64,000 nucleotides of DNA from the NCBI GenBank assembly GCA_039555135.1, contig CP114179.1, forward strand, positions 1,302,001 through 1,366,000. Reading direction: 5' to 3'. The stretch comes from Phycisphaeraceae bacterium D3-23. GTDB lineage: Bacteria > Planctomycetota > Phycisphaerae > Phycisphaerales > Phycisphaeraceae. The notes under the pieces were generated by a model. The model did no database searches. It was not told the DNA's origin and saw only the letters and a list, made by a program, of their open reading frames with translations. Shown piece after piece: positions 1 through 64,000 of the stretch. The translations under genes were made by a program, and so were the position numbers. Position 1 is the stretch's first letter. The number at the start of each line of letters is the position of its first letter.

Positions 1-1
1 C

Positions 2-1009
2 ATCACCGACGCGCGCGGCCAGTCCGTGCGTTGGGGGCTCTCGGCGCTACGCATCACCTCCGCGAACGGCACGGTCGCGGTCGACGGCACGCGGTACCCC
101 GATGCGATCGCGCTCGTGGCGGTGGTGGATCAAGCGAGCCAGGCGACGGGGCGTATCGATGCCGTGAACCACGTGGGGATGGAGCGGTACTTGCCGGGCG
201 TGTTGTCGCGCGAGCTGTATGCGAGTTGGGACGAAAGGGCGTATCGGGCGCAGGCGATCGCCGCGCGGAGCTACGCGATCTGGGAGATGAACCTGCCGCG
301 CCGGCGGGCGAGCCACTTTGACCTGGAGGCCGGCCAGGCGAGCCAGGCGTACCTCGGGCTGGACGCGAGCGACAAGGCGCGGTCGGCGGTGCAGGCGACA
401 CGTGGGCAGGTGCTGGTGTTTGATAACCGCGTGCTGCCGGCGTTCTATTCGAGCTGCTCGGGCGGGACGGGGCAGGACGCGATCGGTGTGTTTCCCGAGA
501 AGGTCGATGACCTCGCCCCCCTGCGCGGCCGAGAGCACGGCGGGTGGGGCCAGCAGTCGACCAAGTTCCGCTGGGGCCCGGTGACCTACCCCAACGCCCG
601 GCTGATGGCCGCGATGGTGCGCTGGGGCACCGCCAACGACCACCCGATCCGGGGTATGACGGGCGGCGTGAGCGCGATCCAGCCGATCGCGCACAACCGC
701 GTCGGTCGGCCAACACGCTTCGCCGTGACGGATAGCAACAACCGGCGCTACGAGCTGCACGCCGAGCAATTGCGCCAGGCCGCGAACTTCGCCGTGCCCG
801 GCGACCCGGAAGGGGCCGAGTACAAGCTGTACTCCAGCCACGTCGAGGTCCAGATCGCCAACGGCACCGTCACCTTCACCGGCCGCGGCTACGGCCACGG
901 CGTGGGCATGTGCCAGTGGGGTGCGCAGGGCATGGCCCAGCGCGGCTACGACCCGATCGCCATCCTCAACTTCTACTACCCCGGCGCGGTGGTGTACAGG
1001 GCGTATTGA
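2..1009 (+). CDS. SpoIID/LytB domain protein (5' truncated by window edge)
   Basis: This is the C-terminal part (335 residues) of a SpoIID/LytB-domain protein. The frame is already open at the window edge, so the real start lies upstream and the GTG at 26 is only the first in-window candidate. The family acts on peptidoglycan outside the membrane; Bacillus SpoIID is a lytic transglycosylase that works during spore engulfment. Visible blocks are ERYLPGVLSRELYASW, AQAIAARSYAIW, and the C-terminal GYGHGVGMCQWGAQGMA followed by FYYPGA, which is the family hallmark. Planctomycetes do not make endospores, so a general wall-remodelling role is inferred. The stop is 12 bases before a two-hairpin repeat. 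Confidence 0.85.
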   Translation: MTDARGQSVRWGLSALRITSANGTVAVDGTRYPDAIALVAVVDQASQATGRIDAVNHVGMERYLPGVLSRELYASWDERAYRAQAIAARSYAIWEMNLPRRRASHFDLEAGQASQAYLGLDASDKARSAVQATRGQVLVFDNRVLPAFYSSCSGGTGQDAIGVFPEKVDDLAPLRGREHGGWGQQSTKFRWGPVTYPNARLMAAMVRWGTANDHPIRGMTGGVSAIQPIAHNRVGRPTRFAVTDSNNRRYELHAEQLRQAANFAVPGDPEGAEYKLYSSHVEVQIANGTVTFTGRGYGHGVGMCQWGAQGMAQRGYDPIAILNFYYPGAVVYRAY

Positions 1010-1020
1010 AATGCTTGCAG

Positions 1021-1058
1021 GTAGGACAGACATACCTGCCTGTCGTCGGCGAAGCCGA
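1021..1058 (+). repeat. Two-hairpin REP-like element, copy A
   Basis: Hairpin 1 is GACAGACATACCTGCCTGTC (imperfect) and hairpin 2 is TCGGC-GAA-GCCGA. The order hairpin 1 then hairpin 2 on the plus strand matches copies C and E. It lies just beyond the stop codon of the 105-residue gene at 1067-1384. Confidence 0.75.
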
Positions 1059-1066
1059 AACACTAT

Positions 1067-1384
1067 TCAACCCTGACCGTATGGTGCGAGCCACTTCGTG
1101 AAGTCTGGCATGACTCCCGCATTCACGCATTGCTGTCCCGGCCACGATTTTTCGAGCTGTTCAATCCGATCTGCGTAGTTACGATCCTGCCACGATACCG
1201 ACTCATCCTGAAACAACAGCTTTAGGAATGCTTCGGCAATCTGACGCCCCCAAGCCAGCGCTTCTTCTTCAGAACAAGCCGTGATGAGTATCGCCTGATT
1301 GTCTTCATCGTCCCAGCCCCGCGTGATGTTGCCGCTTAACTGCTTGGGGTTTTCGTAACCAAAACCATAGACGTATGTATGCAT
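1067..1384 (-). CDS. Hypothetical protein, 105 residues, bounded by inverted REP-like copies
   Basis: I do not recognise this protein. It starts with the ATG at 1384 (MHTYVYGFGYENP). The longer open frame upstream only translates the neighbouring repeat and the antisense of the next gene, so that extension is rejected. The protein is soluble and acidic, has an EEEALAWGRQIAEAFLKL helix, a Trp-rich C-terminal half and no signal peptide. Its base composition is near 50% G+C, clearly lower than the flanking genes. Inverted copies of the two-hairpin element lie directly outside both ends, the same arrangement seen around the RAYT gene at 10935-11393. Horizontal acquisition is therefore inferred. 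Confidence 0.65.
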   Translation of the reverse strand: MHTYVYGFGYENPKQLSGNITRGWDDEDNQAILITACSEEEALAWGRQIAEAFLKLLFQDESVSWQDRNYADRIEQLEKSWPGQQCVNAGVMPDFTKWLAPYGQG

Positions 1385-1404
1385 GACGAATCTGCAAGAA
1401 GGGC

Positions 1405-1447
1405 CATCAGGCCTTCGGCCTGTGACAGGCAGGAATGCCTGTCCTAC
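1405..1447 (-). repeat. Two-hairpin REP-like element, copy B
   Basis: Hairpin 2 (CAGGCC-TTC-GGCCTG) comes first on the plus strand, then hairpin 1 (GACAGGCAGGAATGCCTGTC), so this copy is inverted relative to copy A. It lies about 20 bases upstream of the start codon of the 105-residue gene. Confidence 0.8.
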
Positions 1448-1460
1448 TGGCCGAAAATCT

Positions 1461-2228
1461 TTACCCCTTCTTCTCCCGCTCCAACTCCTTCTCCAAATGC
1501 GCCGTCTCCAGCGTTGGGCCGGGCATCGCGGGGCGGACCTGGGTCTTCCATTTGGTGGGCTCGAAGTAGTCGTCGATGATCTTGATGGCTTCGTCGACAT
1601 CGTCGGTGACGGTGAAGAGTTCGAGGTCCTTGGGGCTCACGGTCTCGAACTCGCCGACGAGTTTTTCTTTCATCCAGTCGACCAGCCCGTCCCAGAAGTC
1701 GTGGCCGATAAGGACCATGGGGAACGGGTGGATCTTCATGGTCTGGATGAGGGTGAGTGTCTCGAAGCACTCGTCCAGCGTTCCGAACCCGCCGGGGAAG
1801 ATGATGAACCCGCAGGAGTATTTGAGGAACATGACCTTGCGGACGAAGAAGTAGCGGAAGTCGAGCTTGTGGGTCTGGTAGGGGTTGGGGACCTGCTCGA
1901 AGGGGAGGTCGATGTTGAGCCCGACGCTGTGGCCGCCGCATTCGTGTGCGCCCTTGTTGGCGGCCTCCATGATGCCCGGGCCCCCGCCGGTGATGACGGC
2001 GTAGTGCTTGTCGCATATTTTCCTGCCGCACGCGACGGCTTCTTCGTAGTACTTCTCGCCGGGCTTGGTGCGTGCCGAGCCGAAGACGGTGATGCCTGCG
2101 CCGACGCCGGACATGACGTCGAAGCCCTCGACGAACTCGGAGAGGATGCGGAAGAGCCGCCAAGTCTCGCGGGAGAGCGCGATCTCGCGTTGCATGTCTT
2201 CGTCGTAGGTTTTGTTGTTGTCCTTCAT
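1461..2228 (-). CDS. LOG family protein (TIGR00730-type, Rossmann fold)
   Basis: The product is 255 residues. LOG proteins are cytoplasmic Rossmann-fold enzymes; characterised members are cytokinin riboside 5'-monophosphate phosphoribohydrolases or nucleoside-5'-monophosphate glycosidases. The two signature blocks are present: GGGPGIMEAANKGA at about residues 81-94 and PGGFGTLDE at 145-153, the latter carrying the catalytic/nucleotide-binding motif PGGxGTxxE. An N-terminal helical extension of about 40 residues is typical of the longer bacterial subgroup. The start is ATG 2228; the longer frame upstream runs through the rplT terminator. A TATACT box lies 7 bases before the ATG, so the transcript is probably leaderless. 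The exact substrate cannot be told from sequence. Confidence 0.85.
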   Translation of the reverse strand: MKDNNKTYDEDMQREIALSRETWRLFRILSEFVEGFDVMSGVGAGITVFGSARTKPGEKYYEEAVACGRKICDKHYAVITGGGPGIMEAANKGAHECGGHSVGLNIDLPFEQVPNPYQTHKLDFRYFFVRKVMFLKYSCGFIIFPGGFGTLDECFETLTLIQTMKIHPFPMVLIGHDFWDGLVDWMKEKLVGEFETVSPKDLELFTVTDDVDEAIKIIDDYFEPTKWKTQVRPAMPGPTLETAHLEKELEREKKG

Positions 2229-2235
2229 AGGGGCC

Positions 2236-2241
2236 AGTATA
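2236..2241 (-). promoter_or_regulatory. -10 box TATACT, 7 nt before ATG 2228
   Basis: TATACT on the minus strand is 7 bases from the LOG-family start codon. This would place the transcription start at or next to the A of ATG. Several other genes in the window show the same geometry. Confidence 0.5.
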
Positions 2242-2262
2242 GGTCTTGTGTGAAACAGGCGT

Positions 2263-2291
2263 AAAAAAGCCCACGCCGCAGGTGCGTGGGC
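2263..2291 (-). terminator. Rho-independent terminator after rplT
   Basis: An 8-bp stem (GCCCACGC/GCGTGGGC) with a 7-base loop is followed on the minus strand by six T. It sits 30 bases past the rplT stop. The stem resembles the CGAAGCCCAC repeat family, so a repeat copy may have been recruited as a terminator. Confidence 0.85.
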
Positions 2292-2322
2292 TTCGGGGGG
2301 GGTTCGTTTCAAGGCAGCCGAA

Positions 2323-2700
2323 TCAAGCGGCCTGCTTGTTATTCGCTTCGAGGGCCTGCTTCGCCTGGTCGGCGATGGCGTCGAACGCCTCGGGGTCGTG
2401 GATCGCGATCTCGCTGAGCATCTTGCGGTTGAGGTCGATGCTGGCGAGCTTGAGCCCGTTGATGAATCGGCTGTAGTTCATGCCGCGCATCTTGCAGGCG
2501 GCGCTGATGCGCGTGATCCAGAGCCGGCGGTAGTCGCGCTTGACCAGTCGGCGGTGCTCGTACTGGTAGACGCCGCCGCGGACGACGGCTTCCTTGACGC
2601 GACGCCACTGGGTGCGGCGGGCGCCGCGGTTGCCCTTGGCCTTCTTGAACCAACGGACTTTGGACTGACGCCGGGCGGCGCCTTTGCGTGCACGAGGCAT
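2323..2700 (-). CDS. rplT: 50S ribosomal protein L20 (bL20)
   Basis: bL20 binds 23S rRNA early in assembly of the large ribosomal subunit. The 125-residue product starts MPRARKGAARR and is strongly basic in its N-terminal half (RWFKKAKGNRGARR). It contains the family block YRRLWITRISAACKMRGMNYS and ends in a short C-terminal extension (EANNKQAA). The start is ATG 2700; the longer frame upstream translates the repeat array between this gene and rpmI. The usual rpmI-rplT order is kept, but infC does not precede rpmI here. The spacing to rpmI (229 bases) is unusually large because a repeat array occupies it. Confidence 0.97.
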   Translation of the reverse strand: MPRARKGAARRQSKVRWFKKAKGNRGARRTQWRRVKEAVVRGGVYQYEHRRLVKRDYRRLWITRISAACKMRGMNYSRFINGLKLASIDLNRKMLSEIAIHDPEAFDAIADQAKQALEANNKQAA

Positions 2701-2777
2701 AGCTCGGCTCCTGTGTAGTGCGATCAGGGGGGAGGGGGAATACAACCCGCTCGCTTGTCGGCCCCAGCCGCTGTTTA

Positions 2778-2930
2778 GTGATCTGGTGATCTGGTGATCT
2801 GGTGATTTGGTGATCTGGTGATTTGGCGATTGAAGAGCGGGGTTCAAGCCGCAGGCGGGTCTGGCGTGTGTTTGCTTGGTTTCGCCAAATCGCCCAATCG
2901 CCCAATCGCCCAATCGCCCAATCGCTAAAT
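2778..2930. repeat. Paired inverted 8-bp tandem arrays between rpmI and rplT
   Basis: The left array (2778-2831) repeats GATCTGGT/GATTTGGT about six times. The right array (2880-2930) repeats CGCCCAAT about five times. The inner ends are complementary (GATTTGGCGATT against AATCGCCAAATC), so the arrays are two arms of an imperfect inverted repeat around a spacer of about 50 bases. The right arm reaches the rpmI stop codon. The same architecture recurs near 15.1, 16.1 and 23.6 kb. Confidence 0.85.
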
Positions 2931-3163
2931 CAATCTTCCTTCGCGGTCTTGTCTTCCGCGATGTGCAGGCGGGTGCCCATGATGCGCTCGAGTTGGCGCA
3001 GCTTGTGCTTGTGGATGAGCTTCTTCTGGTTGAGCGAGCGCATCGTGTCGCCGGACATGTGGCTGTTGCGGTGACGTCGGCCGCGCTTGCCGGCCTTGAC
3101 CTTGCCGTTGGCGGTGACTTTGACGCGCTTGGCGAGGCCTTTGTGGGTCTTGAGCTTCGGCAT
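2930..3163 (-). CDS. rpmI: 50S ribosomal protein L35 (bL35)
   Basis: bL35 is a small basic protein of the large ribosomal subunit. The 77-residue product starts MPKLKTHKGLAKRVKVT and carries the conserved GKVKAGKRGRRHRNSHMS and KRR-type basic blocks, with a slightly acidic tail (EDKTAKED). The start is ATG 3163; the longer open frame upstream runs into the dnaN promoter region and is not coding. It is transcribed leftward with rplT. dnaN is divergent on the other side, so the intergenic stretch 3164-3420 holds two opposing promoters. Confidence 0.97.
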   Translation of the reverse strand: MPKLKTHKGLAKRVKVTANGKVKAGKRGRRHRNSHMSGDTMRSLNQKKLIHKHKLRQLERIMGTRLHIAEDKTAKED

Positions 3164-3420
3164 GGCCGGCTCCTTCGTGCGTTTCAGGGGTCGAAAATCA
3201 GACAGCCGGGCCTCCCCAGCGGGGAAATCCGAGCCCAATAGTGTAGCAGACGCCCGGCCCGGCACAACCGCAAGGCCCGACCGACCGTGGAGAGGGTGTG
3301 GAAGGACTGACGCGCCGACGGCTTGGGGTTGACTTGCAGCCCAAAACCGCCCCGCCGCTTTGCCGCGGGGCCCCAGCAGGGGTAACTTACCCGGTCTATT
3401 CAACGCAAGGAACGCATCTG

Positions 3421-4521
3421 ATGAAGGTTATCTGTGATCGTGGGGCCCTGGTCGAGTCGCTCAACCTCGTGGGCGGCGTCGTCGTCGCTCGCACCCCCAA
3501 GCCCGTCCTCACCTGTGTCAAGCTCTCGGCCAAGGACGACGCCCTCACGCTGACCGCCACCGACACCGAGGTCTCGATCCACCTTTCGACCCCGCGCGTC
3601 GAGGTGTCCGAGCCCGGCGAAGCCCTCATCCCCGCCGACAAACTCCAGCAGATCGTCCGAGAGTCCACCGACCCGACCCTCACGATCACCACCAAAGATG
3701 ACCAGACCCAGATCGTCGGCCAGGACTCCCGCTTCAAGCTCCTGGGCTACCCGGCCAAGGAATTCCCCGACGCGCCCAGCTTCCCGGACGACCCGGACTT
3801 CGAGGTCTCGGCCGCGGACCTGCACCGCCTCATCGCCATGACCATCTTCGCCACCGCCCGCGAGAACTCGCGCTACGCAATCAACGGCGTCCTCATGGAA
3901 CGCCACAACAAAGACCTCACCGTCGTCGCCACCGACGGCCACCGCCTCGCGCTCGCCAAAGGCAAGTGCAAGTCCCTCCACGACGCCGACCGCTCGGCCA
4001 TCATCCCAACCAAAGCGCTCAACCTCCTGCTCCGCCTCTTCGACGACGCCGAGCAGACCGTCAAGGTCAAGGTGCAGGACAGCCAGATCCTGTTTGCGAC
4101 GGACGAGGCCGTGCTCGCCTGCAACCTGGTCGAGGGCAACTTCCCGCCGTACAAGGACGTCATCCCCAAGGACGGCGACAAGAAGGCGACGATCCCGACG
4201 GACATCTTCATCTCCGCCGTGCGTCGTGCCGGGCTCTTGACCAATGAAGAGAGCAAGGGTGTTCGTATGTCGTTCGACAACGGCAAACTCGTCATCACCA
4301 GCCGGGCCCCCGAGATGGGCGAGGCGGAGATCAAGGTCGACCTGCCCGAGTACACCGGCGAAGCGATCGAAGTCGGCTTCAACCCCGCGTACCTGCTCGA
4401 CGCGCTGAAAGTCGTCGACGAAAACCAGGTACACCTGGACATGAAGGCGACGAACAAGCCCGGCGTCCTGCGGACGGGACCGAACTTTTTGTATGTGGTG
4501 ATGCCGGTGAATCTGCAGTAG
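3421..4521 (+). CDS. dnaN: DNA polymerase III beta subunit (sliding clamp)
   Basis: The clamp encircles DNA as a homodimer and tethers the replicative polymerase. The product is 366 residues, the family's normal length. It begins MKVICDRGALVESLNLVGGVV and has three clamp repeats; GHRLALAKGKCKS in the middle and the C-terminal LRTGPNFLYVVMPVNLQ resemble the usual PxxxxxYLIMPMRL terminus. The start is ATG 3421, with AAGGA about 10 bases upstream; an upstream in-frame extension has no family similarity. No dnaA, recF or gyrB lies next to it, so the classical oriC gene cluster is broken up here. Confidence 0.97.
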   Translation: MKVICDRGALVESLNLVGGVVVARTPKPVLTCVKLSAKDDALTLTATDTEVSIHLSTPRVEVSEPGEALIPADKLQQIVRESTDPTLTITTKDDQTQIVGQDSRFKLLGYPAKEFPDAPSFPDDPDFEVSAADLHRLIAMTIFATARENSRYAINGVLMERHNKDLTVVATDGHRLALAKGKCKSLHDADRSAIIPTKALNLLLRLFDDAEQTVKVKVQDSQILFATDEAVLACNLVEGNFPPYKDVIPKDGDKKATIPTDIFISAVRRAGLLTNEESKGVRMSFDNGKLVITSRAPEMGEAEIKVDLPEYTGEAIEVGFNPAYLLDALKVVDENQVHLDMKATNKPGVLRTGPNFLYVVMPVNLQ

Positions 4522-4553
4522 GGGTTAGGCGCTAGGGCCTATGGCTTAGGCGG
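4519..4553 (+). repeat. Heptamer array (TAGGCGC type), left of small gene
   Basis: Degenerate 7-base units read TAGGCGC, TAGGGCC, TATGGCT, TAGGCGG. It overlaps the dnaN stop codon and is the inverted counterpart of the array at 4815-4836. Confidence 0.7.
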
Positions 4554-4561
4554 AAAGCATC

Positions 4562-4807
4562 ATGTCAGACCAAATCGATGTAAAAACGCGAGATGAGTTC
4601 TTAGCATTGGTTAAGGAAGTGCTATCTGACCGCGAGTACATTGAGGGCTGTGAGAATCACACGACAGAGCGTTTTCTGGAAGCGTTGGTAGCTTGGCTTA
4701 CTGACGCCCATGATATGGACTTCGGCGATGGCGTTCCCCTTGATACCGAATCACCCTCTTGGCAACTCTTTGGCAAGGCAATTTATGCCGCGACAGCGTA
4801 TGAGTAA
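4562..4807 (+). CDS. Small hypothetical protein, 81 residues (DUF7660-like)
   Basis: An acidic cytoplasmic protein of unknown function. It has TTERFLEALVAWLTDA in the middle and ends W-x-LFGKAIYAATAYE, a pattern that reminds me of the DUF7660 family of 80-100 residue proteins; that assignment is from memory and tentative. The start is ATG 4562. G+C is well below the neighbours (about 45% by eye, against two thirds around it), and inverted heptamer arrays lie directly outside both ends. Both point to acquisition as a unit. It sits between dnaN and iscX on the same strand. Confidence 0.65.
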   Translation: MSDQIDVKTRDEFLALVKEVLSDREYIEGCENHTTERFLEALVAWLTDAHDMDFGDGVPLDTESPSWQLFGKAIYAATAYE

Positions 4808-4814
4808 CTGAGTT

Positions 4815-4836
4815 ACCTAAGCCCTAGGCCCTAACC
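4815..4836 (-). repeat. Heptamer array (CCTAAGC type), right of small gene
   Basis: Units CCTAAGC, CCTAGGC, CCTAACC. The reverse complement (GGTTAGG..CTAGGG..CTTAGG) matches the array at 4519-4553, so the pair forms an inverted repeat around the 81-residue gene. Confidence 0.7.
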
Positions 4837-4853
4837 ACTAGCAACTCACACCC

Positions 4854-5138
4854 ATGACCTTCTCCTGGACCGACATCGACGAGATCGCGTACCAGCTCAC
4901 CGAGCACCACGGCGGGGTGGACCCGACTGCCATCAAGTTCACCGATCTGCGCAAGCTGGTCGAGGGGCTCGACGGTTTTGAGCCCGAGCCCGGGCAGTCG
5001 GTGAATGAGCAGATCCTGGAGGCGATCCAGCAGGCGTGGATCGAGGAGCGGGAGGACGCCGGGCTGGGCGGCGCGTCGGGGGATCACGACGAGGATGAGG
5101 ATGACAACGGGTACACGCCGAACAACCCGTATCGGTAG
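4854..5138 (+). CDS. iscX: Fe-S cluster assembly protein IscX (YfhJ)-like
   Basis: IscX is a small acidic adaptor that binds IscS and iron and tunes Fe-S cluster assembly. The first 67 residues match the family: SWTDIDEIAYQLTEHHGGVDP, then KFTDLRKLV, then NEQILEAIQQAWIEERE, equivalent to the Escherichia coli WTD..EIG....DP..V.FTD..NEKILEAI..VW..E pattern. This protein is longer (94 residues), with an Asp/Glu-rich tail (DHDEDEDDN) and NPYR terminus not found in the short enterobacterial form. No iscS, iscU or hsc genes are adjacent, so it is separated from the ISC operon here. Confidence 0.85.
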   Translation: MTFSWTDIDEIAYQLTEHHGGVDPTAIKFTDLRKLVEGLDGFEPEPGQSVNEQILEAIQQAWIEEREDAGLGGASGDHDEDEDDNGYTPNNPYR

Positions 5139-5176
5139 GGCTTGCGTTCTGTCTGTCGCCGCGCAACGTTTGTTTA

Positions 5177-5242
5177 GCCGTCGCCCAACGGGCGGCGCGT
5201 TGTCCTGACCCACGGTCGACGCGCCGCCCGTTGGGCGACGGC
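5177..5242. repeat. Perfect 24-bp inverted repeat with 18-nt spacer
   Basis: The arms 5177-5200 and 5219-5242 are exact reverse complements. Each arm also holds its own small palindrome (CGCCC-AAC-GGGCG). Geometry 24-18-24 is identical to the element at 31021-31086. It lies after iscX and may stop transcription, but there is no T-tract. Confidence 0.9.
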
Positions 5243-5282
5243 AAACGAAAACACCCCCCACCCTCCCGCTTCCGGGGGTCGC

Positions 5283-5288
5283 TACAAT
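5283..5288 (+). promoter_or_regulatory. -10 box TACAAT, 9 nt before ATG 5298
   Basis: TACAAT sits 9 bases before the ATG and no Shine-Dalgarno could fit, so a leaderless or near-leaderless transcript is inferred. It also argues for ATG 5298 over GTG 5289. Confidence 0.5.
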
Positions 5289-5297
5289 GTGGGGTCC

Positions 5298-6320
5298 ATG
5301 AGCGGCGACGCGACCCCCATCCCGGACGGCGGCAATGCGCTGGCAGCAGGCCTGTCGGCCGCGCCGGGCGAGGGCGACGAAGCCGTTGACAACGAGCGGA
5401 CCGTCATCACCCCCGACATGCTCAACCAGGGCGACCCGCCCACGGGCTGGTTCGGCAAGAAGTACCGCAAGTTCGAGACCTGGCTTACGCTCAAGTCGAC
5501 CGAGAGCAACCGCTGGCACCGCTTCCTGGCGTGGGTATTCCTGCCGCTGGCGTACCGGTCGGGGATCAAGCTGGGCCGACAGGTCGGCGACGGGTACGAG
5601 GCGGTCGTCCCGTTCACGACGTTCAATAAGAACTGGTACAACGCGATGGCCGGGGCCGCGCTGCTCGCCAACTCCGAGGTCGCCGGCGGGATGTACATCT
5701 TCAATAAGGTCGGCCCGGACTACACCGTCGTCTGTAAAGAGCTCCACTACAAGTTCCGCCTGCCCTGTCTGGGCCCGGCGATCTACCGCGTCAAGCCCGT
5801 CGACGACATCGAAGAGCTCAAACGCCACAAGCTCGAGTTCAACGTCACCGTCGAGATGCACGTCGTCCAGGCGGTCCACCACAAAGACCAGAAAGAGCGC
5901 AAAGTCGGCAAGGCCACCGCGACCTTCCACGTCGCGCCCATGGCCAAGCTCCGCGCACGCCAGGCCCAGACGCAGAAGCCGCCGCCCGCGCGGCTGGGGC
6001 TGGGCATGGTGTTCCCGGCGGTGCTGTCGCTGGTGGTGCTCATCGGCGCGCTCGTGATGACGCAGTGGATCGCGGCGGGCGTCACGGCGGTGTGCCTGTT
6101 CCTGTTCTCGAAGTTCGCCTGGGGTGCGCTGGTACAGCACCGTTGGATCCAGCGTTGGGCGTCACTCGCGATGGCACTGTTCGCCACCGCCGGCCTGGTC
6201 GGGCTGGGCACGTGGGCCGTGATCGTCGGCGCGAACAACTGGGCCTACGCGGCCGGGGGCGGGGCGCTGGCGCTGTTCATCTGCGCGGTGGCGGTGGCTT
6301 GGCCTTTGAAGCGGGGGTAG
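5298..6320 (+). CDS. Membrane protein of unknown function, 340 residues
   Basis: I do not recognise the family. The first 60 residues are acidic and likely disordered. The middle (about 60-225) is a globular region with YRSGIKLGRQVGDGYEAVVPF and charged strands. The C-terminal third has four predicted transmembrane segments, beginning LGMVFPAVLSLVVLIGALVM and ending ALALFICAVAVAWPLKRG. The start is ATG 5298, because the TACAAT box overlaps an earlier GTG. The stop is 3 bases before the next gene, so the two are probably co-transcribed. Confidence 0.75.
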   Translation: MSGDATPIPDGGNALAAGLSAAPGEGDEAVDNERTVITPDMLNQGDPPTGWFGKKYRKFETWLTLKSTESNRWHRFLAWVFLPLAYRSGIKLGRQVGDGYEAVVPFTTFNKNWYNAMAGAALLANSEVAGGMYIFNKVGPDYTVVCKELHYKFRLPCLGPAIYRVKPVDDIEELKRHKLEFNVTVEMHVVQAVHHKDQKERKVGKATATFHVAPMAKLRARQAQTQKPPPARLGLGMVFPAVLSLVVLIGALVMTQWIAAGVTAVCLFLFSKFAWGALVQHRWIQRWASLAMALFATAGLVGLGTWAVIVGANNWAYAAGGGALALFICAVAVAWPLKRG

Positions 6321-6323
6321 GGG

Positions 6324-6707
6324 TTGGCCGTGCTGGCGATGCTGCTGACATGGGCGGGCTACATCGGTCTGGGAATTGCGGCGGTCCTGCTGCTGCTTGA
6401 CCTCGCGCGGTTTCGCAAAACCGAGGGCAAGGTCCTGGGCTGGGAGCGGAGTGACGGCGACGAGGGCCCCAATGCGTCGCATGCACCTCGTATCCGCTAC
6501 CGCACCGCGATTGGAATGACGCGAGAGTTCCGCTCCTGTGTCTTTGTCTGGACGAAGCCGCTTCCACTTGTCGGCAGCATGATGCCCGTGCGCTACCACC
6601 CCACGATCCCCTGGCTTCACGGCGTGGATCGCTGGACGCACCGCTGGATCGCGCCTGTGTTTTTTGGTTTGACCGGGGCCGCATTCGTGTGGTTCGGCTC
6701 GTTGTAG
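6324..6707 (+). CDS. DUF3592-like membrane protein
   Basis: A 127-residue protein with an N-terminal transmembrane helix (GYIGLGIAAVLLLLD), an extracytoplasmic segment and a C-terminal helix (WIAPVFFGLTGAAFVWFG). The core reads TEGKVLGW...RIRYRTAIGMTREF...GSMMPVRYHP, which resembles the DUF3592 fold (G-x-V near the start, G..V.V.Y.P near the end). The function is unknown. The start is uncertain: TTG 6324, GTG 6330 and ATG 6339 are in frame. TTG 6324 lies only 3 bases after the previous stop, consistent with coupled translation. Confidence 0.65.
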   Translation: MAVLAMLLTWAGYIGLGIAAVLLLLDLARFRKTEGKVLGWERSDGDEGPNASHAPRIRYRTAIGMTREFRSCVFVWTKPLPLVGSMMPVRYHPTIPWLHGVDRWTHRWIAPVFFGLTGAAFVWFGSL

Positions 6708-6799
6708 CCGGGTGCCACACCGCGCATACGCGACACCCCGGTACCGCGTTACGATGCGGCTGCTCAACACACATGACTCCCGAGTTTTCGCGCTTCCCC

Positions 6800-6805
6800 T
6801 ACAAT
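6800..6805 (+). promoter_or_regulatory. -10 box TACAAT, 7 nt before ATG 6813
   Basis: TACAAT is followed by CCCCGCC and then the ATG. The spacing matches a transcription start at the first base of the start codon. Confidence 0.5.
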
Positions 6806-6812
6806 CCCCGCC

Positions 6813-8114
6813 ATGTTCGAGGACGACGGACTGGTCGACGATTATCCGCTGGAGCCGCTGCCCGAGGACCCGCACCAGCGCGGTCCCTTCGCGGCACTTT
6901 TGTGGGGCGCGTTCCTCGGCTGCTCGTGGACGTGGATCATCGGCATGGTGTTCCCCGCGATGCTGCTGCGCGACTACGGTCTCAGGGGCTGGGCCGCGTT
7001 CGCCATCCCCAACGTCGTCGGCGCGGCCGCGATGGGCACCGTCCTGTTCAAGCCCACTTGGTCCGCCGACATCGTCCGCAAGCACGCCGTGGCCTGCCAC
7101 AACTTCTCGGTCGTCACGATCGCGTTCCACCTCTACGTCATCACCTGGCTGTTCACCGGGCTCTTCGGGTTCGCGGCCGTGCCGATGATCGTCGTCGCCG
7201 TCGGGCTCTGCGTCGGGCTGGGCATCCGCAGCCGCAACAACAGCGCGATGCTCTATGTCGCCGTGGGCGTCGCGGTCTTGTCGCTGGGCTGCTTCGCCTG
7301 GGCGACCAAGGCCCCGGGCGCGTGGGACCTCGCGCAGTGGTCCCCCGCGAGCCCGCGCCTGAGCCACACCGACTTTTTGTACTTCATCCCCTGCTCCGTG
7401 CTCGGCTTCCTGCTTTGCCCGTACCTCGACCTCACGTTCCACCGCGCCCGCATCAACACCGCCGGCGGCGCAGGCCCCAGCGCTTTTGCCTTCGGCTTCG
7501 GCGTCGTCTTCTTCGCGATGATCATCTTTTCGGTGTGCTACGGAGCGCAGCTCCTGCCCTTCATCGCGGGCGACCCGGAAGCCGTCCTGCCTGGCCTCTG
7601 GCTCGCGCTGCTGGGCATCCACCTCACAATCCAGGCCGCGTTTACCCTCACCATCCACGCGCGCGAGACGATCGAGGACCGCGTCACGGGCGGCATCTCG
7701 TTGCCCTGGCTGATCGGCGCGTGCGGGATCGCGATCGTGCTGGGGTTTGCGGTACAGATCGACGACCTGCCAAGCAAGCCCATGACCGGCGGGCTCTCGT
7801 GGGGCGAGGCCGGCTACCGCGGGTTCCTGCTGCTCTACGGCACGGTGTTCCCCGCGTATGTCTGGCTCATCATGATCCCGACGGGCCGACGCCCCCTGAC
7901 GCGGCTGAGCTTCGAGGTCCGCACCGGCATCTACGCGCTCTCGAGCGCGCTCGCCTTCGCACTGGCCTGGATCGCCTTTGTCCGGGGTGACACGTTCCTC
8001 GTCCCCTACATCTTCGGCCTGCTCATCGTCTGCCGCATCGCCATCCAGCTCCTGCCGACGCAGAAGCCGGACCCCGACCTGGACATGGACCTCGATATCG
8101 ACCTCGACCTTTAG
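6813..8114 (+). CDS. Polytopic membrane protein, 433 residues, acidic tail
   Basis: A 433-residue protein with about ten to twelve hydrophobic segments. The first follows an acidic N-terminus (FEDDGLVDDYPLEPLPEDP). Two motifs stand out: WTWIIGMVFPAMLLRDYG in helix 1 and WAAFAIPNVVGAAAMG in helix 2, reminiscent of the discontinuous helices of sodium-solute symporter folds, but I cannot place it in a named family. The last 14 residues are almost purely Asp-x-Asp-Leu (DPDLDMDLDIDLDL), a striking acidic cytoplasmic tail. It has its own TACAAT promoter box directly at the start. Confidence 0.8.
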   Translation: MFEDDGLVDDYPLEPLPEDPHQRGPFAALLWGAFLGCSWTWIIGMVFPAMLLRDYGLRGWAAFAIPNVVGAAAMGTVLFKPTWSADIVRKHAVACHNFSVVTIAFHLYVITWLFTGLFGFAAVPMIVVAVGLCVGLGIRSRNNSAMLYVAVGVAVLSLGCFAWATKAPGAWDLAQWSPASPRLSHTDFLYFIPCSVLGFLLCPYLDLTFHRARINTAGGAGPSAFAFGFGVVFFAMIIFSVCYGAQLLPFIAGDPEAVLPGLWLALLGIHLTIQAAFTLTIHARETIEDRVTGGISLPWLIGACGIAIVLGFAVQIDDLPSKPMTGGLSWGEAGYRGFLLLYGTVFPAYVWLIMIPTGRRPLTRLSFEVRTGIYALSSALAFALAWIAFVRGDTFLVPYIFGLLIVCRIAIQLLPTQKPDPDLDMDLDIDLDL

Positions 8115-8176
8115 CAGATCGCGCGCAGCGCAAACGCGGCAGCAATACACGACGCGCCCCCTGCGCGCGCTGCGCC

Positions 8177-8203
8177 CCACGCCGACGCTGAGTCCGCGAA
8201 GCG
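8177..8203 (-). repeat. CTTCGCGGACTCAG repeat, copy 1
   Basis: The minus strand reads CGCTTCGCGGACTCAGCG then TCGGCGTGG. Copies at 21783-21812 and 30473-30502 share CTTCGCGGACTCAG and CTCGGCGTGG. It lies in the 260-base gap between two plus-strand genes; no other gene is visible in that gap. Confidence 0.7.
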
Positions 8204-8374
8204 TCTGGTACGCGTTTCCAACCCCAGACAAACAAGACCTGTCGCCAGCCCTGTGGAAAGCATGACGCTTGTTTCATTCGCGCAGCCCGCGCCCCCGGCA
8301 CGATTAAGATGCCCCACCGCACTTGGCCCCGACGGTCGAGACCCGAAACCCGGCACCCCAGACCCGAGCCCCCC

Positions 8375-9643
8375 ATGCCCTTCACCTCCGGCCGCGTATC
8401 GTTCGCCCGCTTCCATGTCGCGGGCGACACCCCTCCCGCCGTGGACGAGACGTTCCTCGAGCTGCTCCACGAGTACTGCTTCCGTGAGACGGAGATCGGT
8501 GCGCCCGACGAGGTCGAGGCCGGGTTCGTCACAAGCGAGCACCTGTTCGACACGCAGTTCACGTTTGAGAAAATCGCCTACGGCCGCTACGCGCTGTTCT
8601 CGGTGCGGATCGACACGCACAAGGTGCCCAGCGAGGTGAAAAAGGCGTACCAGAAGATGAACGAGGCGGCCGCCGCAGGTGCGAGCCCGACGGGCTTCGC
8701 GAGCAAGGCCGAGAAGCGCGACGCCAAAGACCTCGCGGGCCGGCAGGTCAGCGAAGACCTCGCGGCCGGCCGATTCCGCAAGAGCCGCAGCGTGCAGATC
8801 GTGTGGGACCTGCCCGGCGGGACGGTCTACAGCGCCAACGCGAGCAACGCCGTCACCGAGCAACTCGTCCGGCTGATGCGGCAGGCGTTCAACATCCAGC
8901 TCGAACCGCTCTCGGCCGGGACGCTCGCCGGGCTGCTCCTGAATGAGCAGGGCCGGTCGCGCGACTACGAAGATATCACGCCTTCCGCGTTCACCAAGCC
9001 GCCCGCCGAGACGAGCCGACACGACGACGAGGACGGTATGCCGCAAGCCAAAGGCACGCCGATCTGCCCGTGGGTGACCAAGTCGATCGACCTCAAGGAC
9101 TTCCTGGGCAACGAGTTTCTGACCTGGCTGTGGTGGCACTGCGAAGTCAAGGAAGGCATCGTCGAGACCGAGCAGGGCGAGCTGTTCGTCACGATCACCA
9201 AGACGCTCGACATGGACTGCGCCTGGGAGATCGGCGGGAAGCAGACGCTGCGCTGCGACAAGCCCACGTCGCTGCCCGAGGCGGATGATGCGCTGCGCAC
9301 CGGCAAGTGGCCGCGCAAGGTCGGGCTGCTGCTGTCGGACGGCGAGCACCACTGGGAGCTGACATTGCAGGGCGACCAGCTCAACACCTCGGCCGCGCAA
9401 TTGCCCGATATCGAAGACGCCCAGACCGACCGCGAAGTCACCGAGCAACGCCTCGCCCTGACCGGCGCGCTGTCCCGCAGCGTCAACGCCCTCTACGCCG
9501 CGTTCCTAAAACAACGCACCGCGACGGGCTGGTCGGGTAAACGTGAGACGATCAGCACATGGATCAAACAGCGACGCGCGAAGCCGCAGGCGGCGGGGGC
9601 GGTGGCCTCCAACGCTGCGCCCCAAGAAGCCTCACTCTCGTAA
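8375..9643 (+). CDS. RdgC-like protein (recombination-associated)
   Basis: The 422-residue protein resembles the RdgC family in general layout. RdgC is a ring-shaped, non-specific DNA-binding protein that modulates RecA. Supporting features are SGRVSFARFHV at the start, the YALFSVRIDTHKVPSEV segment (cf. the xLRxDxxKVP core), a Lys/Arg-rich helix (SKAEKRDAKDLAGRQVSEDL), and VQIVWDLPGGTVYSANASN followed by MRQAFNIQLEPLS. It is longer than the 300-residue proteobacterial form because of a C-terminal half with WWHCEVKEGIVE and ITKTLDMDCAWEIGG. The start is ATG 8375. Four degenerate heptamers (ACCCGAA, ACCCGGC, ACCCCAG, ACCCGAG) sit directly before it. Confidence 0.6.
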   Translation: MPFTSGRVSFARFHVAGDTPPAVDETFLELLHEYCFRETEIGAPDEVEAGFVTSEHLFDTQFTFEKIAYGRYALFSVRIDTHKVPSEVKKAYQKMNEAAAAGASPTGFASKAEKRDAKDLAGRQVSEDLAAGRFRKSRSVQIVWDLPGGTVYSANASNAVTEQLVRLMRQAFNIQLEPLSAGTLAGLLLNEQGRSRDYEDITPSAFTKPPAETSRHDDEDGMPQAKGTPICPWVTKSIDLKDFLGNEFLTWLWWHCEVKEGIVETEQGELFVTITKTLDMDCAWEIGGKQTLRCDKPTSLPEADDALRTGKWPRKVGLLLSDGEHHWELTLQGDQLNTSAAQLPDIEDAQTDREVTEQRLALTGALSRSVNALYAAFLKQRTATGWSGKRETISTWIKQRRAKPQAAGAVASNAAPQEASLS

Positions 9644-9645
9644 CC

Positions 9646-9684
9646 GTGGGCAGACATTCCTGTCTGCCGCAGGTCGAAGACCTG
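9646..9684 (+). repeat. Two-hairpin REP-like element, copy E
   Basis: Hairpin 1 is GGCAGACATTCCTGTCTGCC and hairpin 2 is CAGGTC-GAA-GACCTG. The order is the same as copies A and C. It lies between the RdgC-like gene and the low-GC gene at 9703. Confidence 0.85.
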
Positions 9685-9702
9685 ATACTGCATGGAGGAT
9701 CG

Positions 9703-10143
9703 ATGGCTGAAGTTTTTAGGATGAACCATCGGTTGCAGTCCGAAATGCGTCGGCGTTGCATCAATACGCTCACTGCGGTGGATGCGGCGGCCATCTTGGA
9801 TGAAGCCGGGTTACTGGCGGACTCGCCTGATCGTCCCGGGCGAGATCTGCGCCGTCTGCTTCGTGATGGGAAGATCAATGGCGCACGGCAACTGCCAAAT
9901 CGCCGATGGTTCATCGACCGTGCTCTACTGCCGGGCGATCGAGTCCAGTTGCGGACATCCGACAATGAATCCGAAGTCGGAATCGTTCTGTGCTGCTGGA
10001 TCGACGAAATGCTCCAAGTTCAAGATAACTATGTTGCAGTCTTTGGGCCGTCATTCCCGCACGGTAAGCCCGCAAGTAAACCGTATGTGCTTCGCTATCT
10101 GAGCAGCTCATTGACACTGATTGATGACAATCTCGCCGAATGA
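9703..10143 (+). CDS. Hypothetical protein with excisionase-like N-terminal helix-turn-helix
   Basis: The product is 146 residues. Residues of about 20-75 (INTLTAVDAAAILDEAGL ... GRDLRRLLRDGKINGARQ, then RRWFIDR) have the layout of a MerR/excisionase-type winged helix, where the helix-turn-helix is followed by a strand with W-x-I. The C-terminal part (VGIVLCCWIDEMLQVQDNYVAVFG) is a small beta-rich domain I do not recognise. The start is ATG 9703, with GGAGG 5 bases upstream. G+C is visibly lower than the neighbours, and copy E of the two-hairpin repeat lies immediately upstream, suggesting acquired DNA. A DNA-binding role is inferred, not shown. Confidence 0.6.
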   Translation: MAEVFRMNHRLQSEMRRRCINTLTAVDAAAILDEAGLLADSPDRPGRDLRRLLRDGKINGARQLPNRRWFIDRALLPGDRVQLRTSDNESEVGIVLCCWIDEMLQVQDNYVAVFGPSFPHGKPASKPYVLRYLSSSLTLIDDNLAE

Positions 10144-10206
10144 CGCCGAGCGAGTTGTCGGCTACATTGATGGCCACAATCAACCTAATCGCCTATCGAG
10201 TCCCCC

Positions 10207-10863
10207 ATGAAACACCTCCCCGCCCTGCTGCTCGCAACGCTCTTCCTCATTACCGGCTGCAACACGCAGACCGTCACCGCCGACACCGACGACGACGGCT
10301 TCACCGCCCTCTTCGACGGCGAGACGCTCGACGGCTGGGAAACCACCAGCGACTGGTTCCACGTCGAGGACGGCGCGATCGTCGGCGGGTCGCTCGACCG
10401 CGACGTCACCGCGACGACCTTCCTCGCGACGACCGGCACCTACTACAACTTCGAGCTGCGCTACCAGCTCATGGTCAAGGGCGCCCGCGAACGCGCCAAC
10501 GGCGGGGTGCAGTTCCGCTCGGTCCGACGCGACGACGGCACCGGCGCGATCGGCTACCAGGCCGACGCCGGCCAGGTCTACTGGGGGCTCATCTACGACG
10601 AGGGCCGACGCAGCCAACTGCTCACTCAGCACCCCGAGGGCTTCTCGATCGACGACGACATTAGCCACGGCGAGTGGAACGACTTCGTCGTCCGGGCCGA
10701 GGACGGCCACCTCCGCGTCTGGGTCAACGGCACGCTCGTCTCGGACTACCACGAAGACGACGCGGACATCGCGGAAGTCACCGGCTTCATCGCGGTCCAG
10801 GCCCACGCCGGCCCGCCGTCAGAGATCTGGTACCGCGATTTGCGGATCAAGGAACTGGAGTAG
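10207..10863 (+). CDS. DUF1080 / 3-keto-disaccharide hydrolase domain lipoprotein
   Basis: A secreted lipoprotein of 218 residues: signal MKHLPALLLATLFLITGC with lipobox LITG-Cys18. The mature part is a single concanavalin-like domain of the 3-keto-disaccharide hydrolase family (DUF1080), typical of planctomycetes and acting on glycans or glycosides outside the cytoplasm. The entry motif FTALFDGETLDGWE is near residues 31-44. Other matches are YNFELRYQ, NGGVQFRS, GYQADAG and the C-terminal EIWYRDLRIKEL, which is the family's closing strand. Start ATG 10207. Copy C of the two-hairpin repeat follows 30 bases after the stop. Confidence 0.9.
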   Translation: MKHLPALLLATLFLITGCNTQTVTADTDDDGFTALFDGETLDGWETTSDWFHVEDGAIVGGSLDRDVTATTFLATTGTYYNFELRYQLMVKGARERANGGVQFRSVRRDDGTGAIGYQADAGQVYWGLIYDEGRRSQLLTQHPEGFSIDDDISHGEWNDFVVRAEDGHLRVWVNGTLVSDYHEDDADIAEVTGFIAVQAHAGPPSEIWYRDLRIKELE

Positions 10864-10893
10864 GTTGTTGGTGGGATAGAAATCCCTTCCCCC

Positions 10894-10934
10894 GTGGGGC
10901 AGACATTCCTGTCTGCCACCGGCCAAAGGCCGGT
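10894..10934 (+). repeat. Two-hairpin REP-like element, copy C (3' of RAYT)
   Basis: Hairpin 1 is GGCAGACATTCCTGTCTGCC and hairpin 2 is ACCGGCC-AAA-GGCCGGT. The RAYT stop codon (10935-10937) starts at the very next base. Confidence 0.9.
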
Positions 10935-11393
10935 TCATCCTAACCTGCTGATGAGAAAAGGATACGAACCGCCCGCCTCAACCAGCCCCGCCCTTACCGG
11001 ATTCGCTAGCAGATACTCGGCCTTCTCCATTCCTTCATCTGTATCGCGCATGATCCGATCGTAAGACTCGTCCTGCCAGAGTGAGCCATGGGTTTGCCGC
11101 AAGTCGTTTACCCGTTTCGCAGAAACGCCCTTGATGCCCTTCATCACGCGCGGCAGCGCAACGCCGGGGTTTAGACGAAGCAGCAAGTGGACATGGTCGG
11201 GCATCACGACCGCCGCCCAGAGCCGGTAGAACTTTGGATCGCCGGAGTCGATGTGATCAAGCACGACCTGCCGCTCCGCCGGCGCCATCTCCCCCGCGAT
11301 CAGCCGGAATGTGATGAAGTAGGAAGAACCGGCCAACTCCCAGTGCGGGAGTCGGCGTTTGGACTTATTCAGCTTGTTGGGCGGTTCGCTCAT
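10935..11393 (-). CDS. REP-associated tyrosine transposase (RAYT, Y1/IS200-like)
   Basis: RAYTs are single-copy relatives of IS200/IS605 transposases; they nick single-stranded REP hairpins through a catalytic Tyr and are thought to spread REP elements. The 152-residue product has the conserved YFITFRL entry strand, the HUH metal site in VVMPDHVHLLL (His-Val-His), and the C-terminal WQDESYDRIMRD plus YLLANPVRAGLV block. That block carries Tyr residues in the right helix. The start is ATG 11393; the longer frame upstream translates the repeat. Start and stop codons both touch hairpin 2 of inverted copies of the two-hairpin element (D and C), so gene and ends form one compact unit of 537 bases. 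Confidence 0.9.
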   Translation of the reverse strand: MSEPPNKLNKSKRRLPHWELAGSSYFITFRLIAGEMAPAERQVVLDHIDSGDPKFYRLWAAVVMPDHVHLLLRLNPGVALPRVMKGIKGVSAKRVNDLRQTHGSLWQDESYDRIMRDTDEGMEKAEYLLANPVRAGLVEAGGSYPFLISRLG

Positions 11394-11430
11394 GCCTTCG
11401 GCATGAGGCAGACAGGAATGTCTGCCCCAC
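11391..11430 (-). repeat. Two-hairpin REP-like element, copy D (5' of RAYT)
   Basis: Hairpin 2 (CATGCC-TTC-GGCATG) is followed by hairpin 1 (GGCAGACAGGAATGTCTGCC), so this copy is inverted relative to copy C. The first bases of the RAYT start codon lie inside hairpin 2, so the structure could also limit transposase translation. Confidence 0.9.
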
Positions 11431-11459
11431 GTTTTTTGGGCTGTCTGCTCCACGGTTTA

Positions 11460-12617
<1,158 letters not shown>

Positions 12618-12708
12618 GGTGAGTTCCTTATCTTGAGGGTTGTGTTGAGGTCGGTGTTCGAGGCGGGTTGCCGTTCGCGTTTGGGCTGAAAGGTCGCGTG
12701 CGGCTCGG

Positions 12709-13965
12709 CTACGGCTGGACTTCAAGGTCGGCGGTCATCGCGCGCACCACGTCGGGGTGCTGGGCCGACACTTCGTTTTCTTCTTCGGGGTCGGCGATGA
12801 TATCGTAGAGTTCAGTCGATCGGTCGGGGAACCGCTGCGCGTTGGGGACGATCAGTTTCCATCGGCCGTCGATGCGCCAGCGGTACTCGAGGTTGGCTTG
12901 CGGCGTGTGGATATCGACCGCGTCGTGCGAGTAGACCGCGCCGGAGAAGGAAGTACGTCTCAAGCCGGCGGGGTCGAGCAGGTCGACGCCGTCGATGGTT
13001 TCGGGGATGTCGATGCCGCAGGCCGCGAGGGCGGTGGGCAAGAGATCGAGGTTGGTGGCGATATCGTCGCGCTCGCCGGGCTCGATCACGCCGGGCCAGC
13101 AGAGCATAATGGGCGTGCGGAGCCCGCCGTCGTAGGGCGAGCGTTTGGAACGCGGCGCGTAGCCCTGCCGGTCGGGCCGGTTGATCCAGCCGTTGTCACA
13201 GATGTAGACGATCAGGGTGTTGTCGGCCACGCCTTTTTCGTCGAGCATCGCCAGCAGCTCGCCGCAGGTCTCGTCGAACCACTCGCACATCGCCCAGTAG
13301 CGTGCGACGTGGGGCGAGTCGTTCATCGCGCGGTACTTTTCAAACAAGCGCTCGGGCGGGTTGTGCGGCGTGTGCGGCAGGAAGGGCGCGTACCAGAGGA
13401 AGAACGGCTGCTCCTCGGCGAGGGTGTGGTCCAGAAAATCCGCGATCGGCGCGAGGCCCTGCCGGCCGATCGCCAGCCCCGCGTCGCCGTGCCGCCCGCC
13501 ACGGGCCGGGTCGCCGTGCGTCATGCCGTGCGTGAATCCGCCGGTTTCGTAGCTGCCGCACCACCACTTGCCGGACTGGAACGAGAGGTAGCCGTGCTGG
13601 GCCAACACGGTCGGCAGCGGCTGGGCCGCGCGCATCATGTCGATGTAGGCCTGCTGCTGCGCCCCAAACTCGGGCCGGTTCTGCCCCGGCAGGTTACCCG
13701 TGATGCCGTGGCGTCGCGGGGACTGCCCAGTCAGCATCGTCGCCAGCGAGGGGCAGCAAAGACTCGTCGTCACGTAGCCGCGACGGAAGACGAGACTGCG
13801 CTGGGCCAACGCGTCGAGGTGCGGGGTCTCGACATGCTCGTGCCCCATGAAGCCGTAGTCGCCGAAGTGCTGGTCGTCCGAGATGATGAAGACGACGTTT
13901 GGCTGAGCGGCGCGGACCGAGAACGCCAAGCACACCAGAGCGATTATGAAGACGACCCGGCTCAT
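12709..13965 (-). CDS. Secreted sulfatase with atypical active-site motif
   Basis: A 418-residue member of the sulfatase/alkaline phosphatase superfamily with an N-terminal signal peptide ([17 protein letters not shown]). Metal-site blocks are visible: [10 protein letters not shown], and YICDNGW in the C-terminal half. The site of formylglycine formation reads [15 protein letters not shown]. It has the Cys-x-Pro-Ser part of the C/S-x-P-S-R signature, but Leu replaces the Arg that normally follows. Conversion by a maturase may therefore be different or absent. The gene is shorter than many sulfatases (450-550 residues). It lies 91 bases upstream of the oxidoreductase and is probably co-transcribed. 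Substrate unknown; a sulfated glycan is inferred. Confidence 0.88.
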
Positions 13966-14045
13966 CGGTTTCCTCCGTACCTACATCGAGATTGAAAACG
14001 GACGGCTGGCCACACGTGCGTTACGCGCGGAACGAACGTGCGCGC

Positions 14046-15074
<1,029 letters not shown>

Positions 15075-15102
15075 TGTTTCATTCCTTGGTAGGCGTTTTT
15101 CT

Positions 15103-15193
15103 GGCAGGATTACAGGATGAGCAGGATAGACAGGATGAGCAAGGCAGTCGGGATCATGTTCATCCTGCACAATCCTGTCATCCTGTCTAAAAC
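15103..15193. repeat. Paired inverted 8-9 bp tandem arrays
   Basis: The left array (15103-15145) has units such as TTACAGGAT, GAGCAGGAT, AGACAGGAT. The right array (15155-15193) has ATCCTGCACA, ATCCTGTC, ATCCTGTC. The arrays are inverted to each other around a spacer of about 10 bases. They fill most of the gap between the two TIM-barrel genes. Confidence 0.85.
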
Positions 15194-15227
15194 CGAGTTT
15201 CCATTCGAGTCATGCCGTGCAGTCGTC

Positions 15228-16067
15228 TTATTTCGCGAGCATCTTTTTGATGAAGTCGTAGCCGCCTTTGTAGATGGCTTCCTTGGGGTCGTACTCGCGG
15301 AAGACGTGGATCATGCCGGCGAAGTCGGGGTCGTCGGGGCTGAAGGCCTCGATGGTCATCCACCCGTCGTAGCCGATTTCTTTGAGCGCGGCGAAGTTCG
15401 TGTCCCAATCGACGAGTCCCGTTCCGGGGGCGCCGCGGTCGTTCTCGGAGATATGGACGTGGTAGATCGACTGGCCGCCGGTGGTGATGGCCTGGCGGAT
15501 GTCTTTTTCTTCGATGTGCGCGTGGTGCGTGTCGTAGAGGTAGCCGAAGCTGGGGTGGTTGACAGCATCGCAGAAGCGTTTGGCATCCGCGCTGGTGTTG
15601 AGCAGGTAGGTCTCGAAGCGGTTGAGCGGTTCGGTGGCGAGGGTGATGCCGGCCTGGTTCGCGTAGTTCGCGGCGTCGCGCATGACATCGACGGACCAGT
15701 TGAACTCGTCGGCGGTGGGCGCTTTGCCGGAGAACACGGCGTAGGCGGAGTGGAACGGGCCGCAGAGCGTGTCGCCGCCCAGCGCGACGGTCGCGTCGAT
15801 GCCCCACTTCATGTGGTCGAGCCCCTTGGCACGTTCGCCGGCGTCGCTGCTGACGGGGTTGGCTTCCGGGGGCGGGCAGGTGACGGTGGTGCAGCCGAGG
15901 CCGTGGTCTTTGAGGATCGGCGCGAGGGTTTTGTAGCTGGCGAGTTCCGGGTCGCCGAGGAAGAGCTCGACACCGTCGTAGCCGACGTCTTTGAGGGTCT
16001 TGAGGAGCGGCGTTTGCTCGGGCGTGAGGTTCGCGGTCCAGAGGAGCATGTTGAAGCCGATTTTCAT
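15228..16067 (-). CDS. D-tagatose/D-allulose 3-epimerase-like sugar epimerase
   Basis: A 279-residue cytoplasmic TIM-barrel enzyme, the usual length of ketose 3-epimerases. The active-site order is that of the D-tagatose/D-allulose 3-epimerase family: first catalytic Glu in TEPLNRFETYLLNT, then YLYDTHHAHIEE (metal Asp and His), VHISENDRGAPGTG (His, Arg) and the second Glu in GWMTIEAF. Such enzymes interconvert ketoses at C3; some are encoded beside L-rhamnose genes. Here rhamnulokinase is directly upstream, so a role in L-rhamnulose or related ketose metabolism is likely but inferred. Confidence 0.85.
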   Translation of the reverse strand: MKIGFNMLLWTANLTPEQTPLLKTLKDVGYDGVELFLGDPELASYKTLAPILKDHGLGCTTVTCPPPEANPVSSDAGERAKGLDHMKWGIDATVALGGDTLCGPFHSAYAVFSGKAPTADEFNWSVDVMRDAANYANQAGITLATEPLNRFETYLLNTSADAKRFCDAVNHPSFGYLYDTHHAHIEEKDIRQAITTGGQSIYHVHISENDRGAPGTGLVDWDTNFAALKEIGYDGWMTIEAFSPDDPDFAGMIHVFREYDPKEAIYKGGYDFIKKMLAK

Positions 16068-16101
16068 GGCGGTCGTTCCTGATGTGATTGGGTCTCGGAT
16101 T

Positions 16102-16206
16102 CTAACGCCAAGACGCCAAGGGGCGAAGGAGGCAAGAAAGCCGAGCGAAATCCCGGTGTCGGTTTCTTCTTGGCGTCTTGGCGTCTCTGCGTCTTTGCGT
16201 CTTTGC
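16102..16206. repeat. Paired inverted 8-bp tandem arrays
   Basis: The left array (16102-16138) has CGCCAAGA, CGCCAAGG, GGCGAAGG, AGGCAAGA. The right array (16162-16206) has TTGGCGTC twice, then TCTGCGTC, TTTGCGTC and a partial unit. The arms are inverted around a spacer of about 23 bases. It fills the gap between the epimerase and rhaB. Confidence 0.88.
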
Positions 16207-16223
16207 TTTGGAAAATGCTAAAA

Positions 16224-17720
16224 CTAGCGAGCCAGCAGTTTACCGAATCGCACGTAGGCCGCGTCCCACGCCGCGGTGTCCTGCGGCTGGTACCGCACCG
16301 GCTCGAAGCTGTCGGCGATCACCCGACGGGCGGCGGCGAGGTGAGAGATATCCCCCGCACCCATCGCCTGGACGAGCACGTTGCCCGCTGCGGTCGCCTC
16401 GTAGGGACCGACCACCACGGGACGGCCGATCGCGTCGGCGGTCATCTGGTTGAGCAGCTCGTTTTTACCGCCGCCGCCGACGACGTGGAGCACGTCGTAG
16501 TGCGTGTCGAGCACGGATTCGAGTTGTTCAAGCGTCTTGCGGTAGGTGAGCGCGAGCGACTCCAGCGCGGCGCGGACAAACGCGCCAGGCGTCTCCGGCA
16601 CCGTTTGGCTGGTCTGTGCTGCATAGTCCGCCATCTTGGTCAACATACCGTTGGGCTTGGAGAACGGCGGGTGGCCCGGGTCGAGCAGTGTGGCGAAAGG
16701 CGTCGCCTGCTCGGCGCGTTTGGCGAGGGTCGGGTAGTCGTATTTTTCGCCGCGGTGTTCGTAGTCGCGTCGGATTTCCTGGACGAGCCAGAGCCCGATG
16801 ATATTCTTGAGGAAGCGGATGTTCCCGCCGACGCCGCCCTCATTGGTGAATGGCGTGTCGCGTGCGGCGTCGGTGAGTACCGGCGCTTCGAGCTCCGCGC
16901 CCATGAGCGACCAGGTCCCGCTCGACAGGTAGCACCAGTTGCCGCGGTGCGGGCTGACGGGCACAGCCGCGATCGCGCTGGCCGTGTCGTGCGCGGCCGG
17001 GGCGGTGACGACCATGCCCTCTGGCGCGCCGACACGCTTCGCGATCGATTCGCGCAACGGGCCGATGACCGTGCCCGGCGGGACGACCTCGCCGAGCATC
17101 TGTGTCGGCAGCCCCATCGCTTCAAGCAGGTCACTCGCCCACGCACCGTTCCTGGGGTCGATCATCTGGCTCGTGGACGCGATCGTTGCCTCGACCTTCG
17201 GCACACCCGTCAGCCAGTAGTGCAGCAGGTCGGGCACAAACAGCAGGTGCTTGGCCCGCGCGAGCATGCCGGGGTCCGCCTCGTGCGCCGCGACGAGCTG
17301 GGGCAGCGCGTTGATGGCCATGAACTGGATGCCGGTCCGGTCGTAGAGTTTTTCTTTACCCAGCACGCTGATGAGCTTGTCGTGCGCCGCGTCGTTGCGC
17401 GGGTCGCGGTAGGCGTGGGGCATGTGGATCAGCTCGCCGTCCTTGCCGATGAGCGCGAAGTCGACGCCCCACGTGTCGACGCCGACGGAGCTGGGCGTGT
17501 GGCCGTGTTCGCTGCACCACGCGCAGCCCGCGCGGATGCCTTCGAGGATATTGTGCCAGAGCCCGGTCAGGTCCCAGTGTAGGCCCGACGGGAGATCGAC
17601 CGGGTTGTGCATGAATCGGTGGGCTTCGTGGAGCGACAGCCGGCCATCGTCGAGTGTGCCGACAATAACGCGGCCCGACTCGGCGCCGAGGTCGACCGCG
17701 AGGTAGGAGTAAGTAGGCAT
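16224..17720 (-). CDS. rhaB: Rhamnulokinase
   Basis: A 498-residue FGGY-family sugar kinase that would phosphorylate L-rhamnulose to L-rhamnulose 1-phosphate. The N-terminus has the phosphate-binding AVDLGAESGRVIVG; the DLGAxSGR form is characteristic of rhamnulokinase. Other landmarks are SVGVDTWGVDFALI, APAAHDTASAIAAVP, SSGTWSLMG, and the C-terminal VVGGGGKNELLNQMTADAIGR. The length matches the family (480-490). The start is ATG 17720. No rhaA (isomerase) or rhaD (aldolase) is recognised nearby, so the pathway is incomplete within this window. It is the first gene of the leftward cluster. The 290 bases upstream, to ald, hold no gene I can see. Confidence 0.93.
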   Translation of the reverse strand: MPTYSYLAVDLGAESGRVIVGTLDDGRLSLHEAHRFMHNPVDLPSGLHWDLTGLWHNILEGIRAGCAWCSEHGHTPSSVGVDTWGVDFALIGKDGELIHMPHAYRDPRNDAAHDKLISVLGKEKLYDRTGIQFMAINALPQLVAAHEADPGMLARAKHLLFVPDLLHYWLTGVPKVEATIASTSQMIDPRNGAWASDLLEAMGLPTQMLGEVVPPGTVIGPLRESIAKRVGAPEGMVVTAPAAHDTASAIAAVPVSPHRGNWCYLSSGTWSLMGAELEAPVLTDAARDTPFTNEGGVGGNIRFLKNIIGLWLVQEIRRDYEHRGEKYDYPTLAKRAEQATPFATLLDPGHPPFSKPNGMLTKMADYAAQTSQTVPETPGAFVRAALESLALTYRKTLEQLESVLDTHYDVLHVVGGGGKNELLNQMTADAIGRPVVVGPYEATAAGNVLVQAMGAGDISHLAAARRVIADSFEPVRYQPQDTAAWDAAYVRFGKLLAR

Positions 17721-18010
17721 GCGCTGGGCTCGGGGTGGTTCAGCCGCGCGGTAGGTGGCCGCATCGTGCCGGGGCGACAAGCGTAGGCCAAGGCCGAAGA
17801 GCGATCAAACAGCAGCCGCGCCCGCTTCACCGATCTCGCCTGGCAAAACTGACGCGATGCGTCGGCCAAACGGCACGATGCGCAGGAACGCTTGCCTACC
17901 ACCGCCCCGCCATTGCCGGGCCGATGCCGCGTGCTACCATACTCGGCCCAATCCGCATAAACCCCTAGAGTCGTCGCGGACTCCACACCCATCCGCCAAG
18001 GAACGACCCC

Positions 18011-19135
18011 ATGATCATCGGCGTCCCCAAAGAGATCAAGAACCACGAGTACCGTGTCTCGACCCTGCCCGCAGGCGTCGAAGAGTTTACGAAGCGTGGC
18101 TATACCGCCCTGGTCGAACGCGGCGCGGGCCACGGCAGCGGCTACGAAGACGCACACTACGAAGCTGCCGGCGGGACGCTGGTCGATGGCCCGGCCGAGG
18201 TCTTCGCCAAGGCCGACCTGGTGATCAAGGTCAAGGAGCCCCAGGCCAGTGAGACCGCGATGATGCGCGAAGGGCAGGTGGTGTTCACCTACTTCCACTT
18301 CGCGGCCGACCTCGAACTGAGTAAGCAGTGCCTCGCGTCGGGCGCGACGTGCGTCGCTTACGAAACGCTGGTCGATCGCAAGGGCCGGCTGCCGCTCTTG
18401 ACGCCGATGAGTGAGGTCGCCGGGCGGATGGCGATCCAGGAAGGCGCGAAGTATCTGGAGAAGCCGATGGAGGGCCGGGGGATCTTGCTCGGTGGCGTGC
18501 CGGGCGTCGAGCCGGCGCGGGTCTTGATCCTCGGCGGCGGCGTCGTCGGGACGCAGTCGGCAATCGTCGCGGCGGGCATGGGCGCGGCGGTGACGATCAT
18601 GGACGTCAACCTCGACCGCCTGCGCTACCTCGACGAGATCATGCCCGCCAATGTCAACACCGTCTACTCCGACTTGCACGCGATCCGTGAGCACGCGACC
18701 ACCAGCGACCTCGTCATCGGCGCAGTCCTCATCCCCGGCGGGCGCTGCCCGGTGCTGATCCCCAAGTCGATGCTCAAGGACATGCTGCCCGGCAGCGTGA
18801 TCATCGATGTCGGCGTCGACCAGGGCGGCTGCGTCGAGACGACTAAGCCGACGACGCACGAAGACCCGATCTTCATCATCGACGACGTCGTGCACTACTG
18901 CGTCGCCAACATGCCCGGCGGCGTGCCACGCACCTCGACCCAGGCCCTGGCCCATGCGACCCAGCCCTACGCCATCAAGCTCGCCAACGCCATCGCCGCC
19001 GACGCCCACGACGACCTCTTTAAGTCCGACCCTGAGTTCAACTCGGCGCTGAACATGCGCGCGGGCGTGGTCACCCACGAAGAAGTCGCCCACGCGATCG
19101 GCGAAAGCTACGACAAGACGTACGCGCTGGTGTGA
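18011..19135 (+). CDS. ald: Alanine dehydrogenase
   Basis: Ald catalyses reversible, NAD-dependent oxidative deamination of L-alanine to pyruvate and ammonia, as a cytoplasmic hexamer. The 374-residue length and motifs fit: MIIGVPKEIKNHEYRV, VKVKEPQ, FTYFHFAAD with the active-site His, GVPGVEPARVLILGGGVVG as NAD-binding Rossmann loop, and a C-terminal NMPGGVPRTSTQAL. One small deviation is RVSTLPAGV where RVALTPAGV is usual. The start is ATG 18011, with AAGGA upstream. A long untranslated leader is possible because a TACCAT box lies about 70 bases upstream. A transcription stop signal shared with the convergent neighbour follows. Confidence 0.96.
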   Translation: MIIGVPKEIKNHEYRVSTLPAGVEEFTKRGYTALVERGAGHGSGYEDAHYEAAGGTLVDGPAEVFAKADLVIKVKEPQASETAMMREGQVVFTYFHFAADLELSKQCLASGATCVAYETLVDRKGRLPLLTPMSEVAGRMAIQEGAKYLEKPMEGRGILLGGVPGVEPARVLILGGGVVGTQSAIVAAGMGAAVTIMDVNLDRLRYLDEIMPANVNTVYSDLHAIREHATTSDLVIGAVLIPGGRCPVLIPKSMLKDMLPGSVIIDVGVDQGGCVETTKPTTHEDPIFIIDDVVHYCVANMPGGVPRTSTQALAHATQPYAIKLANAIAADAHDDLFKSDPEFNSALNMRAGVVTHEEVAHAIGESYDKTYALV

Positions 19136-19140
19136 GTGTG

Positions 19141-19176
19141 AGGGCTGTACAGCCCCACGCTGTAACGCAGCGTCAT
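19141..19176. terminator. Possible bidirectional terminator between ald and GH99-like gene
   Basis: Two hairpins follow each other: the perfect palindrome GGGCTGTACAGCCC and ACGCTG-TAACG-CAGCGT. They lie in the gap between two convergent genes. There is no strong T-tract on either side. Confidence 0.4.
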
Positions 19177-19211
19177 GTAGCACTGTGTAGCCGTCGCCAC
19201 CACGACGACTG

Positions 19212-20276
19212 CTAACGAGAAGCGTCGCGCCAGCGCGAGATCGCGTCGAGGTAGCCCGTGCCGTACTCCTGGGCCGGCTCGATCGTCGTGCCCTCCCACC
19301 ACTCGTTGAACGATGTCATAAAGACCACACCCCGCGACCCCGCTGGGTCGCCCGCCGCCATCTCGCCCGCGGCGGTGAGCATCGCCTCGAATCCCTCGGT
19401 CGATCCCGCCAGCGTGTCGTGCCCACGGAAGTCCTCGTAGCTCGGCATCACCTTGGGCATGAACCACACCCGTTCGTCGTCGGCCCACCGCCGATACACC
19501 GGCCAGGCCTCACGCTGCATGTAGCCCCACGCCGGCTCGCCGTCCTCGATCCGCGGGTCGGTGTGCATGTTGTACGCCGACACCGCGTCGAACACGCCAG
19601 GCCCGTGCCGCGCCGTTTCGGGCGAATCTTGGGGCCCGTAGTACACCTCGTCCCCAATCAAAAACACATCCGCACCCACCGCCTCGCGCAGCCGCACGGC
19701 GTGCTCGGCGGTGAAGTTCACAAACACACGCGTCACGTAGAGCCCCACCACCGGCCGGCCGTCGATCGTGTAGTAGTTGTCGCGCTCGAAATAGGTCGCG
19801 CTGAGGTATTGGAAGTCGGCGATGAACTGCTCCATCACCGCCGGATGGTCGAAGTCCACGCTCGTGTCGCGCTCGCCGTCCAGCGGATCGAGCTTGAGCG
19901 ATTCGTAGTAGATGCAGAACGCGATGTCATCTACGTTGGCTGCCGAAAGCAGGCCAGATTGCAGGTGGCGGTCGGTCTGCGAATCTTCGCCCCACCACGA
20001 CACACAGAGCCCGTCGATCCCCGCCTCCGTGCACCACGTGATGTGCTGCTCGGCCGTCGCCGTATCGTCCGTGCCGTACTCCCCGAGCACCGGCGTCCCG
20101 ACATACGGGTGACGCGACCAGTCGCCCGCGTCGAACCAGGGGTAGTAGTAGGCGAGCAGGTCAACGGGTTTGGCCGCAGCGCCGTCCTCATCCACCGCCT
20201 CACGCACGGACGCTTGACCTGATACAGACACACTGCAGGTCAAGATCATTGCGACGACATAAAAAACAACATGCAT
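19212..20276 (-). CDS. Secreted glycoside hydrolase family 99-like protein
   Basis: A secreted protein of 354 residues (signal MHVVFYVVAMILTCSVSVSG). The mature part looks like the GH99 endo-alpha-mannosidase fold: LLAYYYPWFD near the start, IDGLCVSWWGEDSQTD, a YFERDNYYTIDGRPVVGLY strand, and the closing MTSFNEWWEGTTIEPA, which matches the FNEWxEGTxIEPA signature carrying the catalytic Glu. Bacterial GH99 members cut mannans. Substrate here is unknown. It is a single leftward gene facing ald. Confidence 0.82.
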   Translation of the reverse strand: MHVVFYVVAMILTCSVSVSGQASVREAVDEDGAAAKPVDLLAYYYPWFDAGDWSRHPYVGTPVLGEYGTDDTATAEQHITWCTEAGIDGLCVSWWGEDSQTDRHLQSGLLSAANVDDIAFCIYYESLKLDPLDGERDTSVDFDHPAVMEQFIADFQYLSATYFERDNYYTIDGRPVVGLYVTRVFVNFTAEHAVRLREAVGADVFLIGDEVYYGPQDSPETARHGPGVFDAVSAYNMHTDPRIEDGEPAWGYMQREAWPVYRRWADDERVWFMPKVMPSYEDFRGHDTLAGSTEGFEAMLTAAGEMAAGDPAGSRGVVFMTSFNEWWEGTTIEPAQEYGTGYLDAISRWRDASR

Positions 20277-20343
20277 GATGTTCGGACGGGATTCGAGATC
20301 AGCTTCTTACAGGCCGGCGACGACAAGACCACAAGCCCATTGG

Positions 20344-20694
20344 CTAGTACAGCTTACTTTCCGGGTAGAGCGATCGGATCACCCGATGGCGTAAGACCAA
20401 GAGGACGATCAGGTTCACAAGCTTGAGCCAAATCAGCCAGGACTGCAACGCAACCGCCTCACGAAAATCTGTCAGCGCGAAAACCACAAAAGCCAGGGCA
20501 TACACGATCTCGATACGGGACCGCTGCCCCGCCGGCTGTTTCGCTCGACGCAGGCATACGAGCAGCGCAAAGCCCAGCCAGAAAACCCCTTCGACCAGAT
20601 TGATCCCGCGGTAGACCCAGGCGTGGATCGGGTCCTCCGCGCCGGCAAAAGCCCACCAGGTCCTTGTCCACAGGATGTCGAGGACAGTGTCCAT
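20344..20694 (-). CDS. Small membrane protein, 116 residues
   Basis: A hypothetical integral membrane protein. Three or four hydrophobic helices are visible: VEGVFWLGFALLVCL near residue 35, IEIVYALAFVVFAL near 62, and SWLIWLKLVNLIVLLVL near 85, with a basic loop between the first two. No signal peptide cleavage site and no known motif. The start is ATG 20694. It sits alone between the GH99-like gene and dapA, on the same strand as both. Confidence 0.65.
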   Translation of the reverse strand: MDTVLDILWTRTWWAFAGAEDPIHAWVYRGINLVEGVFWLGFALLVCLRRAKQPAGQRSRIEIVYALAFVVFALTDFREAVALQSWLIWLKLVNLIVLLVLRHRVIRSLYPESKLY

Positions 20695-20730
20695 GTGAGC
20701 CCCCTGACACGATCGGTGCGCCCACTGGGC

Positions 20731-21624
20731 CTACACCCCCGCGCCGTTCAGCACGCCCGCCTCGACCAGCAGCTTCTCCAACCGGTCACGGTCGGCATCG
20801 GGCAGCTCGGTCAGCGGCAGCCGGACCGCGCCCGTGTCGAGCCCGGCCATGCACATCGCGGCCTTGATCGGGATCGGGTTCGTACTCAGCGTCAAGAGCC
20901 CCTTGCACAGATGAAACAGCTCGCCGTGCAGCTTGCGGGCCCCGGCCAAGTCGTCGGCGTTGGCGGCATCGCACAGCGCTTTCACCTTCGCGGGCATCAG
21001 GTTGCTCAGCACACTGACCACACCGGTCGCGCCGACGCTCATCAGCGGCAGCGTCAGCGAGTCGTCGCCCGACAGGATCGTGATGTCACACAGAGAGCGG
21101 ATCTCGCTGGCCATGTCGAGCGAGCCCGTCGCCTCCTTGATCGCGACGATATTGGCGTGTTCGTAAAGACGCGCCACCGTCGCGGGCTGCATCGTCACGT
21201 TCGTCCGGCCCGGGATGTTGTAGAGCACGATCGGCAGGTCCACCGCGTCCGCGACCGTCATGAAATGGCGGTAGAGCCCCTCCTGCGTCGGCTTGTTGTA
21301 ATAAGGATTCACCATCAGCGCGGCATCGACACCGACCGACTTCGCGTGCCGCGTCGTCGCCAGCGCCTCGGCCGTCGCGTTCGAGCCCGTCCCGGCGATC
21401 ACCTTCACCCGGCCCGCGACGTGCTCGGCGACGGTCGCGATGACCGCGTTGTGCTCCGCATGTGTCAGCGTCGGTGACTCGCCCGTCGTGCCCGTCGGCA
21501 CGACGCCATCGATCCCGCCGGCGATCTGCTCATCGACGTTGGCGCGCAGCCGGTCGTGGTCCACGGCCGAGCCGTCGGCGACAAAAGGCGTAATCAAAGC
21601 GGTAAACGCGCCGCGTAGCTGCAT
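20731..21624 (-). CDS. dapA: 4-hydroxy-tetrahydrodipicolinate synthase
   Basis: DapA condenses pyruvate with L-aspartate semialdehyde, the first committed step of lysine and diaminopimelate synthesis. The 297-residue TIM barrel has the family signatures: GTTGESPTLTHAEH, catalytic Tyr in VLYNIPGRTNV, and the Schiff-base Lys in IVAIKEATGSL. SGDDSLTLPLMSVGATGVVS follows. Length and order are typical. The start is ATG 21624 (MQLRGAFTALITPF); the upstream in-frame extension contains the CGAAGCCCAC palindrome and is not coding. The 5' leader therefore holds a strong hairpin. No other lysine genes are adjacent. Confidence 0.96.
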   Translation of the reverse strand: MQLRGAFTALITPFVADGSAVDHDRLRANVDEQIAGGIDGVVPTGTTGESPTLTHAEHNAVIATVAEHVAGRVKVIAGTGSNATAEALATTRHAKSVGVDAALMVNPYYNKPTQEGLYRHFMTVADAVDLPIVLYNIPGRTNVTMQPATVARLYEHANIVAIKEATGSLDMASEIRSLCDITILSGDDSLTLPLMSVGATGVVSVLSNLMPAKVKALCDAANADDLAGARKLHGELFHLCKGLLTLSTNPIPIKAAMCMAGLDTGAVRLPLTELPDADRDRLEKLLVEAGVLNGAGV

Positions 21625-21670
21625 GGTGCTACTCCATGGACGGAAACAAAAAAACCAACATTCACAAACA

Positions 21671-21698
21671 CGAAGCCCACAGATTTCATCCGTGGGTG
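21671..21698 (+). repeat. CGAAGCCCAC palindrome, in the dapA leader
   Basis: CGAAGCCCACAGAT-TTC-ATCCGTGGGT, near-perfect inverted repeat with an asymmetric CGAAG end. It lies about 50 bases upstream of the dapA start codon. Confidence 0.75.
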
Positions 21699-21782
21699 GA
21701 TTCATTGTACCAGCCCACGACCACAGGCCGACAACGGGGATGACCCGTATACGTAGCGCTTGCCATGCGTTCCTAGTGATCC

Positions 21783-21812
21783 GGGCCTTCGCGGACTCAG
21801 GACTCGGCGTGG
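21783..21812 (+). repeat. CTTCGCGGACTCAG repeat, copy 2
   Basis: GGGCCTTCGCGGACTCAGGA then CTCGGCGTGG, shared with 30473-30502 and, inverted, with 8177-8203. It lies in the 212-base gap upstream of dapA. Confidence 0.75.
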
Positions 21813-21836
21813 TTACGCCTGCAACGAGCGCGGTGA

Positions 21837-22400
21837 CTAGGCCGACCGCAGCGCGAGGATGAGTTCGACCTTGCCGACCTGCTCCTGCAGTTCCTGCGCG
21901 ATCGCCTGGGGGCCTTTGCCCGCATCCGCCAACGCATACACCCGGCCCATCAGCGGGTCGGTGTACGGCTCATCGGCAGGCGCTTCGGCCTCAGGGACCT
22001 CGGCGAGCACCTCGGACACCGCCGACGCATCCGCCGGCAGCGCCAACGCCGCACTCTCGACCTCGGCGGAGACTTCCTCCGCCGCGCTCGCCGCCGCGCT
22101 AGGCGACGACGCCCGCAGCGCCTCGAGCTGCGCGATCCGCTCGTCCGCCTCGCGGATCGCCTTCTCGATGTGGATCGTCTTCGCGTCCAGATGCGCCCCA
22201 AGCCGCTTGGCCATCTGCTCGATCTCGACCATCAAATCCTGCATGTCGCTGCGCACGTGCTGCTTCTGCTTGACCCGCTCCAGGTGCTCGCGGGCGGTGA
22301 CGTTCGAGCCGGACTGCTTCTTGCGCGCCTTGCCCCACGAGAACAGCGCCATGATGATCAGCACGACACCCAGCAGAAAAATCCCTGCGGTCCACTCCAT
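21837..22400 (-). CDS. DUF6115-like membrane-anchored coiled-coil protein
   Basis: A 187-residue protein with a single N-terminal transmembrane helix (WTAGIFLLGVVLIIMALFSW), then a charged coiled coil (about 40-100), an Ala/Glu-rich linker, and a C-terminal helix-turn-helix-like tail VYALADAGKGPQAIAQELQ ending VGKVELILALRSA. The TM-coil-tail layout and the GxxxxEIAxxL..GxGEVELIL-type ending resemble DUF6115 proteins; that is a family resemblance, not proof. The start is ATG 22400, whose A is shared with the TGA of larC2 (TGATG), so translation is coupled. Confidence 0.6.
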   Translation of the reverse strand: MEWTAGIFLLGVVLIIMALFSWGKARKKQSGSNVTAREHLERVKQKQHVRSDMQDLMVEIEQMAKRLGAHLDAKTIHIEKAIREADERIAQLEALRASSPSAAASAAEEVSAEVESAALALPADASAVSEVLAEVPEAEAPADEPYTDPLMGRVYALADAGKGPQAIAQELQEQVGKVELILALRSA

Positions 22401-22888
22401 CAGCACTGCCCCCCCTGCGTCGCACGCCACACATCCGCCTGCGCCTGCGCCGCCAATAGCGCTTCGCCGATCGACACACCCGCCGACGATGCAAGCCGTT
22501 CGACATCGGCGAACTCCGGCTTCACGCTCACGACCGCGCCGTCAAGCCGGCCGACCTTCAGCCGTACCGGGCCCAGGCGCGTTGTTGCATCGACCCAGTC
22601 CCGCTCCAGCACGACTCGGTCCCAGGGCCGGGATCGCACGCCAAAACTCCCGGTCGTTTCGAGCACAAGCCGGGCGAACTGCTCATGCGCATCCTCGGCC
22701 GCGAGCACGCTGAGCATCACGCCGGGCCGGCCGTGCTTCATCGTGATCGCCGTGGTCCAGACATCGAGCGCCCCCGCATCGAGCAGCGCGGCGCACGCGC
22801 GGCCAACCGCTTCGCCCGTCGCGTCGTCGAGGTTGACGACCAATTCCACCACCCGCGTCGGCGTGTTGTCCCCAAGCGTCTGGGCCAT
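22400..22888 (-). CDS. Stand-alone LarC C-terminal (LarC2-like) domain protein
   Basis: The 162-residue protein matches the C-terminal part of LarC/DUF111, the enzyme that inserts nickel into the NPN pincer cofactor. Supporting features are VVELVVNLDDATGEAVGRA, GALDVWTTAITMKHGRPGV, then VRLKVGRLDGAVVSVKPEFAD, matching the KP-E-x-D substrate-binding region of LarC2. Full-length LarC is about 400 residues; the N-terminal part is missing and no frame-shifted LarC1 is visible upstream, where dnaK diverges. A TAGAAT box lies 6 bases before ATG 22888. A metal-cofactor role is inferred; larA, larB and larE are not in the window. Confidence 0.75.
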   Translation of the reverse strand: MAQTLGDNTPTRVVELVVNLDDATGEAVGRACAALLDAGALDVWTTAITMKHGRPGVMLSVLAAEDAHEQFARLVLETTGSFGVRSRPWDRVVLERDWVDATTRLGPVRLKVGRLDGAVVSVKPEFADVERLASSAGVSIGEALLAAQAQADVWRATQGGQC

Positions 22889-22894
22889 GCCCGG

Positions 22895-22900
22895 ATTCTA
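22895..22900 (-). promoter_or_regulatory. -10 box TAGAAT, 6 nt before ATG 22888
   Basis: TAGAAT then CCGGGC then ATG. Same spacing as the murB start. Confidence 0.5.
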
Positions 22901-22936
22901 TCGCACACCGCCTACGCTTGAACAACACACTCAGTC

Positions 22937-22964
22937 TGAAGCCCACAGATTTCATCTGTGGGTG
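22937..22964 (+). repeat. CGAAGCCCAC palindrome copy in larC2-hsp70 gap
   Basis: GAAGCCCACAGAT-TTC-ATCTGTGGGTG, near-perfect inverted repeat between two divergent promoters. Confidence 0.75.
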
Positions 22965-23010
22965 TTCCTAAACACCCCAGTCAACAAAGCCCCCACCCGT
23001 ACCCCCGGGC

Positions 23011-23016
23011 TATCAT
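23011..23016 (+). promoter_or_regulatory. -10 box TATCAT, 7 nt before ATG 23024
   Basis: TATCAT ends 7 bases before the ATG at 23024. That supports 23024 as the hsp70 start rather than the in-frame ATG at 23015, which overlaps the box. Confidence 0.45.
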
Positions 23017-23023
23017 GCCCACT

Positions 23024-25054
23024 ATGACCCCCGACACGAACCGCAACACACCCCCGACCGGCCCGATCGTCGGCATCGATTTGGGCACGACCAACTCGCT
23101 CGTCGCCTGGTGCGACGAAGCGGGCCCGCGCATCCTCAACAGCCCCGAAGGCGAAGCGTCCCTCCCCTCCGTCGTCCGGCTCGACCCCGACACCGGCCGG
23201 GCCGCCGCGATCGGCAGCGCGGCGCGCGGCTCGGCCGTGACCTACCCGACCACCACGATCCACAGCGCCAAACGCCTCATGGGCCGCGGGCTCGACGACG
23301 TCGCCGACGATGCGGCGCGGCTGCCTTACGCCATCGTCGAAGGCGAGAACCACACCGCGCGTGTGAAGGTCGGCGGACACATCGTCAGCCCGCAGGCGAT
23401 CAGCGCGATGGTCCTGGCCGAGCTCAAACGATGGGCCGAGCACGCGCTGAAGACCGCGGTCCGCCGCGGTCGTGACGGTGCCCGCCTACTTCGACGACGC
23501 CCAGCGTCAGGCCACGCGCGCGACGCGGGCCGGCTGGCCGGGCTCGAAGTCGTACGCATCGTGAACGAGCCCACCGCCGCGGCGCTGGCGTACGGGCTGG
23601 GGGCAGGGGCCAGGGGCAAAGGGGCCCAAGGGCCAAGTGTTGCGACACCGACCTCGCCCGGCACGGTCTCGCTCTCCACCAAACTCAACCCCGCCGCATG
23701 TACTTCCGACACCGACCCCTCGGCCCCTCGACCCCTTGATCCCTCAGCCCCCCCCGCCCAAACCGTCGCCGTCTACGACCTCGGCGGGGGCACCTTCGAC
23801 GTCTCGATCCTCAACCTCCAGCACACCGACCAGGGCCAGATCGACCAGGTGATCGCTACCGCGGGCGACACGCACCTGGGCGGCGATGATGTCGACCAGA
23901 TGCTCATCGACTTGGTCTCCGAAGAGATCGGTAAGCAGCTCGGCACCACGGTTGACTTCCCCCCCGCCACCCGGCAGGCGCTCCGCCAGTTCGCCGAGCA
24001 GACCAAGATCAAGCTCTCGACCGACGACAGCGCGACGATTGAGATCGACCTCGGCCCCGAGCATGGCCAGTACCGTCGTGTCATCACACGCGACGAGCTC
24101 GAAGCAATGATCGCGCCGTGGATCGACCGCACACTGACCGCCTGCAAGTCGGCGCTGCGTAGTGCAAAGCTAGCCGTCGGCGATATCGACCGTGTTGTCC
24201 TCGTCGGCGGCTCGACGCGCATCCCCGCGGTCCGCCGGGCGGTCGAGCAGCTCTTCGAGCGCGACCCCTACACGGCGCTCGACCCCGACCAGGTGGTTGC
24301 GCTGGGCGCAAGCGTGCAGGCCGCGCGGCTCGCGGGCAACACTCCCGGGGGCGGGGGTGGGGGCGGGCTGCTGCTCGATGTGATCCCGCTGTCGCTGGGC
24401 ATCGAGACGATGGGCGGCGCGGTCGCCAAGCTCATCACCGCCAACAGCACGATCCCCGCCCGCGCGACGGAGATGTTCTCGACCCACGCCGAGGGGCAGA
24501 CGAAGGTCGCGATCAACGTCTACCAGGGCGAGCGCGAGCTGGTGCAGGACTGCCGCCTACTGGGCCAGTTCGAGCTCACGGGCATCCCGCCGATGCCCGC
24601 CGGGCTGCCCAAGCTCGAAGTCACCTTCCTCGTCGACGCCAACGGTGTGCTCACCGTCCACGCGACCGAGCAGCGCTCGGGCCGGGCCGCTCGCATCCAG
24701 GTCGTGCCCCACCACGGGCTCACCCGCGACGAGGTCTCCCGCATCGAACGCGACGCCTTCGACCACGCCCAGGACGACATGCAGCGCCACCGCCTGATCG
24801 ACCTCAAGCTCAGCGCCAAGCTCGACATCCGCAACATCCAGAAACAGCTCGACCGCGTGGGCGATGAGCTCGACGCAAGCTACCGCAAAGAGATCGAGGG
24901 CCACGTCGCAGCCGTGCAGCGATACATCGACTCGGACGACGACCAACTCGACGCCGATGCGTTCCACCAGGCCGTGACCGACATGGACCACGCGACGATC
25001 CAGCTCGCCGAGACCGCGATCGCGCAGACGCTGCGCGGGGACGCAAGCACCTAG
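23024..25054 (+). CDS. DnaK-like Hsp70 with disrupted phosphate-binding motif and repeat-derived insert
   Basis: An Hsp70-family ATPase chaperone of 676 residues. Recognisable blocks: PIVGIDLGTTNSLVAW, VVRIVNEPTAAALAYGL, VYDLGGGTFDVSIL, VLVGGSTRIPAVR, and a peptide-binding domain with DVIPLSLGIETMGG. Two oddities. First, residues of about 149-166 are out of frame: the expected VVTVPAYFDDAQRQATR is encoded in the next frame (23469-23519), as if two bases were lost near 23467 and two gained near 23519. Second, residues 193-245 are a 53-residue insert made of a paired-array repeat. The C-terminus lacks the usual acidic EEVD-like tail. Whether the protein folds is unclear. It may be a divergent paralogue; no grpE or dnaJ is adjacent. 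Confidence 0.85.
   Translation: MTPDTNRNTPPTGPIVGIDLGTTNSLVAWCDEAGPRILNSPEGEASLPSVVRLDPDTGRAAAIGSAARGSAVTYPTTTIHSAKRLMGRGLDDVADDAARLPYAIVEGENHTARVKVGGHIVSPQAISAMVLAELKRWAEHALKTAVRRGRDGARLLRRRPASGHARDAGRLAGLEVVRIVNEPTAAALAYGLGAGARGKGAQGPSVATPTSPGTVSLSTKLNPAACTSDTDPSAPRPLDPSAPPAQTVAVYDLGGGTFDVSILNLQHTDQGQIDQVIATAGDTHLGGDDVDQMLIDLVSEEIGKQLGTTVDFPPATRQALRQFAEQTKIKLSTDDSATIEIDLGPEHGQYRRVITRDELEAMIAPWIDRTLTACKSALRSAKLAVGDIDRVVLVGGSTRIPAVRRAVEQLFERDPYTALDPDQVVALGASVQAARLAGNTPGGGGGGGLLLDVIPLSLGIETMGGAVAKLITANSTIPARATEMFSTHAEGQTKVAINVYQGERELVQDCRLLGQFELTGIPPMPAGLPKLEVTFLVDANGVLTVHATEQRSGRAARIQVVPHHGLTRDEVSRIERDAFDHAQDDMQRHRLIDLKLSAKLDIRNIQKQLDRVGDELDASYRKEIEGHVAAVQRYIDSDDDQLDADAFHQAVTDMDHATIQLAETAIAQTLRGDAST
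23594..23758. repeat. Paired 8-bp tandem arrays inserted inside the hsp70 reading frame
   Basis: The left array (23594-23637) repeats GGGGCCA/GGGGCAA-type units and the right array (23703-23756) repeats GACCCCTC/GGCCCCTC-type units, inverted to each other. Together with a spacer of about 65 bases they encode 53 residues that separate AYGL from QTVAVYDLGGG. In other DnaK proteins that gap is a few residues. Confidence 0.8.
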
Positions 25055-25065
25055 TCGCAGACAAT

Positions 25066-25166
25066 GGGTGCCACACAACTGCCGTGTCCGCAGGGCTGCT
25101 GTGTGCGAAACACCAACGCGCTCGCCACCCGCACACAGCAGCCCTTCGGGCAGTTGTGTGGCACCC
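25066..25166. repeat. Branched inverted-repeat element, copy 1
   Basis: Arms TGCCACACAACTG and CTGCTGTGTGC pair with GCACACAGCAG and CAGTTGTGTGGCA. The outer and inner stems are separated on the right by its own mini-hairpin CCC-TTC-GGG. Copy 2 is at 60441-60544. It fills the gap between the hsp70 and YfiH-type genes. Confidence 0.88.
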
Positions 25167-25214
25167 AAGCCCCGTACCTGTGTACTGTCCACTATTCACT
25201 TCCCTCCCCCGCCC

Positions 25215-25898
25215 ATGCTCGAACGCACACGCCTCAGCGAATCCGTCGTCGCCTACCAGTCCCCGCTGCTGCGCGGGCTGGGCGTGCCGCACGCCTTTGG
25301 CACGAAGCTCGGCGACGCCGACGCGATCGCCCGAGCGATCGGGCTCGACCAACGCGACTGGATCACCGTCACCCAGGTCCACGGCTGCACCATCGCCCGC
25401 GCCAACGCCACAGCGCCCGACAACAACGAAGCCGACGCAGTCGTGCTCGACGACCCCGCCCACGCCACGCGCATCGTCACCGCCGACTGCGTCCCCATCC
25501 TCCTCGCCTCAACCGACGGCCAACGCGTCGCCGCCATCCACGCCGGCTGGCGCGGACTCGTCGCCGGTGTCATCGAACGCGCCGCCGAGCAACTCGACGC
25601 CCCCTTCCTCGCCGCCGTCGGCCCCGCCATCAGCGCCGCACACTTCGAGGTCGGCCCAGAGGTCGCCGACCACTTCGACCCCTCATACATCCGCCAAGCC
25701 CCCGCCCAAAAACCCCGCGTCGATCTCCCCGCCGCCGCGATCGCCCGGCTCAAGGCCCTCGGGGCACAGGCGATCGACCGCACCGACCGCTGCACCTACC
25801 GCGACGAAAATGACTTCCACTCCTACCGCCGCGACGTCACCCACTGCGGCAACCCCGCCACCGGCCGCCTGTCACACCTCATCGCCCCCAAGCGCTAG
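25215..25898 (+). CDS. pgeF: YfiH/PgeF (DUF152, multicopper polyphenol oxidase-like) protein
   Basis: A 227-residue cytoplasmic protein of the YfiH/PgeF family. Bacterial members were once called laccases; characterised ones act as purine nucleoside phosphorylases/adenosine deaminases and, in Escherichia coli, as a peptidoglycan-editing factor. The zinc-site motifs are present: ITVTQVHGCTI, IVTADCVPILLA, AAIHAGWRGLVAG, and GPAISAAHFEVG. The last few residues have CTYRDENDFHSYRRD. Length is typical (240). Start ATG 25215. It follows the 100-base branched repeat and precedes an ABC ATPase. Confidence 0.85.
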   Translation: MLERTRLSESVVAYQSPLLRGLGVPHAFGTKLGDADAIARAIGLDQRDWITVTQVHGCTIARANATAPDNNEADAVVLDDPAHATRIVTADCVPILLASTDGQRVAAIHAGWRGLVAGVIERAAEQLDAPFLAAVGPAISAAHFEVGPEVADHFDPSYIRQAPAQKPRVDLPAAAIARLKALGAQAIDRTDRCTYRDENDFHSYRRDVTHCGNPATGRLSHLIAPKR

Positions 25899-26027
25899 CA
25901 ATCCGCAAACAATCCGCCAGACCGAGGGCCAAGTCCGCCAAGCCCCGTATCTCTCCGCGTCGCCCCCAACTCGCCGTATCCCGACAAACCAACCACCTGC
26001 CCCCTCGACCCAATCTTCCTCAGGCGA

Positions 26028-26033
26028 TACCCT
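26028..26033 (+). promoter_or_regulatory. -10 box TACCCT, 9 nt before ATG 26043
   Basis: TACCCT then ATCCCTCCC then ATG. A weaker match than the TACAAT boxes, but the same distance from the start codon. Confidence 0.35.
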
Positions 26034-26042
26034 ATCCCTCCC

Positions 26043-27125
26043 ATGACGCCGATCTCGATCCGACAACTCAGCAAGCACTTCGGGAGCACCGTCGCCGTCG
26101 ACGCGATCGACCTCACGATCCCGGCGGGCGACCTCTTCTTCCTGCTGGGGCCATCGGGCTGTGGCAAGACCACGCTGCTCCGCATGCTCGCCGGGTTCAC
26201 CGAGCCGACCCAAGGCACGATCCACTTCGGCGATACGGACGTCACCCACGCCCCCGCCAACAAACGCAACACCGGCATGGTCTTCCAGGGCTACGCGCTT
26301 TGGCCCCATATGACCGTCCGACAGAACGTCCGCTTCGGGCTCGAGGTCCGCAAGGTCGGGAAGCCCGAGATGAAGAAGCGCGTCGACGAGACCCTCGCCT
26401 CCGTCCAGCTCGGCAAGCTTGCCGACCGCAAGATCAACCAGCTCTCGGGCGGCCAGCAGCAACGCGTCGCGCTCGCCCGCGCGCTTGTCGTCCGACCCAC
26501 CGTCCTGCTCCTCGACGAACCGCTCTCCAACCTCGACGCCAAGCTCCGCCTCGAGATGCGACAGTCCATCCGCGACATCTGCAAAGACTCGGGCATCACC
26601 GGCGTCTACGTCACCCACGACCAGCACGAAGCGCTCAGCATGGCCGACAACATCGCTGTGCTCCAGGACGGCAAGGTCCGGCAGACCGGCCCGCCCGGTG
26701 ATCTGTACCGCCGGCCCGACTCGCGCTTCGTCGCCGACTTCCTGGGCGAGACCAACTTCCTCCCGGCCGAGGTCAGGGGCACCGAGGGCGACCACATCGT
26801 CCTCACCACGCCCTTCGGCGATGTGCGTTCCGCCGTCTTCCCCGACGACCTGCCCCAAGGCGGGGCCGTCACCTGCTCGATCCGCCCCGAGGCGATCCAG
26901 CTACTCGACCTCGACACCGCGACCGGCGGCATCCCCCACAACACCTTCGCCGCCCACTGGGAACGCCAGATCTACCTCGGCTCACTCGCCCAGCACCGCC
27001 TCACGCTCGCCGACCACGCCATCAAAGCCATCGAGCTCAACCCCCGCCCACGCAGGCAGCCCGACGCCGACCGGCAGGTCCACTTCCACGTCGACCCCAA
27101 GGACGTCGTGATCCTGCGTGACTAG
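26043..27125 (+). CDS. ABC transporter ATP-binding protein (PotA/UgpC-type)
   Basis: A 360-residue cytoplasmic nucleotide-binding subunit of an import ABC transporter. Walker A is GPSGCGKTT, the signature is LSGGQQQRVALARAL, Walker B is VLLLDEPLSNLD, and the H-loop is VYVTHDQHEALSM. The C-terminal 120 residues form a TOBE-type domain (ADFLGETNFLPAEVRG), as in spermidine, maltose, glycerol 3-phosphate or iron(III) importers, so the substrate cannot be fixed. No permease or binding protein lies next to it, which is unusual for this class. It may serve several permeases or partner with a distant one. Confidence 0.9.
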   Translation: MTPISIRQLSKHFGSTVAVDAIDLTIPAGDLFFLLGPSGCGKTTLLRMLAGFTEPTQGTIHFGDTDVTHAPANKRNTGMVFQGYALWPHMTVRQNVRFGLEVRKVGKPEMKKRVDETLASVQLGKLADRKINQLSGGQQQRVALARALVVRPTVLLLDEPLSNLDAKLRLEMRQSIRDICKDSGITGVYVTHDQHEALSMADNIAVLQDGKVRQTGPPGDLYRRPDSRFVADFLGETNFLPAEVRGTEGDHIVLTTPFGDVRSAVFPDDLPQGGAVTCSIRPEAIQLLDLDTATGGIPHNTFAAHWERQIYLGSLAQHRLTLADHAIKAIELNPRPRRQPDADRQVHFHVDPKDVVILRD

Positions 27126-27187
27126 CACCGGCGTACGCGGCAGCGGCGACACGACGCAACGCCAGTCCATCTCGGGAGAATCTTTAC

Positions 27188-28249
27188 ATGCTGAAAAGCA
27201 CAACAATGCGACTATTCATTGCAGGTGGGCTCATGCTCACTCTGGCGATCGCAGGCCCAAGCTCTGCCGCCGAGGAAGAGCAGCCGGTCCCGCTGATCTT
27301 TGATACCGACATCGGGAACGATGTAGACGATGTCTTGGCGTTGGGGATGATCCACGCCTTACAGTCGCGTGGCGAGTGCCGGCTGATCGCAGTCACAATC
27401 ACCAAAGACCACGAACTGGCTGCGCCGTTTGTCGATGCAGTGAACACGTTTTACGGGCGCGGCGATATCCCCGTGGGCGTTTGCGACAGCGGTGTCACGC
27501 CCCGCCGAGGCAGCTTCCTGGGCATGGCCGAGCTGCGAGACGATGGCCAATTGCGCTACCCCCACGACCTGGGCCCGGACAACCCGCCCGCACAAGCCAT
27601 CACGCTGCTCCGTGCGGCACTCGCCGCCGAGGAGGACGGCACGGTCGTGATCGTCCAGGTCGGCTTCTCGACCAACCTCGCCAACCTGCTCGCCAGCGGC
27701 CCCGACGACGCCAGTGAACTGGGCGGCCGCGACCTGGTCGCGCGCAAGGTCCGCCTGCTCTCGATCATGGCCGGGGGCTTCACCCGCAACGCCGACGGCA
27801 CGGGCGACGCCAGCAACCACCGCGAGTTCAACGTCGTTCGAGATATCCCCGCCGCACAGCGGGTCGCACAGGACTGGCCCACGCCCGTGGTTTGGAGTGG
27901 GTTCGAGGTCGGCCTCGCGCTGGGCTACCCGCACACGAGCATCGAACGCGATTTCCGCTACACCGAGCACCACCCCCTGGCCGAGGCCTACATCCTCTAT
28001 GAGCCCCCGCCGCACAACCGCCCGACATGGGACCTGACCAGCGTCCTCTACGCCGTCCGACCCGACGAGGGCTACTTCGGCCTGTCCCAGCCCGGCCAGG
28101 TTACCGTCGCCGACGACGGCAAAACCGCATTCACCCCATCCCCCGACGGCACGCACCGCCGGCTCACCATCACGCCACAAGAAAAGCCCCGCACCCTGGA
28201 AGCACTCCGCCTCCTGTCCAGCGAGCCCCCCGCTTCGGTCGATCAATAA
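27188..28249 (+). CDS. Secreted nucleoside hydrolase-like protein
   Basis: A secreted protein of 353 residues with a signal peptide ending PSSAAEEE. The mature part has the nucleoside hydrolase aspartate cluster LIFDTDIGNDVDDVLALGM, which coordinates a calcium ion used to hydrolyse the N-glycosidic bond of nucleosides. VIVQVGFSTNLANLL and the RLLSIMAGGF strand follow. The periplasmic location suggests nucleoside scavenging or another ribosyl substrate. Start ATG 27188, with GGGAGA upstream. It lies 62 bases after the ABC ATPase on the same strand, so the two might be co-transcribed; a link in function is only a guess. Confidence 0.87.
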   Translation: MLKSTTMRLFIAGGLMLTLAIAGPSSAAEEEQPVPLIFDTDIGNDVDDVLALGMIHALQSRGECRLIAVTITKDHELAAPFVDAVNTFYGRGDIPVGVCDSGVTPRRGSFLGMAELRDDGQLRYPHDLGPDNPPAQAITLLRAALAAEEDGTVVIVQVGFSTNLANLLASGPDDASELGGRDLVARKVRLLSIMAGGFTRNADGTGDASNHREFNVVRDIPAAQRVAQDWPTPVVWSGFEVGLALGYPHTSIERDFRYTEHHPLAEAYILYEPPPHNRPTWDLTSVLYAVRPDEGYFGLSQPGQVTVADDGKTAFTPSPDGTHRRLTITPQEKPRTLEALRLLSSEPPASVDQ

Positions 28250-28348
28250 CCTAACGATGCCGCAACATCAGCGAAGGTGACCCCGCCAGAGCAATGAACC
28301 GGGCCGGCACGACCTCCGCCAAAACCTCCACGCCACGGGCCACAGGAC

Positions 28349-28376
28349 TTGCCAACCGGCCAAGGCGTGCTAGACT
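28349..28376 (+). promoter_or_regulatory. tRNA-Asn promoter (TTGCCA-16 nt-TAGACT)
   Basis: -35 TTGCCA and -10 TAGACT are separated by 16 bases. The -10 box lies 24 bases upstream of the tRNA 5' end. This is a classical two-box promoter, unlike the -10-only sites seen directly at several start codons. Confidence 0.6.
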
Positions 28377-28400
28377 ATCCGGCTCGGAAAAACCAAATAT

Positions 28401-28473
28401 TCCCCTGTAGCTCAATTGGTAGAGTAGGTGACTGTTAATCACTTGGTTGCTGGTTCGAGTCCAGCCGGGGGAG
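28401..28473 (+). tRNA. tRNA-Asn (anticodon GTT)
   Basis: A complete cloverleaf of 73 bases: acceptor stem TCCCCTG/CGGGGGA with G discriminator, D loop AATTGGTAGA, anticodon stem GTGA/TCAC with loop CTGTTAA (anticodon GTT), and T arm GCTGG-TTCGAGT-CCAGC. The 3' CCA is not encoded. A two-box promoter precedes it and a terminator follows 9 bases after. Confidence 0.97.
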
Positions 28474-28482
28474 CTTCGAAAG

Positions 28483-28509
28483 CCGACACCCGTAGGTGCC
28501 GGTTTTTTT
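28483..28509 (+). terminator. Rho-independent terminator after tRNA-Asn
   Basis: CCGACACC-CGTA-GGTGCCGG (one mismatch) followed by seven T. Confidence 0.85.
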
Positions 28510-28616
28510 CTTGGCTGACGACAAACTTTGCGAGTCGATGCTTCTCCCCCAGTCGGCCTGCCTGAACACCCTCACGACCCATCTCTCCCTTAGCCCAAGC
28601 CCATCGAGCACAACGT

Positions 28617-29276
28617 ATGGCCAGCCCTTCGGATTCGATAGCGCCCCCTTCGGGCGAACGTCGCATCTACTTTTATTACACCCGGCGGATTCTGCGCAGC
28701 GCCAGCTATCCCATGCTGTTTGTCGTGCTGGTATGGGGTGCCGCGTGCAACGCCCTGCTCCATACCACGGGGGGCAGCCCGGAGGGCGGCGGGGGCTACC
28801 TCGACTGGCTTACCAAGTCGCGGCTTGAGACGACGTCCGTTGTGATGCTCGGCGTTGCTCTCGCGGCCATCCTCGGGCGATGGTTTGCCGCGAAAGAAGC
28901 CAGCAAGCTCTGGCTGGCCGCAGTCGTCGTGGTGCTGTTTTGCCGTGAGCTGCATTTTGCCGGCACATCGGAGGCGGTCTACGTCGGGATCGCCCTGCTG
29001 CTGGTGGTCGCACTCTATCGGCCGCGATGGACGCAGGACATCCTCACCTCCCGCAGCGGCGCGACGCTGCTCGCGATGGCGTTTGCCTGCTACGCCTTCT
29101 CGGTCTCGCTCGATGGCAAGTGGTGGTTCGACTGGACCGTGCGCTGGGTCGAAGCCGCGAAGCTCGCGGAAGAGGTCTTGGAGTTCACAGGCCACACGTT
29201 GATCCTGGCGCTGGCCTGTACCGCGCCCGTCATTTCGCACACAGATGACGCGCCGGTCGATCACACAGCGGAATGA
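28617..29276 (+). CDS. Membrane protein, 219 residues, unknown function
   Basis: A hypothetical integral membrane protein with five hydrophobic segments: SYPMLFVVLVWGAACNALL, SVVMLGVALAAILGRWF, WLAAVVVVLFCREL, AVYVGIALLLVVALY and FTGHTLILALACTAPV. A short acidic or polar N-terminus precedes it. FCRELHFAGTSEAVY, with Glu and His inside the membrane region, is a notable polar patch. No family recognised. Start ATG 28617. It is convergent with tilS. Confidence 0.7.
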   Translation: MASPSDSIAPPSGERRIYFYYTRRILRSASYPMLFVVLVWGAACNALLHTTGGSPEGGGGYLDWLTKSRLETTSVVMLGVALAAILGRWFAAKEASKLWLAAVVVVLFCRELHFAGTSEAVYVGIALLLVVALYRPRWTQDILTSRSGATLLAMAFACYAFSVSLDGKWWFDWTVRWVEAAKLAEEVLEFTGHTLILALACTAPVISHTDDAPVDHTAE

Positions 29277-29307
29277 GCCGGGCATCACGATGCGAACGAT
29301 CCCGGGC

Positions 29308-30441
29308 TCAGGCTTCGTTGTTTGTCGCTGGGCCCTGGATCGATATCAGCTCGCGGGTGAGCGTGATCGTCGTCAAGTTCGCAAACTCGAACGTGCGGGT
29401 GCTGCCGTCGTTGTCGTTGATCGCGTCCAGAACCGGGCGCAGGGCGTGGCCCGGGACCTGGTCGGGGGGGGCGCCGGATTGGATGAGCTGCTGGCGGAGC
29501 TGCTGGGTCAGGATGAGCGGGTTGAGTTGGCGGGCTTCATCGCGTGGGATCGGGGTAGGGGATTGATGACTGGGGGAATCGGGTACGCCGACTTCAATCT
29601 CGTTGGGAGGCGATTGCGTGGCCTGGCTTGTTTCCTGCACCAGGTCGTGCAGGTCGGCGAAATGGTCGGCGAGGTTGACAGCCCGTGTTGTGACATCGTT
29701 TCGGATGTCCTTGATGAGCGGGATAACTTCGTGGCGCAGACGGTTTCGGACGCGGGCGGTGTCGGTGTTGGTGGTGTCTTCGCGCCAGCGTTGGCCCAGC
29801 ATGCCGAGGAAGGCGCGGGCGGTGTCGCGGTCGGCGTCGAGCATCGGGCGGACGAGTGTGATGTCGAGCGAGGAGTGGTCGTGTTCGAGGGGGCGGGCGG
29901 AGGCGATGCCACGGAGGCCCTGGACGCTGGCGCCGCGGATGAATCGCATGAGCAGGGTTTCGAGCTGGTCGTCGGCGTGGTGGGCGGTGGCGATGTAGGA
30001 CGCCCCGCAGTGCTGGGCGGTGATGGCGAGCGCGTCGTAGCGCGCGTCCCGCGCGGCGGCTTCGACGTTGCCCCCGGAAGTCGAACCCCCGGAAGCCGAA
30101 CCCCCGGCCGAGTTATCCGCTGCATCCAGATGCACGCCCGTGATGTGGCAGGGCAGCGAGAGCTGGTTGGCGAGGGTCTGGACGAAGACGGCGTCGGTGT
30201 CGGATGCTTCGCCGCGGAGGTGGTGGTTGATGTGCGCGACGGTGAGGGTCAGGTTGAACTTGCGGCGCGGCGCGAGGATCGCGAGAGCGCGCAGCAGCGC
30301 GACCGAGTCGGCCCCGCCGCTGACGGCGACGAGGATGTTCGCGTCGGCCGGGACTTTGCACCGCCGACGCAGCCCGCGCGCGACGCTGCGGACGAGCGGG
30401 TGATAATTGGGGGCGTGGCGTGGGGTTGCGTCGGGCGGCAT
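29308..30441 (-). CDS. tilS: tRNA(Ile)-lysidine synthase
   Basis: TilS attaches lysine to C34 of the tRNA-Ile(CAU) anticodon, making lysidine, so the tRNA reads AUA and not AUG. The 377-residue product has the PP-loop SGGADSVALLRAL near residue 41, AHINHHLRGEASD, and YIATAHHADDQLETLLMR, then RPMLDADRDTARAFL. Its C-terminal region is short relative to the two-domain Escherichia coli form. A Gly/Ser-rich insert (SAGGSASGGSTSGG, about residues 112-125) is encoded by three tandem copies of a roughly 15-base unit at 30067-30112. Start: ATG 30441. Confidence 0.93.
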   Translation of the reverse strand: MPPDATPRHAPNYHPLVRSVARGLRRRCKVPADANILVAVSGGADSVALLRALAILAPRRKFNLTLTVAHINHHLRGEASDTDAVFVQTLANQLSLPCHITGVHLDAADNSAGGSASGGSTSGGNVEAAARDARYDALAITAQHCGASYIATAHHADDQLETLLMRFIRGASVQGLRGIASARPLEHDHSSLDITLVRPMLDADRDTARAFLGMLGQRWREDTTNTDTARVRNRLRHEVIPLIKDIRNDVTTRAVNLADHFADLHDLVQETSQATQSPPNEIEVGVPDSPSHQSPTPIPRDEARQLNPLILTQQLRQQLIQSGAPPDQVPGHALRPVLDAINDNDGSTRTFEFANLTTITLTRELISIQGPATNNEA

Positions 30442-30472
30442 GGGATGGCTTTGAGTCGCGGGCGTTTCATCC

Positions 30473-30502
30473 GGGGCTTCGCGGACTCAGGCCTCGGCGT
30501 GG
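30473..30502 (+). repeat. CTTCGCGGACTCAG repeat, copy 3
   Basis: GGGGCTTCGCGGACTCAGGC then CTCGGCGTGG, in the divergent gap between tilS and the PTPS-like gene. Same sequence as 21783-21812 with few changes. Confidence 0.75.
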
Positions 30503-30587
30503 GGGGCGGATCGGGGTAGGATAAGGAACGAGGGCGCGGCCCTCCCTGTCGCCCGGCCCGATTGTAACGCACGGCTTTGGAATCCCG

Positions 30588-31022
30588 ATGGCTTTTGAGA
30601 TTGTTTACGAGACCGAGTTCGCCGCGGCGCACGCGATCGTGCTGCCCGACGGGTCGCTTGAGCCGGTGCACGGGCACAACTGGTCCGTGGCGGTCACCGT
30701 CGCGGCCGACACGCTCGACGCGATCGAGACGGTGATGGACTTCCACGACCTCGAACGCATCGTGCGGGGTATCACGGCCGAGTGGCACAACAAGCACCTG
30801 AACGAGTGTGCACCGTTTGTCTCAGCGGACCACGGGAATGACGGCGCGCTGCATCGGCACGGGCTCGCCATCAGCCCGACGGCCGAGCGCGTCGCGGAGC
30901 ACATCGGCAAGACCACCGCGGCCGGGCTGCCCGGGCATGTTTGTCTCGTCAGCGCGGCGGTCGGCGAAGCGCCCGGGTGCATCGCGCGGTATCGGCCGGA
31001 CACACATGACTCGACTCAATAG
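30588..31022 (+). CDS. 6-pyruvoyltetrahydropterin synthase-like protein (PTPS-III type)
   Basis: A 144-residue T-fold enzyme of the PTPS/QueD family. Zinc-binding His residues appear in FAAAHAI and in HGHNW. QueD and classical PTPS have a catalytic Cys in a CxxxHGH motif; here the motif is SLEPVHGH, with no Cys and Glu three residues before the His, i.e. ExxHGH. That pattern marks the PTPS-III paralogues that can replace dihydroneopterin aldolase (FolB) in folate synthesis. The C-terminal half is ordinary (METVMDFHDLERIV-like segment, NEC, PTAERVAEHI). A QueD role in queuosine synthesis is less likely. It ends at the first base of a perfect inverted repeat. Confidence 0.8.
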   Translation: MAFEIVYETEFAAAHAIVLPDGSLEPVHGHNWSVAVTVAADTLDAIETVMDFHDLERIVRGITAEWHNKHLNECAPFVSADHGNDGALHRHGLAISPTAERVAEHIGKTTAAGLPGHVCLVSAAVGEAPGCIARYRPDTHDSTQ

Positions 31023-31086
31023 CCGCACTGCGACGCAGTGCCGGGGGTTGCGATCGCGCGGACCGGCACTGCGTCGCAGTGCGGCT
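31021..31086. repeat. Perfect 24-bp inverted repeat with 18-nt spacer
   Basis: Arms 31021-31044 and 31063-31086 are exact reverse complements, each containing the palindrome CACTGCG-A-CGCAGTG. The left arm overlaps the stop codon of the PTPS-like gene. Geometry is the same as at 5177-5242 though the sequence differs. Confidence 0.9.
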
Positions 31087-31157
31087 AATCTATGCAGTTG
31101 TCTCTGACTCACGCCTCAGCGCCGCCCCCTCCGAACACCCCCTCACCAGGAGACGCC

Positions 31158-32330
31158 ATGCCCCACCGCCCCGCCACCGCCCGACTCCTCCGTGTGATCG
31201 CCGTGCTGGTCCTCGCGACAATCGCCGTCGGCTGCAAGTCGCACGGTATCGCCACCACGCCCTACGGCACGCTCGACGACGGCTCAACCGCACACACCTA
31301 CACCCTCACCAACGACAACGGCGTCACCGCGGTGCTTACCGATTTTGGCGCTACGCTCGTGGCGCTCCACGTCCCCGACCGCGACGGCAACCTCGCCGAC
31401 GTCACCCTCGGCTACGACACACTCGACGGCTGGGTCAACGACGGCAGCTACATGGGCGCGACCGCCGGCCGATACGCCAACCGCATCGCGGGCGGCGCGT
31501 TCACGATCGATGGCGAAACCTACCAGCTCGCCACGAACAACGGCGACCACCACCTCCACGGCGGCGATGTCGGCTTCAACAAACGGCTTTGGGACGCCCA
31601 GCCGTTCGACAAGGACGGTAAGCAGGGCGTCATGTTCACCTACACCAGCCCGGCCGGCGAAGAAGGCTACCCCGGCGAACTGACCTGCTGGGTCACCTAC
31701 ACGCTCACGCAAGACAACGAACTCCGCATCGACTTCAAGGCGAAAACGACGCAGGCCACGCCGATCAATCTCGTCCATCACAGCTACTGGAATCTGACGG
31801 GTGAGGTGAGCAATACGATCCTCGACCACCAGCTCGTACTCCACGCCGACTACTACTGCCCAACCGATGCCGGCGGCATCCCGAATGGCGACCCTGCTTT
31901 GAGTGGCAACACCGCACCGAATGGCCTGTCCAGAGTACAGAACACGCCCTTCGATTTCCGCACCGCGCATGCGATCGGCGAACGCATCGACGGCGACCAC
32001 GAACAACTCGTCAACGGCAAGGGCTACGACCACAGCTGGGCGGTCAACGGCGAGTCGGGCACCTTGCGCATCGCGGCCGAGTTGTTTGACCCCACCACCG
32101 GCCGCGTCATGGAAATCTGGACCGACCAGCCCGCCATCCAGTTCTACACCGGCAACTACCTCGACGGCGCCCCGGGCAAAAATGGCGGGCCGATGAACTA
32201 CCGCACCGGGCTCTGCCTGGAGACCCAGGCCTTCCCCGACTCGCCCAACCAGCCCGACCTGTCCAACGGCATCCTCCGGCCCGGCGACATCTACCACCAC
32301 GTCATGGTGCACAAGTTCAGCGTGCGGTAA
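31158..32330 (+). CDS. Aldose 1-epimerase, lipoprotein
   Basis: A 390-residue galactose mutarotase-like enzyme that interconverts alpha and beta anomers of aldoses. The protein begins with a lipoprotein signal (RVIAVLVLATIAVGC), so it is exported, unlike cytoplasmic GalM. Catalytic elements: GRYANRIAGGAF, NNGDHHLHGGDVGFNK, general acid His in NLVHHSYWNL, and general base Glu in GLCLETQAFPDSPN. Length is typical for the lipoprotein type. The start is ATG 31158, with AGGAG upstream; the upstream in-frame extension is not family-like. Being exported, it likely prepares sugars released outside the membrane. Confidence 0.92.
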   Translation: MPHRPATARLLRVIAVLVLATIAVGCKSHGIATTPYGTLDDGSTAHTYTLTNDNGVTAVLTDFGATLVALHVPDRDGNLADVTLGYDTLDGWVNDGSYMGATAGRYANRIAGGAFTIDGETYQLATNNGDHHLHGGDVGFNKRLWDAQPFDKDGKQGVMFTYTSPAGEEGYPGELTCWVTYTLTQDNELRIDFKAKTTQATPINLVHHSYWNLTGEVSNTILDHQLVLHADYYCPTDAGGIPNGDPALSGNTAPNGLSRVQNTPFDFRTAHAIGERIDGDHEQLVNGKGYDHSWAVNGESGTLRIAAELFDPTTGRVMEIWTDQPAIQFYTGNYLDGAPGKNGGPMNYRTGLCLETQAFPDSPNQPDLSNGILRPGDIYHHVMVHKFSVR

Positions 32331-32351
32331 TCGCACCGACACACCCCACCT

Positions 32352-32432
32352 GTTTCGCCCGTGCCCCAACGGGGCCGGCGCTGTATCACCCAATGTCGTC
32401 CTCACGCGCCGCCCGTTGGGCGACCGGCTAAA
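32352..32432. repeat. Degenerate copy of the 24-18-24 inverted repeat
   Basis: The right part CGCGCCGCCCGTTGGGCGA repeats the right arm of 5219-5242 almost exactly. The left part (CGCCCGTGCCCCAACGGGG) is imperfect. It sits between the aldose epimerase and hutU. Confidence 0.55.
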
Positions 32433-32485
32433 CGCGGGAACCTCCCCCCACTTGCCAACCCCCGCCCTTGCGGGACAATACAGTC

Positions 32486-34150
32486 ATGACTACGCAACCC
32501 GCGATCGTCCGTGCGGCGCACGGTACAAAACTCTCGTGCAAGGGCTGGCACCAGGAGGCCGCCCTCCGCATGCTGATGAACAACCTCGACCCCGACGTCG
32601 CTGAGCGCCCCGAGGACCTCGTGGTCTATGGCGGGACGGGCAAGGCGGCACGCAACTGGGCGTGCTTCCACAAGATCTGCGAGACCCTCAAACGCCTCGA
32701 AAACGACGAGACCCTTATCGTCCAGAGCGGTAAGCCCGTCGCCGTCTTCAAGACCCACGACCAGGCCCCGCGTGTGCTCATCGCGAATTCACACCTCGTG
32801 CCTAACTGGGCGAACTGGGACGAGTTCCGTCGGCTCGAAGCGATTGGGCTCACGATGTACGGCCAGATGACCGCGGGCTCGTGGATCTACATCGGCTCGC
32901 AGGGCATCCTGCAGGGCACGTACGAAACCTTCGCCGAGTGCGCCCGCCAACACTTCGGCGGGTCGCTTACCGGCAAGCTCGTCGTCACCGGCGGGCTCGG
33001 CGGGATGGGCGGCGCGCAGCCGCTGGCCGCGACGATGAACGGCGCGGCCTGCCTCGGCGTCGATGTCGACCCGACGCGCATCCAGAAACGCCTCGACACC
33101 GGGTACTGCGACGTGATGACGGCCGACCTCGACGACGCGATCGCGCAGGTCGAGAAGGCGCGGGCCGACGGCGAAGCGCTGTCGGTCGGCCTCGTGGGCA
33201 ATATCGCCGAGGTGCTGCCCGAGTTGCACCGGCGCGGGGTCGTCATCGATGTCCTCACCGACCAGACCAGCGCGCACGACCTCCGCGTCGGCTACATCCC
33301 GGCGGGGTACACGCTCGAACAAGCCGACACGTTCCGTGCCGAAGACCCGCAGCAATACGACGAAGCGGTTCTCGACTCGATGCAAAAACACGTCAGCGCG
33401 ATGCTTGCGTATCAACAAGACGGCGCGGTCACCTTCGACTACGGCAACAACCTCCGCGGACAGGTCGCCGACCGACGCGGCATGAAAGAAGCGTTCGACT
33501 TCCCCGGCTTCGTGCCCGCGTTCATCCGCCCCCTGTTTTGCAGGGGATCGGGCCCGTTCCGCTGGGCGGCGCTGTCGGGCGACCCGCAAGACATCGCCGT
33601 GACCGACGACGCGGTACTCGAAACCTTCCCCGAGAACGAGGCGCTTGCGCGCTGGATCAAGAAGGCCCGCGACAAGGTGAAGTTCCAGGGACTGCCCTGC
33701 CGGATCTGCTGGCTGGAGTACGGCGAACGCGCGGAGATGGGTTTGAAGTTCAACTGGCTCGTCAAGAAGGGGAAGGTCAAGGCCCCGCTCGTCATCGGGC
33801 GCGACCACCTGGACTGCGGCTCGGTCGCCTCGCCCAACCGCGAGACCGAGGCGATGAAGGACGGCTCCGACGCGATCGCCGACTGGCCCCTGCTCAACGC
33901 GCTGATCAACACCGCCTGCGGCGCGAGCTGGGTCTCGCTCCACCACGGCGGCGGGGTCGGCATCGGCTACTCGATCCACGCGGGCATGGTCAGCGTCGCC
34001 GACGGCACCGACGCGGGCGACGCACGGCTTGAGCGCGTCCTCACCGCCGACCCGGGCATGGGCGTCGCGCGCCACGCGGATGCGGGGTATGACTTGGCCA
34101 TCGACACCGCCAACAAACGCGGCGTCGACCTGCCGATGGTGAACGGATGA
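32486..34150 (+). CDS. hutU: Urocanate hydratase
   Basis: HutU hydrates urocanate to 4-imidazolone-5-propionate, step 2 of histidine degradation, using tightly bound NAD as electrophile. The 554-residue length is the family norm. Visible motifs: [31 protein letters not shown], a [21 protein letters not shown] loop, and the C-terminal [18 protein letters not shown]. The conserved Cys of the active site is in [17 protein letters not shown]. The start is ATG 32486 (MTTQPAIV). It is the first gene of hutUHIG, overlapping hutH by 4 bases (ATGA). Confidence 0.97.
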
Positions 34151-35652
34151 TGCACCGCGTCTGCCTCGCCAACCTGTACGACGACCTCGACACCCGGCTT
34201 TATGCGCTGCGTGCCGACAGCACGTGCATCGACCCGTCGCGCGGCGTCGTCGAACGCGCGCTCGGCGACGGGAAGACCTACTACGGCATCAACACCGGCT
34301 TCGGCGTCCTCGCCAACCAACGCATCAGCGACACGCAGGTCGCCGAGCTGCAGCGCAACCTGATCCTCAGCCACGCGGTCGGCGTCGGCGAGCCGCTGTC
34401 GCGCGAGCTCTCGTCGCTCATGCTCAAGCTGAAAATCCACGCGCTCGCGCAGGGCTACTCGGGCGTCTCGCGCACGACGTTCGATCGGCTGCTCTGGCTG
34501 GATCTACAGGGCCTGACCCCGTTGATCCCCTCGCGCGGCAGCGTCGGCGCGTCGGGCGACCTCGCGCCGCTCGCGCACCTCGCACTCCCGCTGCTCGGGC
34601 AGGGCAAGGTCTGGGTCGAGGGCGAGCACGAAGCCGTCCCGGCCGACGAGGCGCTGCGGCGAAACGGCGTCGAGCCGATCGAGCTCCAGGCCAAGGACGG
34701 CCTCGCGCTCATCAACGGCACGCAGCTCATGAGCGCCCACGGCGCGCTCGTCCTGCACCGCGCGATGCACTTGGTCAAGCTGGCGGATGTGATCGCCGCG
34801 ATGTCGCTCGAAGCGCTGCAGGGCAGTGTCTCGCCGTTCGATGCGCGCATCGCCGAGCTGCGCCCCCACCCCGGGCACGGCATCGTGGCACGCAACATCC
34901 GCGAGCTCTTGATCGACAGCGAGATCCTCGAATCCCACCGCGACTGCGGGAAGGTGCAGGACCCCTACTCCCTGCGCTGCGTCCCGCAAGTCCACGGCGC
35001 GTCCCGCGATGCGCTCGAGCACGCCTACGGCGTTGTCGAGACCGAGGTCAACAGCGTCACCGACAACCCGCTCGTTTTCGAAGACGGCAGCATCATCTCC
35101 GGCGGCAACTTCCACGGCCAACCGCTCGCGCTCGTCCTCGACTATGCCGCCATCGCGCTGGCCGAGCTCGCGAGCATCTCCGAACGCCGGTGCTACCTCC
35201 TGCTCGGCGGGCACGACGGGCTGCCACGCCTCTTGATGAAGGAGACCGGCGTCAACTCGGGCTTCATGATCCCGCAGTACACCGCGGCCGCGCTCGTCAG
35301 CGAGAACAAAGTCCTCTGCCACCCCGCCAGCGTCGACTCGATTCCGACCTGCCTGGGCCAGGAAGACCATGTCAGCATGGGCTCGATCGGGGCTTTGAAA
35401 CTCTTGCAGGTCTTGAAGAACGTCGAGCATGTCCTGGCGATCGAGATGATGACCGCCGCACAGGCCCTCGACTACCGCCTGCCGCTCAAGGCCGGCCGGG
35501 GCGTCGTCACCGCGCACGAATACATCCGCTCCCGCATCCCCCACCGCGAGGCGGACGGCGTGTTCCGCGACGACCTCGAAGGCGCACTGTCGTTGGTGCA
35601 GACGCCGGTGGTGGTCGACACGCTCGCGGACGCCGGCACGGAGCTTTGCTGA
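34147..35652 (+). CDS. hutH: Histidine ammonia-lyase
   Basis: HutH removes ammonia from L-histidine to give trans-urocanate, the entry step of the pathway. The 501-residue homotetrameric enzyme makes its electrophilic MIO group from an internal Ala-Ser-Gly, seen in [17 protein letters not shown]. Other landmarks: [13 protein letters not shown] near the start, [15 protein letters not shown] and NFHGQPLAL. The ATG at 34147 overlaps the hutU stop (ATGA); a second ATG follows directly at 34150. Its own TGA shares its A with the ATG of hutI. Confidence 0.97.
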
Positions 35653-36914
35653 TGCCCGTCATGCGGAACATCAGGACGCTCTACCAGTGCCTCGACGAAG
35701 GTGGGCAGGGCGATGTCCAACCGATCGACAACGCGGCGCTCGTCTGGCACGGCGACACGATCACGTGGGTGGGCAAGGAAATCGACCTGCCCGAAGAAGG
35801 GATCGACGGCCTCAATGACGGCAAGACGATCGATGCCAAGGCGACCTTTGTGATCCCTGGGCTCATCGACTGCCACACCCACCTGTGTTTCGGCGGCTGG
35901 CGTGCCGATGAGTTCGCGCTGCGTTGTAAAGGCGCAAGCTACCTCGACATCGCAAAACAAGGCGGCGGGATTATGAAGACCGTCCGCCAGACGCGCGCCG
36001 CGAGCGAAGACAAGCTCTATCGGCATGGAGAAACCCACCTGCTTAGCAGCCGATGCAGAGGCGTCACCACGGTCGAGTGTAAGAGCGGTTACGGGCTGAC
36101 CGTAGAAGACGAGTTGAAGCTGCTGCGCGTTTACAAGCGGCTTGCCCAGGCCCCGGACCTGCACGTGCGGATCGTGCCGACGCTGCTTGGGGCCCATGTC
36201 GTCCCGGCGGAGTACAAGGACAACCGTGCCGGGTACCTCGACCTGTTGTGCAGCGAACTGATTCCGCAGGTCGCGGAAGAAGGGCTTGCACGATTCAACG
36301 ATGTCTTTGTCGAGGACGGCGCTTTCACACCGGACGAGGCGCGCAGGGTGTTCGCGTGCGGTAAGCGATATGGCCTCATCCCCAAGCTGCACGTGGACCA
36401 GCTCTGTGATGGCGGCGGGGCCGAGCTCGCGGCCGAGGTCGGCGCGGTGTCGGCCGACCATTTGGAATACACCAGCGATGCGGGGATCGCCGCGATGGCG
36501 CAGGCGGGGACGGTTGCCGTGACGCTCCCGATGGCGTCGCTCGTGTTGCGACAGCCCCCGCTCGATGCCCGCCGGTTTATCGACGCGGGCGTGCCGGTCG
36601 CGGTCGCGACGGACTTCAACCCCGGCAGCGCGCCTTGCGACGACCTGCAGAGGTCGATGGCGCTGGCTTGTATGATGAATTTTATGCCCCCGACCGAAGT
36701 CTTAAAAGGTGCGACGGTCTACGCCGCCAAGGCGCTGGGGATGAGCGATACGATTGGATCGATCCGGACGGGCATGAAGGCAGATTTCCAGCGTTTATAT
36801 GCGCGGGAAGGAAGCATTGATGACACCCTCTATCGGTTCACATCGTCAAGCCCCAGTGGCGGCCCGTACGTCGGCGGTAAAGCGATTCACCGGAAAACGG
36901 GTTGCACGATCTGA
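35652..36914 (+). CDS. hutI: Imidazolonepropionase
   Basis: HutI opens the imidazolone ring of 4-imidazolone-5-propionate to give N-formimidoyl-L-glutamate, step 3. The 420-residue amidohydrolase has the metal ligands in PGLIDCHTHLCFGG, KLHVDQLCDGGGAEL and ATDFNPGSAPCD. GVTTVECKSGYGLTVEDELK supplies the family-specific substrate block. The start is ATG 35652, sharing its A with the hutH TGA; ATG 35661 is the alternative. A much longer open frame upstream is only an antisense-like shadow of hutH. Its stop shares a base with the next start. Confidence 0.97.
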   Translation: MPVMRNIRTLYQCLDEGGQGDVQPIDNAALVWHGDTITWVGKEIDLPEEGIDGLNDGKTIDAKATFVIPGLIDCHTHLCFGGWRADEFALRCKGASYLDIAKQGGGIMKTVRQTRAASEDKLYRHGETHLLSSRCRGVTTVECKSGYGLTVEDELKLLRVYKRLAQAPDLHVRIVPTLLGAHVVPAEYKDNRAGYLDLLCSELIPQVAEEGLARFNDVFVEDGAFTPDEARRVFACGKRYGLIPKLHVDQLCDGGGAELAAEVGAVSADHLEYTSDAGIAAMAQAGTVAVTLPMASLVLRQPPLDARRFIDAGVPVAVATDFNPGSAPCDDLQRSMALACMMNFMPPTEVLKGATVYAAKALGMSDTIGSIRTGMKADFQRLYAREGSIDDTLYRFTSSSPSGGPYVGGKAIHRKTGCTI

Positions 36915-37849
36915 TGCCTGACCTCCTCCCCCCCACCGTTGCGATGCCGGCCCGCCGGGCGGGGGATGTGCGCGTCGGGCACCTCTTGAACGACGAGCCG
37001 CGCGGGGCGACGCGGGTTGCGCTGATCGGGTTCCCGTCCGACACTGGCGTCAAGCGCAACGGCGGCCGGCCCGGCGCGTCGCTGGGGCCCGCGATGATCC
37101 GGCACCACCTCTACCGACTCACGCCGCCGGGCAATGCGCCCGACCGCTTCGTTGACCTGATGCGATCCACGATCGACCTCGGCGATGTCGCGTGCAGCGG
37201 CGATGTCGCGGCCGACCAGCAGACGCTGGGCGAAGCGGTCGCCGAACTGCTCGCCTTCGACCAGCGCATCACGCCCATCGTCCTGGGCGGTGGGCACGAA
37301 ACGACCTTCGGCCACTTCCTCGGATACGCCAACACCCAGCAAAACGTCAGCATCGTCAACCTCGATGCCCACACGGATGTGCGTGCGCTGGAAGACGGCC
37401 AGCCACACTCGGGCTCGCCGTTCCGCCAGGCGATCGAGCACGCGTCGCAGTGCTGTTCGCGCTACACCGCGGCCGGGCTCAACCCGCACGCGACCGCGCC
37501 GCAGCACGCCGCGTGGATCAAAGACCACGGCGGGCAGACGTACTTCCGCAGCGAACTGTCTGCCGAACTGATGGCCAAGCTCTATACGCAGCAGCCCGAC
37601 GATGTGCTCGCGACGTTCGACCTCGATGCGCTCGACCAGTCGCAGGCCCCGGGCGTGAGCGCGCCTAATGCGTGTGGCCTGGACAAACGGCTGTGGCTCT
37701 ACGCGGCGTACGCGGCGGGACGATCGCCGATGGTGCGGTCGATGGATGTCGTCGAGCTCTCGCCGCCCCACGACCGCGACGACCAGACCGCGCGGCTCGC
37801 GGCGCTGACGGTGTGGGAGTTTCTGGTGGGGTTTTCGCAGCGCGCTTGA
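36914..37849 (+). CDS. hutG: Formimidoylglutamase
   Basis: HutG hydrolyses N-formimidoyl-L-glutamate to glutamate and formamide, the last step. The 311-residue enzyme is a ureohydrolase with the two-manganese ligand set: LGGGHETTFGHF, IVNLDAHTDVR and ATFDLDALDQSQAPGVSAPN. The start is ATG 36914, with the A shared with the hutI TGA; TTG 36902 is an upstream alternative. A direct HutG means the pathway releases formamide and does not pass through formylglutamate (HutF). It is the end of the operon and is convergent with the DUF1501 gene. Confidence 0.93.
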   Translation: MPDLLPPTVAMPARRAGDVRVGHLLNDEPRGATRVALIGFPSDTGVKRNGGRPGASLGPAMIRHHLYRLTPPGNAPDRFVDLMRSTIDLGDVACSGDVAADQQTLGEAVAELLAFDQRITPIVLGGGHETTFGHFLGYANTQQNVSIVNLDAHTDVRALEDGQPHSGSPFRQAIEHASQCCSRYTAAGLNPHATAPQHAAWIKDHGGQTYFRSELSAELMAKLYTQQPDDVLATFDLDALDQSQAPGVSAPNACGLDKRLWLYAAYAAGRSPMVRSMDVVELSPPHDRDDQTARLAALTVWEFLVGFSQRA

Positions 37850-37913
37850 TGTCACTTGATCCGCATCTTCGCTGCGACCGCGTACGGCTTGTGTTGCTCA
37901 TGAGTCGTTTGGC

Positions 37914-39410
37914 TTATGTGATCAGGTCATGCATCACATGGCCGTGGACGTCGGTGAGTCGGTGGCGTCGGCCCTGGAACTTGTGGGTGAGGCGTTCGTG
38001 GTCGACGCCCATGAGGTGCATGATGGTGGCGTTGAGGTCGTGGACGTGGACGGGGTCTTCGACGATGTTGTAGCCGAACTCGTCGGTGGTGCCGTGGACG
38101 TAGCCGGGCTTGACGCCGCCGCCCGCCATCCAGGTGGTGAAGCAGCGCGGGTGGTGGTCCCGGCCAAACCCGTTGGGCGTCAGCGCGCCTTGGCAGTAGG
38201 ACGTTCGGCCAAACTCGCCGCCCCAGATGACGAGGGTTTCGTCGAGCATGCCGCGGCGTTTGAGGTCGGTGACCAGCGCGGCCGACGCCTTGTCGGTCTC
38301 GGCACACTGCGTGCGCAGCCCGCCGACGAGTCCGCCGTGCTGGTCCCAGCCCTGGTGGTAGAGCTGGATGAAGCGCACGTCGCGTTCCGCCAGCCGACGC
38401 GCGAGCAGGCAGTTCGCGGCGAACGTGCCGGGCTGCCACGCCTCTTCGCCGTAGAGCTCGTAGGTCTCGTCGGGCTCGTCGGTGATGTCCGTCACCTCGG
38501 GCACCGACGTCTGCATGCGGTAGGCCATCTCGTACTGCGCGATGCGCGACTCGATCTCAGGGTCGAGCTCGCTCTCGAACTGCTCGCGATTGAGGTCGTT
38601 CACTGCGTCGAGCATCGCGCGGCGGCCGGACGCGCACACACCGTCGGGGTTGCTGAGGTAGAGGACGGGCTCGGCGCCGGCACGGAGCTGCACGCCCTGG
38701 TGTCGCGAGTCCAGAAAACCCGACCCCCAGAGGCGGGAGTAGAGCGGCTGACCACCCTTGCCTTTGGTGACAAGGACGATGAAGGACGGGAGGTTGTCGT
38801 TGGTGCTGCCCAGCCCGTAGTTGATCCACGCGCCCATCGACGGTCGGCCGGCGATCTGCGAGCCGGTCTGGAAGAAGGTGATCGCGGGGTCGTGGTTGAT
38901 CGCTTCGGTGTGCATGGATCGGACGACGCAGATGTCGTCGGCGATGCCCGCGATGTGGGGGACGAGGTCGCTGTACCAGCCGCCGCTTTGGCCGTGCTGC
39001 GCGAAGGTGAAGGGCGAGCCGGCCAGGGGGATCGAGGCCTGGTTGGCGGACATGCCGGTGAGTCGTTGGCCGTCGCGGACGGAGGCGGGGAGCTGCTCGC
39101 CGTGCATGTCGTTGAGCTTGGGTTTGTAGTCGAAGAGGTCGTGCTGCGCGGGCCCGCCGGACTGGAAGAGGTAGATGATACGTTTGGCTTTGGGCGCGAA
39201 GTGCGGCGCGCCGAGCACACCGCCGCCGCCGACAGGGCCGGCTTGGGATGCCGCAGCGCTCAATGCGGCCGAGGCCTGCTCGGCTTGGGTCGCGCGGGCC
39301 GCGCTGGGGCCTAGCAGTGACGAAAGCGCGAGCCCGCCGAGCCCCATCGCGGATCGGCCGAAGAAGTGTCGCCGGGTGATGCCGGCCGGGGTTGTCGGTT
39401 GGGTGTCCAT
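37914..39410 (-). CDS. DUF1501 family protein (Tat-exported)
   Basis: A protein of 498 residues of the DUF1501 family, related to sulfatase/alkaline phosphatase folds and abundant in planctomycetes, function unknown. The twin-arginine motif [18 protein letters not shown] near residue 12 predicts Tat export. Blocks: [46 protein letters not shown] and [17 protein letters not shown], consistent with metal-binding His and Asp. The start is the ATG near 39410. It lies 32 bases after the PSCyt1/DUF1549 gene, the usual two-gene pairing, so both are probably co-transcribed. Confidence 0.92.
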
Positions 39411-39442
39411 CGCGTCTCCGTTCGTCGTCGTCGCCTTTGCGC

Positions 39443-42400
39443 TTAGCGCCGCCAAGCCGTCGCGTCGAGGTTCATGATCGCGTGCATCACGACGGTCATC
39501 GCCGCGTGTTCCTCTGCAGGTAACGTCTCAACGCGCGGCGACGCACCCACAGTGAGCACCGCCGCCGCATCCTCGGGCTGCTCGGCCATCAACGCACGCT
39601 GCGCCGTGAGCAATGCCAGCAGCCGAACCGATTCGGTTTCGCTTGGCTCACGCCCGGCCAGCAGGCGGAAGCCCAGCGCGACGCGCTCGGCGTCACCCTC
39701 GACCGACAGCATCACGCGCTGCGCCAGCACGCGGGCGGCCTCGACGTACTGCACATCGTTGAGCAGCACCAGCGCCTGCAGCGGCGTGTTCGTCTCCGAC
39801 CGCTCGGCGGTACACGCCTCGCGCGACGGCGCATCAAACGCCATCATGTTCGGCACCGGCACCGCGCGCTTCCAGACGGTGTACATCGACCGGCGATAGA
39901 GCGCCTCGCCGCTGCCGACGTTGTACGTCGTCCCGCCGACCTCTTTCCACAGCCCCGGCGGGTGGTAGGGGTAAACCGACGCCCCGCCGACGCGCTCGAC
40001 CAGCAGCCCCGACGCGGCGAGCGCGGTATCGCGGATCATCTCGGCGTCGAGCCGACGGGCTGGGCCGCGGGCGAGCAGCGCGTTGCCCGGGTCGTCGCGC
40101 CACTGTCCCCGCGTCGTGGCGGAGTCCTGACGATACGTCGCACTCAGGACGATGCGGCGGAGCATCGCCTTGGTATCCCAGCCCGAGTCGACGAACGACC
40201 GCGCGAGGTGGTCGAGTAGTTCGGGGTGTGTGGGCCAGGCACCCTGGAGCCCGAAGTTGTCCGTCGTCCCGACGAGGCCAGCACCAAAGCACATCGCCCA
40301 AAGCCGGTTGACGGCGACGCGCGCGGCGAGCGGGTGGTCGGGCGCCGTCAGCCAGTGCGCAAGCCCAAGCCGATCGCGCGGCGCTCCCTCGGGCCACGGC
40401 GCGATTTGCTCGGGGACACCACGATCAACGCGGTTATCCTCGGTGCGCTCGGCGTCGTAGAGCCCGCGGTTGAGCGTATGGGCCGGGCGCGGCTCGGGCA
40501 TCTCACGCATGACCGCGATCTCAGGGATGCTGTTTTCGTGGTGGACCAAGCGCTGGCGGGCCTCTTGGAGCGTGTGGCGCAGGGCACGCACTTCCGCATC
40601 GACCGCGGAGAAGTAGTAGCCGCGCAGCGCGGCTTCATCGTTCGTTGACAGCGCTTGGGCGAGCGCTTCGCCGTCGTAGAAGTGCCGCGCCTCGACCTCC
40701 GACACCGCCCGACGGACCAGACGCACCTCGTCGAGTTCCCCGCCCGCCAACCCACGGTCGCGGAAGCGCTGGCCCAGGACCAGGTCGTGCCCGCCCGGGC
40801 CGTAGGGGTTGCCGCCGCCGACCGTCTTGACCATCGGCCCATCGCGCACGATGTCGCGATGGGCCAGCTCGCCATCGATGAAGAGCGACATCCCCGCCGC
40901 CCGGCTCGACCCGTCGTAACGCCAGACCACATGCACCCACTGGCCCGGCTGCACCGCGCCCACCGCGCGCACGGCGATCGCGTTACCCGGCCAGTGGCGG
41001 TACGCGCGGGCGACGATGGCGTCGCCTTCGAGCATCAGGTCGAAGCCGTAGGGCCCGACATCGGTGCCGGAGGTGCGTTTCATGATCACGCGCGCCTGCC
41101 CATCGTCGACGGCATCGACCCTGAGCCAACACGCGATCGTAAACGGTGTCCAGCGGTCGATGTCGCTCATGCCCGGCAGGAAGGCGACGTTGTCGCCGTC
41201 GAACCGAAGCGCCTGGCCGACCACCCCCGGGACAAGCGTCGGGTCGCTTGGCGATTCGTTCGGGGAAATCTGTCCGCGTGCGCCGCCTTCGATACGGTTG
41301 ACGAGCACCTTGCCCCGGACCGATTCGAGCGGGTAATCGCCGATCCACTGCGGGATCGCCGGCTCGTGCCCGCCCAGCGCGAGCCAGGTCTGGAACGCCG
41401 GCTCGCGCGTTTCGATCAACGCGTCAATCGCGCCTTCCTGGTCGGCGATGTCCTGCCGCAGCTGCGCGAGCGTCGCCTGCTGGCTCTCGTTGGGCAGCAG
41501 CATCGACGGCGGTGGGATGATGTCGGGGCGTTGGAACTCGGTCGTGCCCGACTCGTCGATGCTGTTGAAAAACGCGAACAGCGCGTAGTACTCGTCCTGG
41601 GCGATGGGATCGTAGCGGTGGTCGTGGCAGCGCGCACACTCGAGGGTGAGCCCGAGGTAGGCGGTGCCGAAGGTGTGCAGCCGGTCGGCGACGTATTCGT
41701 TCCGCCACTCCTCGGGGATCGATCCGCCCTCGGCGTTCATACGGTGCAGGCGGTTGAACGCGGTGGCGAGTTGCTGGTCGCGCGTCGCGTCGGGCAGCAG
41801 GTCGCCGGCGAGTTGCCAGGTGAGGAAGTCGTCGTAGGGCAGGTTGTCGTTGAACGCCTGGATGACCCAGTCGCGGTAGGGCCAGCTCAGCCGAAACCCG
41901 TCGACCGAGTAGCCGTAGGTATCGGCGTAGCGCGCGAGGTCGAGCCAGGGCACCGCCAGGCGCTCGCCGAAGCGCGGCGAGGCGAGCAGCCGATCGACCA
42001 CAGCCGCGTAGGCGGTGTCGCTTTCGTCGGCCAGGAACGCGTCGATCTCATCGGGCGTCGGCGGGAGCCCGGTCAGGTCGAACGTCACGCGGCGCAGCCA
42101 ACGCTCGCGCGACGCCTCGGGCGATGGCGACAGGCCTTCCGCTTCGAGACGGGCCAGCACGTAGCGGTCCAAGTCGTCCCGCGGCCACGATTCGTCTTCG
42201 ACCGCCGGCAATGCGACACGGCCCGGCAGCCGCTCGAACGACCAGTGCCGTTCGTATGTTGCGCCCTCTTCGACCCATCGTGTGAGGACCGCTTTTTCGT
42301 CGGCCGTCAGCGTCAGCTTCGACTCGGGCGGCGGCATCACGAGTCGGCTGCGCGTCGAATGGACGCGCGACAGCAGTACACTGGCCGACGGGTCGTCCGG

Positions 42401-42700
42401 GTCGATCACACTCATCGCGCCGAAAAAGCCGTCGCCATCGTCGGGCATGTCGAGCCGGAGGTCCGCCTCGCGGGCCGCGCGGTCGGGGCCGTGGCAGGCG
42501 AAGCATTTGTCCGAGAGGATCGGCCGGACGTCGCGGTTGTAGCTGAGGGGTGCTGCCGCTTCGTCGCCGGCACTGACGGGCTGTAACGCAGTCGCGGGTG
42601 ACGCCGACTCTCCCCGGCCCTGGCCGCAGCCCGGCATCACGATCACGGCCAGCGTCAAAGCCAACACGCAGGCGGCACGGGTTCTGGCACGATTCAACAA
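39443..42700 (-). CDS. PSCyt1-DUF1549-LamG-DUF1553 multidomain c-type cytochrome-like lipoprotein
   Basis: A planctomycete-type protein of 1085 residues, exported as a lipoprotein (AVIVMPGC, lipobox Cys25). Order: PSCyt1 domain with haem motif CFACH (66-70); DUF1549 (PSCyt2) with [20 protein letters not shown] and a second CxxCH (CARCH, near residue 350); a central LamG/concanavalin-like domain (about 480-700) with [10 protein letters not shown] and DELRLV-type strands; and DUF1553 (PSD1) with [40 protein letters not shown]. Two CxxCH motifs suggest haem c binding; electron transfer is inferred. The start is TTG 42700 with GGAG 8 bases upstream. It is operonic with DUF1501. Confidence 0.92.
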
Positions 42701-42717
42701 CGCGTCGGCTCCGGTCT

Positions 42718-42749
42718 AAAGAAAACCCGGCCGGAAAACCAGCCGGGTC
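42718..42749 (-). terminator. Rho-independent terminator after pseudopilin
   Basis: CCCGGCTGG-TTTT-CCGGCCGGG followed by TTTTCTTT on the minus strand, just upstream of the PSCyt1/DUF1549 start. The gap 42750-42932 shows nothing else recognisable. Confidence 0.7.
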
Positions 42750-42932
42750 ATCATTAGTCTATGTCACTTGAGCCGAAAAACACACCACACTGAAGACAAC
42801 ACGATGCCGATTCTGCTGCACGGGCGTATTTTCTCTAACGAAAGCTCGCCATCCGTGGTTGGATGTCACACCGCAGATTGCGCAGCGAGCTACACATTCT
42901 GCGGGGCTGCTTCCTGACTTGTGACAACGGGG

Positions 42933-43754
42933 TCAGCGCACGTCCCAAGCGCCCCAGGCGTTTGTGCCGTCGGTGGTGGTCCACTGCAAGGAGCCGAAGC
43001 CACCCGAGGGGGTTTCGATGCGCCACTCGTTGACGAGCGCGCCAAACCCGTCGGCGACGCCGTTGTAGGTGTGCATCGAGCCGTCGACGGCAAAGTAGTG
43101 GCTGGACTTGTTGCCGTGGATCGTCGAGATCCGGTCGCTGCCCGCGTGGCCGGGGTCCGTGCCCTGTGTGCCGCCGAAGGCCGCCGGGTCTTCTTCGAGC
43201 ACGATTGGGACATAGGCATCGACGTACTGGCCGTTCTCGAGGACCTCGCACTCGATCGGGACGCGGTCGACGGTTGCGCCGGTAAACGCGTAGACGCCCA
43301 TGTAGTCGAATCGGCCGTTCGATCCGGTCCCGTTGCCGATATCACCTGAGGTTTGGAGCTCCGGGCAGAGGTAGGCGGGCACGGTGCCGCGGTTGCCGAT
43401 GGTTGCAACTGGCGCGCCCTGGGCCCCGAGGTAGTCGAGGATCGTGCCGTCGTGGTTGACGCCGCCGATACTGGTGGGCCAGGCCTCCTGCCCGATCCAG
43501 GAGCGGTCGTCGGGGCCGGGCCCGAGCATGTTGACAAAGCCGAAGTCCTTGCCGGTCGCGGGCAGGCGGTCTTTGTGGTCGGTGGAGAAGGCGACAAAGC
43601 ACAGCCCGATGCCGCGCATGTTGCTCTGACACTGGATCCCGCGGGCGGCCTGTCGGGCCGAGCCCAGGGCCGGCAGAAGGATCGCAATCAGGAGAGCGAT
43701 GATCGAGATCACGACCAAGAGTTCGATAAGGGTGAAAGCATTTCGGGTACGCAC
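42933..43754 (-). CDS. Type II secretion pseudopilin-like protein (prepilin N-methylation motif)
   Basis: A 273-residue protein with a prepilin peptidase site at the very N-terminus: [19 protein letters not shown], with the conserved Phe-Thr-Leu-Ile-Glu and a hydrophobic helix. This marks pseudopilins and the many planctomycete proteins of the DUF1559 type. The body holds a conserved-looking [14 protein letters not shown] and CPELQTSGD; Cys residues are frequent. The start is GTG 43754 with AGGAG upstream, which is stronger than any alternative. It probably assembles in or is anchored to the inner membrane. The role here is unknown. Confidence 0.87.
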
Positions 43755-43906
43755 AGTGGGCTCCTAGAGGGGAGGTAAAGAAGACAGGGGAACTTAAGTA
43801 TACGCAAGCGGGGTGAATCGGCCTAGCGAATTTTCGCCCCGCGGCACAAGCTTGCGGGGCCCTGAATCGACCGCCCGCTACGTTAGCGCGGACGATCGCT
43901 GGGTGG

Positions 43907-43937
43907 AAAACCCCCGGCCGACCTGAGCCGGGCCGAG
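43907..43937 (-). terminator. Terminator after PEP-CTERM gene 1
   Basis: GGCCCGGCTCAGGTCGGCCG then GGGGTTTTCC on the minus strand, 20 bases past the stop codon. The T-tract is short. Confidence 0.6.
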
Positions 43938-43955
43938 GGCGAAGGAGGCACGGGT

Positions 43956-44723
43956 TTACGCGCGTCGGCGCCGGAGCAGCGCGAGGCCGCCGAGGCCGAG
44001 CAGCGCCAGCGAGCCGGGCTCGGGGACGCCGAGGGACACGGTCGGGTCGTTGAGCTGGCCGATGTAGATATCACCGGCGAAGCCGCTGGGATGGCCGCCG
44101 AAGCCGATCGGCCGGTTCAGCGAGTCGCCGAAGTCGGAGACGAAGACGCCGGTGGCCGTATCGACCGTGCCATCGACGTCGAGGGTGATGTCGCCGATCA
44201 CGTTGGTCAGGTCCGCACCGTTGGTCACGGTGAAGGTGGCGACGACATGGTGCCACTGGCCGTCGTTGAGCGGTCCGGCCGAGCTGGTCAGCAGAGCACC
44301 GGCGCTGTCGCTGAGCTTGAAGTCGATGCCGAAGTTGGGGTTGAACTGGATACCTTCGGTGCCGGCGTAGTCGATCAGACTGGCGCTGCCGCCCAGCGTG
44401 GTGCTGGAGGTGTTGAACCAGACATCCATCGTGAACCCGCCGGCCGCAACGATCGAGGCGTTGTCGAGCAGGTCGATGTCGTTGGTGATGATCCGGTCGG
44501 TCGAACCGTCGAATTCGTAGGACATATCGCCGGCGTTGGGGCCACCCGCGACCACGGTCACACCTGCTCCGGCGGTGCCGTCGTTGCCCATGCCGCTGGA
44601 GTCCACGCCGATGCCGTCGGCGGCGTCGTAGACGACGATCGGCGTCAGCGCGGCTTCGGCGTTGAGCGCGAAGCCGGTGAGGGCGATTGCGGCCAAGGCC
44701 GCGATACTAGTGCGAATCTGCAT
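43956..44723 (-). CDS. PEP-CTERM protein 1 with LamG-like domain
   Basis: A secreted protein of 255 residues: signal peptide (SIAALAAIALTGFALNAEA), a LamG/concanavalin-like domain (GFTMDVWFNTSS, GQWHHVVATFTV) and a PEP-CTERM sorting tail (VPEPGSLALLGLGG, then LLRRRRA). PEP-CTERM proteins are cleaved and displayed by exosortase, usually in bacteria that make exopolysaccharide. The start is ATG 44723, preceded by AGGAGGAATCGAC, which also precedes PEP-CTERM gene 2. Its tail is the same as those of the next two genes. Confidence 0.9.
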   Translation of the reverse strand: MQIRTSIAALAAIALTGFALNAEAALTPIVVYDAADGIGVDSSGMGNDGTAGAGVTVVAGGPNAGDMSYEFDGSTDRIITNDIDLLDNASIVAAGGFTMDVWFNTSSTTLGGSASLIDYAGTEGIQFNPNFGIDFKLSDSAGALLTSSAGPLNDGQWHHVVATFTVTNGADLTNVIGDITLDVDGTVDTATGVFVSDFGDSLNRPIGFGGHPSGFAGDIYIGQLNDPTVSLGVPEPGSLALLGLGGLALLRRRRA

Positions 44724-44805
44724 GTCGATTCCTCCTGAATAGGGAGTAGAAATTGGTGGGCCATGCCTGACCCGGTTCCGCGGAGACGCGCCGCGGAGTC
44801 AACGC

Positions 44806-44831
44806 CACGGGCCCGCGGTGGCGGGGCCGTG
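44806..44831 (-). terminator. GC-rich hairpin after PEP-CTERM gene 2
   Basis: Near-perfect stem CACGGCCCCGC/GCGGGCCCGTG with a 4-base loop, downstream of the gene at 44849. Nearly identical to 45607-45632. No T-tract, so terminator is a guess. Confidence 0.45.
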
Positions 44832-44848
44832 ACGAAAGAGTGCGAAAC

Positions 44849-45526
44849 TTACGCGCGTCGGCGTCGCAGGAGCGCGAGCCCGCCGAGGCCCAGCAATGCG
44901 AGCGAGCCGGGCTCGGGGATGAACTCGTTGTAGTGGTTGCTGATCGCGTTACCACTCAGCGCCGAGTCGTAGACCGCGACACCGATCAGCGAGCCGTTGA
45001 GGGCGTCCACGCTTTCTGCGGTGCCGTGGTTGTACGCGTGGCCGATGCCGGTGAGCCCTGACAGAGCAATCGACGCGGTCGGGATGGTCTCGACGAACAC
45101 GCCGTTGACGTAGAGCTGCATGTCCGTGCCGTCGGCGACAAACACGGCGTGGGTCGTGGTGTTGACGGCGTGGGGTGTGGTCGCCGTAAAGTCCGCGACG
45201 CCGAACGCCGTGACACCGTAGGTGCCGGAGTTGTTCCACTGGTTCATCTTGAGCCCGGCGCTGTCGCCGGCCGGTGCGCCGAGCGAGCCCATGAAGGCGT
45301 TGCTGCCGTCACCGCCGGGGGCGTTGTAGATGAACTCGTAGGTGACGCCGCCGTTGGTGGCGTCATCGTACGCGCCGATGTCGGCCTCCATGGGCGCGTT
45401 GACGTTGGTGTCGGTGTAGCCGGCACCGTCGCCGGCGACCGCCGCCTGCCACTCGGCCAGCCCGGCCGAAGCCGTGCCGACGAAGGCGACGGCGCCGAGG
45501 CCCGCCAAAAGGGTCCGTGTCTGCAT
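44849..45526 (-). CDS. PEP-CTERM protein 2 with LamG-like domain
   Basis: A secreted protein of 225 residues: signal peptide (LLAGLGAVAFVGTASAG), then a domain with strands typical of LamG/concanavalin folds (THAVFVADGTDMQLYVNG, VAVYDSALSGNAIS), and a PEP-CTERM tail (IPEPGSLALLGLGG, LLRRRRA). It resembles a shorter version of the neighbouring protein 1. The start is ATG 45526, with AGGAGG 7 bases upstream and a leader identical to that of gene 1, so the three genes look like tandem duplicates. Confidence 0.88.
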   Translation of the reverse strand: MQTRTLLAGLGAVAFVGTASAGLAEWQAAVAGDGAGYTDTNVNAPMEADIGAYDDATNGGVTYEFIYNAPGGDGSNAFMGSLGAPAGDSAGLKMNQWNNSGTYGVTAFGVADFTATTPHAVNTTTHAVFVADGTDMQLYVNGVFVETIPTASIALSGLTGIGHAYNHGTAESVDALNGSLIGVAVYDSALSGNAISNHYNEFIPEPGSLALLGLGGLALLRRRRA

Positions 45527-45606
45527 GTCGATTCCTCCTAAAAAAGGGGTGAGGTGAAGTAGGCCATGCCTGGCCTGATCCACGGCCACGCGCCGCGGGT
45601 CAACGC

Positions 45607-45632
45607 CACGGGCCCGCGTCGGCGGGGCCGTG
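45607..45632 (-). terminator. GC-rich hairpin after PEP-CTERM gene 3
   Basis: Stem CACGGCCCCGC/GCGGGCCCGTG. Nearly identical to 44806-44831, downstream of the gene at 45650. Confidence 0.45.
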
Positions 45633-45649
45633 ACGAAAGAGTTCGAAAC

Positions 45650-46372
45650 TTACGCGCGTCGGCGTCGCAGCAGCGCGAGGCCACCGAGGCCCAGCAGCGC
45701 CAGCGAGCCGGGCTCGGGGACGTTGTTGGTGAAGACGATCTCGGCCAGGCCGGCCCGGTCGCCGCCAGCCACCGGGTTGCCCGGGTTGCCGGGGTCGTCC
45801 GTGCCGAAGTGGTTGTCGTTGACGGTCAGGCGGATGAAGTTGGCATCGGTTGCTGCGAGTGCGACCGTCGTGCCCTCACCGGGGGCCGCGCCGAACGGGA
45901 CCGCAACCGTCTGGCTGCTGCCGAACGTCGTGCCGCCATTGGTCGAGAATTCGATCGTCACGTCCGAGATGGCGTTGCCGCCGTACACGCCGAAGTGGTA
46001 CCCCCAACTGGTAAACGAGTCGACCGTGTGGGTCGCGCCCAGGTCGATATCGAAGACGATCGTGCCGCCGGCACCCGCCGGGTCGAAGTAGTCGCCTGTC
46101 GGGCCGTTGGGGTCGGTCGTGGTCCATGCGTTGCCAGGCGCACTGAACGACACGGCCTCGTGGGTAACACTCCCGAGGTTAGACTCATCATTCGCGAGGG
46201 CGGCGCTCAGGCCGTTGCCGTTGATGAGGTTCGTCTCGTTGTCCAGGTTCAGCCCAGCGAGTTCGACGCCGGTACCGACGTAGCTGATGCTTGTTGGTGT
46301 GATGACATCGGCGTTTGCAACGCCGACTAGCGTCAGGGCCGTGAGGCCGGCGAATAGGGTCTTGGTCGTCAT
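45650..46372 (-). CDS. PEP-CTERM protein 3 (F5/8-type-C-like domain)
   Basis: A secreted protein of 240 residues: signal peptide (LFAGLTALTLVGVANA), a galactose-binding-like beta domain (YFDPAGAGGTIVFDIDLG, VDSFTSWGYHFGVYGG, FIRLTVNDNH), and a PEP-CTERM tail (VPEPGSLALLGLGG, LLRRRRA). The mature domain is unrelated to those of genes 1 and 2, although the tail is the same. The start is ATG 46372 (MTTKTLF), and the longer frame upstream is not coding. It is the first of three PEP-CTERM genes downstream of the FecR-LamG gene. Confidence 0.87.
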   Translation of the reverse strand: MTTKTLFAGLTALTLVGVANADVITPTSISYVGTGVELAGLNLDNETNLINGNGLSAALANDESNLGSVTHEAVSFSAPGNAWTTTDPNGPTGDYFDPAGAGGTIVFDIDLGATHTVDSFTSWGYHFGVYGGNAISDVTIEFSTNGGTTFGSSQTVAVPFGAAPGEGTTVALAATDANFIRLTVNDNHFGTDDPGNPGNPVAGGDRAGLAEIVFTNNVPEPGSLALLGLGGLALLRRRRA

Positions 46373-46510
46373 TGGGGATTCTCCAAAAAAAGGAATCATT
46401 CTTTTCTCCCAGCGGAACACCCGCGTGGGCTTGCCGAGGTCGGCCGGGTCCCCGTGTGCTCGGCATACACGGCGGCAAAGGCTTTGCACCCGTCTCCGGG
46501 CACGGGCCAC

Positions 46511-48298
46511 TCAATCGCGATCCAACTCCAGTGTCGCGTGTGCGACGATCTCCTCCGAATCCAGCACCCAATCGTACACCACCAATTCGTCGATCCCGCC
46601 CGACCAGTGCTCGGTACCGACGCCGACGCCGACGCGGGCGTCGCCGATGAGCGTCCGGCTACGGGACGGCGGGATAAAGAGCCGGCCTTCGCCGCCGCGG
46701 TGCCGATTGACACCCGCTTGATCGGCGATGCGGTGGGCAACCAGTCGGCCGTCGATGTACATCGCAAGCCGGCCTTCCCCGTCCATCGACGCCGCCACAT
46801 GCACCCACTGGTCCGTCGGCAGGGGCGAGCGTGATGTCGCATCGAACACCGAAAAGCCGGTGAAGTGGAGGGTCGGCCCACCCACAACATCCTCGGGCAA
46901 GCCCGACACACCAAAACCCAGACCGCCTATGTGTCTACCGTCCGCATCGAGTTCGTTGTTCGCGATGATGCGCATCCGGCGATCGACCCCGGAGGGCACA
47001 AACACCCACGCCTCGACCGTAAAGCCGGCCGCGACATCCAAACCGCTCAGCGCGTCCGACGTGATCGACCGACGCCCCGAGAGCTGCAGCGCCTGGTCAC
47101 TTGGCTCGCCGCCCGGGAAGCAATCGGGCGAGAGGTCCGAGGTCCACACCCCGGCCAGCGCCGCGTTGGCCGCACCCAAGCCCGCGAGCACGCCGTCGCC
47201 ATCCACTTCGTTGAAACGCCAGTAGGCCAGGGGCTCGGCGTCGCGGACCCGCCGCTCGTAAGCGCCGGGCACATGACGGTAAAACGCGCTGGGCTGCGAC
47301 GCGATCGCCGTCGGCGCATGACCCGCACGGACGACCGATGCCTCACCGACCACGGCTTGTACGGGCTCAAATGCTTGAGACGATCGGCCGGGCTCAAGAC
47401 GAACCGTGCCACGCAACACATGCATCGCGCTGCCGCGCGTCCCGCCGGATTCGATCGCGACCTCCGCCCCGAGACCGACGACCTCCATCGTGTCTGTGCG
47501 GATCGTAAAGCCATCGGCCAGTTCGGGGACATGGCCGACGAGCTTGCCGCGGTCGAGTGTGACGAGCATGTCCGACGTCGGCACCAAACGGGCGGGGGCT
47601 TCGATTGTCAGCGACACGCCGCTTGTCATTTCGAGCTCGATGATGCCCGACGCCAGCTCGATCGGCCGATCAAACACGGCCGTGTTGGCCTCAACACCCC
47701 GGCCGTCGGCCCACCGGGCATCCAACACCGCAGCGACACGCGCGACACGCACGGGCTGCTCCACACTGAGATGGCCAACGCCCGAGCGCGGGTTGCTCGC
47801 GACGGCTTCGGGCTGTGTTGTCGGCGTTGGCGCGGGCCGGTTGAACCAGACCACCGAAGCCACCAGCGCGATCACCGCCGCAAGGCCGAGCCAAACCAAG
47901 GCCTTAGGGATCACGATCACCCGATGGTCGGAGAGTACATCGGGTCGCTGCGAAGCGGCACGCAGGCGGCGTATCTCGGCCTCGGCCTGCTGCAGCCGGT
48001 GCTGCTCTTCTTCTTCCAGCATCCGGCGCGACAATTCTTCACGCTGACGATCGATCACGCCTGTCAATAGGACCTGCCCGATCGCGCTGTCCGCTGCGCG
48101 GGCGGCGTGTGTCTCGGCACCGGCTCGCCAGTCCAGCGTGCAGACCGTCATCATCAGATCGGCGTAGTCCGTGCGCGCCTGAGCATCACCCGCCAGCATC
48201 GCCTCAAGACGGGCGTGGTCTGCGGCGTCGAGGTCGCCCTCGGCCGCACGCAGCACAAGCTCGGTCAGCTCGACATACTTCGCCTGGCGATCAGTCAT
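46511..48298 (-). CDS. FecR-domain transmembrane protein with C-terminal LamG domain
   Basis: A 595-residue membrane protein. The cytoplasmic N-terminus (1-130) is helical with a Glu-rich coil and probably binds the sigma factor. One transmembrane helix follows (ALVWLGLAAVIALVASVVWF). The external part has a FecR domain (IIELEMTSGVSLTIEAPARL, MLVTLDRGKLVGHVPELA) and a LamG domain (FTVEAWVFVP, QWVHVAASMD). This is the planctomycete anti-sigma-like layout. It overlaps the sigma gene by 8 bases, so the pair is translationally coupled. The LamG domain suggests sensing of a polysaccharide outside; that is inferred. Confidence 0.88.
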   Translation of the reverse strand: MTDRQAKYVELTELVLRAAEGDLDAADHARLEAMLAGDAQARTDYADLMMTVCTLDWRAGAETHAARAADSAIGQVLLTGVIDRQREELSRRMLEEEEQHRLQQAEAEIRRLRAASQRPDVLSDHRVIVIPKALVWLGLAAVIALVASVVWFNRPAPTPTTQPEAVASNPRSGVGHLSVEQPVRVARVAAVLDARWADGRGVEANTAVFDRPIELASGIIELEMTSGVSLTIEAPARLVPTSDMLVTLDRGKLVGHVPELADGFTIRTDTMEVVGLGAEVAIESGGTRGSAMHVLRGTVRLEPGRSSQAFEPVQAVVGEASVVRAGHAPTAIASQPSAFYRHVPGAYERRVRDAEPLAYWRFNEVDGDGVLAGLGAANAALAGVWTSDLSPDCFPGGEPSDQALQLSGRRSITSDALSGLDVAAGFTVEAWVFVPSGVDRRMRIIANNELDADGRHIGGLGFGVSGLPEDVVGGPTLHFTGFSVFDATSRSPLPTDQWVHVAASMDGEGRLAMYIDGRLVAHRIADQAGVNRHRGGEGRLFIPPSRSRTLIGDARVGVGVGTEHWSGGIDELVVYDWVLDSEEIVAHATLELDRD

Positions 48299-48938
48299 GG
48301 CTCAGCCCCCCGATCGCTCGGCGGACGCACAGCGACAAGGCCGTGTGGATCCGCGCCATCGCTTTGTACATCCCCGCCGTGGGTCGACCCACACGCTGGG
48401 CGACCTGCTTGATCGTCAGCCCGTCGCGGTAACGCAGCGAAATCAACTCGCGGTCCTTGTCCGTAAGCTTGTGCAGGCAAAGCTCCAACGCGTCATGGCG
48501 CTCATCAAACTTGGCGGCGCTGACCTCTGATGCCTCGGCTAACGACTCGAGTAGCGCCTCGCTGAACACGAGCTTGGACCGCGCAAACTTCTGACGGAAC
48601 TGCAACACCTCGTAACGCGCGATCGCCATCGACCACGCCACAAAGTCTGTGCCCGCCTCGAAGGAATCAAACTTCCGCCACATCACGACGATCGTTTCCT
48701 GCAGCAGGTCGTCTGCATCATTGCGGTTGGGCACTAACGACAAAATAAACGCATGCACCCGGCGCTGATTCGACAACAGAAGCGACAGAAAAAGCTCCGT
48801 CCGGTCACGGCCCGACGAACCGTCAGAGTCATCTCCTGCACCGACCACCGGGCGGTCCGGGTCAACGTCACGCCAGGGCGAGGCGGGGCGGTCTGACGGA
48901 GAATTGGGCAAGACGGCTCCTTCACGGCCGGCACGCAA
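48291..48938 (-). CDS. ECF RNA polymerase sigma factor (Rhodopirellula/Verrucomicrobium family)
   Basis: A sigma-70 type regulator of 215 residues. Region 2 is LSLLLSNQRRVHAFILSLVP...DADDLLQETIVVMWRKF, with WSMAIARYEVL; region 4 is LTDKDRELISLRYRDGLTIK followed by QVAQRVGRP, the helix-turn-helix. The pattern fits the TIGR02989 group. The first 45 residues are disordered. The start is uncertain: GTG 48938 opens the frame, and an in-frame TTG near 48911 has a good AAGGAG in front. It overlaps the FecR-LamG gene and is probably controlled by that membrane protein. Confidence 0.92.
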   Translation of the reverse strand: MRAGREGAVLPNSPSDRPASPWRDVDPDRPVVGAGDDSDGSSGRDRTELFLSLLLSNQRRVHAFILSLVPNRNDADDLLQETIVVMWRKFDSFEAGTDFVAWSMAIARYEVLQFRQKFARSKLVFSEALLESLAEASEVSAAKFDERHDALELCLHKLTDKDRELISLRYRDGLTIKQVAQRVGRPTAGMYKAMARIHTALSLCVRRAIGGLSHD

Positions 48939-49053
48939 AGAGAACGCACCATGAGGTAACCGCGTTAGAAATCCGTGATTAGAGGGCTAAAATAAAAAAA
49001 ACTTGACTCGGCAGGGGAGATTCTGCAAGTATTTGATTTCACACGATTTATGG

Positions 49054-50445
49054 CTATGACAGCGCCAGCGGCGTGCCCGCGTCCCCGAACTGGTCCACCT
49101 CGACCCCCAGCCGTTGGAGCAGCGCGAGGTGCAGGGCGCACAGCCGGTTGTTGTCGCCGCAGTCCACCGCCCGGCCCGTCCGCACCCCCGCCCCGCCGCC
49201 GCCCGCAAGCACCACCGGCAGGTTGTGGAAGTTATGGCTGTTGCCATCGCTCAGGCCCGAGCCGAACAGCAGCATCGTGTGGTCCAGCAGCGTGCCCTCG
49301 CCCTCGGGGATCGCCTTCAGTCGGCCCGTCACGTACGCGAGCTGCTCGATGAAGTACCTGTTGATGAGCTGATACTGCCGCAGCTTGTCGTCGCTGTTCT
49401 CGTGGTGCGACATGTGGTGGTGCCCGCCGCTCACGCCGTCAAGGAAGCTCATGTTCCGTCCCGATACCGAATTGCCAAACATGAACGTCGCGACACGCGT
49501 TTTGTTCATCTGGAACGCCAGCACAATCAGGTCGAGCATCAAGCGGTAGTGCTCGGTCGCGTCCTCGGGCAGGCCCACCGCCGGGCGCGAGAGGTCGTGG
49601 GGATCGATCGTCGTGTCGGGCGTCCACTGTTCACGCCCCTCGCTCTCGAGCGCTTCGATGCGGTGCTCGACCGCGCGGATCGATTCAAAATACTCGCCGA
49701 GCTTCTGCCGATCATTGGCGCTGACGCGGCGCTCCAGCCGCTGCGCATCGTCGAGGACGGCGTCCAGGATGCTGCGGTCGGTCTGCCGCGCAGCGGCCTC
49801 GCGGAACAGGCGGTCAAACGCCTGACGCGGGTAGATCTCTTTGGGCACGGGTGTCGTCGGCGAGGACCAGGAGATATGCCCGCCGTAGATCTGCGTAAAC
49901 CCAACGTTCGTATCGACCCCGCCCCGTGTCGGCTCGGTCGCGAGCACCAGCGAATTCAGCGGGGTCTGCCCGGCATACTGCTGCGCAATGAGTTGGTCCA
50001 TCGACACACCCACGTGCAGGTCGCGCCCCTTCGTCTTGCGCACCGTCTCGCCCGAGAGCAGGTTCGCCGTCTTCGCGTAGTGCCCGTCCCCGCCCGCGGC
50101 GTTGCGGTTGTGCAGCCCCTTCAAGACCAGGATGTCCTGCTTCACGCTTTCCATCGGCGCGAGCGTGTCCGAGAGCGTCATCGCGTCGCCCTCGCCGGCC
50201 GCGTCCCAGTGCCGGGTGTTCACGCCGTTGGGCATGAACAACGCCGCCATGCGCAGCGGCGCACCGCCGGCCGTGAAACCCGCGGCGGCCTCACCCGTCG
50301 CGCCGGCGACGGCCGCGCCGGCCGGAACGCCCTGCGCCATCGCCGAGGAGCCAAACACATTCACCGACTCCAGCCAAGGCAGCGCCAGCGTTACCCCCAG
50401 CCCCTTCAGCATCGTTCGGCGGTCGATCTTCTTCGGCATGTTCAT
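49054..50445 (-). CDS. DUF1552 family protein (Tat-exported)
   Basis: A 463-residue protein of the DUF1552 family, function unknown, always paired with DUF1592-type cytochromes in planctomycetes and related phyla. It carries a twin-arginine-like N-terminus (KKIDRRTMLKGLGVTLALPW). Blocks: RMAALFMPNGVNTRHWD, FMFGNSVSGRNMSFL, GGHHHMSHHENSDDK (a His cluster that could bind metal) and SGLSDGNSHNFHNLPVVLAGG. The start is ATG 50445; the previous gene's stop is at 50442, an ATGA overlap. The His-rich segment is the likely metal site. Confidence 0.9.
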   Translation of the reverse strand: MNMPKKIDRRTMLKGLGVTLALPWLESVNVFGSSAMAQGVPAGAAVAGATGEAAAGFTAGGAPLRMAALFMPNGVNTRHWDAAGEGDAMTLSDTLAPMESVKQDILVLKGLHNRNAAGGDGHYAKTANLLSGETVRKTKGRDLHVGVSMDQLIAQQYAGQTPLNSLVLATEPTRGGVDTNVGFTQIYGGHISWSSPTTPVPKEIYPRQAFDRLFREAAARQTDRSILDAVLDDAQRLERRVSANDRQKLGEYFESIRAVEHRIEALESEGREQWTPDTTIDPHDLSRPAVGLPEDATEHYRLMLDLIVLAFQMNKTRVATFMFGNSVSGRNMSFLDGVSGGHHHMSHHENSDDKLRQYQLINRYFIEQLAYVTGRLKAIPEGEGTLLDHTMLLFGSGLSDGNSHNFHNLPVVLAGGGGAGVRTGRAVDCGDNNRLCALHLALLQRLGVEVDQFGDAGTPLALS

Positions 50446-53044
50446 GGCGTGTCCTCGGATGTCGCATCCACCGGCGGCGCGGGTCGGCGGTGCTGGAATG
50501 GGTAGCTCTGCGCGACTTCGATCAGGAGGGCTGCAAACGTATCATCCTCGGCCAGGCGGGCCTCGAGCCGACGCAGCGTCGGGCGGTCGGTGTACTCTAG
50601 CTCACGCCCGAGCGCATAGCCCAGTGTTTTCCGGGCGATCTGTCGATAAAAACGCGCCCGGTTCGCCAGCAGGTACGCCCGCAGCCCATCAACCCCCGCC
50701 AGCTCCGTGCCGTCGGGCATCGTCCCGCGGTCGTCGATCGGCTGGCCGGCAGTATCCCGCTCCACCCATCGGCCCAGCGCGTCGTATCGCTGCATCGCGA
50801 AGCCCACGGGGTCCAGCCGGTCGTGGCACACCGCACACGCCGGGTCCGCGCGGTGGACCGACAGGCGCTCGCGCAGCGAAAGCGATTCGACGTGCTCGCC
50901 CTCGGGCAGCTCGCCCACGTTGGGCGGCGGAGGCGGCGTCGGCGAACCCAGCAGCGCCCCGAGCACCCACTGCCCGCGAAGCACCGGGCTCGACCGCGTC
51001 GGGTACGACGTCAGCAGGTGGAACGCGCCCATGCCCAGCACGCCGCCGCGTGGCGCACCCTCGACACGGATGCGATGCCACGAATCTGCGCCGTCTTCCC
51101 CGCCGTGCTGCGATTCAAGTGTCAGGCCATAGTGCGCCGCGAGCGAGGCATTAGCGAAGGTAAAGTCCGAATCGATCAGCGCGAGCGTCGGCGCATCTTC
51201 CCGCACCAGCGCCGCCAAAAATAGCCCGGCCTCCTGCACCAACGCATCACGCAGCGCCGCGTCGTACGCCGGGAACACTTCGACATCCGGCCCATCGGTC
51301 CGCGCGACCTCCGGCAGACCCAGCCACTGCCCCAGCATCTGCTCGGCAAAACCCGCCGACCGCACATCCGCCAGCATCCGGCGGACCTGACGCTCGATTT
51401 CTTCCGCCTCGGCCAGACGCCCCGCCTCCGCCGCAGCCAAGAGCTCCTCATCCGGCATCGACGCCCACAGCAGGTACGACAGCCGGCTCGCCAGCTCGAC
51501 ACCGCTCACACGGGTCGGCCCATCGCCCGCGCGGTCGCGCTCTACCCGCAACAGAAAGTGTGGCGACACCAGCACGCGCCGTACCGTCTGCCGCACCGCG
51601 TCCTCAAACGATGACGACCCATCACGCAGCGCATCGAAAAACGCGACCAGCCGATCCAGCTCGCCGTCCTCCAACGGCCGACGGTACGCACGGCGCACAA
51701 ACGGCCCGAGCATCCGCACCAGCGCATCACGCTCGTGGTTCGCGTTCCCCTCGCGGCGGAGCCACTCCTCGTCCTGCAGCCGCCTGAGTTCGTCACGCTC
51801 CGGCTCGCCTACCGCGGCGAAGAGCTGGTCGTTGTTGTACGCGAACGGCATATGCCCGAATCGGCCGTAGCCCGCCTGCAAGACGAACGAACGCTTGTCT
51901 TCCGTATCGCCAAACCAGCGCGCGCGGTCTCTTTGGGCTTTCGCCGGAGGATCGACGCGATCCGCGCCGCGGCCGGGACGGACAGCGAGTCTTGTTCTTC
52001 GATGCTGCGTCCCGCATCCGGCTCGGGCAGCGCACGCCATGCCGCAACGACCTGCGCGATCGGTTCATCCCCATCGCCCGGGCCTTCCTCAAAAAACGCG
52101 GCGAGACCGTGCAGATAAACCGCGTGCAGCGACTCGTTTTCCGCGAACTGCTCGACGCTCAGCGTTTCGTCTGCCAGCGCCGCGTGGCGGTAGCGGTACA
52201 GTGCCGGCACGTAGCGCTCGGCCTGCTCGTCGTCGCTGATGAACACATCCAGCTCCGCCAGCCGGTCGTGCCGGTACTGCTTGAGCGCTTCGGCCGCGGC
52301 GTCGCGCCACGACTGCCGATCTCGCTCGCCGAGTCGCGCTTCGTGCCAGACCAGCCCGCTTGTGAACGAGACCTCGAGGTGTTCGACGATCTGCTGCGAT
52401 GCGTCGAGGTACTTCTCCATCAACAGCGGCGAGAGGAACAGCGTGTCGGCGTTATTGGTGAAGCCCTCGCCGCCTCCGCCCTCGGCGGGGAAACGCGCGG
52501 CGGGCCTAAGGTCGAGCCCAATGAGATCACGTACCGTGTTGTCGTACTCGAAGTGCGTCAGCCGACGCGACAAAGCGGGCCCCGGGTCCGGCGGGCCGTC
52601 GGGCTCGTAAGTGTCGAGCACGTGACGGAGGTAGGCCGCGAGACGCTGCCGCGTCTGCTCGTCGAGCTGCTCCGCCTCCATCGGCGGCATCGTGCGTCCC
52701 TCGATCTGGTCGACGACGGTCTCCCACGTTCGGAAGTGCTCGACCAGTTCGCGCTCGCTGTCGATGCCCGAAAGCACCACCCCGCCCTTGTGCGTCGCGC
52801 GGTCGTGGCAGTCGTAGCAGTACCACTCGAGGAGCGGCCGGGCGTGCTCGGCGAAATCGACTTCGGCCGGGTCGTCCGACAACGCCGCCAGCCAGTCGGC
52901 CCCCCCGGAACTGCCGGCATCTTCACCTAAGGCGTCCTGTTCCTGCGCGGATAGCGACTTGATCGCCGAACCCGCGGCCATCGCGATCGCCAGCAGCCCG
53001 CCGGCCAGCCAGGTTGTCCGAGTTTTCCTGGGGTGTGCATCCAA
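50442..53044 (-). pseudogene. PSCyt1/DUF1587/DUF1595/DUF1592/DUF1588/DUF1585 protein, frameshifted at a CG tract
   Basis: A large planctomycete-type protein of about 860 residues in two frames. Frame one (51809-53044) has a signal peptide, haem motif CYDCH (76-80) and DUF1587 (RLTHFEYDNTVRDLIGLDLR). Frame two (50442 to about 51930) begins ARWFGDTEDKRSFVLQAG and holds DUF1592 (PHFLLRVERDRAGDG), DUF1588 with a second haem motif ACAVCHDRLDPVGFAMQRYD, and DUF1585. The change falls at the GCGCGCGCGG tract 51918-51927; two bases less would restore a single frame. This may be a sequence error. The start (TTG 53044) is uncertain. Coupled to DUF1552 by ATGA. Confidence 0.85.
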
Positions 53045-53154
53045 ACCGATACCGCTCCGCTTAGCCGGGCCCGTTCTTAGCCCGACGTAAGTGGGTATCG
53101 GGTATTACGGGGCGGGCGGGGTAGCGGGGAGGGGAGTCGCGGCAGATGGCGCGA

Positions 53155-53598
53155 CTACTTCTCGCGTTGCCAGTGCACGCTTGGCGCGTCGCCCCAGAGC
53201 ATTTCGAGGTCGTAGATCGACCGCGTCGCGGGCTCGAAGAGGTGGGCCATAACATCCACAAAGTCGAGCACGACCCAGCGGGTGGTCTGGTCGGTGTCGC
53301 TGCCGTAGCGCTCGCTGCCCAGCGACTCGGCCAGGTCGGTCGCGCGTGCGCCCAGGGCCTTGATCTGCCGGTCGCTCGTGCCCGAGGCGATGACGATGTA
53401 GCTCGTGATCGGACTCACGCCGCGCAGGTCGAAGACGAGGATGTCGGCGCAGTCGAAGTCGTCGAGCATCTGCGCGATCTTGCAGGCGAGGCCCAGCGCC
53501 TTGGCGTCGTCGCTCCCGGGCTTGGGCCGGTCGGCGGGGACGCGCGCGGGGTCGGTCTGCTTGGCCAGTTCGTCGTGTTGTTCAGGGGTATCCGTCAT
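53155..53598 (-). CDS. rsfS: Ribosome silencing factor RsfS
   Basis: RsfS (YbeB/Iojap) binds ribosomal protein L14 and blocks joining of the subunits when nutrients are poor. The 147-residue product has the DUF143 core: DDFDCADILVFDLRGVSPIT, YIVIASGTSDRQIKALG, then VVLDFVDVMAHLFEPATRSI followed by YDLEMLWGDAP, which is the family's closing strand. It has a short, charged N-terminal extension. Start ATG 53598. Upstream is the rpsU terminator region. Confidence 0.95.
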   Translation of the reverse strand: MTDTPEQHDELAKQTDPARVPADRPKPGSDDAKALGLACKIAQMLDDFDCADILVFDLRGVSPITSYIVIASGTSDRQIKALGARATDLAESLGSERYGSDTDQTTRWVVLDFVDVMAHLFEPATRSIYDLEMLWGDAPSVHWQREK

Positions 53599-53691
53599 CG
53601 TGTCAATCGTAGTCAGGTGGACAGCCGGCGGCCGACGGACGCCGGGCGTTGAGTGCGGGGCGTTTTACCGGCTGCCCGGCACCGCAACGAA

Positions 53692-53718
53692 CAAGCCCAC
53701 GGAGGACCCGTGGGCTTG
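53692..53718 (-). terminator. Terminator-like palindrome after rpsU
   Basis: CAAGCCCACGG-AGGAC-CCGTGGGCTTG, a near-perfect inverted repeat. It belongs to the GCCCACGG family and lies 40 bases past the rpsU stop. The T-tract is weak. Confidence 0.55.
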
Positions 53719-53758
53719 CATGAAAATCAATGGGGTCGGCCAAGCCGAGCCGGTCGGG

Positions 53759-53959
53759 TCAGCGCCGCGGGGCACGGGGCGGCATGGTGGCCCGCTTGAC
53801 CATCTTGCGCAGGGCGCGCTGCTTGCGTTCCGAGGGTTTCTCGTAATAAGCGCGCTTCTTGATGTCTTTGGTGAGCCCTTCTTTCTCGCACAGCTTCTTG
53901 AAGCGGCGCATCATCTGCTCGGCGGATTCGCCGTTGCGGGCTTTGATTCGGATGGCCAT
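53759..53959 (-). CDS. rpsU: 30S ribosomal protein S21 (bS21)
   Basis: bS21 sits near the 3' end of 16S rRNA and helps the initiation complex. The 66-residue product is strongly basic, starts MAIRIKARNGESAEQMMRRFKK and carries the conserved FKKLCEKEGLTKDIKKRAYYEKPSERK-type block (seen in shorter pieces as RAYYEKPSERKQRA). It ends in a basic tail (MPPRAPRR). Start ATG 53959. It is a single leftward gene between rsfS and murB. Confidence 0.96.
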   Translation of the reverse strand: MAIRIKARNGESAEQMMRRFKKLCEKEGLTKDIKKRAYYEKPSERKQRALRKMVKRATMPPRAPRR

Positions 53960-54086
53960 ACGCGTGGGTCTTTCGTCAAGGGGTCAGGGGTTGCGTGGGA
54001 CCGCGTATTGTGCCAAAAGCTGGGCGGGGTCGCAAGTCGAGGGGCGATCGATGAACTCGTTAGCCGTCGCCGGTACGGTGATGCGT

Positions 54087-54110
54087 ACCCACGGATGGAA
54101 TCCGTGGGCT
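54087..54110 (-). repeat. CGAAGCCCAC palindrome between rpsU and murB
   Basis: ACCCACGGAT-GGA-ATCCGTGGGCT, inverted repeat, with the CGAAG end on the minus strand. It sits just after the murB stop codon and may act as its terminator. Confidence 0.7.
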
Positions 54111-54136
54111 TCGTGGGCAGCGATCCCACCCCTAAC

Positions 54137-55078
54137 TCAAGGCCACACCACGACTTCCCGCTCCAACGCGACGCCGAATCGCTCCTGCACGACCTCCTGG
54201 ACGTGCCGCATCAGCTTATCGACGTCGTCGGCGCTGGCGTCGCGCTTGTCGGCCACGATGAAGTTGGCATGGACCTCGCTCACGCTCGCGGTGCCCAGGG
54301 AAAAGCCCTTGAGCCCGGCCTGGTCGATCAGCATGCCTGCGGGCCGGCCGGCCGCGTCGGGGTCGTCCTCGGGCGGATTCTTGAAGCAGCACCCGGCCGA
54401 CTTGTCGCTGAAGGGCTGGCTGTTGGTCTTGTAGAAGTAGATCTCTTTGACGCGTTTGAGCAGTTCCTTGGCGTCGTCGGGCTGGAGCTCGAACTCTGCT
54501 TCGAGGATGAGCGGCGCGTCGATGTTGCAACTTCGATAGGTGAAGTCGAGGTCGTCGCGGTCGCGGTAGTAGACCTGGCCGGTGGCGGACATGACCTGGA
54601 CCCGGCTGATGACTTGGCCCACGTCGCCGTAGGTGCCCCCGGCGTTCATGCGGACCGCGCCGCCGATGGACGCGGGGATGCCGGCGACCTGGGCGAGGCC
54701 GTCGAGCCCGAGCTTTGCGGTCTCGATCACGAGGCGGTGCAGGTCGTAGCCCGCGCCGGCGCGGACGGTGTTGCCCTGGGCCTGCATCGTATTCCAGTGC
54801 GGGTCGTCGAGGCGGATGACGACGCCGGGCACGACACCCTGGCGGACCAGCAGGTTTGCGCCGCTGCCGAGCACGCGCATCGGGACGCCCTGCTCGTGGC
54901 ATCGCCGGACCAGCTCGCCGAGCTGCGCCGGCGACGCGGGGTGGGCGAGGACCTGCGCCCGGCCGCCGACGTTGTACCAGGTGAGCGGGCCCAGCGGCGC
55001 ATCGTCTTCGCAGCGGATATTCAGGTCGTCGAGCAGCGCGTGCAGCTTCGGGGTGTCGGGCGTCGTCTCGTGGGGCAT
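54137..55078 (-). CDS. murB: UDP-N-acetylmuramate dehydrogenase
   Basis: MurB reduces UDP-N-acetylenolpyruvoylglucosamine to UDP-N-acetylmuramate with FAD and NADPH, for peptidoglycan synthesis. The 313-residue protein has an FAD domain with LTWYNVGGRAQVLAHP, MRVLGSGANLLVR, and GLAQVAGIPASIGGAVRMNA. The catalytic Tyr-x-Arg pocket is in FTYRSCNI; the C-terminal SAGCCFKNP and GLKGFSLGTASVSEVHANF match the type IIb family. Length is right. A TAGAAT box lies 6 bases before ATG 55078. Planctomycetes have wall genes in many lineages; this one supports a peptidoglycan wall. Confidence 0.96.
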   Translation of the reverse strand: MPHETTPDTPKLHALLDDLNIRCEDDAPLGPLTWYNVGGRAQVLAHPASPAQLGELVRRCHEQGVPMRVLGSGANLLVRQGVVPGVVIRLDDPHWNTMQAQGNTVRAGAGYDLHRLVIETAKLGLDGLAQVAGIPASIGGAVRMNAGGTYGDVGQVISRVQVMSATGQVYYRDRDDLDFTYRSCNIDAPLILEAEFELQPDDAKELLKRVKEIYFYKTNSQPFSDKSAGCCFKNPPEDDPDAAGRPAGMLIDQAGLKGFSLGTASVSEVHANFIVADKRDASADDVDKLMRHVQEVVQERFGVALEREVVVWP

Positions 55079-55084
55079 AAGCGG

Positions 55085-55090
55085 ATTCTA
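55085..55090 (-). promoter_or_regulatory. -10 box TAGAAT, 6 nt before ATG 55078
   Basis: TAGAAT then CCGCTT then ATG, the same layout as at the larC2-like gene. Confidence 0.5.
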
Positions 55091-55145
55091 GCGGCGTCGG
55101 GTACCCCTGACATCGGCCCGGGCTCGGCGGCGCGACTACTAAAAA

Positions 55146-55169
55146 ACCCACGGAAAAAATCCGTGGGCT
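55146..55169 (-). terminator. Terminator after HMA selenoprotein gene
   Basis: Stem AGCCCACGGA/TCCGTGGGTT with loop of T, then a run of six T on the minus strand (plus-strand A run 55141-55146). Also a member of the CGAAGCCCAC family. It lies 26 bases past the gene. Confidence 0.85.
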
Positions 55170-55194
55170 TCGTAGGTTTCCATATCCGCTCGGC

Positions 55195-55605
55195 TTACTG
55201 GCCGTCTTCTTCCGGTGCGGCTTCGGGGGCGGCTTCGCCGGCGTGCATCGCGAACTCGGTGACCTCGAAGCGGTCGTCGGCTTCGATCGCCTCGGTGACC
55301 TGCGCCTCGGTGAGCTCGGCACCTTCGGCGCACTTCACGTTCACTTCGCCGGTCTCCCGGTCGATCAGCACGTCTTCGACACCATCAAGCGCCACGAGGG
55401 ATCCACGGACCGTGGATTCGCAGCCGCCTCAGGTCATGCCCGTGACTTTCAGGTTGGCTTTGGTGACGCTGACATCTTCGACCCAGGCGGTCGAGGTGTC
55501 GCCTTCGGCATCGGTGCCGGCGGTCGGCGCTTCGGTCTCGGCACAGCCGACCACCAAGCCGGCGCACAGCAGCCCGGCACTCAGGAACATGGGGAACGTT
55601 TTCAT
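55195..55605 (-). CDS. HMA-domain lipoprotein, predicted selenoprotein (GMT-U-GGC)
   Basis: A 136-residue lipoprotein with a heavy-metal-associated (HMA/MerP/copper chaperone-like) domain. ATG 55605 starts a signal with lipobox VVGC (Cys21). The HMA domain starts KANLKVTGMT and then has UGA (55429-55431) exactly where the first Cys of GMTCxxC should be; GGCESTVRGSLVALDGVEDV and ETGEVNVKC follow in the same frame, ending with EEDGQ at 55195. The fold is intact on both sides, the second Cys (62) is kept, and a hairpin with a GGUC tip follows the UGA. I read the UGA as selenocysteine (residue 59). An error or pseudogene is the alternative. It would bind a soft metal or catalyse a redox step on the outer face of the cell membrane; that is inferred. 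Confidence 0.8.
55401..55417 (-). promoter_or_regulatory. Bacterial SECIS-like hairpin
   Basis: AUCCACG-GUC-CGUGGAU, a perfect 7-bp stem with a three-base loop, begins 11 bases after the UGA. The tip GGUC starts 19 bases after the UGA; in Escherichia coli fdhF the tip GGUC starts 18 bases after its UGA. The position and the G-U tip fit SelB recruitment. Confidence 0.7.
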
Positions 55606-55761
55606 AAAGGACCTCGTGGGGTGAGAGAAAATGAGTGCGGTATCAAACGGTAGAACCAAGACTCTGTTGTCGGCGTTCTCTGGCCGACCCGTTCATTTTA
55701 GGCGTTAGGTGGCCCGAGGATCTGGGAAGAACAGCGGGCGAGTCCCAAAACAGGCAAAGAA

Positions 55762-57003
55762 TCATGATCCATCGTCGCCAGAAACGGCCTTATCGATCCA
55801 ACCGCCGCCCAGAACGATTTGTTCCCGGCCGTCCATAATCGCTTCGTAGCAGACCACGGCCTGGCCGGGGGTGACGGCCTGGAGGGGCTGGTCGAAGCGG
55901 ACGTCGAGGGTGTCTCGGCCCTCCTCATCGACGCCCAACCGGCACTGCGCGAGGACGGGCTCGGAGTTGTAACGGGCCTTGGCCAGGCAGGCGCGCCAGC
56001 CGGCGTGGGGCGGAGCGAGCCAGTTGACCTCGCGGGCCGAGCAGCCGGTGGACTGGAGTTCCTCTTTGCCGCCGACGGTGACGGTGTTGGTCGCCGGATC
56101 TTTGTCGACGACGTAGAGCGGCGCGGCCGCGGCGATGCCGAGCCCACGGCGCTGGCCCAGCGTAAAGTGCTGGTGGCCGGCGTGCTCGCCCAACACGTTG
56201 CCGTCGGTGTCGACGATGTCGCCGGCGTCGAACCCGCCGGGCGTGCGTCGCTCGACGAGTTTGGCGTAGTCGTTGTCGGGGACGAAGCAGATCTCCTGGC
56301 TGTCGGGCTTGTTGAAGACGGGCAGGTTGTAGCCTTCGGCGATCTGGCGTGTCTCGGCCTTTTGCAGGTGGCCGATGGGCAGCAGGGTGTACTCGAGCTG
56401 CTGGCGCGGCGTGCCGAAGAGGACGTAGGACTGGTCTTTGTTGTGGTCGACGCCGCGGGCGAGTAACGCCCGGCCGTGGCCACGGCCGGGCTTTAGGATC
56501 TGCGCGTAGTGGCCCGAGGCGACGAAGTCGGCGTCGATGGACTTGGCGTAGTCGTGGAGCTTGCCGAACTTCAGCCAGTCGTTGCAGCGCACGCACGGGT
56601 TGGGGGTCCGGCCCGCGTTGTACTCGTCGACGAAGTAGTCCATGATCCGCCCGAAGTCCTTGCGGAAGTTCACGACGTAGAACGGGATGTCGAGGATCGC
56701 GGCGACGAGTCGGCCGTCGGCGGCGTCGTTGACCGAGCAGCAGCCCTGCTTGTTTTTTTTGGGTGGCTTCGTCTGCTCATCTTCGCCCAGGATCGGCAGG
56801 GCGCAGTCCTTGCCCTTGTGCGAGCGGTGGAGGTTGTCGTAGCCATCGGCGATCTCGTCGGGGTTGTCGCTGCCCAGGCGCATGAAGCAGCCGACGACCT
56901 CGTAGCCGTCCTCCTTGAGGAGGGCGGCCGCGGCGGACGAATCCACCCCGCCGGACATGGCGAGGACGACTTTTTTCCCGTTGCCGGGCTTGGCCAGGGG
57001 CAT
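55762..57003 (-). CDS. mnmA: tRNA-specific 2-thiouridylase MnmA
   Basis: MnmA thiolates U34 of tRNAs for Lys, Glu and Gln. The 413-residue product has the PP-loop AMSGGVDSSAAAALL, catalytic Cys in NPCVRCNDWLKFGKL, the second Cys in DSQEICFVPDNDY, and HQHFTLGQRRGLGI near the middle. It is longer than the 368-residue Escherichia coli form because of an extra loop (about 73-92, with GEDEQTKPPKKNKQGCCS) and a charged C-terminus. Start ATG 57003, with TACAAT 7 bases upstream. It is divergent from the secreted-protein gene at 57088. Confidence 0.95.
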   Translation of the reverse strand: MPLAKPGNGKKVVLAMSGGVDSSAAAALLKEDGYEVVGCFMRLGSDNPDEIADGYDNLHRSHKGKDCALPILGEDEQTKPPKKNKQGCCSVNDAADGRLVAAILDIPFYVVNFRKDFGRIMDYFVDEYNAGRTPNPCVRCNDWLKFGKLHDYAKSIDADFVASGHYAQILKPGRGHGRALLARGVDHNKDQSYVLFGTPRQQLEYTLLPIGHLQKAETRQIAEGYNLPVFNKPDSQEICFVPDNDYAKLVERRTPGGFDAGDIVDTDGNVLGEHAGHQHFTLGQRRGLGIAAAAPLYVVDKDPATNTVTVGGKEELQSTGCSAREVNWLAPPHAGWRACLAKARYNSEPVLAQCRLGVDEEGRDTLDVRFDQPLQAVTPGQAVVCYEAIMDGREQIVLGGGWIDKAVSGDDGS

Positions 57004-57010
57004 GGCCCGT

Positions 57011-57016
57011 ATTGTA
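57011..57016 (-). promoter_or_regulatory. -10 box TACAAT, 7 nt before ATG 57003
   Basis: TACAAT then ACGGGCC then ATG, identical in spacing to the box at 6800-6805. Confidence 0.55.
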
Positions 57017-57087
57017 GACGAGCCCGGCGGTCTGTCCGGGTATCATGCAGGTTTGGCCGATTCCCCCCGCGCCCGACGGAGCCCGCC

Positions 57088-59016
57088 ATGCTGCGATCCA
57101 TGCGACCGACCGCCCTGCTCTTGCCGATCCTGACCGCCCTGCTGCTGTGTGCCGCGCGACCCGCCGCCGCGCAGAACGAGGTGTCGCTGCTCGACCGGCT
57201 GCCCGCGAGCTACGACGCGGCGCTGCTGGTCCCCGACCTTGCGGCGCTCGATACCGGGCTCGCCGCGTTTGAGTCCGGCGCCGGGCTCGGGCTGGGCGAA
57301 CTCCAGGACGCCGTGGGGCGGTTCAAGCGCGAGCTGGGCATGGTGCATGGGCTCGACGCTTCGGGCCCGTTCGCCATCGTCATCATCGAGGGCGGCGACC
57401 GCCCCATCGCCGTCATGCTCCTGCCCGTCGCCGACTTCGACACGCTGGCAACCTCGCTGGGCTCCGCCCCGGCCGATATCGTTGATGTCACCCTGCCCAG
57501 CGGCGAATCGGGCGTGCTCCGCGCGATGGAGGGCTACGCGGTGCTTGGTGCGAACCGCCAGGTCGTCCAGGCCTACACCGCGGCGCACGACGCCGACGCG
57601 CTCGACGCGCGCATCGGCGAACACGCCGCGCAGACCGCCGCGCAGTCGCAGGTGTCGCTCATCGTCAACACGGGCGTGATGGACGCCGGCGACGCGGCGG
57701 CGCAGATGACGTACTTCGCGACACTCGCGCTGCGCTACGCCGACGATGTGCTGGCCGTCGATCTGGAGCCCACGCAGTTCCTCCCGCTCATCACCAACAT
57801 CAGCACGCTGCTCGCGAACGGCACCGAGGCCGTCGTCGCGGGCATCGACTTTAGCGCGCTGGGCATGCAGTACACCGAGGCGTACAAGCTCAACGACCAC
57901 GCGGGGATGCTGTCGCTCTTCCCCGGCAGCGGCACAGACGCCGAGGCCGGCCCAGACCCCGCTCACACGCTGGCGAAGCTGCTCGACGACCCCGTCGTCT
58001 TCGCGCTAGCGGGCGACCCGTCGCGCGTGGGCTTGGCCGACTGGGCCGACCGGCTGGGCGGGTTGTTTGGGCTTGATGCACGACACGCGTTGGGCACCGC
58101 CAAGCCGCAGTTCCAGGAACTCTTCGCGCAGGCGGACGGCGTGGCGACCGCGTACTACGCGCTGACCAACACCGCCGACCTCAGCAGCCGGTGGATGAAC
58201 ACGGTCACGGTCTTCGAGGTGGCGGATGAAGACCTGTTCGCCGAGTCGCTCGAAGCGGCGGTGCTCTCGCTCAACGACGCCGAGGTGCCCGTCGGCGGCG
58301 ACGAGTCGATCACATTCACCACGACCTACGAAGATGAGGACCGCCTGCTGGGCGGCGTGCGGTTCGACACGTTCACGTTCAAGGCCCACATCCCCGAGTC
58401 GCTGCGCACCTCGCCGATGATGCTCGTCGCGGCCGCGCTGGGCGAGGTCGGGTTTACCGGCCAGGCGGCCGTGATCGACGGGCACGTACTGGTCACGACC
58501 TTCGACGACCTGAGCACCATGACCCGCGCGCTCGAGACCCTTGAAAGCGCCAACGGGCTCGGCACCGCAGGCCCGCTGCATAACCTCCGCACAGGCCACC
58601 TCCCCGCCAATCCCGCGCTGCTCGGCACGCTCAACCTGAATGGCGTCGCCAACACCATGAGCCCGATCTTCTCCGCCGTCGCCAACACCCAGCCGATCCA
58701 GCTCGACGCCGGCACCCAGCCGATCGGCATCGCGATCACCACCGCCGACGGCGAAGCGGTCGTGCAGCTCTTCGTCCCCGCCTCGGCCGTGACCGCGATG
58801 CTCGAGCACGACTTCGAGCCCCACTTCCAAGACAACAACGCCAACAACGGCGGACGCAACACCAACCCCGGCGGACCGGGCCAGCTCGGCCCCGGCCGAC
58901 AGACACAGCCGGGCCGACCCAGCAACCCCGGCACCCGGCCCGGCCGCGACCCGGGACGCCCGGGCCTCGAACCCGGACGAAACCCCGGCCGCGGCCCCGG
59001 CCGATCACCGCGCTGA
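57088..59016 (+). CDS. Secreted protein with Gly/Pro/Arg-rich tail, unknown function
   Basis: A 642-residue exported protein: signal peptide LLPILTALLLCAARPAAAQ, then a long alpha/beta region (30-580) with repeated hydrophobic strands (GPFAIVIIEGGDRPIAVMLL, ITFTTTYEDEDRLLGGVR). The overall look recalls DUF3352-type proteins, but I cannot assign it. The C-terminal 50 residues are low-complexity, built of PGR and NPG repeats (RPGRDPGRPGLEPGRNPGR), and strongly basic. Start ATG 57088; a long open frame upstream is antisense to mnmA. It sits between mnmA and purD. A cell-surface or nucleic-acid/polyanion-binding tail is a guess. Confidence 0.72.
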   Translation: MLRSMRPTALLLPILTALLLCAARPAAAQNEVSLLDRLPASYDAALLVPDLAALDTGLAAFESGAGLGLGELQDAVGRFKRELGMVHGLDASGPFAIVIIEGGDRPIAVMLLPVADFDTLATSLGSAPADIVDVTLPSGESGVLRAMEGYAVLGANRQVVQAYTAAHDADALDARIGEHAAQTAAQSQVSLIVNTGVMDAGDAAAQMTYFATLALRYADDVLAVDLEPTQFLPLITNISTLLANGTEAVVAGIDFSALGMQYTEAYKLNDHAGMLSLFPGSGTDAEAGPDPAHTLAKLLDDPVVFALAGDPSRVGLADWADRLGGLFGLDARHALGTAKPQFQELFAQADGVATAYYALTNTADLSSRWMNTVTVFEVADEDLFAESLEAAVLSLNDAEVPVGGDESITFTTTYEDEDRLLGGVRFDTFTFKAHIPESLRTSPMMLVAAALGEVGFTGQAAVIDGHVLVTTFDDLSTMTRALETLESANGLGTAGPLHNLRTGHLPANPALLGTLNLNGVANTMSPIFSAVANTQPIQLDAGTQPIGIAITTADGEAVVQLFVPASAVTAMLEHDFEPHFQDNNANNGGRNTNPGGPGQLGPGRQTQPGRPSNPGTRPGRDPGRPGLEPGRNPGRGPGRSPR

Positions 59017-59056
59017 TTCCCTACACCCGCCAACACGACGCATCCATTGAAACTAC

Positions 59057-59081
59057 GAAGCCCACGGATTTATCCGCGGGT
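59057..59081 (+). repeat. CGAAGCCCAC palindrome before purD
   Basis: CGAAGCCCACGGAT-TT-ATCCGCGGGT, near-perfect inverted repeat, between the preceding stop and purD. Confidence 0.7.
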
Positions 59082-59118
59082 CCATGCTCCCCACTCCCCA
59101 AGCGCCCACACCGATACC

Positions 59119-60432
59119 ATGCCCAAGCCCTCCCCCATCGACACCCCCGCCAACGTCCTCATCATCGGCTCCGGCGGCCGCGAGCACGCGCTCGGCTGGA
59201 AGCTCAAACAGTCCCCTAAAACCAAAAAACTCTTCTTCGCCCCGGGCAACGGCGGCACGGCCAAACTCGGCACCAACGTCCCGCTGCACTGCGACACCGT
59301 CAACACCAAGCTCGTCGACGAGCTCAACTACTTCTGCCGCGACAACGACATCACGATGATCGTCATCGGCCCCGAAGACCCGCTGGCGCAGGGACTCGCC
59401 GACCGCCTGGCCAAGCCGGGCCGACACGTCTTTGGCCCGACGAAGGACGGCGCAAAGCTCGAAGCCGACAAGGCGTTTGCCAAAGACCTCATGCGCGCCT
59501 GCCGCATCCCGACCGCCGACGCGAAAGTCTTCAAGAACTACGAGCAGGCCGTCGCCTACCTCGAAAACCGCGAGACGCCCGTCGTCGTCAAGGCCGCGGG
59601 CCTCGCCAAAGGCAAGGGCGCGATCGTCACGAGCAACACCGAGGAAGCACTCGACGCGCTCAAGCGCTGCATGGTCGATAAGGAGTTTGGCGAGGCGGGC
59701 GAGACCGTCGTCGTCGAGGAACGCCTCGTGGGCCAGGAGGTCTCGATCCTCGCGCTGGTGGACGGCCGAAACATCTACGTGCTCGACCCCAGCCAGGACC
59801 ACAAGCAAGCGGGCGAGGGCGACACCGGCCCGAACACCGGCGGGATGGGGGTCTACTGCCCAACGCCGCTTGTCGATGAGAAGACGATGAGCACGATCGA
59901 GCGCGAGGTGCTCGTGCCCACGGTCGACGCGATGCGGCGTGACGGCATCGACTTCAAGGGCGTGCTCTACGCCGGGCTCATGCTCACCGCCGGCGGGCCC
60001 AAGGTGCTCGAATACAACACCCGCTTCGGCGACCCCGAGACCCAGACGCTGATGATGCGCATGAAGGGCGACCTCTACGACGTCCTCGCCGCGTGCTGCG
60101 AGGGCCGGCTCGACGAAGTCGATCTGTCATTCACCAATACGGTCTGCGTCTGCGTCTGCATGTGCTCGGGCGGCTACCCCGGCGCGTACGAGAAGGGCAA
60201 AAAGATCACGGGCATCGAAGACGCGGAAGAAGACAAGGACGTCAAGGTCTTCCACGCCGGCACCGCGCTGGCTAAGAACGGCGACCTCGTTACTGCTGGT
60301 GGCCGGGTGCTGAACGTCTGCGCGTTTGGCAAGACCCTCGCCGAAGCCCGCGACAAAGCCAACGCCGCGTGCGACAAGATCAAGTTTGACGGCGCGTTCT
60401 TCCGACGCGACATCGGGTTTCGGGTGATGTAA
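59119..60432 (+). CDS. purD: Phosphoribosylamine-glycine ligase
   Basis: PurD joins glycine to 5-phosphoribosylamine with ATP, the second step of purine synthesis. The 437-residue ATP-grasp enzyme has NVLIIGSGGREHALGWKL, VVVKAAGLAKGKGAIV, GPNTGGMGVYCPTP and LEYNTRFGDPETQ, all standard. One oddity: where most PurD read A-V-C-V-V-x-A-S-G-G-Y-P, this protein reads TVCVCVCMCSGGYPG, with four Cys at alternating positions (about residues 345-351). The start is ATG 59119; the longer frame upstream is repeat-derived. Confidence 0.96.
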   Translation: MPKPSPIDTPANVLIIGSGGREHALGWKLKQSPKTKKLFFAPGNGGTAKLGTNVPLHCDTVNTKLVDELNYFCRDNDITMIVIGPEDPLAQGLADRLAKPGRHVFGPTKDGAKLEADKAFAKDLMRACRIPTADAKVFKNYEQAVAYLENRETPVVVKAAGLAKGKGAIVTSNTEEALDALKRCMVDKEFGEAGETVVVEERLVGQEVSILALVDGRNIYVLDPSQDHKQAGEGDTGPNTGGMGVYCPTPLVDEKTMSTIEREVLVPTVDAMRRDGIDFKGVLYAGLMLTAGGPKVLEYNTRFGDPETQTLMMRMKGDLYDVLAACCEGRLDEVDLSFTNTVCVCVCMCSGGYPGAYEKGKKITGIEDAEEDKDVKVFHAGTALAKNGDLVTAGGRVLNVCAFGKTLAEARDKANAACDKIKFDGAFFRRDIGFRVM

Positions 60433-60440
60433 CCGCCGGA

Positions 60441-60544
60441 TGCCACACAACTGACCCGTCTGCGGGTCTGCTGTGTGCCGTATTGAAAGGCCGTCGTTGG
60501 TCCCCCGCACACAGCAGCCCGGCGGACCGGGCAGTTGTGTGGCA
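60441..60544. repeat. Branched inverted-repeat element, copy 2
   Basis: Outer stem TGCCACACAACTG/CAGTTGTGTGGCA and inner stem CTGCTGTGTGC/GCACACAGCAG, with opposing mini-hairpins ACCCG-TCTG-CGGGT and CCCGG-CGGA-CCGGG between them and a 28-base loop. Arms are 38 bases each. It fills the gap between purD and the convergent AbgT gene. Copy 1 is at 25066-25166. Confidence 0.88.
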
Positions 60545-60550
60545 CCCGGC

Positions 60551-62191
60551 TCAACCCGATGGCGCGACATACTCCAACGGCCCCTCGGGCCCCAGCGGGA
60601 TGCCGAAGGCGACCCACGCCAGCAGCAGCGCCGTCCACGTCACGATAAACACCACCGAGTACGGCAGCATCAGCGCGATCATCGTGCCCATCCCCGCCTT
60701 CTTGTCGTACTTCTGCACGAACACCAGGATGATGATGAGGTACGCATTGAGCGGCGTGATGATGTTCGTACACGAGTCGCCCACCCGGTAAGCCGCCTGG
60801 GTCAACTCGGGGCTGATGTTTGCGCCGATCATAAACATCGGGATGAACACCGGCGCGAGCAGCGTGTACTTGGCCGACATCGAACCCATGAACAGGTTGA
60901 GCAGCGCGACCATGAAGATGAACGCCGCGAGCACCGCCCACGTCGGCAGCCCGGACTCCGCGATCGCCCGGCCGCCCGTGATCGCAAACATCGTCCCGAG
61001 ATTCGACTGGGCAAACCACGCGATGAACTGGCCGGCGAAAAACGCGAGCACGATGATCGGGCCCATCGCCGCCATCGCCTTGGTCATCATCGTCGCGACA
61101 TCCTTATCGTTCTTGATCGTCCCCGCACCGATGCCGTAGGCCAGCGCCGGCAGCAGGAAGCCGAAGAAGATGAGCGGGACGATGACGACGACCCAGCGCG
61201 CAAAATCGTGGCTGTCCGCGTCGCTCCCGTAGAGTAGTGCGTCCTTGACCAGGACCATCAGCCCCACCGCGAGCCCGAAGACAGTAAGCGTCCCGAGCGC
61301 GAAAACGAGCCCGCGTTTTTCCAAGAGCGTGAGACGTTGGCCCTCCGCGTCGGCGTCGGTCGGTGCGCTGGGCCCGCCGTGCTCGGCCGCGCGGGCGTTG
61401 AGCCGGGGCTCGACGAACCAGGCCGTCACCGCCCAGCCGATGAACGTCAAGAACACCGTCGATGCTGCGGCGAAGCCCCAGTTGCAGGTCGCGGCGACGT
61501 TGTAGTCCGTGTCGACCAGCGCCGCGCCGGCCGTGCTCAGCTCCGACAGCAGCGGGTCCAGCCCCGTCACCGCCAGGTTCGCGCAGAACCCCGCCGCGAC
61601 CCCCGCAAACACCGCGGCGATCCCCGCCAAGGGCGAACGGCCCACCGACTTGTAAAGTAGCGCCGCGACCGGCGGCAGCACGACGTACCCCGCATCAAGA
61701 CCGGCCGAACTCATCACCCCCACAAACACCATCGCCGGCGTCAGCAGCGCCTTGGGCGTTACCAGCATGCACGCCTTGAGCGCCGCGCCGATCAGACCGC
61801 TCCGCTCGGCCACACCGATCCCCAGCATCCCCACCAACACCACGCCCAGCGGCGGGAAGTTGATGAAGTTGTCCTTCATCCCCTTCACCATCCCGTAGAT
61901 CGCGTCGCCCGTCAGCATCGGCAGCGCCCGCACGGTCTCGCCCGTCTCGCGCAGCACCGACTCCCCATCCACCTGCACCGGCGCGACCTTCGCCACCTCC
62001 CACCCCGACGCCCAGACCACATGCGACACCACCGGCACCAGCAGCGCGCCGATCACGAACAGCGTCACCGGGTCGGGCAGCTTGTTGCCCAGCGTCTCGA
62101 CCAGGTTCAGCAGCCGTGCCGCAAGCCCTCCAGCCTTGGAAGGGTCGGGACCACCAGCGCCAGATGGGACGGTCGAAGTGATGTCATCCAT
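60551..62191 (-). CDS. AbgT family transporter
   Basis: A 546-residue inner-membrane transporter of the AbgT family; known members export sulfonamides or import p-aminobenzoyl-glutamate, a folate breakdown product. About 12 transmembrane segments, e.g. LPDPVTLFVIGALLVPVVS, PPLGVVLVGMLGIGVAERSG, MVFVGVMSSAGLDAGYVVLP and the half-helix GFCANLAVTGLDPLLSELST. Near the C-terminus NLFMGSMSAKYTLLAPVFIP and RVGDSCTNIITPLNAYL are family blocks. The start is ATG 62191 (MDDITSTVPSG); length is typical. It is convergent with purD and divergent from the acetyltransferase. Confidence 0.94.
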   Translation of the reverse strand: MDDITSTVPSGAGGPDPSKAGGLAARLLNLVETLGNKLPDPVTLFVIGALLVPVVSHVVWASGWEVAKVAPVQVDGESVLRETGETVRALPMLTGDAIYGMVKGMKDNFINFPPLGVVLVGMLGIGVAERSGLIGAALKACMLVTPKALLTPAMVFVGVMSSAGLDAGYVVLPPVAALLYKSVGRSPLAGIAAVFAGVAAGFCANLAVTGLDPLLSELSTAGAALVDTDYNVAATCNWGFAAASTVFLTFIGWAVTAWFVEPRLNARAAEHGGPSAPTDADAEGQRLTLLEKRGLVFALGTLTVFGLAVGLMVLVKDALLYGSDADSHDFARWVVVIVPLIFFGFLLPALAYGIGAGTIKNDKDVATMMTKAMAAMGPIIVLAFFAGQFIAWFAQSNLGTMFAITGGRAIAESGLPTWAVLAAFIFMVALLNLFMGSMSAKYTLLAPVFIPMFMIGANISPELTQAAYRVGDSCTNIITPLNAYLIIILVFVQKYDKKAGMGTMIALMLPYSVVFIVTWTALLLAWVAFGIPLGPEGPLEYVAPSG

Positions 62192-62279
62192 CCGAGGATT
62201 GTGCGGGAAGCGGCGCGATCCGGCAAGGGGTACGATCCGCCGCACGAAACCACGCCGCCATCACGCAGTGATCCATACG

Positions 62280-62795
62280 ATGCCGATCTCGCTTGAACCC
62301 CTCCGACCCGGCCACGAGGCAGCGTTCCTCGCCGCCGTCGAACGCAGCCGAGCACTGCACCACCCGTGGGTCGATCCGCCCGCGTCGGCCGAGGCGTTCC
62401 GCGCCGGCGTCGCAAAACTCGATGGCGAACGCAGCCACAGCTTCCTCGCGGTCAACGACGCCGGCGACCTCGTCGCCTGCATCAACCTCAACGAGGTCGT
62501 CCGCGGCGCGTTCCAGTCCTGCTACATGGGCTACTACGCCTTTTCGCCCTTCGCGGGCACGGGGCTGATGAAGCAGGCCATGACGCTCGCCCTCGACAAG
62601 GCCTTCAACGAGCTCGGGCTCCACCGCCTCGAAGCCAACATCCAGCCCGGCAACGCCGCGTCGATCGCGCTCGTGCAATCGCTCGGCTTCCGACACGAAG
62701 GATTCAGCCCCCGCTACCTCAAAATCAACGGCCAATGGCGCGACCACGAACGCTACGCGATCACCGCCGAGGACTGGCTTATTGTTTCCGACTGA
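62280..62795 (+). CDS. GNAT acetyltransferase, RimJ/RimL type
   Basis: A 171-residue cytoplasmic acetyltransferase that uses acetyl-CoA; the acceptor (protein N-terminus, amine or antibiotic) is unknown. RimJ/RimL-type features: ISLEPLRPGHEAAFLAAVER at the start, GDLVACINLNEVVRGAFQ, CYMGYYAFSPFAGTGLMKQA (the acetyl-CoA loop), LHRLEANIQPGNAASIALVQ and LGFRHEGFSPRYLKINGQWR. The start is ATG 62280. It is on the strand of the sulfatase that follows after 17 bases. Confidence 0.9.
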   Translation: MPISLEPLRPGHEAAFLAAVERSRALHHPWVDPPASAEAFRAGVAKLDGERSHSFLAVNDAGDLVACINLNEVVRGAFQSCYMGYYAFSPFAGTGLMKQAMTLALDKAFNELGLHRLEANIQPGNAASIALVQSLGFRHEGFSPRYLKINGQWRDHERYAITAEDWLIVSD

Positions 62796-62800
62796 GCCGG

Positions 62801-62806
62801 TACGAT
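62801..62806 (+). promoter_or_regulatory. -10 box TACGAT, 6 nt before ATG 62813
   Basis: TACGAT then ACGCGG then ATG. It overlaps the end of the preceding gene, so the sulfatase could have its own leaderless transcript. Confidence 0.4.
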
Positions 62807-62812
62807 ACGCGG

Positions 62813-64000
62813 ATGAAACGCACTCCCCTCGCCCTGCTCCTTGTGCTCTTCCTCCTGGGCTGCTCATCCGCCCCCGCCGACGCAGCCGCCGACGACCCCG
62901 CGCGCGCAACGCGCTGCCGCCCAACATCATCGTCTTCTTCGCCGACGACATGGGCTACGCCGACCTCTCCTGCTTCGGCGCGCAGACCTGCTTCACGCCC
63001 AACCTCGACGAGCTCGCCGACCAGGGGATGCGCATGACGCACTTCTACACCGCGAGCCCCGGCTGCTCGCCCTCCCGCGCCGCGCTGCTCACCGGCTGCT
63101 ACCCCCAGCGCGTCGGCATCCCCACCGTCATCGGGCCCGGCACCGACTACGGCCTCAACCCCGACGAAACCACCATCGCCGAACTCCTGCGTGAGCAGGG
63201 CTACGCCACCGCCATGGTCGGCAAGTGGCACATCGGCTACGGCGCCGACCACCTGCTCCCGCTCCACCACGGATTCGACGAGTACCTCGGGCTCCCCTAC
63301 TCCAACGACATGTGGCCCTTCCACTACGGCGACCACGACCGCGGACTCGTCGGCAACCCGAACTGGCCCGACCTCCCGCTGATCGACGGCAACGAAGTGG
63401 TCGAACTCAACCCGCGCCAGGACTCGCTCACCCCGCGCTACACCGAGCGAGCGCTCGACTTCATCGACCGCTCGGCCGACGAACCCTTCTTCCTCTACTT
63501 CGCCTACTCGCACCCGCACGTCCCGATCGCCGCGAGCGAAGCGTTCCGCGGGACTTCGGGCCAGGGGCTGTATGCCGACATGGTCGCCGAGATGGACGAC
63601 GCCGTGGGCCAGGTCGTTGATCGTCTGCGCGAGTTGGGCATCGATGACAACACGATGGTCGTCTTCACCAGCGACAACGGGCCGTGGACTCGCTTCGGCA
63701 ACCACGCCGGGTCGGCCGGCCCGTTCCGCGGCGACAAAGGCACGACCTTCGAGGGCGGCATGCGCATGCCCTGCGTCGTCTGGTGGCCCGGGCATATCCC
63801 CGCCGGCACAACGTGTACCGAAGTCGCGACGACGATGGACCTCCTCCCCACCGCCGCCGCGCTCACCGACGCCCCGCTGCCGCAACACAAGATCGACGGC
63901 CACGACATCTCGCCGCTGCTGCTCGGCGAAGACGGCGCGACGACCCCCTACGACGTGTTCTACTACTACTGGCCCGGCGAGCTCCAGGCCGTGCGCGTCG
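62813..64000 (+). pseudogene. Sulfatase lipoprotein, frameshifted near the start and cut by window end
   Basis: An exported arylsulfatase-type enzyme. The lipoprotein signal is RTPLALLLVLFLLGC, with Ala-rich linker. The mature enzyme is in another frame from about 62910: PPNIIVFFADDMGYADLSC, then the canonical C-S-P-S-R motif in SPGCSPSRAALLTG, MVGKWHIGYG and VVFTSDNGPWTRFG. The switch is at the tract CGCGCGCGC (62899-62907): two bases fewer would give DDPARNALPPNIIVFF in one frame. Thus a sequence error or recent slippage is likely, and the gene may be functional. The 3' end is outside the window. Confidence 0.8.

Follow-up and report, generated by a model that had tools for sequence, protein, structure and literature searches.

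A gene that looks broken by an in-frame TGA is very probably a selenoprotein gene; it lies in the window analysed here, a stretch of 64,000 nucleotides from contig CP114179.1 of Phycisphaeraceae bacterium D3-23. We consider it highly likely that the gene encodes a selenocysteine (Sec)-containing lipoprotein with a heavy-metal-associated (HMA) domain, whose UGA would be decoded with the help of SelB and an mRNA hairpin and which would bind soft metals in the envelope. Computation showed the reading frame with its HMA domain, a host genome equipped with sel machinery, conservation of the TGA and its hairpin, and a Sec/Cys exchange that tracks SelB. The original prediction of a probable selenoprotein is thus supported by the sel genes, by a Sec/Cys pair that follows SelB and by the recurrence of the TGA together with a covarying hairpin.

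In the proposed mechanism, SelB and Sec-tRNA(UCA) would read the UGA at 55431-55429 as selenocysteine, aided by the hairpin at 55417-55401, and the product would be one protein of 136 aa, presumably exported and lipid-anchored in the envelope. In its HMA domain, Sec59 and Cys62 (U-x-x-C) would together hold a soft metal ion, much as in MerP or CopZ except that one ligand is a selenolate, and the metal might be captured or passed on in the envelope.

Reading Frame and Genetic Neighbourhood

The features of the window that bear on this gene are the following.

55195..55605 (-): full selenoprotein frame, 136 aa (sequence, HMA domain match, ortholog keeping the TGA)
55429..55431 (-): in-frame TGA, probable selenocysteine, residue 59 (Cys at the syntenic site where selB is not above cut-off, two genomes)
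55282..55452 (-): HMA domain (PF00403) with the TGA inside it (Pfam match, AlphaFold2 model, Foldseek matches)
55543..55605 (-): putative lipoprotein-type signal peptide ending in the lipobox-like VVG-C, Cys21 (sequence, by eye and pattern only)
55401..55417 (-): SECIS-type hairpin AUCCACG-GUC-CGUGGAU (fold, covariation, conserved register)
55143..55171 (-): terminator-like hairpin with U-runs, just past the distal TAA (fold -22.8 kcal/mol, z -3.97)
55762..57003 (-): mnmA, upstream neighbour, position conserved, ordinary TGA stop (MnmA above NCBIfam cut-off)
54137..55078 (-): murB, downstream neighbour, position conserved, ordinary TGA stop (MurB above NCBIfam cut-off)

Sequence and translation confirmed the original prediction of one frame with one interruption: on the minus strand it runs from the ATG at 55605 to the TAA at 55197-55195, and the TGA at 55431-55429 is its sole internal stop. 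This TGA is residue 59 and takes, as had also been predicted, the first Cys (ligand) position in the HMA metal motif, giving GMT-U-GGC. Reading through it yields a protein of 136 aa that matches the Pfam HMA model PF00403 at residues 52-108, that is, across the TGA (E 9.5e-11, 42.4 bits against a gathering threshold of 24.8), with homology continuous on both sides of the UGA and a metal loop that reads UxxC where CxxC is usual. The same protein fell below the cut-off of every NCBIfam model.

A lipobox-like N-terminus was recognised by eye and with a simple pattern in the window protein, in its ortholog L019 and in the Cys-containing proteins of the congeners G016 and G017, and on this basis the window protein may be anchored at the surface. 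The same kind of crude pattern matched in 22 of 57 Sec sites, among them the window with VVGC. An antisense open frame of 739 aa (window 53405-55624, +) spans this gene, murB and others; high GC very likely accounts for it, but it could mislead a gene caller.

Selenocysteine Machinery of the Host

The original prediction had proposed searching the genome for selA, selB, selC and selD, and all four were found. In the 4.62-Mb host genome (G000), selA, selB, selD and the tRNA-Sec gene lie in one cluster (L017:5226-13623, corresponding to G000:C1:3621225-3629622), in which selD, a transporter, selB, selA and tRNA-Sec were identified. Scores were 361.5 bits for SelB (cut-off 242.25), 522.5 for SelA (cut-off 267.9) and 65.3 for the tRNA, with anticodon TCA (gathering threshold 47). 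SelD matched TIGR00476 with 367 bits and has an in-frame TGA of its own, at CGG-U-AGKL, so the genome appears to encode a second selenoprotein, one of the classic kind. In addition, the binding protein of the ABC transporter in the cluster scored above the cut-off of TIGR04553, the model of a putative selenate transporter (264.5 against 250 bits).

Exchange of Sec and Cys within the Genus

Matches to the window protein were found in 26 of the 51 genomes of the family, with TGA at the site in only two, the host and G019. The G019 ortholog is 54% identical, keeps the TGA and has the same mnmA-gene-murB order, in a genome with selB above cut-off and a tRNA-Sec gene. In contrast to this, no selB above cut-off was found in the congeners G016 (89% complete) and G017 (100%), and there the homologues aligned at this position have Cys: directly 3' of mnmA, both genomes encode lipobox-like Cys HMA proteins in which GMDCTGC comes first, with two HMA domains in G016 and three in G017, where murB is the next gene. 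In a further genome, G018 (70% complete), the contig stops within mnmA. Four genomes of the genus can be judged, and in these the state of the site, Sec or Cys, tracks SelB.

The part of the gene located 3' of the TGA was also compared between the window and G019. Along these 62 codons dN was 0.33 and dS 0.65, whereas in the other two frames dN exceeded dS, and the codons after the TGA are under purifying selection.

The syntenic genes of the congeners without selB above cut-off (L194:2526-3296 and L195:1331-2302), with their two or three Cys-HMA domains, look as if the extra domains made up for Sec. One more HMA protein lies close by in G016 (L194:1700-2044). Three other candidates were dropped: in G045 the TGA comes only after the domain and resembles an ordinary stop, and the weak matches of G008 and G043 have Cys at the site and stops elsewhere.

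These data bear on the possibility that the UGA is a true stop, with an N-terminal lipopeptide of 58 aa as main product, or that it is read through by an amino acid other than Sec (e.g., Trp or Cys), the hairpin only regulating termination. Some truncated product is indeed likely, as recoding in known bacterial systems is partial, with 30-40% reported in vivo in the available text of PMC4513850. Even so, we find this explanation very unlikely, because the TGA replaces a metal-binding Cys in a genome with the whole Sec system, the site is Cys in congeners without selB above cut-off, and a terminator-like hairpin sits past the distal TAA, as expected if one transcript covers both halves of the gene (this hairpin, 55143..55171, is absent from the output of a simple terminator scanner). 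A changed genetic code was ruled out, since the adjoining mnmA and murB both end at TGA and UGA is therefore not globally reassigned in this genome.

A Family of Probable Sec-HMA Sites in Several Phyla

The pattern GGN-ATG-ACN-TGA-GGN-GGN-TGY was scanned over 84,980 species genomes. It matched 101 stretches, and each of the 80 loci listed from them was examined, with 85 sites in total. Of these sites, 55, spread over 50 loci, were HMA domains with at least 45 bits against a profile built in this analysis, a cut that is partly circular, as 48 of the same sites went into the profile. Two other rules were discarded: a first one that accepted 48 of 85 sites and missed true ones, and the profile at E < 1e-4, which accepted 77 of 85 and was too lax, the search pattern itself containing the motif. 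Locus L124, perhaps an HMA fragment, was kept in the control set, and at L073 the frame 3' of the TGA is short. In the alignment A1 (33 of 57 sites), the invariant GMTUGGC columns stem from the search pattern and carry no evidential weight. By their record titles, the HMA loci belong to Planctomycetes, Acidobacteria, Poribacteria, Anaerolineales, Armatimonadetes, Latescibacterota, Methylomirabilota and other groups.

SelB above cut-off was detected in 39 of 49 Sec-HMA genomes (L082 left out) against 8 of 30 genomes with chance hits (Fisher p 5e-6), a contrast to which kinship may contribute, as the two sets differ in taxonomy. A second look at selA and tRNA-Sec covered the ten Sec-HMA genomes negative for SelB, the 22 negative controls being left out: selA was above cut-off in five of them, and tRNA-Sec above the gathering threshold in eight, one of these borderline (47.8 bits), in a search that is not fully specific, as it was also positive in 5 of 14 control genomes. 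A borderline tRNA is the sole sel evidence in G068, and no sel gene was found at the thresholds used in the HMA-TGA genome G095.

When TRR was substituted for TGA in the pattern, seven matches were obtained in 392 genomes of the phylum, all of them with TGA and none with TAA, TAG or TGG, compared with two matches for the reversed pattern. By eye, five of the seven are HMA sites (including those of the window and G019), one is redoxin-like and one is apparently a chance match. The redoxin-like protein, from another genome of the phylum (L203), has GMT-TGA-GGC followed by a 7-bp hairpin and is probably another selenoprotein.

A lone TGA that splits an otherwise ordinary HMA gene could also be the product of a nonsense mutation or a sequencing error in a decaying gene of the Cys type, and the fold energy of the window, which lies within that of shuffled sequences, would fit such an origin. 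However, decay or error is scarcely credible here: the same TGA is found in G019 and, among the 80 listed loci, at HMA sites in 50, the other stop codons and TGG are missing among the seven TRR matches, the distal half of the gene is under selection, SelB is associated with the sites, and the hairpin covaries, as described below.

A SECIS-Type Hairpin 3' of the UGA

The hairpin AUCCACG-GUC-CGUGGAU of the original prediction is present 3' of the UGA, where positions 55417-55411 pair with 55407-55401 in a stem of seven pairs closed by the loop GUC (55410-55408). Its distance had been given as 19 nt from the UGA to the start of GGUC, and this was off by one: GGUC begins at the 18th nucleotide, and it is the GUC loop that begins at nucleotide 19. 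Published rules for bacterial SECIS elements, in the available text of PMC13188914, describe a loop of 3-9 nt, a stem of 4-16 bp, G in loop positions 1-2, a spacing of 16-37 nt and an MFE of -7.5 or lower, and when they were applied, the window hairpin fell within all of them (loop 3, stem 7, spacing 18, bare hairpin at -7.6 kcal/mol). Synonymous-codon shuffles have shorter stems (p 0.007). The overall folding energy is ordinary, both against synonymous shuffles (p 0.156) and against dinucleotide shuffles (z -1.51), and the case for selenocysteine is a comparative one, not one of the window fold alone.

Across the family, 56 distinct Sec sites were compared, those of the window and L019 among them. 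A G-loop stem of at least six pairs at the right distance is present in 40, and in only 1 of 56 control stretches taken 60 nt further on. Mean stem length was 5.39 at the Sec sites versus 3.80 in synonymous shuffles. Such stems were found in 5 of 55 Cys HMA sites (Fisher p 7e-12 against the Sec sites), a contrast that may partly reflect kinship, as these control sites all come from the order of the window, whereas the Sec sites span many phyla. At the G016 and G017 loci (under L020 and L022), none of the six Cys sites exceeds five pairs. Taken singly, sites are less telling: stem length reached p 0.05 in 7 of 56 Sec sites (L019 alone, p 0.27), and the MFE signal against synonymous shuffles was weak, with p <=0.05 at 9 of 56 sites.

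The stem register of the window was also imposed on the other deduplicated sites, in a test without selection of sites, and at least five of six positions paired in 15 of 37. Sliding the register by 1-4 positions reached at most 4 sites, and none of 1000 rounds of synonymous shuffling reached 15. Two pairs of the hairpin differ on both sides between the window and L019, U-A in the former being G-C in the latter and A-U being G-C. In the alignment A3, with 18 sites, 94.4% of the cells pair, a percentage biased by the choice of its rows for one hairpin geometry. Its covariation score was 0.792, compared with 0.247 in shuffled alignments (reached by 0 of 500) and at most 0.180 in slid ones, and 27 cells were changed on both sides versus 8.3 after shuffling. 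The number of pairs with two-sided changes, 5 of 6, was equalled by 115 of 500 shuffles. TGA and hairpin recur together in many genomes, and the stem covaries.

Relation to Known Selenoproteins

Selenoproteins with HMA domains have been described before, in MerP, UxxU, MerT/CopZ and ATPase forms, and we class the UxxC lipoprotein-like form as a new variant, a call based on the failure of the window protein to reach any NCBIfam cut-off and on the lack of such an entry in a review table: in the available part of the 119-family table of PMC13188914, no UxxC HMA lipoprotein was found. Neither was a description of one seen among the papers listed from open PMC text.

A similar case is the UxxU metal-binding (seleno)protein NF041115, also a small HMA-type domain that has Sec within its metal motif, which differs in having two Sec residues (UxxU, in the available table of PMC13188914) instead of the one (UxxC) of the window protein (35.1 bits, cut-off 95). 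MerP (TIGR02052; 27.8 bits, cut-off 92.55) is likewise a single HMA domain of the envelope, and a Sec form of it appears in the table of a 2008 GOS survey with two sequences and, in the available text, no motif given (PMC2398784); the window protein, however, is lipobox-like, and its gene is flanked by mnmA and murB instead of belonging to a mer operon. The MerT/CopZ fusion-like heavy metal transport selenoprotein NF045683 shares, by its model name, Sec and a CopZ-like HMA domain, and differs, by the same name, in its fused MerT part (16.4 bits, cut-off 375). A mercuric transport (MerT-type) selenoprotein is also entered in the available table of the 2026 review (PMC13188914), as is the cation-transporting ATPase E1-E2, which has the UxxC motif of the window protein but is a P-type ATPase and not a lone HMA domain. 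One such protein may be encoded at L116 (also L199), P-type ATPase-like by eye, whose first HMA motif contains the TGA while its second has Cys. The best NCBIfam match of the window protein was to the CopZ copper chaperones (NF033795, E 1.7e-12; 47.3 bits, cut-off 91), which are cytosolic and have Cys ligands.

Structure, Metal Context and Tandem Domains

An AlphaFold2 model of the domain, with Cys replacing Sec, had a pLDDT of 94.5 and the element order of an HMA fold, strand-helix-strand-strand-helix-strand. Its top Foldseek match was CopZ (6ff2), the nearest solved folds including CopZ and MerP, and the domain profile matched solved chains of copper ATPase, MerP and CopZ.

Neighbours were listed for 17 loci, and ten proteins from 8 of them, chosen by eye, were tested. 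Metal genes were found at most two listed ORFs away in five of the eight. L070 and L065 have MerA above cut-off. At L094 one protein passes the cut-off of an iron-sulfur metallochaperone model and another is a MerR-like regulator below cut-off. That metallochaperone model is also passed at L091, by a protein that is MerTP-like as well (below cut-off), and L061 has an SO_0444-like transporter, below cut-off. The tested proteins of L104, L050 and L055 and a second one of L070 gave no metal gene match. In the window no neighbour is a metal gene, and mnmA and murB say nothing on metals.

From these data we infer a metal or redox role for the window protein, most likely that of an envelope binder of soft metal (Hg/Cu-type) of the MerP/CopZ kind, with a selenolate-thiolate site. 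The protein could instead be a genuine selenoprotein that acts as a thiol-selenol oxidoreductase and binds no metal, as most uncharacterized selenoproteins are likely redox proteins and UxxC is named as a redox motif in the available text of PMC13188914. We regard this as rather unlikely, as the fold is HMA and not thioredoxin-like, metal genes are near five of the eight relatives tested (chosen by eye from 17), and poribacterial relatives repeat the domain in an array-like manner. Metal-binding arrays repeat their domain.

To our knowledge, few selenoproteins are thought to use selenium as a metal holder outside enzyme active sites. Such a role has been suggested for the SaoB, SaoC and UXX-star proteins (PMC13188914, available text). 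The Sec-HMA form recurs in Planctomycetota, Acidobacteriota, Poribacteria and other groups, and this suggests that many such genes may be split by standard stop-codon rules. As Sec and Cys forms occur at one locus in one genus, they offer a direct test of what selenium contributes to Hg or Cu binding. It is conceivable, with chances slightly below even, that these proteins form a multi-phylum and largely uncatalogued group of envelope selenoproteins in which Sec binds soft metals as a ligand instead of catalysing redox reactions, from single Sec-HMA lipoproteins to poribacterial triple Sec-HMA traps that would hold metals by several selenolates.

No paper pairing "Poribacteria" with "selenoprotein" was found in open PMC text. 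In this group, each of three loci has a single ORF in which three Sec-HMA domains are strung together with one Cys-HMA domain.

L108:4984-5442: poribacterial tandem ORF
L121:4744-5202: poribacterial tandem ORF
L111 from 4298: poribacterial tandem ORF

All three Sec sites of L108, and likewise those of L121, have a G-loop stem of 6 bp.
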